Assembly: GCA_028875575.1 (NCBI GenBank)
Contig: JAPPDF010000080.1
Span: 1-39,103, forward strand
DNA: 39,103 bases
Direction: 5' to 3'
DNA from: Acidobacteriota bacterium
Lineage (GTDB): Bacteria > Acidobacteriota > Terriglobia > Versatilivoradales > Versatilivoraceae
Part shown: positions 1 to 39,103 of the stretch, piece by piece
How the letters are laid out: every line of letters starts with the position of its first letter
Numbering within the stretch: the stretch's first letter is position 1
Notes under the pieces: model-generated
Told to the model about the DNA's origin: nothing
The model's input: only the letters and a program-made list of their open reading frames with translations
The model's database searches: none
Program-made: the position numbers and the translations under genes

Positions 1-89
1 GCTCTATCCTCCTCGATCGATACCCTATCAGCGTGTAAACCATGTTTGCGGTTTATGATGTAAAGGATGAATGCGGTCTGTACCTTCTG

Positions 90-168
90 CGACTCCCCCT
101 CAAGGGGGGAGTGATTCTTGAGGCCTGCAACAACGCTCTGGTATCACTCCCCCCTTGAGGGGGAGTCG
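90..168. repeat. Perfect 26-bp inverted repeat (ACTCCCCC family)
   Basis: The arms 90-115 and 143-168 are exact reverse complements of each other, separated by 27 bases. Each arm is itself partly palindromic, with CTCCCCCTCAAGGGGGGAG as its core. The right arm recurs almost exactly at 31109-31133, so this is a dispersed family. The repeat lies beyond the 3' end of pyrF, in a 263-base stretch with no gene. It could fold as a strong hairpin, but no T-run follows on the minus strand, so I do not call it a terminator. I see nothing else in 1-89 or 169-263. Confidence 0.85.
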
Positions 169-263
169 GTGAGACAAGGGCGCCAGCCCGCAGGCGAACC
201 GGAGGGGGGCAATCGCGGCGCCGCAAAGCAGACCCGAAGCCCCGAGCCGAGAGGAATCCGGGT

Positions 264-986
264 CTAACCTCCCTGGTTCGCCGCTTGGATCGCTTCGATA
301 ATTCGATTCAAGCTGCGGAGCGGATCGGGGGCGGCGGTTACCGGCCGGCCAATCACCAGGTAGTCGGAGCCGGCCTCCAGGGCCTCCCGCGGTGTGGCTG
401 CCCGGGCCTGGTCATTGAGAGCTGCCCCGGCGGGACGGATTCCAGGGGTCACCAGGATAGGGGAGGAACCGAAGTGCCGGCGCAACCGGGCGACTTCGGC
501 CGGGGAGGCCACCAGGCCATCCACGCCGGCCTCCAGGGCCGTCCCGGCCAGCCGCAGGACCTGGTCTGCCGGAGTACCGGCCACTCCAAGGCGTTCAAGG
601 TCGGAGGAGGCCAGGCTGGTCAACAGGGTCACCGCCAGAACCAGCGGACGCTTCGGCTGGGCCGAAACCGATTTCAGGGCTCCGGTCACCGCCGACAACA
701 TTGCGGAACCCCCGCCGGCGTGAACGGTGATCATGGAGACGCCCATGGCACGGGCGGCCAGGGCGGCTTTGGCGGCCGTATTGGGAATATCGTGGAACTT
801 CAGGTCCAGGAATACCCGCTCGCCCATCCGCAGGATCCCGGCCACCACCGGCGGCCCTGCCGAGGTGAACAGTTGACTGCCTACCTTGAACAGTCCCACC
901 CGGCCGCGCAACTGGCGCACCAGTCCCAGACCTTCGTCGGGAGAGCCTACGTCCAGGGCGATAATGATCCGATCTTCGTCCTTCAT
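264..986 (-). CDS. pyrF: Orotidine 5'-phosphate decarboxylase
   Basis: This 240-residue protein converts orotidine 5'-monophosphate to UMP, the last step of de novo pyrimidine synthesis in the cytosol. The family's catalytic D-x-K-x-x-D motif is intact (D61, K63, D66 in FLDLKFHDIPNT). D12 in the first strand, K34 (FKVG), the TPGIRP loop and the C-terminal GRPVTAAPDP phosphate-binding segment are also present. The length is normal. The ATG at 986 is preceded by a purine-rich GGGAGAGGG. It lies 15 bases downstream of pyrD on the same strand, so the two pyrimidine genes are very probably co-transcribed. Confidence 0.97.
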   Translation of the reverse strand: MKDEDRIIIALDVGSPDEGLGLVRQLRGRVGLFKVGSQLFTSAGPPVVAGILRMGERVFLDLKFHDIPNTAAKAALAARAMGVSMITVHAGGGSAMLSAVTGALKSVSAQPKRPLVLAVTLLTSLASSDLERLGVAGTPADQVLRLAGTALEAGVDGLVASPAEVARLRRHFGSSPILVTPGIRPAGAALNDQARAATPREALEAGSDYLVIGRPVTAAPDPLRSLNRIIEAIQAANQGG

Positions 987-1001
987 CCCTCTCCCGACCC
1001 T

Positions 1002-1916
1002 TCAGTCGGCTCGTAGCCGGCCGATCACCGAGCGGATGGAGGGGAAACCCCTGCGCCGGCAGTAGTCCCCAAGCCCCCGTATCACCTTCAGCGGAGCCTG
1101 CGGATCCACAAAGTTGGCCGTTCCCACCTGCACGGCCCTGGCTCCCACGATCAGATATTCCAGCGCGTCCTCGGCCGTCCGGATGCCGCCAATGGCCACC
1201 ACCGGAATCCCTACCGTCCGCACCACCTCGTAAACCATCCTCAAGGCCACCGGCTTGATGGCCGGCCCGGAAAGGCCTCCCGTGACGTTCCCCAACCGCG
1301 GGCGGAAGCTCTCCACGTCCACCGACATGCCTGTCAGCGTGTTGACCAGGCTGAGCGCGTCCGCCCCTCCGTCTTCGGCAGCCCTGGCCAGCTCCCTGAT
1401 GTCGGTCACGTTGGGAGACAGCTTGACCAGCACCGGACGGCGAGCCCGCAACTTGACGGCCTCGACCACCTCCCGGGTGGCGCCCGGATCGGAGCCGTAC
1501 ATCAGTCCCCCGGACTTCACGTTGGGGCAGGAGATGTTGAGCTCGTAACCAGCCAGGCCTTCCGACTCGTTCAACACTTCCACCACCTGCACGTACTCTT
1601 CGGTGGTGAATCCAAAAACGTTGGCAAAGACGCGGGTCCGATAGTCACGAAGCAAGGGCAGCTTGCTGGAAACGAACTCGCCCACCCCCACGTTCTGCAG
1701 ACCCACGGCGTTCATCATTCCCAAGGCCGTACCGTGCAGCCGCGGGCCCTCGGCACCTGCCATCGGTTCTATGGACAGTCCCTTGACAACGATACCCCCC
1801 AAGCGGTTCAAGTCCACCAACCGGCTGAACTCTGCACCGTACCCAAAGGTGCCGCTGGCGGTCATCACCGGGTTCTTCAGCCTGATGCCCGCAAATTCGG
1901 TTCTCAGATCGACCAT
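1002..1916 (-). CDS. pyrD: Dihydroorotate dehydrogenase, class 1B catalytic subunit
   Basis: This flavoenzyme oxidises dihydroorotate to orotate in pyrimidine synthesis. The N-terminus beginning MVDLRTEFAGIRLKNPV and TASGTFGYG is typical of class 1B enzymes, and the catalytic base is a cysteine (C130 in NISCPNVK), as in that class. FMN-binding segments include GGLSGPAIKP, AIGGI and VQVGTANF. I start at ATG 1916 (304 residues). The reading frame stays open to a TTG at 1973, but the 19 extra residues do not resemble the family. Class 1B enzymes normally work with an electron-transfer subunit, PyrK, which is not in this window. Confidence 0.95.
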   Translation of the reverse strand: MVDLRTEFAGIRLKNPVMTASGTFGYGAEFSRLVDLNRLGGIVVKGLSIEPMAGAEGPRLHGTALGMMNAVGLQNVGVGEFVSSKLPLLRDYRTRVFANVFGFTTEEYVQVVEVLNESEGLAGYELNISCPNVKSGGLMYGSDPGATREVVEAVKLRARRPVLVKLSPNVTDIRELARAAEDGGADALSLVNTLTGMSVDVESFRPRLGNVTGGLSGPAIKPVALRMVYEVVRTVGIPVVAIGGIRTAEDALEYLIVGARAVQVGTANFVDPQAPLKVIRGLGDYCRRRGFPSIRSVIGRLRAD

Positions 1917-2052
1917 GGCTGGTATTGGCGGACCGGAGGCCACTGGTCCCTTCAATGCCCTGACCGCTTTCAAGGAAAGTCACATTCCGGCCACCGCCGG
2001 GAACCGGAAAGCGTGAGCGGCAAGCCTCCCCTGCCTCCTGCTCCGGGCATCC

Positions 2053-2271
2053 CTATCGGAACGAACGCTTGCCGCGGGATTGGAACAGGAGTTCGAGCGC
2101 TTCTTCAAGAAGTGCTTGGGAGGTCGTGTCCTCCTCGACAGCCATGAGTCGAAGCTGCTTCGCCGTTTCCGGAGGAAAGTGTCCCCCGATGTGCCTGGTC
2201 TCCTGGCGCTGCCGGCCACGCGCGCTCCTCATCGCGTTCGGCTTCAAGGCAGTGGCAAATTTGTTAGCCAT
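2053..2271 (-). CDS. Ribbon-helix-helix DNA-binding partner of ParA
   Basis: This small basic protein (72 residues) has a flexible arginine-rich N-terminus followed by a segment, roughly residues 26-64, that fits a ribbon-helix-helix fold. A short strand (TRHIGGHFP) precedes two helices (PETAKQLRLMAVEED and TSQALLEEALELLF). It is 19 bases downstream of parA on the same strand, the arrangement seen for ParG-type centromere-binding and repressor proteins paired with ParF-type ATPases. I infer that it binds the repeated boxes upstream of parA. It is not similar to the HTH-type ParB. An antitoxin-type RHH is an alternative reading, but no toxin gene is adjacent. Confidence 0.8.
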   Translation of the reverse strand: MANKFATALKPNAMRSARGRQRQETRHIGGHFPPETAKQLRLMAVEEDTTSQALLEEALELLFQSRGKRSFR

Positions 2272-2290
2272 CCGGAAGGCCTCCGTATAC

Positions 2291-2914
2291 TCATGTTTGA
2301 CTTAACCGTCTCTGAACGAATTGGTGGAGCCGGTCCATTTCTGCAGCCGCCTTACCCTTGGGATCGAACTCCTGGGCCACCTGCCCCGTTATCAGCGAGC
2401 GGGCAAAGGCCACCCGGTTCCCCAACCGAACCGGGCAGATCTCCACCCCCAGCCCCTTCAGCGCCTCTACCGCCTGGTCGGCGTCGTGACCGACCGAGGC
2501 AATCGCGTTGAGCACTACGCAGATGGGCTTGCGGGCGGTGCGAAGAAAATCCAGACTGTTGTTAAGGGCATCCAGGTCCAGGATCGCCGGACGGCAGGGA
2601 ATCAGCACCAGGTCGGACAGCCTGGCCGCTTCCAGCGCCGAACCGTCCGAATGGGGGGCTGTATCCAGAAAGAGCATCTCGCCCCCGATGATGGCCACCC
2701 GGGTCACTTCCCGCCGCAGCCTGCTGGCATGGGCCGACAGCACCACCGGCACCTCTGTCTCCCGCCGATCGGCCCAGTTGGCCGCGGAGGCCTGCGGATC
2801 CAGATCGATGACAGCCGTGTTCCGCCCCGACAGCGCTGAAGCCACCGCCAGGTGCAGCGCCATTGTCGTCTTGCCGGACCCGCCCTTTTGGCTGATCACA
2901 GAAATGGTCTTCAT
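2291..2914 (-). CDS. ParA-family ATPase (ParF-like partition protein)
   Basis: This 207-residue P-loop ATPase has the deviant Walker A motif of the ParA/MinD superfamily (residues 10-17, KGGSGKTT), a second conserved segment (DLDPQASAANWADRR) and a Walker B-like FLDTAPHSDG. It lacks the N-terminal helix-turn-helix domain of ParA type Ia, so it resembles the short ParF group. Such proteins bind DNA non-specifically and move a centromere complex. The RHH gene follows within 19 bases, making a two-gene cassette. The ATG at 2914 directly follows a run of Gs. In a chromosome of housekeeping genes, the cassette may be a relic of a plasmid or integrated element, or a domesticated positioning system; the sequence does not decide between these. 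Confidence 0.9.
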   Translation of the reverse strand: MKTISVISQKGGSGKTTMALHLAVASALSGRNTAVIDLDPQASAANWADRRETEVPVVLSAHASRLRREVTRVAIIGGEMLFLDTAPHSDGSALEAARLSDLVLIPCRPAILDLDALNNSLDFLRTARKPICVVLNAIASVGHDADQAVEALKGLGVEICPVRLGNRVAFARSLITGQVAQEFDPKGKAAAEMDRLHQFVQRRLSQT

Positions 2915-3002
2915 CCTCCCCCCTGCTCGGACCCGGCTTCCGCCCGACCGGCGCCGCTCCCTACGGGACCAACGGCTTGCCAGGCTTACCTATTCGAACG
3001 TG

Positions 3003-3190
3003 TGAACACCTACTTTTGTACAATCTTACTTATGTGTACCCTTCAAGTCAATACAAATGCCCTCGGCCCACCGCCCGATTGAGCCTGTGGTGGCTGGCTC
3101 CCAACGGGCCGGGCTGCCTGTCGGCCAGTCCGAATATATTACTGTACACCTATAGTTGTATATTCCTACCAGTATACCTGTTTGTATTCA
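3003..3190. promoter_or_regulatory. Repeated GTA boxes: candidate par operator/centromere
   Basis: Two AT-rich arrays stand out upstream of parA. Array A (3003-3042) and array B (3143-3190) align with a 140-base offset; 20 of the first 28 positions are identical (TGnACACCTAnnnTTGTA...). Array B has GTA triplets at 3144, 3158, 3172 and 3184 (spacing 14, 14, 12), with cores GTACACC, GTATATT, GTATACC and GTATTCA. Array A has GAA/GTA at 3004, 3018 and 3036. A GC-rich stretch separates the arrays. The arrangement resembles the multi-box sites bound by RHH partition proteins. Binding is inference. Confidence 0.5.
3023..3051 (-). promoter_or_regulatory. Candidate sigma70-type promoter of parA
   Basis: Read on the minus strand, TTGACT (3051-3046) is followed by a 17-base spacer and TAAGAT (3028-3023). 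This is a close match to the -35/-10 consensus in an otherwise GC-rich genome. It points toward parA, whose start codon is about 110 bases downstream. The -10 box lies inside repeat array A (3003-3042), which suggests repression by the RHH partner. Confidence 0.6.
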
Positions 3191-3248
3191 GAACCCATGG
3201 CTTCGGCTCACCCCCACGGCCATCCGTCGACATCCTGCTCACGACCGA

Positions 3249-3330
3249 TTTGAAACAAACGCCTGCGCCTGGCGGCTGGAAACCGGATCGAGGTCAAGGA
3301 TGGGCAGATTGTCGATTCACATCGATGCAC
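3249..3330 (-). repeat. Partial repeat, block C of the CATCGATG element family
   Basis: This stretch matches the reverse complement of 17139-17218 at roughly 80 percent identity by eye. Shared landmarks are AACAAACG, GCGCCT, GGCTGGAAACCGG, ATGGGCA and TTCACATCGATGCAC. The match stops exactly where the terminal inverted repeat of the element begins, and no interior of the element follows. Bases 3340-3400 (TTCGTGTCTATTCGTGTTC) look like a further low-complexity repeat block. I see no gene between the par boxes and the helicase start at 3572. Confidence 0.7.
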
Positions 3331-3571
3331 CCAAGGAGGTCCATCGGTATTCGTGTCTATTCGTGTTCATTGGTGGTTCGTCTTCAAAAACAATCGGCAG
3401 TATCTTCCCCGAATGATCTGTCCACCGCGGCAGGGGCTTCACTGGCCTGAAACCCCGGCGGCCCATGGCCGGATTTTGGCAGCGGATGGCGTTGAATTCC
3501 CGGGAGGTGGCGAATTCGGTGATAAGATCCTTTTCGGCCGGCCAACGTCCGCCCCTCCCTCCGGACCGACC

Positions 3572-6106
3572 ATGTCCCGCCTTCCAGATCTCTGTTCCGA
3601 CGCGGCCCTTCAGATCCTGCGATTCACTATTCAGGAAGCGCAAGGCAACGAGGTCTTCTTCCTCGGAACGACCGACGAGACCGGAGTCCTTCAAGAAGTC
3701 GATCCTCTGGCCCGGGGCAATGACTCGGCCGTTCCCGCCCTACTCCAGGTGGCATCTCCGGGAGACGTGATCCTCCACAACCATCCTTCGGGGCACCTGG
3801 TCCCTTCCGAAGCGGACCTGGAACTGGCTGCCCACTACGGCAACCAGGGCGTAGGCTTCTATATCGTCAACAACTCCGTGGACAGAGTCTACGTGGTCGT
3901 GGAGGCATTCGGAAAACCCGTTTCTCCGACGCTGGAGGTTTCCGAAATCCTCCAACTCTTCGCCCCCGGCGGTGCTCTTGCCACGAGATTCAGCGATTAT
4001 CAGCACCGTCCGGCTCAAGAAAGGATGGCAAAAACCGTCGCCGAGACCTTCAACCATTCCCAGGTGGCCCTGATTGAGGCCGCCACCGGCACCGGAAAGA
4101 GCCTGGCCTACCTGATTCCGGCAATCCTGTGGGCGGCTCGCAACCGGCAGCGGGTAGTGGTCTCTACCAACACCATCAATCTGCAGGAGCAGTTGATCCA
4201 CAAGGATATTCCGCTGCTGCAGCAAGTGTTGGACTGTGAGTTCAATGCCGTGCTGGTCAAGGGAAGGGGCAACTATCTGTGCCTGGACAAGCTGCAGGCC
4301 CTGGATCAGCAGGGAAAGCTGTTTCTGGAGGAGGAGTGGGCCGATTTCACCGCACTATCCCAGTGGGCTCGGCAGACCTCGGACGGCAGCCGGTCCGATC
4401 TTTCTCTCAATGTCTCTTCCGCCCTGTGGGAAAAAGTAGCCTGCGAGAGCGATACCTGCACCCGAATCAAATGCGATCACTACAGCCGCTGTTTCTTCTA
4501 CAAGGCGAGGCGCCAGGCGGCCGCGGCCGACCTCCTGGTGGTGAACCACCATCTGCTGTTCGCCGACCTGGCCGTGCGTCGAGCCACCGGGCGCTACCAT
4601 GACGCCGCCGTCCTCCCACCCTATTCCAGGCTGATTCTGGATGAAGCCCACAACGTGGAGGACATCGCCACCGAGTACTTTGGCGTGCAGGTTTCCAAGC
4701 TCTCCCTGCGCCGGCTCCTGGCGCGCTTCTACCAGGTCGGAAAACGGGGGACCGTCCGCGAGAAAGGGGCCATCCCCATACTGTTGGCCAGACTCCGCTC
4801 CCTGGGGAAGCAAGTCGATCCCGATCTGTCGGATCGTATCGAGGAACACGTCCGAAGCCGCCTGCTGCCGGAACTGGAGCAGACCTCGTTTCTGGCCGAA
4901 GGGGTCTTCAACGACTGCGCCGCCTGGTTCGAAGCCCGCAGCCGTGAACCCTCCGCCGAAAGGAAAATCCGCTTCACCAGTGATCTCTACCGGCAGGAGG
5001 ATTGGAAGACCGCTATCCTGGCCCGAATTCACCAACTCCTACAGGCCGCCCAGGTCCTTTACGGCAACCTGCGGGCGGTGGATCGGCTGCTGACCAACCT
5101 TTCGGAGGAGACTCGAGAAGCCCTGCAACGCCAGAGAATCGAGTTGAACGCCTTGACCGATCGGCTGGAGGCGACAACAGTCACCCTGGCCGAGATCTTT
5201 GGGACGGAGGAAAGCAACAAGGTCCGCTGGATCCAATGGGCTCCGACACGCTCGGGCAAACGGGTAACGTTCCGTCAGGTCCCTCTGTTCATCGGCGATC
5301 TCCTTCGTCAGAACGTCTTCGAGCGATTCGAAACCGTGGTGATGACCAGCGCCACGCTCACCAGCGAAAACCGGTTCGACTACCTGAAAGAGCGCCTGGG
5401 GCTCCTGCAGGATCCGGACTCGCGCCTGGTGGAACTGGCGCTCCCTCCTGTCTTCGACTACCGGCGCCAGGCCGTGCTGGCCATTCCCACCGACTTACCC
5501 TATCCCGACCACAGCGGCTTCGCCGAAGCCATCGGACAGTTTCTGTCGCGGGCCCTGGAATCCTCCCGAGGCAAGGCCCTGGTGCTCTTCACCTCCTACG
5601 CCCTGCTGAGCCGCACCTACCAATGCCTGGTTCAGCCCTTGAGCCAGTTGGGGATTGCCGCTCTGAAACAGGGAGACGCCCCCAGACACCGGCTCACAGG
5701 CCACTTCCAGAGGGACAAATCCAGTGTTCTGTTCGCCACCGCCAGTTTTTGGGAGGGTGTGGACGTCGCCGGGGAGGCCCTGGAGAACCTGGTTCTGACC
5801 AAGCTTCCCTTCAGCGTTCCACGAGACCCGGTGGTGGCGGCGCGGGTCGAGGCCATCCGAAACCGGAATGGCGATCCGTTCCTCGAGTACATCGTTCCCC
5901 AAGCCGTGATTCGTTTCCGGCAGGGGTTTGGACGGCTGATCCGCGACCGCAAGGATCGCGGATGTATCCTGATTCTGGACCGGCGGGTTCTGGACAAGTC
6001 CTACGGTCGGACGTTCCTGGAATCGCTTCCCGACTGCCGGCGTGTGACCGGCAACAGCGACCTGGTCCTGCAAAATCTCAGAGAGTTTTTCGGGACTGAG
6101 CGTTGA
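3572..6106 (+). CDS. JAMM (RadC-like) domain fused to XPD/DinG-family helicase
   Basis: The reading frame is open from 3353, but the first 73 codons look non-coding. I choose ATG 3572 (844 residues). Residues 1-115 form a JAB/MPN domain with all JAMM metal-site residues visible: E27 (GNEVFFLG), H69 and H71 (HNHPSG) and D82. The rest is a superfamily 2 helicase of the DinG/XPD type. It has Walker A ATGTGKS (residues 171-177), DEAH (357-360), a cysteine group in CESDTCTRIKCDHYSRC plus an upstream NYLC that fits the family's iron-sulfur cluster, and the C-terminal motifs SFWEGVDVAGEAL and QGFGRLIRD. The helicase half should unwind DNA 5'-3' using ATP. The JAMM half could be a metallopeptidase or a binding module; RadC-type JAMM proteins have no settled function. 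It is a lone gene transcribed away from parA. Confidence 0.9.
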   Translation: MSRLPDLCSDAALQILRFTIQEAQGNEVFFLGTTDETGVLQEVDPLARGNDSAVPALLQVASPGDVILHNHPSGHLVPSEADLELAAHYGNQGVGFYIVNNSVDRVYVVVEAFGKPVSPTLEVSEILQLFAPGGALATRFSDYQHRPAQERMAKTVAETFNHSQVALIEAATGTGKSLAYLIPAILWAARNRQRVVVSTNTINLQEQLIHKDIPLLQQVLDCEFNAVLVKGRGNYLCLDKLQALDQQGKLFLEEEWADFTALSQWARQTSDGSRSDLSLNVSSALWEKVACESDTCTRIKCDHYSRCFFYKARRQAAAADLLVVNHHLLFADLAVRRATGRYHDAAVLPPYSRLILDEAHNVEDIATEYFGVQVSKLSLRRLLARFYQVGKRGTVREKGAIPILLARLRSLGKQVDPDLSDRIEEHVRSRLLPELEQTSFLAEGVFNDCAAWFEARSREPSAERKIRFTSDLYRQEDWKTAILARIHQLLQAAQVLYGNLRAVDRLLTNLSEETREALQRQRIELNALTDRLEATTVTLAEIFGTEESNKVRWIQWAPTRSGKRVTFRQVPLFIGDLLRQNVFERFETVVMTSATLTSENRFDYLKERLGLLQDPDSRLVELALPPVFDYRRQAVLAIPTDLPYPDHSGFAEAIGQFLSRALESSRGKALVLFTSYALLSRTYQCLVQPLSQLGIAALKQGDAPRHRLTGHFQRDKSSVLFATASFWEGVDVAGEALENLVLTKLPFSVPRDPVVAARVEAIRNRNGDPFLEYIVPQAVIRFRQGFGRLIRDRKDRGCILILDRRVLDKSYGRTFLESLPDCRRVTGNSDLVLQNLREFFGTER

Positions 6107-6205
6107 GCTTTTGCAGTTCTCGCGGGGGGCTGGATAGTCAGTAACGGGGCGCCGCGTTTGCCTCCCACCGGTTCGACTGGAATCTCCGGACTACCACCCG
6201 GAGAA

Positions 6206-6448
6206 ATATTCCAATAAACAAGCACGTTTCCCCTTGCAGCATTGCGAGTCAGGGGAGAGCTGCGAAGCTGCGGTTGACGTGGGTTCCCCGACAAGACGCC
6301 ACCTACGGGCCATCCTTATAGAGCTGCGTAGCTGCGGCTCAGGGTAGCCCCGGGTGGCAACCCGGGGTCGTATGGGTTTCGCGCCAACCTAGCCGCGAAT
6401 GCGGCGAATAGGAAGCACCCTTCCCGGAAAGCAATGCCTCCACAAAAA
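6206..6448 (+). repeat. 240-bp dispersed repeat, copy 1
   Basis: This sequence is repeated in the opposite orientation at 24268-24501. Shared segments include AGCACGTTTCC, GAGACGCCACCTACGGGC-like text, TCCTTATAGAGCTGCG, GGCTCAGGGTAGCCCCGGGT and GCCGCGAATGCGGCGAATAG. It contains a palindrome CCCCGGGT-GGCA-ACCCGGGG (6348-6367). It fills most of the 367 bases between the convergent helicase and mutL genes. No open frame here is credible. Nothing else is seen in 6107-6205. Confidence 0.85.
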
Positions 6449-6473
6449 AGTAGGGGACGCCAGGTCAGCACCT

Positions 6474-8423
6474 TCAGATTCGCTTGAAGGCCTTCAGAAT
6501 CTCGTTTTTTTCGTAGCGCAGAATGACGGGACGGCCATGGGGGCAGGTCATGGGGTATCGAGTCTTGAGCAGCTCGTCGATCAGCCAGACCATCTTGGAC
6601 CGATCCAGGTGGGTGTTTATCTTTATGGCTGCATGGCAGGCCACCGAGGCGGCAATCTTCTCCTGCAGCCTCTCCAGGCTCACCTCCCGAGTCTCTCTTT
6701 CCAGGCCCTCCAGCAGTTCGCCCAGCAGCCTGCTGCAGTCCGAGGCGCCGAGGTCGGCGGGAAGTGCCTTGACGGCTAGTGTTCGGCGGCCGAAGGGCTC
6801 CACTTCGAATCCACAGGCATTCAGTTCCGGAGTCAGGTCGTCCAGCAGGATCTGCTGACGGGGGTTCAACTCGACAATCAGCGGCAACAGCAATCGCTGG
6901 CTCTCCACCCTGCCTTGGCCGCGCTGCCGCAGGACCTTCTCAAAGAGCACCCGCTCGTGGGCCACGTGCTGGTCGATGATGAGCAGGGATCCGCGATCGC
7001 TGGCCACAATGAAGCTGTCCTCGATCTGGCCCAGGGGATGGATGTGAGCGGGTGAAATCGTGAATGGCGCGGCGGCCTGGATGGCCTCGGCCTGTTCTCT
7101 CGAGACCAGCGCCGCGGCCGCGCAGATGGGGGGCGAGGGATCCCGGCCGGGGGCTGGAGCAGGAAGGGCATCCGCTGCTGTCGGCCCGTCAGGCGTTTGA
7201 AGGTCCGACCGGGGCTCCAGTCCGGCAGGAACCGGCTCCCCCACCGTCAGCGGCAGGGGGGCAGTCCCGGCAACACCGGTCCGGCCCGAACGGGACAGCC
7301 AGGTCGGCGAACGCGGGTCCGCCGTCTCGGGGACAACAGGCGGTTCCACCTCCATTCCCTCAGGCTGAATCGAGAAGGCGGCTTGAGGCCGGGCTTTCAT
7401 CAACGCCTTGCGAACCGCTTCGCGGAGGCAGTCGTGAATCATCGACTGCCGGCGAAAACGCACTTCAGTCTTGGACGGGTGGACGTTGACGTCCACTTCT
7501 CCAAAGGGCATCTCGATAAAGACCAGGGCCACCGGAAAGGTGCCGTCCGGAAGGATGCGTCGGTAGGCCTCGCCCAGAGCGTGCATGAGAATCCGGTCCC
7601 GCACCATTCGGCGGTTCACGAAGAAATAGAGGGATTGGCGGTTCGGCTTCTGCACTTCCGGCTTGGAAACAAAGGCGTGAATCCGGACTTTTTCTCCCGA
7701 GCGCGGATCCGGGGGTGAACCGGAGTGGGACGGGAGCGGCAACTCCTCCTCCAGCTCCACCAGTTGCCGGAGCAGATCCGCTCCGAACACCTGGAACAGC
7801 CGATCGCGCAAGGGATCGACGGCTTGAAAGTCGAACATCCTGGACCCCGACCCGGCCAGGGCAAAGCGGCCTTCCGGATGAGCCAGGGCGTACTGGGTCA
7901 CGACGTTGACAACGTGGCCCAGCTCGGTGCGATCCGCTCTCAGAAATTTCTTTCGGGCCGGCAGGTTGAAGAACAGGTCCCGCACCGTCAAGGTGGTCCC
8001 CACGGCACGGGCAATCTCCCGCACCCCCACCATCCGGGACCCGGCGATCTCCACTGCCGTTCCCACCCTTTCTCCCTTCGCCTGGGTCTCCATCAAGAGG
8101 CGGGAGACCCCGGCGATACTGGGGAGCGCCTCGCCCCGGAAACCCAGGGTGTGGATCCGGCTGAGGTCTTCAGCTTGGCGAATCTTGCTAGTGGCGTGCC
8201 TCTCAAAGGCCATCAAGGCATCGTCCGGGGTCATGCCCTCCCCGTCGTCCAGCACACGGACCAAGCGCTTTCCGCCCGCCTGGACGGTGATTTCCAGGTT
8301 GCGGGCCCCGGCATCCAGGGAGTTTTCCATCAACTCCTTCACCACCGAGGCCGGACGTTCCACCACCTCTCCCGCGGCGATCTTGTTGGCCAACGCCTCC
8401 GGCAGAAGACGTATCCTCGACAT
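6474..8423 (-). CDS. mutL: DNA mismatch repair protein MutL
   Basis: MutL links mismatch recognition by MutS to strand incision. The GHKL ATPase half is complete: VVKELMENSLDAGA with E30 and N34, DDGEGM (59-64) and GFRGEAL (94-100). After a proline-rich linker comes the C-terminal dimerisation domain, which carries the endonuclease-type motif as DQHVAHERVLFE (usual form DQHA-x2-E-x4-E), plus ACHAAIK and CPHGRP. It is therefore probably an incising MutL, as expected in bacteria without MutH. I start at ATG 8423 (649 residues) because MSRIRLLPEALANKIAAGEV is the conserved N-terminus and GGAG sits 7 bases upstream. The longer frame to 8534 has no family resemblance. Confidence 0.96.
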   Translation of the reverse strand: MSRIRLLPEALANKIAAGEVVERPASVVKELMENSLDAGARNLEITVQAGGKRLVRVLDDGEGMTPDDALMAFERHATSKIRQAEDLSRIHTLGFRGEALPSIAGVSRLLMETQAKGERVGTAVEIAGSRMVGVREIARAVGTTLTVRDLFFNLPARKKFLRADRTELGHVVNVVTQYALAHPEGRFALAGSGSRMFDFQAVDPLRDRLFQVFGADLLRQLVELEEELPLPSHSGSPPDPRSGEKVRIHAFVSKPEVQKPNRQSLYFFVNRRMVRDRILMHALGEAYRRILPDGTFPVALVFIEMPFGEVDVNVHPSKTEVRFRRQSMIHDCLREAVRKALMKARPQAAFSIQPEGMEVEPPVVPETADPRSPTWLSRSGRTGVAGTAPLPLTVGEPVPAGLEPRSDLQTPDGPTAADALPAPAPGRDPSPPICAAAALVSREQAEAIQAAAPFTISPAHIHPLGQIEDSFIVASDRGSLLIIDQHVAHERVLFEKVLRQRGQGRVESQRLLLPLIVELNPRQQILLDDLTPELNACGFEVEPFGRRTLAVKALPADLGASDCSRLLGELLEGLERETREVSLERLQEKIAASVACHAAIKINTHLDRSKMVWLIDELLKTRYPMTCPHGRPVILRYEKNEILKAFKRI

Positions 8424-8559
8424 GACAATTCTCCGAACAGCATGCGGCGGGACGCCCGCGCTCCCGGGGGTGTCCTCCCGATGGTGCGGTGGGGGCATGT
8501 CTGGCGGGCCACATCTCCGAAAGCCGACCGGCACCCTTGGTGGAAATATCTACTCCGTA

Positions 8560-8661
8560 CCCGACCCTTGGCGGAACCCTTCCGAGCCTTCTCCAACCCC
8601 TTGGTGGCCCTTCCTGAATCTTCGTGTCTCTTCGTGGATAACTCTATTTGGCCTTTGCGGA
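8560..8661 (+). repeat. Partial block B repeat (CCTTGGTGG/CTTCGTG)
   Basis: The 277-base gap between aspS and mutL contains a partial copy of the block found at 12256-12495 and, inverted, at 14486-14670. Shared landmarks are CCGACCCTTGGCG, GAGCCTTCTCCA, CTTGGTGGCCCTT, TTCGTGTC and CTTCGTGGAT. It has no coding potential and no inverted-repeat element next to it. Its location between two same-strand genes means it would be transcribed if they share a message. Confidence 0.75.
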
Positions 8662-8700
8662 AAGGGCTCAGTTGTTGCAGGTAAGCCGGGCCGGCGCCGG

Positions 8701-10491
8701 TCAATCCAGACTCTTGTCCGCCAGGCGAATCCCCAGCTCGTCCAACTGCTTCTGATTCACCGAGGTCGGACAATCGGCCATCAGGTCGACCGCTCGGGCC
8801 GTTTTGGGAAAGGCAATGACGTCCCGAATGGAACTGTCACCCGTCAGCAGCATCACGATGCGGTCCAGCCCCAGGGCAATTCCCCCATGGGGCGGCACAC
8901 CGTATTCCAATGCCTCCAGGAAGAAGCCGAAGCGCAGGCGCGCCTCCTCTTCACCCAATGCCAGCGCACGAAAGACCCTGGACTGGAGGTCCTGACGATG
9001 GATACGAATCGAGCCCCCGCCGATCTCCACCCCGTTGAGCACCAGGTCGTAGGCCCTGGCCCGTACCGACCCGGGGTGGGTCTCCAGCTTGGGGATGTCT
9101 TCCTCCATGGGCGAGGTGAAGGGGTGATGGCAGGCGACGTGCCGCTTCTCGGCCTCGTCGTATTCGAACATGGGAAACTGGGTCACCCAAAGGAAGTGGT
9201 TGGCTTGCAGGTCGATGAGGTTTTCCTGCCTGGCCAATTGGAGGCGGACGGCGCCCAGGGAATCCGCGACCACCTTCCGGCTCCCGGAAATCAGCAGAAC
9301 CAGATCTCCCGGTTCCGCCCCGGCCTGCTGCACCAGGCTGCGGCATCCCGCCTCTCCCAGGTGCTTCAGCAGCGGCGACTGGACACCGGAGTCCAGAACC
9401 TTGACATAGGCCAGCGCGGGGGCGCCGAAGACTCGAGCCACGGCCGTAAGGTCGTCCAACTGCTTCCGCGAGTAGGCGGAGCAGCCTGGAACCCGGATTC
9501 CCTTGACCTGCCCGCCATTGTCGAGGGCACTGCGAAAGGGGGGAAACTCCGTCCGACCCAGACACTGGCTGAAGTCGACCAACTCCAGGCCGAAGCGGGT
9601 GTCCGGCTTGTCGGTGCCGTAGCGGCCGATGGCCTCCTCATAGGGAATACGGGGGAACGGCGTCCGGACGCGATGGCCCGTCAACTTGAATATCTCCGCC
9701 ATCATCGGCTCCACCACCCGGAAGACGGTCTCCGGCTGGGCGAACGACATCTCGATATCGATCTGGGTGAATTCCGGTTGCCGGTCGGCCCGCAGGTCTT
9801 CGTCCCTGAAACAGCGCACGATCTGGAAGTACTTGTCCATGCCCCCAACCATCAGGAGCTGCTTGAAAAGCTGGGGCGATTGGGGCAGGGCGTAAAAACC
9901 CCCGGCGTGAAGTCGGGAGGGAACCAGGTAGTCGCGAGCCCCTTCCGGCGTCGACTTGGTCAGGAAGGGCGTCTCGATCTCGTAGAAGCCCTGGCTGTCA
10001 AGGAAGCGGCGTACGGCCATGGTGGCCTGGTGACGCAGCTTGAAATTGTGGCTGAGACCGGGGCGGCGCAGGTCCAGGTAGCGATACTTGAGGCGCAGGT
10101 CCTCGGACGTGGAAGTGTCGTCCTCGACGGGGAACGGAGGTGTCTTGGATTCGTTCAGGAGAAGCAGCGTAGAGGCCAGCACTTCGATCTCGCCGGTACC
10201 GATGGCGGGATTCACCGTTTCCGGATCGCGCTGCAGCACTTTGCCTCGAACCATGATCACATACTCCGAGCGCAACCCCTTGGCCTTCTGATGGGCTTCC
10301 GGCGACTGGTCGGGATTGAATAGCACCTGGGTCACGCCTTCGCGATCCCGCAGATCGATGAAGATGAGATGTCCCAGGTCGCGGCGCCTGGCCACCCACC
10401 CCATCAGCACCACTTCCCGATCGCCGTCGCTCGGGCGCAGTTGTCCGCAATGATGGGTCCGTTCCACTCTTCCCAACGAGTCCAATGCCAA
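8701..10491 (-). CDS. aspS: Aspartyl-tRNA synthetase
   Basis: This class II aminoacyl-tRNA synthetase charges tRNA-Asp. The 596 residues match the bacterial type. An N-terminal OB-fold anticodon-binding domain ([22 protein letters not shown]) is followed by the catalytic core with motif 2 around [19 protein letters not shown]. The bacterial insertion (GAD) domain comes next, and then motif 3 ([15 protein letters not shown]). Whether it also charges tRNA-Asn cannot be told from the window. It begins 15 bases after the hisS stop, so the two synthetase genes probably form one transcript. Confidence 0.97.
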
Positions 10492-10506
10492 AGCCGATTC
10501 CCTCCC

Positions 10507-11766
10507 CTAATCTCCCCAACCATTTCCAAGCCTGGAAACGACTTCCTCTTGCCTTACCAGGATCTGCCGCCCGTCCCTCATGCGTTTCAGCGGAAATTCC
10601 CCGGTCTCCAACTCGTTCTCCCCCACGATCAGGACATGGCCGGCCTGCAGCTTGTTGGCCAGGCGCATGGAGCTCTTCAGAGTTCGGGACGCGAAGTCCA
10701 GAAAGCAGCGGATGCCCTGGCGTCGAAACTCTCGGGCCATCAGCGAGGCTCTGTCGAAGGCCCCCTCGCCCAAGGGGGCGAAAAAGAGCTGGTGCTGCCC
10801 CGCTGCCGGAGAGCTGCCCGCTTGCTGGCACAGGAGAATGACACGCTCCAGTCCCAAGGCGAAGCCGAAACCGTGGGTGGGCTGCCCCCCCAGGACCGCG
10901 GCTAATCCGTCATAGCGCCCGCCGCCCACCAGGGCATTCTGCGCGCCCAGTCTCGGGCTGGTGATCTCAAAGGTGGTGCGGCTGTAGTAGTCCAGCCCCC
11001 GCACCAGCCGGGGCACGACCTTGAACCGGATGTCGCGGCGCTTGAGATGTCCCAGGAAGCGATCGAAGTGCAGGCGGCAGGGCTCGTCCAGACACTCCAG
11101 GATCGACGGAAGCGTCTCGATCGCGGGCTGGCAGGGGTCACGCTTGCAGTCCAGAACCCGCAGCGGATTGGAACGGCAGCGCCGGCGGCAGTCGGGGCAG
11201 AGAGCGTCCTCCCTTTCGCTTAGCGCGACTTGCAGTTTCTGCGAAAAACGGGCGCGGCATTGGCTGGAGCCGATGGAGTTCACCAGCAATTCGGTTTCTC
11301 CGACTCCGATCCGATCCAGGAAAAGTTGCAGCAGCTCGATCACCTCCGCTTCAATGGCCGGATGATCCGAGCCGAGCACCTCGGCGCCCAACTGGTGGAA
11401 TTGTCGGAAGCGCCCCTTCTGCGGCCGTTCCCGGCGGAACATGGGCCCCATGTAGTAGACCTTCCAGATCTGCGGGTCCCGATGGAGCTGGTGTTCCAGG
11501 TAGGCCCGAACCACCGATGCCGTCCCCTCCGGACGCAGCGTGAGCGAGCGGCCGTCACGGTCGTCGAAGGTATACATCTCCTTGGCGACGATATCGGTGT
11601 CTTCCCCTACCCCCCGCGCAAACAGCTCGGTGCTTTCGAAGACCGGCGTGCGGATTTCGGAGAACCCATAGACGGAGAGAACCTCCCTGGCGGTCTCCTC
11701 CACACGATTCCAAACCACCGACTCCTGCGGCAGAATATCCCGAGTCCCCTTGATGGCCTTGATCAT
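10507..11766 (-). CDS. hisS: Histidyl-tRNA synthetase
   Basis: This class II synthetase charges tRNA-His. The 419-residue protein starts MIKAIKGTRDILP, the usual N-terminus. Motif 2 reads MGPMFRRERPQKGRFRQFHQ, the histidine-binding signature is LVRGLDYYSRTTFE, and motif 3 includes FALGLERV. A cysteine-rich insertion (CPDCRRRC...DCKRDPC) is common in bacterial HisRS. The frame extends upstream to 11934, but that part is unlike the family, so ATG 11766 is chosen. It is the first gene of a hisS-aspS pair; the gap upstream (11767-12615) is filled by repeats. Confidence 0.97.
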   Translation of the reverse strand: MIKAIKGTRDILPQESVVWNRVEETAREVLSVYGFSEIRTPVFESTELFARGVGEDTDIVAKEMYTFDDRDGRSLTLRPEGTASVVRAYLEHQLHRDPQIWKVYYMGPMFRRERPQKGRFRQFHQLGAEVLGSDHPAIEAEVIELLQLFLDRIGVGETELLVNSIGSSQCRARFSQKLQVALSEREDALCPDCRRRCRSNPLRVLDCKRDPCQPAIETLPSILECLDEPCRLHFDRFLGHLKRRDIRFKVVPRLVRGLDYYSRTTFEITSPRLGAQNALVGGGRYDGLAAVLGGQPTHGFGFALGLERVILLCQQAGSSPAAGQHQLFFAPLGEGAFDRASLMAREFRRQGIRCFLDFASRTLKSSMRLANKLQAGHVLIVGENELETGEFPLKRMRDGRQILVRQEEVVSRLGNGWGD

Positions 11767-12018
11767 GAGAATTCCATTGGACAGGCTCGATTGGGGCGCT
11801 TCAACCCAATGGCGGCCCTGGGCGGGAACCCGTCGTTTGAAACGGAATCCGCACGCCCCTGGGAGAAACGCGGCATCACCGGCGGCCTGACTGCCGCAGA
11901 CGCGACCGCCGCCAAAAACGAGTAAAGCTAACACAAGCCATCCGGCCAGGCAAGCAGCCCCCGACTTGCCTGTACCATCTTCCCTGGCTAGCTGCCCCCC
12001 CGCCCTTCCGTGCCGATC

Positions 12019-12249
12019 ATCCGAGAGTGAAACAACGGATCTTCATAGGCTGTCGGGAACAAGGACCATGTTCGGTTAGCACGGATTTCTACCTATTGAA
12101 CATCGATTCACAGGATGCACAGGATTAACTGGACGAGGGCTTCCTGCACCAGAAGCCGGCTCGGGCGATGATTCGATGCGGAGTTGCGGATTCCCGGCAT
12201 TGGAAGCCAGCCGTTTCCTGAAAAATCCTGTGCATCCTGTGCATCGATG
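12019..12249 (+). mobile_element. MITE-like element R1 (CATCGATG terminal repeats) with left extension
   Basis: The core is 12101-12249. Its 26-base ends are inverted copies with one mismatch (CATCGATTCACAGGATGC... against ...GCATCCTGTGCATCGATG). The interior is shared with R2 and R4 (inverted) and R3 (same orientation). The left extension 12019-12100 also matches 16910-16999 next to R3 (landmarks GAAACAACG, TCTTCATAG, CTGTCGGG, GTTAGCACGG). No transposase is present. It sits in the 849-base divergent gap between hisS and the epimerase-like gene. Nothing is seen in 11767-12018 apart from frame extension of hisS. Confidence 0.85.
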
Positions 12250-12255
12250 TTAATT

Positions 12256-12495
12256 ATCCCTGTAAATCACGATGTGGAGGGAAGCGCCCCCTAGTGGCTT
12301 CGCCGCGGTCCTTGGTGGCCCTTTGCGAACTAATCCTTTTTGTCCCTTGTGTCCTCTTTTGACCCCCTTGCCGACCCTTGGCGCATCCCTCTCGAGCCTT
12401 CTCCACCGCCTTGGTGGCCCTTCGTCGTCCTTCGTGTCCCTTCGTGGATTTCTTTTTCTGGCCCTTGCGGTTCACCCGCGTTTGCTCCAGGCAAC
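12256..12495 (+). repeat. Block B repeat joined to element R1
   Basis: The text beginning ATCCCTGTAAATCACGATG and containing CCTTGGTGGCCCTT, CCCTTGTGTCC, GAGCCTTCTCCA and CCTTCGTGTCCCTTCGTGGA matches the reverse complement of 14486-14670 with small indels, and 8560-8661 in part. It is internally repetitive. Together with R1 it forms a composite of about 480 bases. In R2 the same two blocks occur in the same relative order and inverted, so they seem to travel as a unit. Confidence 0.8.
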
Positions 12496-12615
12496 GCAAG
12501 GGCTGCGGAACCGCGGTTCCGATTGGAACCGGCCATTGGCTGTGATAGTTTAACCTCCCGATTCGACATGGTGCCGCCGCCTCACTTGCCGTCGAGACAA
12601 CCGTAAAGCAAGTCC

Positions 12616-13440
12616 ATGTTCCGCTACAGCTACATCATCATCCCGCCACTGGAGTCCCTCGGGTTCGAGCGGCGGGTCCGGGAAACCCTGGCCTTGCTGA
12701 AGGAGTGCGGTTACGCCGGGGTTGAAGTGAATCTGACTGATTCACCGGCTCTCGACCTGGACCGCCTGGAGCAGTGGCTGGACGAGCTGGACCTGGCAAT
12801 CCCCTCTTTCCTGACAGGCGAGGCATATGGGCAGGGGCTCTGCCTGAGCTCTCCCGATCCATCGATTCGACAGAAAACGGTCGCCCGCCTGGTGGGCTTT
12901 CTGGAGGTAGCCCGTCGATTCAAGGCCATCCTGGTGGTCGGCCTGCTGCAGGGACTTCTGAGCGACGAGCCCGACGTCGCTGCCGCCCAGGCAAGAATCC
13001 GAGCCTGCTTCCGGCAGCTCGCCGAACAGGCCGAGGCCAAAGGGGTGGAAGTGGTGGTGGAGCCGGTCAACCACTTGCAGGTGGGTTTCAACAACAGCGT
13101 GGCCGAAGTCCGCCGGCTGGTCGCCGAGGTGGGGTCTCCGGCCCTCAAGCCCATGGTGGATACGATCCACATGAACGTGGAGGAGCGCTCTCTGGTGGAG
13201 CCCATCCTGGAATGCGGGTCCTCTCTGCGCCACGTCCACCTCTGCGAAAGCAACGGATCTCTGCTGGGCACCGGGCACTTGGACTTCGCGGCCGTCCTGA
13301 GCGCCCTCGACCGGATCGGCTACCAGGGGTTCGCTTCAGTGAAAGTCTACCGCGGGGCCAGCCTGGAGGATGCGGCGCCCCAAAGCCTGCGTTACCTTCG
13401 GCGGCTTCACGCCGGCTCACCGGCGCCGGGTGGTGGCTGA
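12616..13440 (+). CDS. Sugar phosphate isomerase/epimerase-like TIM-barrel protein
   Basis: The 274-residue protein belongs to the xylose-isomerase-like TIM-barrel fold shared by tagatose 3-epimerase and endonuclease IV. Recognisable barrel-end motifs are GYAGVEVNL (32-40), VVVEPVNH (E149), MVDTIHMN (D182, H185) and HVHLCESNG (H208, E211), followed by GTGHLDF (H221). In D-tagatose/psicose 3-epimerases the metal ligands are Glu, Asp, His and a final Glu. Here the last strand reads FASVKVYRG, with lysine (K243) where that Glu is expected. The substrate is unknown. It precedes a methyltransferase gene by 51 bases on the same strand. No clear ribosome-binding site precedes the ATG. Confidence 0.8.
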   Translation: MFRYSYIIIPPLESLGFERRVRETLALLKECGYAGVEVNLTDSPALDLDRLEQWLDELDLAIPSFLTGEAYGQGLCLSSPDPSIRQKTVARLVGFLEVARRFKAILVVGLLQGLLSDEPDVAAAQARIRACFRQLAEQAEAKGVEVVVEPVNHLQVGFNNSVAEVRRLVAEVGSPALKPMVDTIHMNVEERSLVEPILECGSSLRHVHLCESNGSLLGTGHLDFAAVLSALDRIGYQGFASVKVYRGASLEDAAPQSLRYLRRLHAGSPAPGGG

Positions 13441-13491
13441 TCGCGCCGTGCGGCGACGCACCGGAGCAGATCCATCTCCATCCACTCTGCC

Positions 13492-14460
13492 ATGATCCCC
13501 CAATCCCCCTGCAACCTGTGCGACGCTCGAGAGGCGGAGGAAGTCGCCAGGCTGGATCGGCACGGGAAGCCTCTACGAACCGTCATCTGCCGGAAATGCG
13601 GGCTGGTTTGGAGCGACCCCGTTCCCTCCGAAGAGACTCTGAAGAAATTCTACGCCGCGGAGTACCGGCTCCGGTACAAGGGGATTTCCCGACCGACTCC
13701 GGAACATGTCTACCGCGCCGGCAGAGTCGCTGCCCACCGCTTCCGCCACCTGAAAAAAATGCCGAAACCGGGATCGGTGATTGTCGACGTGGGTTCGGGA
13801 GGGGGTGAGTTCGTCTACCTGATGCGCCGCCTCGGTTTCGATGCCCGGGGAGTCCAACCCCACGAGGGCTACGCCCGCTACGCACAGGAAGAACTGGGAA
13901 TCCCGGTTCACCTCGGTTTCGTGCGCGATGTCCGGCTTCCCCCGGCGAGCTGCCACTTGGTGACGCTTTACCATGCCCTGGAGCACATGGCCTCTCCCTC
14001 CCGGGTGCTGGAGCACGTCAGGGAATGGCTGAAGCCTCGGGGTTGGCTGGTGATCGAGGTCCCCAACGTGGAGGCCACCTGCCAGTCCCCCGGCCATCGC
14101 TTCCATCAAGCCCATCTTTACAGCTTCAATCCGGCCAGCCTGCGCCGGCTGGGGGAAAAAACCGGCTTCCGTCCGCACCGAACCGATCTTTCTCCCGACG
14201 GCGGCAACATCACAGCCATCTTTGCCAAGGAGAGTCCAGGATCCATCCGAACGGAAATCCCGGGAAATTGCGAGCGGGTCATGGGGGTCATCCGGCGTCA
14301 CACGCTCCTGCGGCACCTGGCCTCTTCCCATCCCTATGCCAGACCTCTCCGCAAGCTCCGGGGGCGGTTGCAGGAAAAACGGGCCACCCGCCGGTTTCGA
14401 AGCGGCAGGGAGCTGCTCGACTCCATCCTTTCCCGGGAGCTGTCGGCGAACTTTCATTGA
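13492..14460 (+). CDS. SAM-dependent methyltransferase with N-terminal zinc-ribbon-like motif
   Basis: The 322-residue protein starts with two CxxC pairs (C7/C10 and C33/C36), like the zinc-binding N-terminal domain of sugar C-methyltransferases and relatives. A class I Rossmann methyltransferase domain follows, with motif I VDVGSGGGE at residues 98-106 and a typical LYHALEHM motif after it. The C-terminal 80 residues are basic and unassigned. The substrate is not evident; sugars, lipids or small molecules are possible. It is 51 bases downstream of the epimerase-like gene, so a shared pathway on a carbohydrate is a reasonable but unproved guess. Confidence 0.8.
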   Translation: MIPQSPCNLCDAREAEEVARLDRHGKPLRTVICRKCGLVWSDPVPSEETLKKFYAAEYRLRYKGISRPTPEHVYRAGRVAAHRFRHLKKMPKPGSVIVDVGSGGGEFVYLMRRLGFDARGVQPHEGYARYAQEELGIPVHLGFVRDVRLPPASCHLVTLYHALEHMASPSRVLEHVREWLKPRGWLVIEVPNVEATCQSPGHRFHQAHLYSFNPASLRRLGEKTGFRPHRTDLSPDGGNITAIFAKESPGSIRTEIPGNCERVMGVIRRHTLLRHLASSHPYARPLRKLRGRLQEKRATRRFRSGRELLDSILSRELSANFH

Positions 14461-14485
14461 GCCTGAAAGAAGGCCTGAAACAAAA

Positions 14486-14670
14486 GAAAAAAGAGTTATC
14501 CACGAAGGGACACGAAGGGGTTGGAGAAGGCTCAAGAGGCATGCGCCAATGGTTGGCAAGGGGGTCAACGAAAGACACAAGGGACAAAAAAGGATTTGTC
14601 CGCGACGGGACAACAAGGACCACGACCGAGCCAGTGGGGGGTTCTTCCCGGCGCATCGTGATTTACAGGG
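14486..14670 (-). repeat. Block B repeat joined to element R2
   Basis: This is the reverse-complement copy of 12256-12495, lacking one internal segment of about 25 bases (the CCTTGGTGGCCCTTCGTCG part). It begins 25 bases after the methyltransferase stop and runs straight into R2. Landmarks are TTATCCACGAAGGGACACG, GGTTGGAGAAGGCTC, GACACAAGGGAC and CATCGTGATTTACAGGG. It has no coding potential. Confidence 0.8.
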
Positions 14671-14836
14671 ATATTGAACATCGATGCACAGGATGCACAG
14701 GATTTTTTCAGGAAACGGCTGGCTTTCAATGCCGGGAATCCGCAAATCCGCATCGGATCATCGCCCGAGCCGGCTTCTGGTGCAGGAAGCTCTCGTCCAG
14801 TTAATCCTGTGCATCCTGTGCATCGATGTTCAATAT
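14671..14836 (-). mobile_element. MITE-like element R2, perfect 34-bp terminal inverted repeats
   Basis: The arms 14671-14704 and 14803-14836 are exact reverse complements over 34 bases, beginning ATATTGAACATCGATGCA. The 98-base interior is the reverse complement of the interior of R1 (shared text GGAAACGGCTGGCTT, ATGCCGGGAATCCGC, GCCCGAGCCGGCTTCTG). It encodes no protein. It is the best-preserved copy in the window. It lies between the methyltransferase and the DUF3311-like gene. Bases 14837-14984 show nothing but the likely leader of the latter. Confidence 0.9.
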
Positions 14837-14984
14837 ATGGGGATCCGGTTTTCACTCCCATATGATCTTCCCGGCACGGCCAAGCCGCATCCTGCGCAGC
14901 CCGGGACCCCGGCGGGACCTGTGGTATGATGCTCTTCCTACGAGGCGATACCGCCGGGACTCCTCTCACGGAACCCCACACTCC

Positions 14985-15257
14985 ATGGATTCAGCCGAAA
15001 ACGACGCCCCAGGCTCCGACGAGCCGATCCGGGAACCGCGCCGCCATCCCTGGCTGTGGCTGGTCTATCTGCTCCTTTACGCCGTCGCCATCCCCTGGTA
15101 CTGGCCGGCAGGATACCGAGGCCCGCTGATTCTGGGACTGCCTCTGTGGGTGGCGGTCTCGCTACTTGCAGTGCTGGTGCTGGCCGCATGGACCGGCTGG
15201 GTGATCTCTCGCTACTGGAAGACTGTCGGGGAAGAAGACTCCCATGGGAGCCAGTGA
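14985..15257 (+). CDS. Small two-helix membrane protein, DUF3311-like, paired with symporter
   Basis: The 90-residue protein has a polar N-terminus of about 22 residues, two hydrophobic segments (LWLVYLLLYAVAIPWYW and ILGLPLWVAVSLLAVLVLAAW) and a short charged tail. Small proteins of this shape (DUF3311 family) are commonly encoded directly before sodium:solute symporters. The gene overlaps the symporter start by 14 bases, indicating translational coupling. I infer an accessory subunit role. ATG 14985 is chosen; the longer frame from 14826 runs back into element R2. Confidence 0.75.
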   Translation: MDSAENDAPGSDEPIREPRRHPWLWLVYLLLYAVAIPWYWPAGYRGPLILGLPLWVAVSLLAVLVLAAWTGWVISRYWKTVGEEDSHGSQ

Positions 15258-16710
15258 AAGCCAGTTGACCTTCGGTTGGGGGGCGTTGACGGTCATCGCC
15301 CTCTATTTGTCTTCCACCATCGGTGTCGGTTGGCTGGCGAGGCGAAGCAGTCGGGGCCACAGTCTGTCGGACCACTACCTGGCGGGACGTTCCCTCGGCT
15401 TTCTGGCTCTATTTCTCACTCTCTACTCCACTCAATACAGCGGCAATACCCTCTTCGGCTACACCGGGATCTCCTACCGCATCGGCTTCAGTTGGACCGC
15501 CTCCATCCTGTTCATGTTCTCGGTAATCACCGGGTACCTGCTGTTTGCGCCGCGGCTGGTGGCCCTCGCCCGCAAGAAGAAGTTCATTACCCCCGGAGAT
15601 TACATCGCCCACCGCTTCGGCTCACCCCGGCTCACCCTGCTCAGCACCCTGCTGATGATCTACGCACTGGCCAACTATACCCTGGCCCAACTGAGGGCCA
15701 TAGGAGCCGCCGTCGAGGGTCTGACCAACGGAGCCGTCCCCTCTGCCTACGGCATCATCACCCTGGCTATCATCATGGTCGTCTATGAGACCCTGGGAGG
15801 GATGCGCAGCGTAGCCTGGACCGACATGATCCAGGGCATCCTGCTGTTGTCGGGTTTCCTGATGCTTCTCTTCATGGTGCCCGGTCTGGCCGGCGGCCTG
15901 CCCGCGGTGGTGGAGCATCTCAGCCGCATCGATCCCGCCAAGGTAGAGGTGCCGACCCTGGAGGGATGCATGAACTGGATCAGCTACGTGTTCCTCTTTG
16001 GATTCGGGGCGGCCATCTACCCCCAGGCCATCCAACGCCTCTACGCCAGCCGATCTACCCGGGTGCTCAAACGATCCCTGGCTCTGATGACCATCATGCC
16101 CTTCACCACCGCACTGATCGCCATGATCTGCGGGGTGACCGGAAGCGTGGTGCTTCCCGACCTGGCGCTGGGAGAGACCGACCAGGTTCTGGCCCGGATC
16201 TGCAGCCTCATCATGAACCAGTCGACCGAGGGGTATTGGCTGGTGGTCCTCATCTTCGCGGCCGCCCTGGCGGCCCTGATGTCGACGGCCGACTCGGCCC
16301 TGCTCTCAATCTCCTCCATGGTCACCAAGGACATCTACCAGGTCTACTTCCGTCCCCAAAGCAACGAGGCCGAACTGACCTCCGTCGGCAAGTGGTGCTC
16401 CTGGATCATCGTCACGCTGCTGGTGATCGTCGCCATCGGGACCGAGAATACGCTGATCCGCCTCCTCGAGCTCAAGTTCGAGGTGCTCATCCAGATAGCT
16501 CCCTGCTTCTTCCTGGGCCTCTACTGGAAGCGGCTCCGCGGCGAGACTGTGCTCACGGGTATGGTGGCGGGGCTGCTGGTCGGCCTGGGACTGACCTGGC
16601 TGGGCTATCCCCGCCTGTGGGGATTCCATGCCGGGGTCGTCGGCCTGCTGGTGAATTTCGCCTGTTGTCTGGTGGGTGTCCTGCGGTCGCCTTCACAAAT
16701 GAAGACGTGA
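15244..16710 (+). CDS. Sodium:solute symporter family transporter
   Basis: The 488-residue integral membrane protein has about 13 hydrophobic helices. It also shows the SSS-family landmarks: an N-terminal SLSDHYLAGRSLGFL, TLYSTQYSGNTLFGYTG in the helix 2 region, YETLGGMRSVAWTDMIQG in the middle and AALMSTADSALLSISSMVTKD. Members import pantothenate, proline, sugars, acetate or other solutes with sodium, and the sequence does not identify the substrate. The MRSVAWTD signature is most like the pantothenate/proline branch, but this is a weak hint. It is coupled to the small membrane gene before it. Confidence 0.9.
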   Translation: MGASESQLTFGWGALTVIALYLSSTIGVGWLARRSSRGHSLSDHYLAGRSLGFLALFLTLYSTQYSGNTLFGYTGISYRIGFSWTASILFMFSVITGYLLFAPRLVALARKKKFITPGDYIAHRFGSPRLTLLSTLLMIYALANYTLAQLRAIGAAVEGLTNGAVPSAYGIITLAIIMVVYETLGGMRSVAWTDMIQGILLLSGFLMLLFMVPGLAGGLPAVVEHLSRIDPAKVEVPTLEGCMNWISYVFLFGFGAAIYPQAIQRLYASRSTRVLKRSLALMTIMPFTTALIAMICGVTGSVVLPDLALGETDQVLARICSLIMNQSTEGYWLVVLIFAAALAALMSTADSALLSISSMVTKDIYQVYFRPQSNEAELTSVGKWCSWIIVTLLVIVAIGTENTLIRLLELKFEVLIQIAPCFFLGLYWKRLRGETVLTGMVAGLLVGLGLTWLGYPRLWGFHAGVVGLLVNFACCLVGVLRSPSQMKT

Positions 16711-16909
16711 ACGGATTCAAGTGTACATTCCTACAATCATGAAGAGCCTCCCTCCCGCGTCCCCGGCGACGGGACGGATCATACGGAGTGAAACAGGGAT
16801 GCTTGAGACGAGTGAAGAGTGGAGAGTGACGAGCTGTTCGATCGACACGCCGAGCATCTTTTCGGTCTCGGCACGGTCCTTCAAATTAGTGCCGCCACCG
16901 CCCTGCTGG

Positions 16910-17150
16910 GCAGATCATTGGAGGATGAAACAACGAATCTTCATAGCCTGTCGGGGAAAAGGGTCCTGTTCCGTTAGCACGGTTTTCCACCTAATTGAAC
17001 ATCGATGCACAGGATGCACAGGATTAACGGGACAAGAGCTTCCAGCACGAGAGGCCAGCTCAGGCGATGATCCGGTGCGGTTTTGCGGATTCCCGGCATG
17101 AAGAGCTAGCCGTTTCCTGAAAAAAATCCTGTATATCCTGTGCATCGATG
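16910..17150 (+). mobile_element. MITE-like element R3 with left extension
   Basis: The core 17000-17150 has 26-base inverted ends with two mismatches (right end reads CTGTATATCCTG). The interior matches R1 in the same orientation. The left extension 16910-16999 matches 12019-12100. It lies in the 545-base convergent gap between the symporter and the Na/phosphate transporter. In 16711-16909 I see no gene, terminator or repeat. Confidence 0.85.
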
Positions 17151-17225
17151 TGAATAAAAAATTTGCCCATGCTCGACTTTGAACCGGTTTCCAGCCACTA
17201 GGCGCCAGCGTTTGTTCCAGACAAG
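17139..17225 (+). repeat. Block C repeat flanking element R3
   Basis: The sequence at and after the right end of R3 matches the reverse complement of 3249-3330. It runs through TGAATAAAAAATTTGCCCATG, GAACCGGTTTCCAGCCACTA and GGCGCCAGCGTTTGTTCC. The same GCGTTTG-TCCAG tail also ends block B near 12478-12495, so the blocks share an end. It lies just beyond the 3' end of the minus-strand Na/phosphate transporter gene. Confidence 0.7.
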
Positions 17226-17255
17226 CTTTTCCCAAGCTCACGCCAAGAGCCTTGC

Positions 17256-18353
17256 TCATCCCGCCAAATAGATCAACGTCAGGGGTACCAGAAAGAAAAC
17301 CGTCCCCACGTAGACCAGGGGCACCAGTCTGGATTTGAGCGACCACTCGGCCAGCACCTCGCCCATGGCGAGCGGGACGCGCCGAATCGGCCATACCAGC
17401 GAAACCCCGAACAGGTTGACCAGCAGGTGGGCAAAGGCGACCGTGACTGCCGCCGGGTTGCCGGTCACCAACGAGGCCAGCATGGCCGTGATGGTGGTTC
17501 CGATGTTGGCGCCCAGGGTAAAGGGGAAGATCTGCATGAGCGATAAAATGCCCGCGCCCGCCAGAGGGACCGCCAGGGAGGTGGTGATCGAGCTGCTCTG
17601 AACCGCTATGGTCGTCAGAATCCCCAGCACCAGGGCTCTGGGGGCCGTCTTGAACAGCGTCTGGTTGAAGAAACTCTGGATCCTCCCGATGACGAGGGAC
17701 TTCAGAACCACCACCAGGTACCGCAGCGAAAGAAAGAGGAGGCCCACCGCGATGAGCAGCATGAGGGCTCCGGACTCCGAGGTTCCTCGGCCGATGACCG
17801 TTACGGCTGGCTCCACGATGGTCTTGATCGGATTGACCAACTGTAGCCCGCCCGATTCCTTGAGTGCCTCGGTAAGCAGGTGGGACGCGTGCCCCAACAC
17901 GTTGGTAAACAACTGCAGGGGGAAAAAGACCACGACCAGAATGAGATTGAAGAAGTCGTGGACCGTGGCTGCCGCAAAGGCTCGCCTGAATTCCTCGGGT
18001 CGAGAAATGTGGCCCACCGAGACCAGGGTGTTGGTAACGCTGGTGCCCACGTTGGAACCCAGGATGATGGGGATGGCTCCTTGAACATCCAGGGCCCCCC
18101 CGGCCACCAATCCCACCGTCATGGCGGTAACGGTTGAGGAGCTTTGCACAATGCTGGTGGCCAGCACTCCGATAAACAGGCCCACAAACGGATTGGCGGT
18201 GGTGGTCAGCAGGCTCTCGGCGAATTCGCGGCCGAAGAACTTGAAGGATGCCCCCATCAGGGCAATGCTGAGAAAGAACACGTAGAGGAGCGCCAGAGGC
18301 AGCAACACCCTCAGGATCGGGTTGGCAAGCAATCGTTGAAGCGTAATGGCCAT
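17256..18353 (-). CDS. Na/phosphate cotransporter family protein
   Basis: The 365-residue membrane protein carries the duplicated Na_Pi_cotrans hallmark. Two inverted-repeat halves contain TSIVQSSSTVTAMTVGLVAG and LTTIAVQSSSITTSLAVPLA, each with the QSSS motif that contributes to sodium and phosphate binding. It lacks the C-terminal PhoU-like domain found in longer bacterial YjbB-type proteins. Phosphate is the likely solute, but other anions are possible. A GGGAGGA precedes the ATG. It is followed upstream (46 bases) by an unknown membrane-anchored gene on the same strand. Confidence 0.9.
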   Translation of the reverse strand: MAITLQRLLANPILRVLLPLALLYVFFLSIALMGASFKFFGREFAESLLTTTANPFVGLFIGVLATSIVQSSSTVTAMTVGLVAGGALDVQGAIPIILGSNVGTSVTNTLVSVGHISRPEEFRRAFAAATVHDFFNLILVVVFFPLQLFTNVLGHASHLLTEALKESGGLQLVNPIKTIVEPAVTVIGRGTSESGALMLLIAVGLLFLSLRYLVVVLKSLVIGRIQSFFNQTLFKTAPRALVLGILTTIAVQSSSITTSLAVPLAGAGILSLMQIFPFTLGANIGTTITAMLASLVTGNPAAVTVAFAHLLVNLFGVSLVWPIRRVPLAMGEVLAEWSLKSRLVPLVYVGTVFFLVPLTLIYLAG

Positions 18354-18399
18354 TCCTCCCTGCCCGCGGCGGACCCGCGGTGGAGCGGTATGCGGTGCC

Positions 18400-19128
18400 C
18401 TACTCCAGTACCTTGAACTCCGACACCCGACCTCCCTTGAAGCGTACCCGGCAACGCCCGGGCCTCCCGCCAGGCTTGCGCCTGAACTCGTAGAGCTGAG
18501 CGTCTCCCGCTTCCCGGGTGACCAGCCTGCCGTCTCCGATGGAGAGTGCGACCTGGGAAAAGGTCATGTCCAATGCCAACTCATGGTCCCGGATGAGTCT
18601 CCAGGTATTCTCGCTCCAGTGCGAGTAGAGCTCTCGGGGGTCCTTGGCATAGAAGAACTGGTCCAAAACCATCTGGTAGAGCTGCCGTTTCCCGTCAAAG
18701 GTACCGATGACCGTTCCCATGGACACGCCTTCCTTCTCGAAGACGGCCAGGACCTGCCGGTCGCCGGACGGGCCCGGGGCGGTCTGCTCCACCACCTCTT
18801 TCACCACCAGCTCTTCCAGGGCGAGAAGCCGCCCCGCCCCACCTCCGGCGGCAGCTTTTCCGCTCCTGCCGACAGGGAAATAGGGCAACTGAAATCCCTT
18901 TTTCACCCAAATCAGCTTCCCCACCAACCGCTTGGCTTCCTCGAAGCCCGAGATGTAGAACCTCGGAAGTCGGACCAGGTAATCCTGCTGGATCCTTTTG
19001 GAAGCCGTCTTTTTGGGAGTGATGGGGCGGCTGCGGTCGTAGAGCATCCAGCCCACGCGCAGAGCCAGCAGGGCTATCAGCACGGCTGCCCAGATGATCC
19101 TTCTCTTGGCACGTTTGGAGAGCCTCAT
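18400..19128 (-). CDS. Unknown protein with N-terminal membrane anchor
   Basis: I do not recognise this family. From ATG 19128 the protein is 242 residues. It has a basic start (MRLSKRAKRR), one hydrophobic helix (IIWAAVLIALLALRVGWML, residues 11-29) and a mixed alpha/beta remainder predicted to lie outside the cytoplasm, with no cysteines in the soluble part. The long frame extending to 19284 is unlikely to be used. It ends 46 bases before the Na/phosphate transporter start, so co-transcription is likely. A role in transport or phosphate handling would be guesswork. Confidence 0.7.
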   Translation of the reverse strand: MRLSKRAKRRIIWAAVLIALLALRVGWMLYDRSRPITPKKTASKRIQQDYLVRLPRFYISGFEEAKRLVGKLIWVKKGFQLPYFPVGRSGKAAAGGGAGRLLALEELVVKEVVEQTAPGPSGDRQVLAVFEKEGVSMGTVIGTFDGKRQLYQMVLDQFFYAKDPRELYSHWSENTWRLIRDHELALDMTFSQVALSIGDGRLVTREAGDAQLYEFRRKPGGRPGRCRVRFKGGRVSEFKVLE

Positions 19129-19307
19129 TCGATTGTCCTCTCGACGAAATCTGAACTGCCTTAGAATGAATCGGGTCCGTTCGGTTCTCCGACAGCGGGA
19201 ACTCAATCCGGCAGAAGGTCGGGCCGGCCGAGGCGCCGGCGCCCCGGCAAGAAATCCTGCCCCGCACCCTGGCTGTCGATTCACCCCATCCTCACCCCGG
19301 AGCGATC

Positions 19308-20273
19308 ATGAAGGCGGTTGTCTATGATCGAAGGCTTGAAGTTGTAGACGCGTCCAAGCCGGTCTTCACCGGGGACGAGAGCGTGGTGCGTCTCATCCAG
19401 GCAGGAATCTGCAACACCGATCTTGAAATCACCAGGGGGTACTTCGGATTCAAGGGCGTGCTGGGCCACGAGTTCGTCGGCAGAGTCGAGTCTTCCAGGA
19501 CTTCGTCTCTGGTGGGCGCCCGGGTGGTTGGAGAAATCAACGCTTCCTGCTGCCGCTGCGAGTTTTGCCGATCCGGATGGGGCAGACACTGCCCCCAACG
19601 CTCGGTGCTGGGAATTCTGAACCGGGACGGCGCCTTCCGCGAGCACTTTACCCTTCCCGAGCAGAATCTCCATCCAGTTCCCGACTCGGTCTCCGACGAC
19701 GACGCGGTCTTTGTGGAACCGGTCGCCGCTGCCTGTGAGATTCTAGACCAAGTCGACATTCAAAGGGTCGAAAAGATCGCCGTCCTGGGAGACGGCAAGC
19801 TGGGACTGCTGATCGCCATGGTCCTGGCTCAGGCCAGGCGGGCCACCTACCCTCCCTTGACCCTGATCGGCAAGCATCCGGAGAAAATGCGCCTGGTTGA
19901 AGACCTGGGGGTCAGCACCCTCCACCTCGGCTCGACCCAAACGGCCGCCCGTTCGTTCCAGCTGGTGGTGGAAGCCACCGGTTCGCCGTCGGGACTGGAC
20001 CTTGCTCTTCGACTCCTGGAACCGCGCGGCACGGTAGTCCTGAAGTCCACCTTTCATGGACAGCAGTCCTTCGATCCGGCCTCGGTGGTGGTGGATGAAC
20101 TCACCCTGTTGGGGTCTCGCTGCGGCCGCTTCGAACCAGCCCTCGATCTGCTGGTCCGCAAGCGCATCCGCCCCAGCCGATTGATCCGGGATTCCCTGCC
20201 GTTGACCAAGGCGGTAGAGGCGTTCCGACGGGCTCAATCCCCCGGTGCGCTGAAGGTGTTGCTGCATCCGTGA
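19308..20273 (+). CDS. Zinc-dependent alcohol dehydrogenase (MDR family)
   Basis: The 321-residue medium-chain dehydrogenase has catalytic zinc ligands C35 and H54 with E55 (GHEF). Its structural zinc loop has the standard spacing C81-x2-C84-x2-C87-x7-C95 (CCRCEFCRSGWGRHC). The nucleotide-binding Rossmann motif is AVLGDGKLGLL near residues 148-158. Such enzymes oxidise alcohols, polyols or threonine with NAD(P). The substrate is not evident. CGGAG lies 6 bases before the ATG. It is divergent from the unknown membrane-anchored gene and convergent with the carboxyltransferase. Confidence 0.9.
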   Translation: MKAVVYDRRLEVVDASKPVFTGDESVVRLIQAGICNTDLEITRGYFGFKGVLGHEFVGRVESSRTSSLVGARVVGEINASCCRCEFCRSGWGRHCPQRSVLGILNRDGAFREHFTLPEQNLHPVPDSVSDDDAVFVEPVAAACEILDQVDIQRVEKIAVLGDGKLGLLIAMVLAQARRATYPPLTLIGKHPEKMRLVEDLGVSTLHLGSTQTAARSFQLVVEATGSPSGLDLALRLLEPRGTVVLKSTFHGQQSFDPASVVVDELTLLGSRCGRFEPALDLLVRKRIRPSRLIRDSLPLTKAVEAFRRAQSPGALKVLLHP

Positions 20274-20329
20274 AGGGGGGGTTGTGGAGCCCCGCCGCGA
20301 TTTAACAGGCCTGCGTCCCCCCCACCGCC

Positions 20330-22003
20330 TCAGGTCTGAAGCAGCCCCAGCTTGAAGGCGGGTGCCTCCGGATTGAGGGTGGTGACTTGGAGGCTTCGAA
20401 TGAGCACCTCCCGGGTCCGGGCCGGATCGATCAGAGCATCCACCCACAGCCGGGCTGCCCCGTAGCGAGGGTCGGCCTGATTATCAAAGGTCTCCCGGAC
20501 CTCAGCCGCCAGTTCCCGGCGTTGCTCATCCGTCAACCGGTTTCCTTCCCTTTCGTTCTGCGCCAGTCGGACATCCACCAGGGTACGGGCTGCCTGCTCC
20601 CCGCCCATGACCGCGTAGCGGGCGCTGGGCCAGGCGTAGAGGAATCTGGGACCGTAGGCTCTGCCGCACATGGCGTAGTGGCCGGCTCCGAAGCTGCCGC
20701 CCAGGATCACCGTGATCTTGGGAACGACACTGTTGGAGACCACGTTCACCATCCTGGCTCCGGCCTTGATGATGCCCCCATGTTCGGCTTCCTTCCCCAC
20801 CATGAAGCCGTTGACATCGTGCAGAAAAACGAGCGGAATGCCGTTCTGGTTGCAGTCCATCATGAAGCGCGCGGCCTTGTTGGCGCTCTCGGCATAGATT
20901 ACGCCGCCGACTTCCAGACGTCGGTGCTGCCCGTGCTGATGCTGTTTCTGATTGGCCACCAGGCCCACGGAAAATCCGCCCAGGCGAGCGTACCCGGTCA
21001 CCAGGGTCTGGCCGTAGTCTTTCCGGTACTCGGTGAATCGGCTGTCGTCCACCAGGCGCGCAATCACTTCCCGAATTTCATACTGGCCGGCGGGATCGGC
21101 GGAGAAGACTCCCCCAAGCTCTGCCGGGTCGTAGCGGGGCTCCACCGACGGGCGGCAATCCGGACCGGAAACCGTCGGCCGGCCCATTTTGTCCACCAGC
21201 TCGCGAATGCGGCGCAGGCAACTGAGATCGTCCTTTTCCCGGAAGTCGACGGTGCCGCTGAGGCTGGCGTGCACCCCGGCGCCGCCCAGTTCCTCGCTGG
21301 ACACCTCCTGCCCGATGGCTGCCTTGACCAGTGCCGGACCGGCCAGGTAGAGTCCGCTTCCCTCGGTCATGAGCAGCTTGTCGCACATCACCGGCAGATA
21401 GGCCCCGCCGGCCACGCAGGAGCCCATGACGGCCGTGATCTGAGGAATCCCCCGGGCAGACAGGACGGCATTGTTGTAGAAGACCCGGCCGAAGTCGTCG
21501 GTATCGGGGAACACGTCTTCCTGCAGAGGCAGAAAAATGCCGGCGGAATCCACCAGGTAGATGATGGGCAGACGATTTTCCAGCGAGATGGTCTGGGCCC
21601 GCAGCACCTTCTTGGCGGTCATGGGAAAGAAGGAACCCGCCTTGACGGTGGCGTCGTTGGCGATGACCATGAAGTGACGCCCGCAGACCTTGGCGATCCC
21701 CGCTATCACGCCGGCGGCCGGGGCTCCACCCCACTCCGCGTACATCCGGTGGGCTGCGTAGATCCCCAGCTCCAGGAAGGAAGGTTCGGGATCGATGAGG
21801 TGTCGAATCCTCTCCCGAGCAGTCAGGCGGCCCTTGGCATGCTGTCTGCCTACGGCCTCGGCACCTCCTCCCTGCCGGATCGCGGCCTCGTCCCGGCCCA
21901 TCCGGGCCACCAGCGCTTCCACTGCCCGGCGGCGCCTCTGAAATCCAGGGTTGCGACGGTCGACCACGCTTTGAAATACCTCGGAAGAATCTGCCATCGT
22001 CAT
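20330..22003 (-). CDS. Acyl-CoA carboxylase carboxyltransferase (beta) subunit, methylcrotonyl-CoA type
   Basis: The 557-residue protein has two crotonase-fold halves. The N-terminal half carries the acyl-CoA site (GSCVAGGAYLPVMCD) and the C-terminal half the carboxybiotin site. GGSFGAGHYAMCGRAYGPRFL and YAVMGGEQAARTL are closest, from memory, to 3-methylcrotonyl-CoA carboxylase beta subunits of leucine breakdown; geranyl- or propionyl-CoA versions are possible. It needs a biotin carboxylase/carrier subunit, which is not nearby. A terminator-like hairpin separates it from uvrB upstream. Confidence 0.88.
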   Translation of the reverse strand: MTMADSSEVFQSVVDRRNPGFQRRRRAVEALVARMGRDEAAIRQGGGAEAVGRQHAKGRLTARERIRHLIDPEPSFLELGIYAAHRMYAEWGGAPAAGVIAGIAKVCGRHFMVIANDATVKAGSFFPMTAKKVLRAQTISLENRLPIIYLVDSAGIFLPLQEDVFPDTDDFGRVFYNNAVLSARGIPQITAVMGSCVAGGAYLPVMCDKLLMTEGSGLYLAGPALVKAAIGQEVSSEELGGAGVHASLSGTVDFREKDDLSCLRRIRELVDKMGRPTVSGPDCRPSVEPRYDPAELGGVFSADPAGQYEIREVIARLVDDSRFTEYRKDYGQTLVTGYARLGGFSVGLVANQKQHQHGQHRRLEVGGVIYAESANKAARFMMDCNQNGIPLVFLHDVNGFMVGKEAEHGGIIKAGARMVNVVSNSVVPKITVILGGSFGAGHYAMCGRAYGPRFLYAWPSARYAVMGGEQAARTLVDVRLAQNEREGNRLTDEQRRELAAEVRETFDNQADPRYGAARLWVDALIDPARTREVLIRSLQVTTLNPEAPAFKLGLLQT

Positions 22004-22037
22004 GGGTCCCCGGCCCAGGGAGGGGTGGGGGGTGCGC

Positions 22038-22068
22038 TATAAGAAAGGCAGGTCACGCCGTGGCTGCC
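22038..22068 (-). terminator. Rho-independent terminator after uvrB
   Basis: On the minus strand GGCAG...CTGCC (22068-22047), with an inner CAC-GCC-GTG pairing, forms a hairpin followed by TTTCTTAT. It lies 55 bases beyond the uvrB stop and 44 bases before the carboxyltransferase start. It should separate the two transcripts. Confidence 0.65.
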
Positions 22069-22122
22069 TGCTGCTCTTTCCGGTTGCCTGCAATTTGAAC
22101 GAAGTCTTCCCTCCAAGGCCTC

Positions 22123-24117
22123 TTAGAGCAGACTCATCTCCCTCTCCTTCAAGGCCTTGATCTGGTCTCGAAGGCGGGCGGCGGCCTCGAATTCAAAGTT
22201 CCGGGCCGCCTCCTTCATCTTGGCCTGCAGCTTGAGGATCCGGGCTTCGATTTCATCGGGAGAGGTCACCTCCACGGCTTCCTGCTCCGGCGCCAGGTCC
22301 AGATAGTCCGCCTCGACCATGGCGATCAGGCTCATGTCGACCGGCTTTAAAATCGATTCCGGCGTGATTTCGTGTTCCCGGTTGTAGCGAAGCTGCTTTT
22401 CCCGCCGCCGGTTGGTCTCGTCCAGGGCCTGTCTCATGGACTCCGTCACCTGATCCGCATACAGTATGGCCTGACCTCTCAGGTGGCGTGCGGCTCTCCC
22501 GATGGTCTGAATGAGCGAATCTCGGGACCTCAGGAAGCCCTCCTTGTCGGCATCCAGGATGGCGACCAGCGACACTTCGGGGAGATCGAGGCCCTCGCGC
22601 AGCAGGTTGATTCCCACCAGCACGTCGAATTCTCCCAGCCGCAGGCCCCGCAGGATCTTGATCCGCTCCAGCGTATCGATCTCCGAATGCATGTAGCGGC
22701 AGCGGACCCCCACCTCGCGATAATACTCGGCCAGATCCTCGGCCATGCGCTTGGTCAGGGTGGTCACCAGCACCCTTTCCCGCCGCTTTTCCCGCAGGCG
22801 AATCTCGTGAAGCAGGTCGTCCACCTGGGACCTGACGGGCCTCACCTCCACCGCCGGATCCACCAGCCCCGTGGGACGAATGATCTGCTCCACCACCGTG
22901 CCGCTGGTCTTGGTCAGTTCGTAGGGCCCGGGAGTGGCCGAAACATAGATCGCCTGATTGAGGCGCCGCTCGAATTCCTCGAATTTGAGAGGGCGGTTGT
23001 CCAGTGCCGAGGGCAGGCGAAACCCGAAGTCGACCAGGTTCTGCTTGCGGGAACGGTCCCCGGCATACATCCCTCGAACCTGGGGGATGGTCTGGTGACT
23101 CTCGTCGATGAAGATCAGATGGTCCTGAGGCAGGTAGTCCATCAAGGTTGGTGGAGGCTGGCCGGGGCGACGGCCCGAGAGATGGCGCGAGTAGTTCTCG
23201 ATGCCGTGACAGAATCCGATTTCCTTCATCATCTCCAGGTCGAACAGGGTCCGTTGCTGCAGGCGCTGAGCCTCCACCCACTTGCCTTCGGCTTCCAACC
23301 GGGGACGCCACTCCTCCAACTCCTCCCGGATGGTATCGATGGCCTTGAGCAAGGTAGGACGGGGCATGACATAGTGGGACTTGGGGTAGATGGGGAGGCG
23401 CTCGTAGGAGAAGCGGACTTCGCCGGTGAGAGGTTCGATCTGAAACAGGGACTCGATTTCATCCCCAAACAGCTCGATGCGGTAGGCCTGGTCGTCGTAG
23501 GCCGGAAAGACCTCGATGCGGTCCCCCCGAACCCGAAAAGTGCCCCTGCGGAAATCGTCGTCGCTGCGCTCGTACTGGATCTCCACCAGCTTCTTCAGTA
23601 TCTGCTCCCTGCTTACGCACTGCCCCTTGTCCAGAAAGAGCAGCATCCCGTAGTAGGCTTCCGGTGAACCGATGCCGTAGATACAGCTGACGCTGGCCAC
23701 AATGACGCAATCCCTGCGTTCGAACAAGGACCGCGTGGCCGACATGCGCATCTTGTCGATCTCGTCGTTAATGGTGGCTTCTTTCTCGATATAGGTGTCG
23801 GTAGCGGCAATGTAGGCTTCGGGCTGATAGTAGTCGTAGTAGCTGACGAAGTACTCCACGGCGTTTTCGCGGAAAAAGGTGCGAAACTCCTGGCAGAGCT
23901 GGGCCGCCAGGGTCTTGTTGTGGGCCAGCACCAGGGCCGGCCGGTTCATCTGCTCAATGACCTTGGCCATGGTGTAGGTCTTCCCCGACCCGGTCACCCC
24001 CAACAACACCTGGTGCAGCTCGCCGTCATCCAGTCCGCGAACCAGGTCCCTGATCGCCTGGGCCTGGTCGCCCCTAGGTTGATACTGGGTTACCCGGAAG
24101 GGTTGCTGAGTTTCCAC
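22123..24117 (-). CDS. uvrB: Excinuclease ABC subunit B
   Basis: UvrB is the damage-verifying helicase of nucleotide excision repair and works with UvrA and UvrC. The 664 residues contain Walker A GVTGSGKT (40-47), the beta-hairpin region ([20 protein letters not shown]), DESH as helicase motif II, and helicase motifs up to [14 protein letters not shown]-terminal UVR motif ([21 protein letters not shown]) recruits UvrC. The start is GTG at 24117, giving [10 protein letters not shown]. It appears monocistronic, followed by a hairpin terminator. Confidence 0.98.
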
Positions 24118-24267
24118 CGGTGCCTTCCAAATTCGCCAAGAAATCCCTTGTCCGCACTCAGCCCGAGTTTATCACGCTTGGATTCGACTCTTACGGGGGT
24201 TGAGCCATGGGCCTGCGCTCAGCTCACACGGCAACGTTGTGCGGCCGCCTGGGGCGGCGTTTCTTTG

Positions 24268-24501
24268 GAAAGCAATGCGTTCCCGAACGGGTGCTTCCTA
24301 TTCGCCGCATTCGCGGCTGGGTTGGCGCTGACCCATACGACCCCGGGTTGACACCCGGGGCTACCCTGAGCCGCAGCTTCGCAGCTCTATAAGGATAGCC
24401 CGTAGGTGGCGTCTCGCCGGGTAACCCCGTCAACCGCAGCATTCGCAGCTCTCCCCGAACCCACAACGCTGCAAGAGGAAACGTGCTTTTCTATTTAGAA
24501 T
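24268..24501 (-). repeat. 240-bp dispersed repeat, copy 2
   Basis: This is the reverse complement of 6206-6448, with high identity across its central part and the CCCCGGGT palindrome conserved (GGTTGACACC loop variant). It occupies the centre of the 542-base gap between uvrB and fabF. I see no gene or clear regulatory site in 24118-24267 or 24502-24659. Confidence 0.85.
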
Positions 24502-24659
24502 ATGCCCAGGGCAAGAGCCCGTGGGGAGCCATCGGAAAACGTCACATAGGGGAGTAGAGCCGCGAACGCGGCGGCAGCACTTAGCCGTGGGGGTCAGCCG
24601 GGCGCGATCCGGGCATCGGTCCGGAGCGCGCCAGTCGGAAACGTCTGTGGCGTGCCGCG

Positions 24660-25901
24660 CTATCCCTGATAGCGGCGGAACAAGAGGGTGGCGTTGGTGC
24701 CCCCGAAGCCGAAGGAGTTTGACAGCGCATACTCCATCGGCTGTTTGCGCGCCTGGTTGGGTACATAGTCCAGGTCGCACTCGGGGTCGGGATTTTCGTA
24801 GTTGATGGTCGGCGGAGCCGTTTGATGGTGGAGAGCCAGAACCGAGATCGCCCCCTCCAGGCCGCCGGCAGCTCCCAGCAGGTGGCCGGTCATGGACTTG
24901 GTGGAACTCACCAGCATTCGGCGGGCGTGCTCACCGAAGGCGAGCTTGATGGCCTTGGTTTCCAGCCGGTCATTGAAGGGTGTGGAGGTGCCGTGAGCGT
25001 TGATGTAGTCGACCTGTTCCGGCCGAATGCCGGCATCCTGAACCGCGTTGGACATGACCTGGCACGCCCCTTCGCCGTCTCCGGAGGGTTGGGTGATGTG
25101 ATAGGCGTCCCCGGACATGCCGTAACCCACAATCTCGGCGTAGATGGTGGCACCGCGGCGCTCGGCCCTCTGCAACTCTTCCAGCACCAGGATTCCCGCC
25201 CCTTCTCCGATCACGAAACCGTCCCGGTCCCGGTCGAAGGGACGACAGGCTTTTTCCGGTTCATCGTTTCGGGTGGACAGGGCCCGCATGGAAGCAAATC
25301 CGCCCACGCTCATGGGAGTAATGGCGGCTTCGGACCCGCCGCAGAGCATGGCGTCGGCCTCCCCTCTGGCAATGATCCTGAACGAGTCGCCAATGGCGTG
25401 GGATCCCGAGGAGCAGGCGGTGCAGGTGGCCGTGTTGGGACCCTTGGCTCCGAACCGGATGGAAAGCTGTCCGGCTGCCAGATTGATTATGGAAGAGGGA
25501 ATGAAGAAAGGAGAGATCCGCTTGGGGCCGCCTCGCAGGAGCGCGCTGTGTTCGCGCTCAATGGTGGAGAATCCTCCGATCCCCGATCCGACATGCACCC
25601 CGAATCGGCGCTCCAGTTCCGGCGTCACCTTCAGTCCCGACGATTCCATGGCAAAATCGGAGGCCGCCACGGCGTACTGGATGAAGGGATCCATTTTCTT
25701 GACGTCTTTTTTGGTGATCCAGTTCAGCGGGTCGAATCCCTTGACCTCTCCCGCGATCTTGACGGCAAAGGGCCCCGTATCGAAGCGCGTGATGGGCTTG
25801 ATACCGGCTTCTCCCGCCACCAGGGCCTCCCAGTTTTCCCGGGTCCCTATGGCCAGAGCGGACACCACGCCGATGCCGGTAACTACCACTCTCCGTTTCA
25901 C
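24660..25901 (-). CDS. fabF: Beta-ketoacyl-ACP synthase II
   Basis: FabF condenses malonyl-ACP with growing acyl-ACP in fatty-acid elongation. The 413-residue protein shows the Cys-His-His triad: the cysteine in TACSSGSHAIGD, the first histidine in NAHGTSTPFND and the second in STKSMTGHLLGAAG. The start is GTG at 25901, giving the conserved MKRRVVVTGIG. AGGAGG lies 8 bases upstream, whereas the longer frame to 25940 has no such signal. It is the last gene of the fab cluster, 90 bases after acpP. Confidence 0.96.
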   Translation of the reverse strand: MKRRVVVTGIGVVSALAIGTRENWEALVAGEAGIKPITRFDTGPFAVKIAGEVKGFDPLNWITKKDVKKMDPFIQYAVAASDFAMESSGLKVTPELERRFGVHVGSGIGGFSTIEREHSALLRGGPKRISPFFIPSSIINLAAGQLSIRFGAKGPNTATCTACSSGSHAIGDSFRIIARGEADAMLCGGSEAAITPMSVGGFASMRALSTRNDEPEKACRPFDRDRDGFVIGEGAGILVLEELQRAERRGATIYAEIVGYGMSGDAYHITQPSGDGEGACQVMSNAVQDAGIRPEQVDYINAHGTSTPFNDRLETKAIKLAFGEHARRMLVSSTKSMTGHLLGAAGGLEGAISVLALHHQTAPPTINYENPDPECDLDYVPNQARKQPMEYALSNSFGFGGTNATLLFRRYQG

Positions 25902-25909
25902 TGCCCCAT

Positions 25910-25915
25910 CCTCCT
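25910..25915 (-). promoter_or_regulatory. Ribosome binding site fixing the fabF GTG start
   Basis: A perfect AGGAGG (minus strand, 25915-25910) stands 8 bases before GTG 25901. This spacing selects the GTG over the upstream alternatives. Confidence 0.8.
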
Positions 25916-25991
25916 GCGACCGAACCGGTTGCCTGGCCACGTTCCCTCGGCCAGGACAGTCCTACGGTCGTGAAGCAACGCAGCTGCCGCA

Positions 25992-26237
25992 TCAACCCTT
26001 GGCGTGGGTCTCCACGTAGGCAATCGCGTCCTTGACCGTCTGGATCTTCTCTGCATCCTCGTCGGGAATCTCGATTCCGAAACCCTCCTCGAATGCCATG
26101 ACCAGCTCCACCGTATCGAGGGAATCCGCGCCCAAGTCGTCCACAAAGGAGGCCGTAGAGGTCACCTCCGATTCGTCGACCCCCAGTTGCTCCACGATTA
26201 TCTGTTTGACCTTGTCCTCTACGCCCGAATCAGCCAT
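25992..26237 (-). CDS. acpP: Acyl carrier protein
   Basis: This 81-residue acidic helical protein carries fatty-acid intermediates on a 4'-phosphopantetheine arm. The attachment serine is S39 in [13 protein letters not shown]. The length and acidity are typical. Two ATGs lie close together (26243 and 26237). I choose 26237 because AGGAGG is 8 bases upstream of it but only 2 bases before the other. It sits between fabG (237 bases upstream) and fabF (90 bases downstream), the usual order. Confidence 0.96.
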
Positions 26238-26245
26238 CCCCATAT

Positions 26246-26251
26246 CCTCCT
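26246..26251 (-). promoter_or_regulatory. Ribosome binding site of acpP
   Basis: AGGAGG on the minus strand lies 8 bases before ATG 26237. Acyl carrier protein is normally made in large amounts, and this consensus site fits that. Confidence 0.75.
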
Positions 26252-26474
26252 CGATTGAAATCGAATTGAAACTTTGTCTGCCAAACGACGCCCAAGCCCT
26301 TTGAGTGATTACCGGCTCGGAAACCGCAGGGACGTGCCGGCCAAAAGGCGCCGCCACTCTCAGCCCCGCCGCAAAAAAGGCTCATGTTGCCATCAGCGTT
26401 GGAAAAAGGCAAGCCATGACCGTTGTGGGCGCCATCCCCCGGAACCGGCCTGCCCAGGTCCCAAATACGGGACC

Positions 26475-27215
26475 TCACATGTACAGCCCTCCATTGATGT
26501 GCAGCACCTGGCCGGTGACATAGCCGGCTTCGTCCGAAGCCAGGAACCTGACGCCCAGGGCGATTTCCCGATCCAGCCCGACCCTGCCCATCGGAATCCG
26601 TTCCAGCAGCTTGGCTCTGGCAGCCTCGGGAAGCGCCTGGGTCATGGCGGTGTCCACGAAGCCCGGAGCCACCGCATTGACCGTGATGTTCCGCTTGGCT
26701 ACTTCCTGAGCCGCCGTCCTGGTCAAGCCGATGATCCCCGCCTTCGAGGCCACGTAGTTGGCCTGACCGGGGTTGCCCGTCAATCCCACCACCGAAGAGA
26801 GGTTCACGATTCGACCGTATCGCTGTCGCAACATGATCTTGACGGCTGCCTGGGTGCACAGAAAGGTGGCGGTCAGATTGGTCTGCAGGACTTCCGACCA
26901 GTCTTCCGGCTTCATGCGCAGCAGCAGTCCGTCCCGGGTGACCCCGGCGTTGTTCACCAGGATGTCCAGCCGGCCAAAGGTACGCATGACCTGCTCAAAA
27001 GCCGTCCTGATCTGGACCGGTTGCGTCAGGTCCACCGCAACCGGGAGGGCCTTTCGCCCCAACCCTTCGATTTCGGCAGCCACCGCGCCCAGCCGGGCCT
27101 CATCCCTTCCGCCCACGGCCACCTCGGCGCCGGCCTCGGCCAGAACCAGGGCACAGGCCCTCCCGATCCCCCGCGATCCGCCGGTGACAAAGGCAACCTT
27201 ACCTTGAAGCGACAT
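26475..27215 (-). CDS. fabG: 3-oxoacyl-ACP reductase
   Basis: This short-chain dehydrogenase reduces 3-oxoacyl-ACP with NADPH in fatty-acid elongation. The 246-residue protein has the cofactor motif TGGSRGIG (residues 12-19), the NNAG motif (VNNAGVTRDGLLLRMK) and the Ser-Tyr-Lys catalytic set in NLSSVVGLTGNPGQANYVASKAG. The C-terminus (HINGGLYM) is typical. It begins 12 bases after fabD. The 237-base gap before acpP contains no gene I can support, so acpP may also have its own promoter there. Confidence 0.96.
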   Translation of the reverse strand: MSLQGKVAFVTGGSRGIGRACALVLAEAGAEVAVGGRDEARLGAVAAEIEGLGRKALPVAVDLTQPVQIRTAFEQVMRTFGRLDILVNNAGVTRDGLLLRMKPEDWSEVLQTNLTATFLCTQAAVKIMLRQRYGRIVNLSSVVGLTGNPGQANYVASKAGIIGLTRTAAQEVAKRNITVNAVAPGFVDTAMTQALPEAARAKLLERIPMGRVGLDREIALGVRFLASDEAGYVTGQVLHINGGLYM

Positions 27216-27227
27216 CGAACCCCCTCT

Positions 27228-28172
27228 TCATCCCGCAGTCCCCATGGCAGCCAGGGTCTTGTCGAGGCTGCGGACGTCTTCCACGTTGAGAACCTCCAGC
27301 GACCGGTCGGTTTGGCGGACCAGCCCCGACAGCACGCGGCCCGGTCCTACCTCCACGAATCTGCGCACCCCTCGATCCCTCAGGAGCTGAATGGTCTCGC
27401 TCCAGCGAACGGGAGCGCACACCTGTCGAACCAGGGCCTCGGCCACCTCGCTCCCCCGCTGGATTGCGGCGGCCTCGGCGTTGGTCACCAGGGGACACTG
27501 AAGATCCCGAATCTGCAGTTGACCCAGATCCTTCTCGAGGCGGTCCCGGGCCGGTCGCATCAAGGCGCAATGGAAGGGAGCGCTGACCGGCAGGGGAATG
27601 GCTCGCCTGGCTCCCCGTTGAGGCGCCAGTTGGACGGCTCGCCGGACCGCCTCGGCAGCACCGGCAATCACGATCTGAGCCGGGGAGTTGAGATTGGCAG
27701 CCGACAACACCTGTCCCTGAGATGCTTCCCGGCAAAGGGACTCCACAGACTCCAGAGGCATGCCCAGGAGGGCGGCCATTGCGCCCTGCCCGACGGGGAC
27801 GGCCTCCTGCATGTACTGGCCGCGCTTCCTGACCGTGGTGACGGCATCGGCCAGAGAGAGACCGCCGGCGGCCACGATGGCGCTGTATTCCCCCAGGCTG
27901 TGACCGGCCACGAACTGGGGACGGATCCCTCGAGCCGCCAACACCGCATGGGCCGCCAATGAAACCGCCAAGATGGCAGGCTGGGCGAACTCGGTGAGTT
28001 GCAGCTCTTCAGACTTGCCCTCAAAGCACAGCCGTCCAATGGAGAATCCCAGTGCCCGGTCGGCCTCCGACAGCACGGCCCTGGCTTCCGGGAAAGCGTC
28101 CGTCAATTCCCGGCCCATTCCCGGGTATTGCGAAGCCTGTCCGGGAAAAATGAAGGCGATAGGGTGGTTCAT
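27228..28172 (-). CDS. fabD: Malonyl-CoA:ACP transacylase
   Basis: FabD moves malonyl groups from CoA to acyl carrier protein. The 314 residues include the N-terminal FPGQASQYPGMG, the nucleophile serine in GHSLGEYSA, an arginine segment after it (TVRKRGQYMQEAV) and the catalytic histidine in VSAPFHCALM. The length is standard. It follows rpmF by 122 bases and precedes fabG by 12. In many bacteria plsX and fabH lie between rpmF and fabD; here neither is present. Confidence 0.96.
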   Translation of the reverse strand: MNHPIAFIFPGQASQYPGMGRELTDAFPEARAVLSEADRALGFSIGRLCFEGKSEELQLTEFAQPAILAVSLAAHAVLAARGIRPQFVAGHSLGEYSAIVAAGGLSLADAVTTVRKRGQYMQEAVPVGQGAMAALLGMPLESVESLCREASQGQVLSAANLNSPAQIVIAGAAEAVRRAVQLAPQRGARRAIPLPVSAPFHCALMRPARDRLEKDLGQLQIRDLQCPLVTNAEAAAIQRGSEVAEALVRQVCAPVRWSETIQLLRDRGVRRFVEVGPGRVLSGLVRQTDRSLEVLNVEDVRSLDKTLAAMGTAG

Positions 28173-28294
28173 GAGTGCCGATCAGGGAGGGGGCCGCGGG
28201 AACAGGTGAAAGCCAGCGAGCGCCGGCAACCAGGTGCGGACAGTTGCCGGAGCCGATGGATCTCGGGATGGGTCGTGCCCGGAGCCTGCGGGGC

Positions 28295-28477
28295 CTACTT
28301 CTCGCCCACATCAATCACCTCGCGCCCGCGGTAATAGCCGCAGTGCGGACAGACCCGATGGGGCAACTTGGTCTCGTGGCAATCGGGGCACTCCGAGGTG
28401 GAACGCACGGTCAGAAAATCGTGGGACCGTCTCTTGTTGCGGCGGGATTTGGAGTGACGTCGTTTAGGATTCGGCAT
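28295..28477 (-). CDS. rpmF: Large-subunit ribosomal protein L32
   Basis: This 60-residue basic protein begins [19 protein letters not shown], as L32 does. It retains four zinc-ligand cysteines (C30, C33, C43, C46), so it is the zinc-binding form. It lies 27 bases after the DUF177 gene, the conserved yceD-rpmF pairing seen across bacteria, and leads into the fatty-acid genes. Confidence 0.97.
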
Positions 28478-28504
28478 TACGGTTCCCCCGGATCGAATGG
28501 ACCC

Positions 28505-29032
28505 TCAATTCCTGAATTTCAGCAGCGGGGCCAATCGAGGATCGCTGACCACCGGGCCGCAACGGCAACCGTCGCGGTTCCTGTTCCGCCCACAGGCCGG
28601 ACACAGGCCCCGACAGTCCTCCTGACAAAGGGGCTTCATCGGCAAGCTCAAAAGGATCTGCTCGCGAACGATGTCGCTCACGTCGATAAAGTCGCCCGTG
28701 AAGAACCCCACTTCCATATCTTTCGTCTGCAGCGCGATTTCCCCGGTCAGCGAGTGGTGGGCGTTGGATTGATAGTACTGATTGAAATGGGCTGTCATGG
28801 GACGGGACAGTGCCTCCAGACAGCGGGCACAGGTCAATTCCATTTCGGCGCCCAGCTCGCCCTGCACGCGTACTCCGCCTTGAGACAGTCTTTCGGCCGT
28901 CAAACGGACCGCCACTTCGCCGGAGATGCGAACCTGTGCTTCGTCCAGATTCAACTGGCGGGCAGTCAGGCCGGCCTTGAGAGAGCTAGGTCGCCGTTCC
29001 AATTCCCTGACGTCGATCCGCAACGGGTTCAT
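28505..29032 (-). CDS. DUF177 (YceD-like) zinc-binding protein
   Basis: The 175-residue protein matches the DUF177/YceD family encoded directly upstream of rpmF. Members have been linked to 23S rRNA accumulation, and the exact role is unclear. Cysteine pairs C68/C71 (CARC) and C136/C140/C144/C147 (CQEDCRGLCPAC) could bind zinc. ATG 29032 gives MNPLRIDVREL, typical of the family; the ORF also reads from 29062. It is co-directional with the unknown gene upstream (154 bases away). Confidence 0.9.
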   Translation of the reverse strand: MNPLRIDVRELERRPSSLKAGLTARQLNLDEAQVRISGEVAVRLTAERLSQGGVRVQGELGAEMELTCARCLEALSRPMTAHFNQYYQSNAHHSLTGEIALQTKDMEVGFFTGDFIDVSDIVREQILLSLPMKPLCQEDCRGLCPACGRNRNRDGCRCGPVVSDPRLAPLLKFRN

Positions 29033-29186
29033 GGGCCTTGCGCCGATACGGCCCTCAGGCAAGAAAGGCCTTTAAGTGCCTCAAAACCAAAGCGCTTCAT
29101 TATAGCCGGGGCAACCGGGATGTCAATGTCAAATGGCCGGAGGGGTGGCTGGAAATCGGGAGACGCAAACGATTGCAATAGGAGGA

Positions 29187-29630
29187 TCAGGCCGAAGGCT
29201 GCAGTGACTTGACCCTGGCCTGGTAGGACTTGTCCAGAATGATCTGGAGAAGAGGATTGCCGATCTCGGTCTGTTCGATACGCTCCTGGATCTCTTCGAG
29301 CTCTTCCATGTCTCTGGCGCGCTTGATGACGTTCTTGAAGAAACTCAGATCTCCGACCGTCATGATCTCCTCGCTCTCCTCGTCCTCGATGATGGCCAGA
29401 TGCGATTCCGGCAGATATTCGCGAATCTTCCAGTAGAGCTTCTCCCGGTAATCCAGATTCTTCTCTCCCAGGTCGGGATGAAACCACTCGGCCGTGAACG
29501 TTCCTTCCTCGTCATCCATATTGAGATCCGTATAGATGTCCGGCTCCTCTTCGGCCAACTGCAGGATCAACTTCTCCAGGTCCTTGATCACGCCTGAACT
29601 GGAATAAACGGTCAGAATGGTTACTTTCAT
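29187..29630 (-). CDS. Unknown acidic protein upstream of the DUF177-rpmF-fab cluster
   Basis: I do not recognise this family. The 147-residue protein is strongly acidic (stretches such as EEEPD, DDEEG and EDEESEE). It begins with a hydrophobic strand (MKVTILTVYSSSG) like a small alpha/beta domain and ends with an amphipathic, charged helical region (residues 105-135). There is no signal peptide or membrane helix, so it is probably cytosolic. Reading frame, codon use and position in the cluster support a real gene. Its role is unknown. Confidence 0.75.
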   Translation of the reverse strand: MKVTILTVYSSSGVIKDLEKLILQLAEEEPDIYTDLNMDDEEGTFTAEWFHPDLGEKNLDYREKLYWKIREYLPESHLAIIEDEESEEIMTVGDLSFFKNVIKRARDMEELEEIQERIEQTEIGNPLLQIILDKSYQARVKSLQPSA

Positions 29631-29744
29631 TTGCGGCCCCTGCCTCCATGAGGTCTTTCCCGATTTGCGAGTGGATTATAAGGAGAAAGAAACCCCAATC
29701 CAAACTCTTTTCGGTCCCGGCGGATCACGGAGAGTATCAGCCAC

Positions 29745-30929
29745 TCAGGGGGCGGTCGACTGGAAACTCGAGCAGGGCCCGGTGCGATAGGGGAACCGCC
29801 GGATCACCGCCTCATTGACCTTGACGCCCAGCCCCGGTGCTTCAGGTACGATGAGTTCCCCCTTGTCGATCCACAGGGGAGTGTGCAGCATCTGTTCTGC
29901 CAGCCGAAAGGGATAGGTGCCTGGCCTGCCTTCGCCGGAGTATTGCGGCCACTCCATCCAAACGACCAGGTCGGCTCCGAAGCAACTGGCCAACTGGGCC
30001 AGAGCCGCTGCTTCCAGGGGAGTCGAAAGCCGTCCGATGGCCACCCGGCGGCCAAGCGGTCGCACCTCCCGCAAGGCCCGGTAACCATCGACCAGCCCCC
30101 CAAGATGAAGCACATCCAACTGCAGGAGGTCCGGCCAATCCATTCGTGCCAGTTCCAGCCATCCTTCCAGTGAGGACTCGTTACCCCCTCCCGAGATCGG
30201 AACCGGACAGTCCTTCAACGACTGTCGAAGAGCCCCCGTGTCCTCCGGCGCCACCGGATCTTCAACCCATTCGAGCCGGCTGGGGGCCAGTTCCCGAAGC
30301 AGCCGCGCGGCCTCCTCCAACCCGTAATGCCCCCCGCGCCAGGCCCTGGCGTCCACCATGATTCCCCAGGGTGGAGGAAAGGCTTCCCGCAATTCATGGA
30401 CGGTCTGCACGTCCTGCCGGGGCGACCTTCCCAGTCCCAGCTTGCAGGCGGCGAACCCCGAACCAGCCCACAAGCCAGCCTCCCTGACACTCTCCTCGCC
30501 ATCCAGGTAGACTCCGCCGCTGGCATAGATGCGAACTCTGCCGCGTACCCGCCCGCCCAGGAGCTCCGACAGGGGACACCCCGCGATCTGTCCCTGAAGG
30601 TCCAGCAGAGCCATTTCCAACGCTGCAAAGGCCTGCACCAGGCCCGGGTACCGGGGACGGCGCTGGAACACTTTCCTGCGCAGGCCGGCCAGGTTTGCGG
30701 GGTTGAGGCCCACCACGGCCGCACGCAGGTTTCGATTGATCAACTGAGCCACATTGGGAGAGGGGGTCCCCACCCCATAACCCACCTGCCCCTGATTGGA
30801 GCGGGCTCGAACCAGGAGGCAATCGCGCTTGTAGATGGTGACCTGGCCTCCCTGAACCGGCCGCCGGAGCGGTTGGGGCAGCGGCGAGCTCAGCAGAGAG
30901 GCCTGGAGCTCATCGACCTTCACTTTCAT
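29745..30929 (-). CDS. Enolase-superfamily protein, mandelate racemase/muconate lactonizing type, atypical active site
   Basis: From ATG 30929 the protein has 394 residues, with an N-terminal capping domain and a C-terminal barrel. Metal ligands of the superfamily are visible: D193 (MVDARAW), E223 (WVEDP) and E251 (GGGNE). D272 (LLQLDVLHLGG) and a final PGLGVKVNE segment also fit. However, the usual K-x-K pair reads KLG (K163 only), and the His of the Asp-His dyad is absent (IGRLSTPLEAA). So either the chemistry relies on one lysine or the protein is not a standard racemase. The substrate is unknown. The longer frame upstream runs into repeats and is rejected. Confidence 0.85.
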   Translation of the reverse strand: MKVKVDELQASLLSSPLPQPLRRPVQGGQVTIYKRDCLLVRARSNQGQVGYGVGTPSPNVAQLINRNLRAAVVGLNPANLAGLRRKVFQRRPRYPGLVQAFAALEMALLDLQGQIAGCPLSELLGGRVRGRVRIYASGGVYLDGEESVREAGLWAGSGFAACKLGLGRSPRQDVQTVHELREAFPPPWGIMVDARAWRGGHYGLEEAARLLRELAPSRLEWVEDPVAPEDTGALRQSLKDCPVPISGGGNESSLEGWLELARMDWPDLLQLDVLHLGGLVDGYRALREVRPLGRRVAIGRLSTPLEAAALAQLASCFGADLVVWMEWPQYSGEGRPGTYPFRLAEQMLHTPLWIDKGELIVPEAPGLGVKVNEAVIRRFPYRTGPCSSFQSTAP

Positions 30930-31108
30930 AGGAGTTCCGCCGGGCATTCTCCCACGGCAAGCTGTGCGTTGGGAGACGCAGCTCTTAATTCGCTGCATAC
31001 GCGTTTCTCCCTTAACCCACGACACTACCGGTGGATAGGATTTTTGGATGATTATCTCCGGGCGTCTGCTCCCCAATTTCGCAAAACGCCCTTCAAAAAA
31101 CTCAAGTG

Positions 31109-31270
31109 TCACTCCCCCCTTGAGGGGGAGTCGCAGAAGCCGAGCCGAATGGCGAAGACTGATGCGGAGGGGGGCCAACGCCGAGGTCCCAGCCAGGGGG
31201 CGCCCGCAGCCCAAGGCCGTCAGGAGTCGCAGAAGTCGAGCCGAATGGCAAAGGCTGATGCGGAGGGGGG
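31109..31270 (+). repeat. ACTCCCCC-family repeat with two 46-bp direct copies
   Basis: 31109-31133 matches the inverted-repeat arm at 144-168 base for base. It is followed by two near-identical copies (31129-31174 and 31225-31270) starting AGTCGCAGAAG and ending GATGCGGAGGGGGG, with a 96-base period. They fill most of the 361-base gap between the radical SAM and enolase-superfamily genes on the minus strand. Nothing else is seen in 30930-31108. Confidence 0.8.
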
Positions 31271-31290
31271 AATTGAAGGCGTGCGGCCGG

Positions 31291-33048
31291 CTAGGTCCCG
31301 GCCACCGCCAATCGTGCAAACTGGTCTACCTGGGCGTTCACGGAAGAACGGAACGATTCCAGGGCGTCTTCCACTCCATAGCGAAGATCGTCGTGCATGG
31401 ACTCGTAGCGGGCATGGACTCGCGAGAACAATTCCTGCACCTGGACCTTGAGTTCCTCCACTTCCTTGGCGCCGGAACGCACGGAGTGGGAAACCGCTTG
31501 GGTGAACGAATCCAGTTCGGCTTCCAGAAACTCCTTGAAGTCGTGGATGGCGATCTGCTGGCTGGTGACCTTCTCGAAGTGGTAGCCCATGACGGCCAGG
31601 TGGAATGCCTGGGTGAGCATGCGGGGATGGTCCCTGGCGACCTTGGCAATGAACTTGAGGTAGGCCGGACCCTGTCGGGAGAAGAGCTGCCGGCGCAGCG
31701 ATTTCCCGATGGCACGCACCTCGTTCATGCCCACCGGCTTGGACACATAGGGGCTGGGCGTGACGTGCTCCATCATGTTCAGACAGCGCCTGAAATAGTT
31801 TTCCAGTGTGGGGTCGTAGATGGTGGTCAGCACCCGTCGATATCCCTCGATCAAGGTCTGGGGATCCATCTCGGGCTTGTAGTTGAGGACGACGTTGACG
31901 CTGGTCCCGGTGGTCTCCTCCAGTATCCGGTCTTCCCTCTTGAGGCGTTCGTAAAGGTCGGTGCCCTTCAGCGCCGTCAAAAGCCCCACCATGGCCATGG
32001 GAATGCCTGCTTCCTGGATGAAGTCGATCTGGGCGTCGAACACCCCTTCGTCGTCTCCGTCCAGGCCCAGGATGAATCCGCCGCTGACCTCCAACCCCTT
32101 CCGTTGAATGGTGCGAACGGCGCTCAGCAGATAGTTCTCCTCTTGCTTCTTGTTGGTGTTCTGCGCCTTCTTGGTCTTGAGCAGGGCCTTGGGATTGGGA
32201 GTCTCGATCCCCAGGAACACCCAATCGAAACCGGCCTCGATCATGGCGTCCATCAATTCGTCGTTTCGGGCCAGGTTGACACTGGCCTCGGTGAAGAGGG
32301 CGAAGGGATAGCGGCGCTGCTTCTGCCACTCGGCCACCACGGGAAGAAGTTCCAGCGCCTCCCGCTTGTTGCCGATGAAGTTGTCGTCCACCAGGAAGAC
32401 GTTGCCCCGCCAACCCAGCTCATAGAGGGTGTCGAACTCACCCAACATCTGTTGCGGCGTCTTGGTCCGCGGCACTCGGCCGAAGAGCTTGGTGATGTCA
32501 CAGAACTCGCAGTCGAAGGGGCACCCCCGGGAGAACTGCAGGCACATCGAGTAGTAGTCCTTCATGTCGACCAGGTCGAAGCGAGGGGGCGGCGTGCGGG
32601 TCACATCGGGTTTCTCCGGCGCCCGGTAGGTGTGCTTGGCGGTTCCGGTCTCCAGGTCCCGCAGGAATTGGGGCAGGATCTCCTCGACTTCATCTAGCAG
32701 GAAGTGGTCCACGCCCTGGATCTCGTCGTGATAGGTGGTGGGGTGAGGCCCTCCGGCCACGATCGGAACGCCGGCCCGGTTGCAGCGCTCGATCACCGAG
32801 TCCAGGGAATCGCGTTGAACGATCATGGTGGAGGTAAACACCAGGTCGGCCCACTCCAGGTCCGAATCCTTCAGGGTGGTCACATTCAGATCCACCACGC
32901 GGAGGTCGTATCTGGAGGGAAACATGCCGGCGATGGTGAGGAGACCGAGTGCGGGAAACCCCGCCTTCTTTCCTACAAATTCCAGGGCGAACTTTCCGCC
33001 CCAGTAGGAAGGAGGAAATTCAGGGTAAACTAAGAGTGCATTTGGCAT
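31291..33048 (-). CDS. B12-binding radical SAM protein with C-terminal helical extension
   Basis: The 585-residue protein starts MPNALLVYPEFPPSYWGG with a cobalamin-binding-like Rossmann domain (about 1-140). The radical SAM core follows, with C176-x3-C180-x2-C183 in RGCPFDCEFCD, and then GNVFLVDDNFIGN and a DUF4070-like region. The layout is that of the family containing hopanoid methylases HpnP/HpnR and related methyltransferases. The specific reaction cannot be assigned. The last ~80 residues (FKEFLEAELDSFTQAV to the end) look like amphipathic helices or a coiled coil, and I do not expect them in HpnP. ATG 33048 is chosen over the 33111 extension. Confidence 0.85.
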   Translation of the reverse strand: MPNALLVYPEFPPSYWGGKFALEFVGKKAGFPALGLLTIAGMFPSRYDLRVVDLNVTTLKDSDLEWADLVFTSTMIVQRDSLDSVIERCNRAGVPIVAGGPHPTTYHDEIQGVDHFLLDEVEEILPQFLRDLETGTAKHTYRAPEKPDVTRTPPPRFDLVDMKDYYSMCLQFSRGCPFDCEFCDITKLFGRVPRTKTPQQMLGEFDTLYELGWRGNVFLVDDNFIGNKREALELLPVVAEWQKQRRYPFALFTEASVNLARNDELMDAMIEAGFDWVFLGIETPNPKALLKTKKAQNTNKKQEENYLLSAVRTIQRKGLEVSGGFILGLDGDDEGVFDAQIDFIQEAGIPMAMVGLLTALKGTDLYERLKREDRILEETTGTSVNVVLNYKPEMDPQTLIEGYRRVLTTIYDPTLENYFRRCLNMMEHVTPSPYVSKPVGMNEVRAIGKSLRRQLFSRQGPAYLKFIAKVARDHPRMLTQAFHLAVMGYHFEKVTSQQIAIHDFKEFLEAELDSFTQAVSHSVRSGAKEVEELKVQVQELFSRVHARYESMHDDLRYGVEDALESFRSSVNAQVDQFARLAVAGT

Positions 33049-33112
33049 GAGCGCGATCTCCGGAGTCCCTGTGACCGGGGTGCGGATTTCAAGCGGGTCC
33101 ACCTGCCACAAG

Positions 33113-33160
33113 CCCGGCCGACATCAAGTGAGTGGCCCACTCTATATCAAGTTGGCCGGG
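33113..33160. promoter_or_regulatory. Nested inverted repeat between divergent genes
   Basis: The outer arms CCCGGCC (33113-33119) and GGCCGGG (33154-33160) are exact inverted copies. Inside is GAGTG-GCC-CACTC (33130-33142), flanked by two direct ATCAAGT copies. It lies in the 219-base divergent intergenic region between the radical SAM and creD genes, so it may be an operator for one or both. The function is inference. Confidence 0.4.
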
Positions 33161-33267
33161 ATTGCTCACAGAAAGTTGTGGCTGGGCTCATAATCTTTTG
33201 GTGCCCGGCCCGGGGTGTTAGTCTGTGCCTGAAAAGTCGATCGGTATCTTGCCGAGGAGACCTCCCG

Positions 33268-34617
33268 ATGTCATCTGAATCGCCCAGATCCCTGCTCAAT
33301 CCGCAGGCTTTTCTGAACTCGCCGATATGGCGCGCCTGCCTGCTGGGACTGCTGGTGCTCCTGCTCCAGATTCCCATCCTGCTGATTCACGGCGTGGTCT
33401 CCGAGCGCCGAACCAGACAGCAAGAGGCAACCCGGGAAGTTACCTCCAAGTGGGGCGAGGAGCAGTCGCTGGCGGGACCCCGGATTGTCATTCCCTACCT
33501 GGAGCACCGCAACGAGCAAACCTCCGAAGGCGAGCTCTCCACCCGGACCGAGGTGAGATACGGTCACTTTCTGGCGGAAACACTCATCGTCTCCGGCAGG
33601 GCCGAAACCCACCGGCGCTATCGGGGCATCTTCGAGGTTCCGGTGTATCGACTGACCCTGGATCTGCGGGGCAGTTTCGCCGAGCCCGACCTCAGCGAAT
33701 GGGGAGTCCGGCCGGAAGATATTCTCTGGGACCGCGCCCACCTTTCGCTGAATATCTCCGATGCCCGCGCCATCCGGAATGCAGCCGTGCTCTCCTGGAA
33801 TGGCGAGGAACTCCCCTTTCAGCCCGGATCGGGTGAATCCAGCGGTGACCTCCCCGGGATTCAGGCCAGTCTGCGAGAGCGGCTGAAGGGAGCGGCCTTC
33901 GATTTCCAGTTTCCACTGGAGCTCAACGGCAGTGGGGCTGTTTACTTTGCACCCTTCGGCAGACAGACCACCGTCGATCTTCAGTCGGACTGGCCCCATC
34001 CCAGCTTCCAGGGGAACTGGCTCCCGTCCGAGCGCACGGTGACGGACCGGGGATTCGAAGCCACCTGGAGCGTGCCCTTCCTGGGACGCAGCTACCCTCA
34101 ACGATGGACAACCCAAACAGCCCCGTCCTCGACCTCACCCTCCCGGTTCGGCCTGACCCTGGCGACACCGGTCGATCCCTATCGGATGGTCGATCGCAGC
34201 GTCAAGTACGCCATCCTTTTCCTGGCTCTCACCTTCATCACCCTCTGGCTCTATGAAGTGCTCTCCGGGCTGCGGATTCACACGCTGCAATACCTGCTCC
34301 TGGGCGCCGGGATGTGTCTGTTCTATCTGCTGGTGCTGTCCCTTTCCGAGCACCTGGGTTTCGGCCCGGCCTATGCCCTGGCCAGCGTTTCCACCGTGGT
34401 CCTGCTCGTCAGCTACAGCCTGTCGGTGTTGGGCAAGCCCCGCGGGGCAGCCCTGATGGCGGTCATCCTGGGGCTCCTGTACGGGTACCTCTACATCCTG
34501 CTGCGCAATCAGGACTACGCCCTGCTGGTCGGCTCGGTGGGCCTCTTCCTGGCGCTGGCCGTCACCATGTACCTGACCCGTCACCTGGACTGGCGCGCCC
34601 TCAAGCACAAGTCCTGA
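33268..34617 (+). CDS. creD: Inner membrane protein CreD
   Basis: The 449-residue protein has an N-terminal helix (ACLLGLLVLLLQIPILLIHGVV), then a large extracytoplasmic domain with short beta-rich segments (YRGIFEVPVYRL, GSFAEPDL). About six C-terminal helices follow, from YAILFLALTFITLWLYE on. This is the CreD layout. The LYGYLYILLRNQDYALLVGS motif is characteristic of the family. In E. coli CreD is an output of the CreBC system and is linked to envelope integrity and beta-lactam tolerance. No CreBC genes are here. The ATG is preceded by GAGGAG (33254-33259), 8 bases upstream. Confidence 0.9.
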   Translation: MSSESPRSLLNPQAFLNSPIWRACLLGLLVLLLQIPILLIHGVVSERRTRQQEATREVTSKWGEEQSLAGPRIVIPYLEHRNEQTSEGELSTRTEVRYGHFLAETLIVSGRAETHRRYRGIFEVPVYRLTLDLRGSFAEPDLSEWGVRPEDILWDRAHLSLNISDARAIRNAAVLSWNGEELPFQPGSGESSGDLPGIQASLRERLKGAAFDFQFPLELNGSGAVYFAPFGRQTTVDLQSDWPHPSFQGNWLPSERTVTDRGFEATWSVPFLGRSYPQRWTTQTAPSSTSPSRFGLTLATPVDPYRMVDRSVKYAILFLALTFITLWLYEVLSGLRIHTLQYLLLGAGMCLFYLLVLSLSEHLGFGPAYALASVSTVVLLVSYSLSVLGKPRGAALMAVILGLLYGYLYILLRNQDYALLVGSVGLFLALAVTMYLTRHLDWRALKHKS

Positions 34618-34640
34618 GATTCGACCCTTTCGATCCGCCC

Positions 34641-34671
34641 CCAAAAAAGCAGGGGCCTCCGAAGAGGCCCC
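34641..34671 (-). terminator. Rho-independent terminator after the DUF456 gene
   Basis: On the minus strand an 8-bp stem GGGGCCTC/GAGGCCCC closes a UUCG tetraloop (34671-34652) and is followed by CTGCTTTTTTGG. It lies about 125 bases beyond the DUF456 stop. The same stem lies 35 bases after the creD stop on the plus strand, where it lacks a T-run. The 179-base gap shows nothing else. Confidence 0.75.
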
Positions 34672-34796
34672 GCACCCCGCGATCGAAACCGCAGGGGGTG
34701 TAGAAAACAGTTGTAGCCCCAACCGGCTACGATTTTGAGAATCACCCGGCCCCACTCCCCACCGGAGCCACAATGAGGGCCGCACATCCCTCCTAT

Positions 34797-35282
34797 TCAG
34801 ATGAAATATGCCAGCAGGAAGACCGCAATCATCATGAATACCAGCGATACCTTGACCGCCGTGCCCACGACCATTCCCAGCCAGGTGCCGATGCCCGCAC
34901 GGCCGGCCCTTTCCAGGTTCCCATGGAGGCTGACCTCACCCAGCACGGCTCCCAGGAAGGGGCCGACCAGCACCCCGACAATGCCGAAGAACAGTCCCAC
35001 CAGCGCACCCAGCCCGGCCCCGACGGCGGCCCTTACACTGGCGCCCGATCGCTTGGCCCCCAGAGCCCCGGCGATGAAGTCGGCCACGTAGGCCAGCAGG
35101 GTGAGGCCTGTCAGGACGACCACCGTTGAAGCGCCGACATGGGAGAACCCGTCCATCCAGGCGGCCAGGACCAAGCCGGCCAGAACCAGCACCGGTCCCG
35201 GCAGCACCGGCAGGATCGTCCCCGCCACCCCCACCGCCACTAGCAACAGGGCCAAGGTCCACAAGAGGATCGACATCAGCAT
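34797..35282 (-). CDS. DUF456 family membrane protein
   Basis: The 161-residue protein is almost entirely hydrophobic with glycine-rich helices (GTILPVLPGPVLVLAGLVLAA, LLAYVADFIAGALGAKRSGAS, GALVGLFFGIVGVLVGPFLGA). This is the pattern of DUF456 proteins, whose function is not known. The PVLPGP and GPFLGA motifs are the family hallmarks. Start choice is between ATG 35282 and ATG 35276, both plausible. A minus-strand TATACT (35311-35306) lies 23 bases before the first ATG, inside a tandem repeat. Confidence 0.85.
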   Translation of the reverse strand: MLMSILLWTLALLLVAVGVAGTILPVLPGPVLVLAGLVLAAWMDGFSHVGASTVVVLTGLTLLAYVADFIAGALGAKRSGASVRAAVGAGLGALVGLFFGIVGVLVGPFLGAVLGEVSLHGNLERAGRAGIGTWLGMVVGTAVKVSLVFMMIAVFLLAYFI

Positions 35283-35293
35283 TCAGAATGGCT

Positions 35294-35362
35294 CGGCTGA
35301 TTGCAAGTATAGGGAGCGGCTAATTGCAAGTTTTGGGAGCGGCCAGTTGCAACGTTCTTGTC
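35294..35362 (-). repeat. Three 23-bp tandem repeats upstream of DUF456 gene
   Basis: Units start at 35294, 35317 and 35340, each beginning CGGC and carrying a TTGCAA palindrome at 35301, 35324 and 35347. The spacing is about two helical turns. Another TTGCA at 35416 is exactly three periods further on. They lie 11 bases before the DUF456 start codon and could be repressor or activator sites. I know of no regulator with this site. Confidence 0.6.
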
Positions 35363-35501
35363 CCACGGTCGCGGCGGTGGCGCATTCTCCCCACCTCGTC
35401 AGCTACAGGGACAAATTGCAGGGTTGAACAGGATACACGGAATTGGGTCTCCGCAGTCCGGCGTCCCGCAGTCCCGTGCATCGTTTGAATGAACTGTAAA
35501 G

Positions 35502-35649
35502 ATCGATGCACAGGTTGCACAGGATTGTTCTGGAGACGGCCTGCTTGTAATCCGGGGCAGCCGCAAATCCCCGCGCCATCATTGCCAAAGCCGGCTACCT
35601 GTGCAGTGGGCTCCCGTCCTGTTTGTCCTGTGCATCCTGTGCATCGATG
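35502..35649 (-). mobile_element. MITE-like element R4, diverged
   Basis: The ends (ATCGATGCACAGGTTGCAC and GCATCCTGTGCATCGATG) are inverted copies with a few mismatches. The interior matches R2 in the same orientation at lower identity (TAATCCGGGGCAGCCGCAAATC, AAAGCCGGCTACCTGTGCAG). It is the most diverged of the four copies. It lies in the 437-base gap between the amidase and DUF456 genes. Bases 35363-35501 show no other feature, and 35650-35719 show none. Confidence 0.8.
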
Positions 35650-35719
35650 TAAATCCACTAGATGTCGCCCCCCGGCGCCGGGCCGTTCCCCCCCACCGCA
35701 TCAGCTCTTGCGGACGACT

Positions 35720-36916
35720 CTATTCGACCTGCAGGATTTCGGCGGCTTCGCGGGCGAAGGCGATCAGCATCTCGTCCGACCCTGGAGCCGCGATCAGGGA
35801 CAGCCCTACCGGCAGCCCCTCGACTTCGGCCCAGGGCAGGTTGATCTGGGGCGCGCCGATGGTTCCTGCGGTACAGGTAAGCTGGACAATGCGCGAGGTC
35901 AGGGGGCGCCGCTCGGACATGGTTTGCGTTCGAGGCGGAGGCGGTGTGGGGGCCGTGGGCAGACAGACCACCGTATCCCCGGCCAGCAGGGTTTTCATGC
36001 GGGCCATCACCTTTTGCCGATCCGCCAGGGCGGTGGCCACCTCCTCGGGTGTCACGCTCCTGCCGGCCAGGCAACTCTCGGCCACATGAAAGCTCATCCT
36101 GGGGTTGATGCGGTCGATCCATTCCCTGACCACTTCCCAAGCTTCGCTGCTTGCCCGTACCCGCTGGCCAGCGGCCCAGTCCGAGAGGCTGGTGGGGGCC
36201 AACCGCTCTCGCCTGGAGAGGCCGATCAAGGCCCCCAGGCGCTCCACCACGGGCTCGAGGGCCTCCCGGACCGACGGGTCAGCCACCTCAAAGGCATCCT
36301 CCGCCACCACCAGGCGGCGCGGCCGGCCCGGCCCGATCCGGGTCTGCAGCAGCACCGACCCTACCCGGGCAAACAGGCCGGGGTCCCGCGCGAACCAACC
36401 GGCGGTGTCGTAGCTGGGTGCCTGCAGCAGCATTCCGTCCAGGGAAATGCGCCCGTGGGTGGGGCGCAACCCGTAGAGTCCGCAGAATGAGGCCGGTATC
36501 CGCACCGAGCCGCCGGTGTCGGAGCCCAGGGAGAAATCGACCAGGCCGCCCGCCACGGCAGCCGCCGAGCCGCTGGAGGAGCCCCCGGGAACGCGCCCGG
36601 GGGCTTGGGGGTTCAGGGGGGTTCCGTAGTGGGCGTTGACGCCCAGAATGCCCCGGGTCAACTCGTCGGTATGGGTCTTCCCCACCATGGTGGCGCCGGC
36701 GCCGACCAGGACCTCCACCGCCCAGGCGGTGGCTTGAGCGACCGGCTGACTGGCCTTCCAGTCGGGATTGCCCCCACCGGTCACATGACCCTCGACGTCG
36801 AAGATGTCCTTGGCGGCGAAAGTCAGCCCGGCCAAGGGACCCTCGCCGGCCCCCTGCAGAAAGGCCCGGCTGTCCTGGCAGAAGGCGTTGAGTTTATCGT
36901 CTAGAGGCACATGCAC
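35720..36916 (-). CDS. Amidase signature family enzyme, AMI1-like
   Basis: Amidase-signature hydrolases cleave amide bonds with a Lys-Ser-Ser triad. Here K36 (AAKDIFD), the serine run S113-S115 (PGGSSSGSAAAVA) and nucleophile S137 (SDTGGSVRIPA) are present. The sequence around them (DIFDVEG, GNPDW, NAHYGTPLNP, DTGGSVR, DTAGWFARD) strongly resembles plant AMI1 indole-3-acetamide hydrolase as I remember it; this is recognition, not a search. I start at GTG 36916 because GGAG lies 9 bases upstream; the alternative ATG 36985 adds 23 unconvincing residues. It is on the same strand as the FG-GAP gene, 103 bases away. Confidence 0.85.
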   Translation of the reverse strand: MHVPLDDKLNAFCQDSRAFLQGAGEGPLAGLTFAAKDIFDVEGHVTGGGNPDWKASQPVAQATAWAVEVLVGAGATMVGKTHTDELTRGILGVNAHYGTPLNPQAPGRVPGGSSSGSAAAVAGGLVDFSLGSDTGGSVRIPASFCGLYGLRPTHGRISLDGMLLQAPSYDTAGWFARDPGLFARVGSVLLQTRIGPGRPRRLVVAEDAFEVADPSVREALEPVVERLGALIGLSRRERLAPTSLSDWAAGQRVRASSEAWEVVREWIDRINPRMSFHVAESCLAGRSVTPEEVATALADRQKVMARMKTLLAGDTVVCLPTAPTPPPPRTQTMSERRPLTSRIVQLTCTAGTIGAPQINLPWAEVEGLPVGLSLIAAPGSDEMLIAFAREAAEILQVE

Positions 36917-37019
36917 GATCTTCTTCTCCAGCACCCATTGCAGACAGTAAGTTGACCTGCCCGGATGATGAGAACCGACTGGCATCCCGGGCTTAGTACC
37001 AATAAACCACCGATTTTGC

Positions 37020-38714
37020 TCATCGGGCGATCAACATCGTCACCCGATGCGGCTCGGTGGTGGATGGGTGATGCATGAGGATGTCCTGCTTGCCGTCCTT
37101 GTTGAGATCCACCAGCCAAGTGTACTCGTCGCTGGGCATCGCGACCGCCACTGTTTGATGCCGCCGGGTGAACAGTTCGGGCCCGGGCACGCCAAGAAAG
37201 ACATGCAGTTCATTGCGGCCCCTCCCCACCAGCAAGTCCGCGTATCTGTCGCCGTTCACATCCCCAATCAACACCGCTGGAAGGAACCTTTCCCCGGACT
37301 TGCCGAGAGCGTAGATTCTGGTTTTGCGGGCGGCGCTGGGTTTGTTCGGGTAGATACCACCTTCCATACGGAAAAACTCGATATCCAGCGACACGGAACG
37401 GCTGACCAACGCGCCCAAAACCCTGCTGACAACGCTGAAGCCCCCCACACTCATGGTTGTAAACATCATGACATTCCGGCCGTCGTGGCCGAGGGTTTGC
37501 TGCTGAATCCCGGGTCGGTCGCGGCGGCCGGAGAGGATCCGGAGCGGGATTCCGTCCGACGGCGCCACGGTGCTGACCTTGGGCGCGAAAATGGTGCTGG
37601 CATCGGGTGTAAGCGTGCCAAAGTGCACCTCGTAGTTGGAGTGCATTTTCCAAAGACTCCCGCCCTCCAGAGAAAGAATCCCGAGGTCGGCGATGCCGTC
37701 GCCGTTTAGATCGGCTAGCGTGTGCAGCACCCTTTCCGTCATCTTTCCGCCAGGATCGTGCTTGGCACTCGGGCGTCGAGCCTTGTAGGGCGCGGTGAGC
37801 GAGTTGAGGTCGTCGGAGTCGAAAGCGACATCGGTCGTAAAGGTCTCGGCCGCCGTGTCAAACAGTCCACGCCGATCCTGGAGATGAGCTTCGAAGTGGT
37901 CCTCGTTCCAGAACACCAAGTCGCTACGGCCGTCTCGGTTGTAGTCCGTTTCGTGGATACGGCCATGATCCCAGGGAGTGTATCGGTATTCGCCGTGGGG
38001 TCCTGCGATCATAGCCGTGTTGGTGGAGGTGCCGATTTTCACTGGATCGGCGAACATGCCCCCGCTCATCTGGATAGACAACCAGAAGCCATCGACTTGC
38101 GGTACGACCAGGTCGTCGCGCCCGTCGCCGTTCACGTCCCGAGTGACGTCTACATGGGGGATTTCGCCTCTGCGGGGCGGGTTGAAGTTGGAAGTTACCG
38201 CCACCAGCGGGTGTTCCGTCACCGATTCGGGATCGAACCAGTTCAGGCGGCCGGGCTCGTAGGTAATCACACGGTCGCGTCCGCCGATGTTGGCCGCGTC
38301 GACGAACAGTACTTCGGGACGCAGCGTTGCGTCGAGCATCGGCGCCCAGGAGCCGTCGCCGAATGCGTAGATGCGCAGGCAACGATCGCCATTCTCGTCC
38401 ATGTTCACCACGGCAAGTTCCGCGATGGCGCCACCGAGAAGGAATCCCGGCAATACGGTCTGACGTTTCGCGGAGCCGGTGACGACCTCGTACTGCTCGA
38501 AAGCGAATTCCGCAACGGCGGGCGGCTCTATCGCCTTCGTTCGCGATGTCACGCATGCCGATAGGAACAGCCCGAAAACCAGTATGGAGAACAGGCTTCG
38601 TCGATAATGCCTCGTGCGTTCGGTTGCCGAGCCAGGTTTTGCTGTAAGAGTGATCACTGCTCTCCCTATCGTCGGGTTAACCCGCCCTTCCTGCATCACT
38701 CTTTTCTCATCCAT
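37020..38714 (-). CDS. FG-GAP/VCBS repeat lipoprotein
   Basis: The 564-residue protein has a hydrophobic segment and lipobox (SILVFGLFLSAC) about 50 residues from the ORF start, so it is probably an exported lipoprotein. A GTG at 38657 would give a more usual signal length of about 35 residues. The remainder contains repeated calcium-binding-like D-x-[ND]-x-[DN]-G motifs: DVNGDGRDDLV, DYNRDGRSDLV, DLNGDGIADLG, DVNGDRYADLL and DLNKDGKQDIL. These are typical of FG-GAP/integrin-like beta-propellers. It probably binds a surface ligand or forms part of an outer-surface complex. No enzymatic domain is seen. Confidence 0.85.
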   Translation of the reverse strand: MDEKRVMQEGRVNPTIGRAVITLTAKPGSATERTRHYRRSLFSILVFGLFLSACVTSRTKAIEPPAVAEFAFEQYEVVTGSAKRQTVLPGFLLGGAIAELAVVNMDENGDRCLRIYAFGDGSWAPMLDATLRPEVLFVDAANIGGRDRVITYEPGRLNWFDPESVTEHPLVAVTSNFNPPRRGEIPHVDVTRDVNGDGRDDLVVPQVDGFWLSIQMSGGMFADPVKIGTSTNTAMIAGPHGEYRYTPWDHGRIHETDYNRDGRSDLVFWNEDHFEAHLQDRRGLFDTAAETFTTDVAFDSDDLNSLTAPYKARRPSAKHDPGGKMTERVLHTLADLNGDGIADLGILSLEGGSLWKMHSNYEVHFGTLTPDASTIFAPKVSTVAPSDGIPLRILSGRRDRPGIQQQTLGHDGRNVMMFTTMSVGGFSVVSRVLGALVSRSVSLDIEFFRMEGGIYPNKPSAARKTRIYALGKSGERFLPAVLIGDVNGDRYADLLVGRGRNELHVFLGVPGPELFTRRHQTVAVAMPSDEYTWLVDLNKDGKQDILMHHPSTTEPHRVTMLIAR

Positions 38715-38741
38715 AACGCCTCAGCCGGCGAAATCGGGCGA

Positions 38742-39103
38742 CTAGACCGGGCTTTCCACCACCTGGTTGTCGAGCTGTCCGATTCCGCTGATCTCCACCC
38801 TGACTTGATCCCCCGCCCGCAGGTACTGCCCGCTGACGGCTCCCACGCCGGCCACCGTGCCGGTGCTGATGACATCCCCGGGCTCCAGGGTCACCATGGC
38901 GGACAGATATTCGATGATCACGGCTACCGGGAAGATCATCTGTGCGGTGCTGCAGTGCTGCTTGCGTTCCTGGTTGACGTAGGTGCTGAGCTGCAGCGCC
39001 TGGGGGTCGGGGATGTCTTCGGTGGTGACCAGCCAGGGCCCCATGGGGGCGAAGGTGTCGTACCACTTGCCGTTGAGCCAGTCGAAGAAGGAGTCCTCGG
39101 ACC
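38742..39103 (-). CDS. Fumarylacetoacetate hydrolase family protein, 3' part
   Basis: Only the C-terminal ~120 residues are in the window, and the gene continues beyond 39103. The visible part, DTFAPMGPWLVTTEDIPDP, then STAQMIFPVAVIIEYLS, EPGDVISTGTVAGVGA and GDQVRVEISGIGQLDN, is the conserved end of the FAH fold. This fold includes acylpyruvate hydrolases, hydroxyhepta-2,4-diene-dioate isomerases and ureidoglycolate lyases. The ATG at 39044 is internal, not a start. It precedes the FG-GAP gene by 27 bases on the same strand. Specific function is not determinable. Confidence 0.9.
   Translation of the reverse strand, partial: SEDSFFDWLNGKWYDTFAPMGPWLVTTEDIPDPQALQLSTYVNQERKQHCSTAQMIFPVAVIIEYLSAMVTLEPGDVISTGTVAGVGAVSGQYLRAGDQVRVEISGIGQLDNQVVESPV

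Follow-up and report, generated by a model that had tools for sequence, protein, structure and literature searches.

Dispersed 166-bp inverted repeats in an Acidobacteriota genome as likely miniature derivatives of an element carrying a GxxExxY nuclease gene

We analyzed a 39,103-nucleotide stretch of DNA from a bacterium of the Acidobacteriota (contig JAPPDF010000080.1 of assembly GCA_028875575.1, hereafter the window) and found that an intergenic repeat of 166 bp, R2, is by its sequence a shrunken, decayed, internally deleted derivative of a 502-bp one-gene element. The repeats have common ends, have undergone internal deletion, and have multiplied, and composites containing the repeat core have inserted into the genomes that carry them. 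We consider it likely that a unit composed of an arm, a GxxExxY gene, and a second arm gave rise to the repeat as a miniature, non-autonomous form and that the GxxExxY protein, by recognizing and cutting the arms, brings about copying or transposition of this unit and, acting in trans, of the miniatures. The role of this protein as the mover is one that we infer from the sequences.

The repeat, its copies, and their distribution

The features of R2 and of its sister copies in the window are collected in Table 1. The two 34-nt arms of R2 are 100% complementary and are separated by 98 nt, and the relatives R1, R3, and R4 occur in varying orientation, with both orientations present; all four copies were placed between called genes. 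These results agree with a preliminary description of this DNA, which had reported the perfect arms and the related intergenic copies. The arm motif occurred eight times in the window when up to three mismatches were allowed, compared to 0.00 times in shuffled sequences. Copies elsewhere in the genome, which that description had proposed looking for, were plentiful: the genome (G000; 4.49 Mb in 101 contigs) contained at least 40 core-length copies (40 of the 102 first-look candidates scored) and at least 77 exact arm matches, compared to 0 for a reversed control pattern.

Table 1. Coordinates of the repeat, its parts, and related features in the window
Feature	Position	Strand	Remarks
R2, miniature GxxExxY element (arm, gene remnant, arm)	14671..14836	-	Gene sense is the minus strand
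R2 arm 5' of gene remnant, ATATTGAACATCGATGCACAGGATGCACAGGATT	14803..14836	-	Inside the old reading frame, LNIDAQDAQD
R2 arm 3' of gene remnant, AATCCTGTGCATCCTGTGCATCGATGTTCAATAT	14671..14704	-	
Remnant of GxxExxY codons 1-32 in R2	14744..14833	-	56% amino acid identity to the intact gene, C80:213081-213582
Remnant of final GxxExxY codons in R2	14705..14725	-	AAGCCAGCCGTTTCCTGAAAA versus AAGACGGCTGTCTCCTGAAAA
R1, miniature-element copy	12094..12257	+	Gene remnant 12096-12179, plus strand
R3, miniature-element copy	16994..17151	+	Gene remnant 16995-17084; among five near-identical recent copies
R4, most divergent copy	35499..35650	-	Separate protein match not listed
476-bp composite with R3	16748..17223	.	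Missing in G005 (clean empty site)
448-bp composite with R2	14474..14921	.	In G002 and G005 (up to contig end); missing in G001
Composite repeat block with R1	11995..12470	.	Modules X, core, B
391-bp block with R4	35330..35720	.	Missing in G005
Second-type GxxExxY arm, GAGTTATCCACGAAGGGACACGAAGG	14490..14518	+	Belongs to module B
Second-type GxxExxY arm (GAGTTATCCACGAAGGGACACGAAGG) beside R1	12429..12457	-	

Many cores were present in all seven genomes of the genus, and a search of 54 other relatives returned one marginal core match and no more. Among 395 other Acidobacteriota genomes, none contained an exact match to the arm. When named genomes were scanned, the matches listed (at least 120) came mostly from the host genus, among them Candidatus Versatilivorator vitaminiformans and OX638355.1, with several more from Chloroflexota, namely, Dehalococcoidia, SAR202, and one groundwater genome. 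The Chloroflexota elements had identical arms and were again multicopy, with different centers and outer flanks. Mis-binning is an unlikely source of the Chloroflexota matches because one of these is in a chromosome-level assembly, OX638345.1. The plasmid and phage DNA searched for the core gave no match, and the arm pattern was not found in the viral contigs searched for it. Several of the named members of the genus are sponge derived, and we take marine sponges to be the habitat common to these samples.

Other dispersed repeats were also observed. Two Y1_Tnp genes (L135 and L136; G000:C99:14925-15269 and 19905-20135) have palindromic repeats of their own (CCGCGTATGCGG and GGGCGGGACGCCCGC) and appear to form a separate REP-like system. 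An Acido-Lenti-1 RNA (RF01687) match at window positions 24341-24386 lies within an inverted repeat pair, with relatives at 6213-6449 and 24260-24495, and sequence similar to the Acido-Lenti-1 region adjoins the Y1 transposase gene L135. Repeats of the ACTCCCCCCTTGAGGGGGAGT type at window positions 31101-31139 and 84-168, present also at L190 and L389, belong to a further dispersed palindromic family.

Relationship of the core to a GxxExxY gene

In one Chloroflexota genome, an arm without a partner adjoins a gene whose product ends in ...GLLINFGSPKVEFQRFTRSTS and is a GxxExxY protein, scoring 142 bits against TIGR04256 (cut-off, 35) and 140 bits against PF13366 (cut-off, 22) and thus passing both. 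A search for the family in 13 genomes then yielded an intact gene, here called type 1, at C80:213146-213487 on the window's own contig, and the GxxExxY gene of the host genome scored 144 bits against PF13366. The type-1 gene is bordered on both sides by arms (ATTGAACATCGATGCACAGGATGTACAGGAT...ATCCTGTTAATCCTGTATATCCTGTGCATCGATGTTAAT), and the complete parent element of arm, 150 codons, and arm is 502 bp long (C80:213081-213582), with ends as in R2. The preliminary description had proposed a non-autonomous element whose transposase is encoded elsewhere; a gene with matching ends does lie, intact, on the same contig, but its product is a PD-(D/E)XK GxxExxY protein and not a classical transposase.

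That description had also stated that the repeats carry no protein, and this needs correction, since a decayed coding remnant was found on the minus strand of R2. When the intact GxxExxY protein of the host genome was used in a tblastn search, it matched R2 over amino acids 1 to 32, as well as R1, R3, and approximately 25 further copies, and the start of the match was nearly always in an arm. At the DNA level, the center of R2 aligned with the gene over 63 nt without gaps, with a local score of 46 compared to 18.6 +- 2.7 for shuffles (maximum, 37; n = 2000), and the 3' end of R2 also aligned with the end of the gene. On the gene strand, 37 of 43 copies scored more than 5 standard deviations over shuffles, which kept base composition and not dinucleotides, and on the opposite strand none did. 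The consensus of the 43 copies, read on the strand that is the minus strand of R2, is LNIDAQDAQD-stop-QDESFLHQKPARAMIRCGFADSRHCKLAVS-stop (in excerpt, LNIDAQDAQD-stop-QDESFLHQKPARAMIRCGFA...KLAVS-stop) and corresponds to the first approximately 32 and the last approximately 6 codons of the GxxExxY protein (PF13366/TIGR04256), the middle having been lost. Most of the tested copies have this form between two arms. In R2 itself, the reading frame is broken by stops and a deletion, leaving no intact gene. Less-deleted intermediates were also found: in L094, which adjoins module A, codons 1-34 are joined to codons 114-150 between arms, L090 has codons 1-46, and L087 has codons 20-110. No clear GxxExxY remnant was seen in the centers of the Chloroflexota elements, and a comparison of the two arms within each copy for correlated changes gave no overall signal (24.16 versus 24.11 shared positions).

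Across 21 GxxExxY sequences, G41, E44, Y47, D83, and K95 were invariant and E93 was present in at least 90%; D83, E93, and K95 are the acidic residues and the lysine that a PD-(D/E)XK nuclease would be expected to have, and the alignment indicates that they are retained. A single-sequence AlphaFold model had a mean pLDDT of 47.6, too poor for a reading of the fold, and a profile search of the PDB gave insignificant matches that included T7 endonuclease I (E, 0.86 to 0.91). The defence library that was searched gave no match, the phage set lacked GxxExxY, and each query for it matched 7 to 8 plasmid records.

The type-1 gene lies at the same conserved location in G000, G006, and G002 and so gives no sign of recent movement. 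None was found in G001, G003, G004, or G005, though these genomes are rich in cores and G001 is a complete chromosome. Given the conserved locus in three genomes and the G001 cores without a type-1 gene, many copies must be fossils. The host genome has a second intact GxxExxY gene (L395; G000:C99:7803-8144), which lies between CCACAAAAGGCACAAAA-type arms.

Arms and GxxExxY genes in other subfamilies and phyla

Each GxxExxY subfamily has an arm sequence of its own, including a CACGAAGG type, which is the module B arm, a CACGAATGG type, a CACAAAAGG type, and others. We scored the flanking sequences of 27 GxxExxY genes from Acidobacteriota, Chloroflexota, Bacteroidota, Pseudomonadota, and other groups, plasmid-borne genes from other phyla included. 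The controls were 4000 windows drawn at random from the available loci. For 21 of the 27 genes, the flanks carried matched inverted repeats whose score reached or exceeded the 99th percentile of these windows; because several of the loci are mutually orthologous, the 27 do not represent 27 independent events. The mean inverted-repeat score was 19.2, compared to 8.0 in the controls and 8.6 when flanks were cross-paired, and most of the matched repeats were composed of CAC-led units of approximately 9 bp. The flanking repeats were clear in Bacteroides finegoldii, Bernardetia, and Sphingomonas, and the Treponema gene had a short repeat whose score of 11 was slightly under the cut. No flanking inverted repeat was found at the GxxExxY loci of Fusobacteria, Gemmatirosa, and Persicobacter. 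The occurrence of these nuclease genes between matched inverted repeats in several bacterial phyla suggests small mobile DNA of a type not previously described.

The G001 genome contained approximately 15 partial GxxExxY matches, most of them over profile positions 75-114. Five were inspected, and four of these (L403 to L406) have the same coding fragment between CACAAAAGG-type arms. By their sequence, the partial matches in G001 are remnants of the CACAAAAGG-type gene and make up another set of deletion derivatives, independent of the first.

Two Chloroflexota loci (L392 and L393, in G450 and G451) carry another GxxExxY subfamily and adjoin CAGAAGCAGGATTTTCAGGATT-type inverted repeats, with further copies just downstream. 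In the closest relative, the gene of the CACGAAGG type (L388; G005:C140:426-659) contains a stop codon and gave a partial profile match; this gene is intact in G002 and G006, in surroundings similar to those of L388.

Insertion of composites and explanations for their spread

Copies of the repeat are modular, with module A or B upstream of the core and module X or Y downstream, and the copy number rises from approximately 10 to 24 outside the core to 37 at its boundary. Five near-identical R3-type copies have a common sharp left end, CTTACCTGAAACAAACG. The composite containing R3 was absent from the same place in G005, G001, G002, G004, and G006, and further empty sites, spanning 398 to 671 bp, were found for L011, L018, L017, and L027. 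These clean orthologous empty sites demonstrate that composites with the core have inserted at some sites after the species diverged. Comparison of empty sites in relatives, also proposed in the preliminary description, was thus productive, but the sites span composites of 390 to 670 bp that enclose the core and are longer than the arm-to-arm sequence, so that insertion of the bare core alone was rejected. The outcome at orthologous positions was mixed: R1 and R2 are old enough to occur in the closest species as well, and R3 and R4 are lineage specific. Three junctions of the A-core-X type were compatible with a 2-bp CT duplication, and the others had none or a different one.

At L041 (core, 986-1142), an 8-bp direct repeat, AGTAAATT, occurs on either side of the sequence from arm to arm. 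It may be a target duplication of the bare unit, and the other copies do not confirm it. At L086/L059 (G000:C42:19078-20996), approximately 1.8 kb separates modules A and X, and between them are genes judged from their sequences to encode an ArsR-like regulator and a VOC-family protein, an arrangement that looks like cargo held by two element halves.

In the mechanism that we favor, the GxxExxY protein, as a PD-(D/E)XK nuclease, would recognize arms built of the approximately 9-bp units and cut at them, leading to copying or transposition of its own element, and it would also mobilize the miniature derivatives in trans. As with RAYT genes and their REPINs, the miniatures would multiply and the gene would keep a low, conserved copy number. 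A less probable alternative is that some other transposase acts on the outer ends of the composites, which have an outer TGAAACAAACG...GTTTCACTC frame and would be its MITEs, with the GxxExxY-derived core as no more than a passenger. It would account for the spanning of whole composites by the empty sites, the sharp left end of the five R3-type copies, the CT junctions, and one orthologous site at which the frame is identical but the filling differs (L033 versus L190). However, no gene with those outer ends was found in a transposase search, which covered the Y1 family, the ends differ in some inserts (L027, L011, and L041), and the same arms lie within unrelated outer frames in Chloroflexota. 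The probabilities that we attach to the favored mechanism and to the passenger explanation are not exclusive, since both have the same derivation of the core.

We think it unlikely that the arms spread through homologous recombination and gene conversion among short shared repeats, as a NIME-like mosaic without a dedicated enzyme. Modules are indeed shuffled at arm boundaries, the core of L010 is inverted relative to that of L012 between identical flanking modules, and C97_56913 shares A and the core with a diverged right module, but the precise empty sites at nonhomologous places, the five near-identical young copies, and the matching of an arm type to every GxxExxY gene call for something beyond recombination. 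That the genome's Y1 (RAYT-like) transposases mobilize the repeats as REP or REPIN elements has very little probability in our estimation, even with two Y1_Tnp genes present and an inverted-doublet layout that is REPIN-like (PMC3116915), since both genes adjoin other palindromic repeats (GGGCGGGACGCCCGC and CCGCGTATGCGG) with no arm seen near them and the core derives from GxxExxY; what survives of the REP-type reading in the preliminary description is the logic. The other reading offered there, a structured RNA, gained nothing beyond the hairpin expected of any perfect inverted repeat. A fixed functional RNA or regulatory hairpin would fit the strong predicted folding (z, -9.7) and the presence of R1 and R2 in the closest relative, yet it is highly improbable for a core that lacks an Rfam match, varies in presence between lineages, occurs in both orientations, and has a decayed reading frame at its center.

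The NIMEs of Neisseria, with their dRS3 repeats, are modular repeat blocks set apart by short inverted repeats. The repeats described here are similarly built of modular blocks and short inverted repeats but differ in that a gene family, together with the products of its deletion, lies between the inverted repeats. Like MITEs, they are short, multicopy, and intergenic, have terminal inverted repeats, derive through internal deletion from a coding element present in the same genome, and are dispersed with insertion polymorphism at orthologous sites, the polymorphic unit here being the larger composite. Unlike MITEs, they have a parent that encodes a PD-(D/E)XK GxxExxY protein instead of a known transposase, arms that are repeated units of approximately 9 bp, and no clear target-site duplication at the arms. 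With the REPIN/RAYT system (PMC3116915) they share an inverted doublet of a short repeat that is extragenic and dispersed, the flanking of a cognate gene (here GxxExxY) by the same repeat, a low and conserved copy number of that gene, and the pairing of gene types with repeat types. The differences are that the cognate gene does not encode a Y1 HUH transposase, the arms are arrays of 9-bp units and not REP palindromes, and the miniature retains gene remnants. By analogy, MITEs and REPIN/RAYT would be the closest known logic, operating here with an unrelated nuclease.

The parent gene belongs to the GxxExxY family (TIGR04256/PF13366, PDDEXK_3), scoring above the curated cut-offs. This nuclease family is widespread and has no known function. 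The literature on GxxExxY and PF13366 available outside subscription journals, as far as its accessible text extends, gave no link of the family to a mobile or repeat system, and exact arm-like strings were absent from the literature searched; our statement of novelty applies within this literature. A broader proposal, for and against which we see the evidence as evenly poised, is that one-gene mobile elements whose inverted arms consist of approximately 9-bp CAC-led units may form a new class, with GxxExxY nucleases as their enzymes, and that the CACGAAGG-, CACAGGAT-, CACAAAAGG-, and CACGAATGG-type intergenic repeats, here and probably in other environmental bacteria, may be the miniature offspring of these elements. 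The orphan GxxExxY family would thereby gain a concrete, testable role, a class of dispersed repeats in these genomes would be explained, and a parallel to RAYT/REPIN that uses an unrelated nuclease would be added, with the pairing of arm types and gene subfamilies offering ready-made substrates for a cleavage assay.
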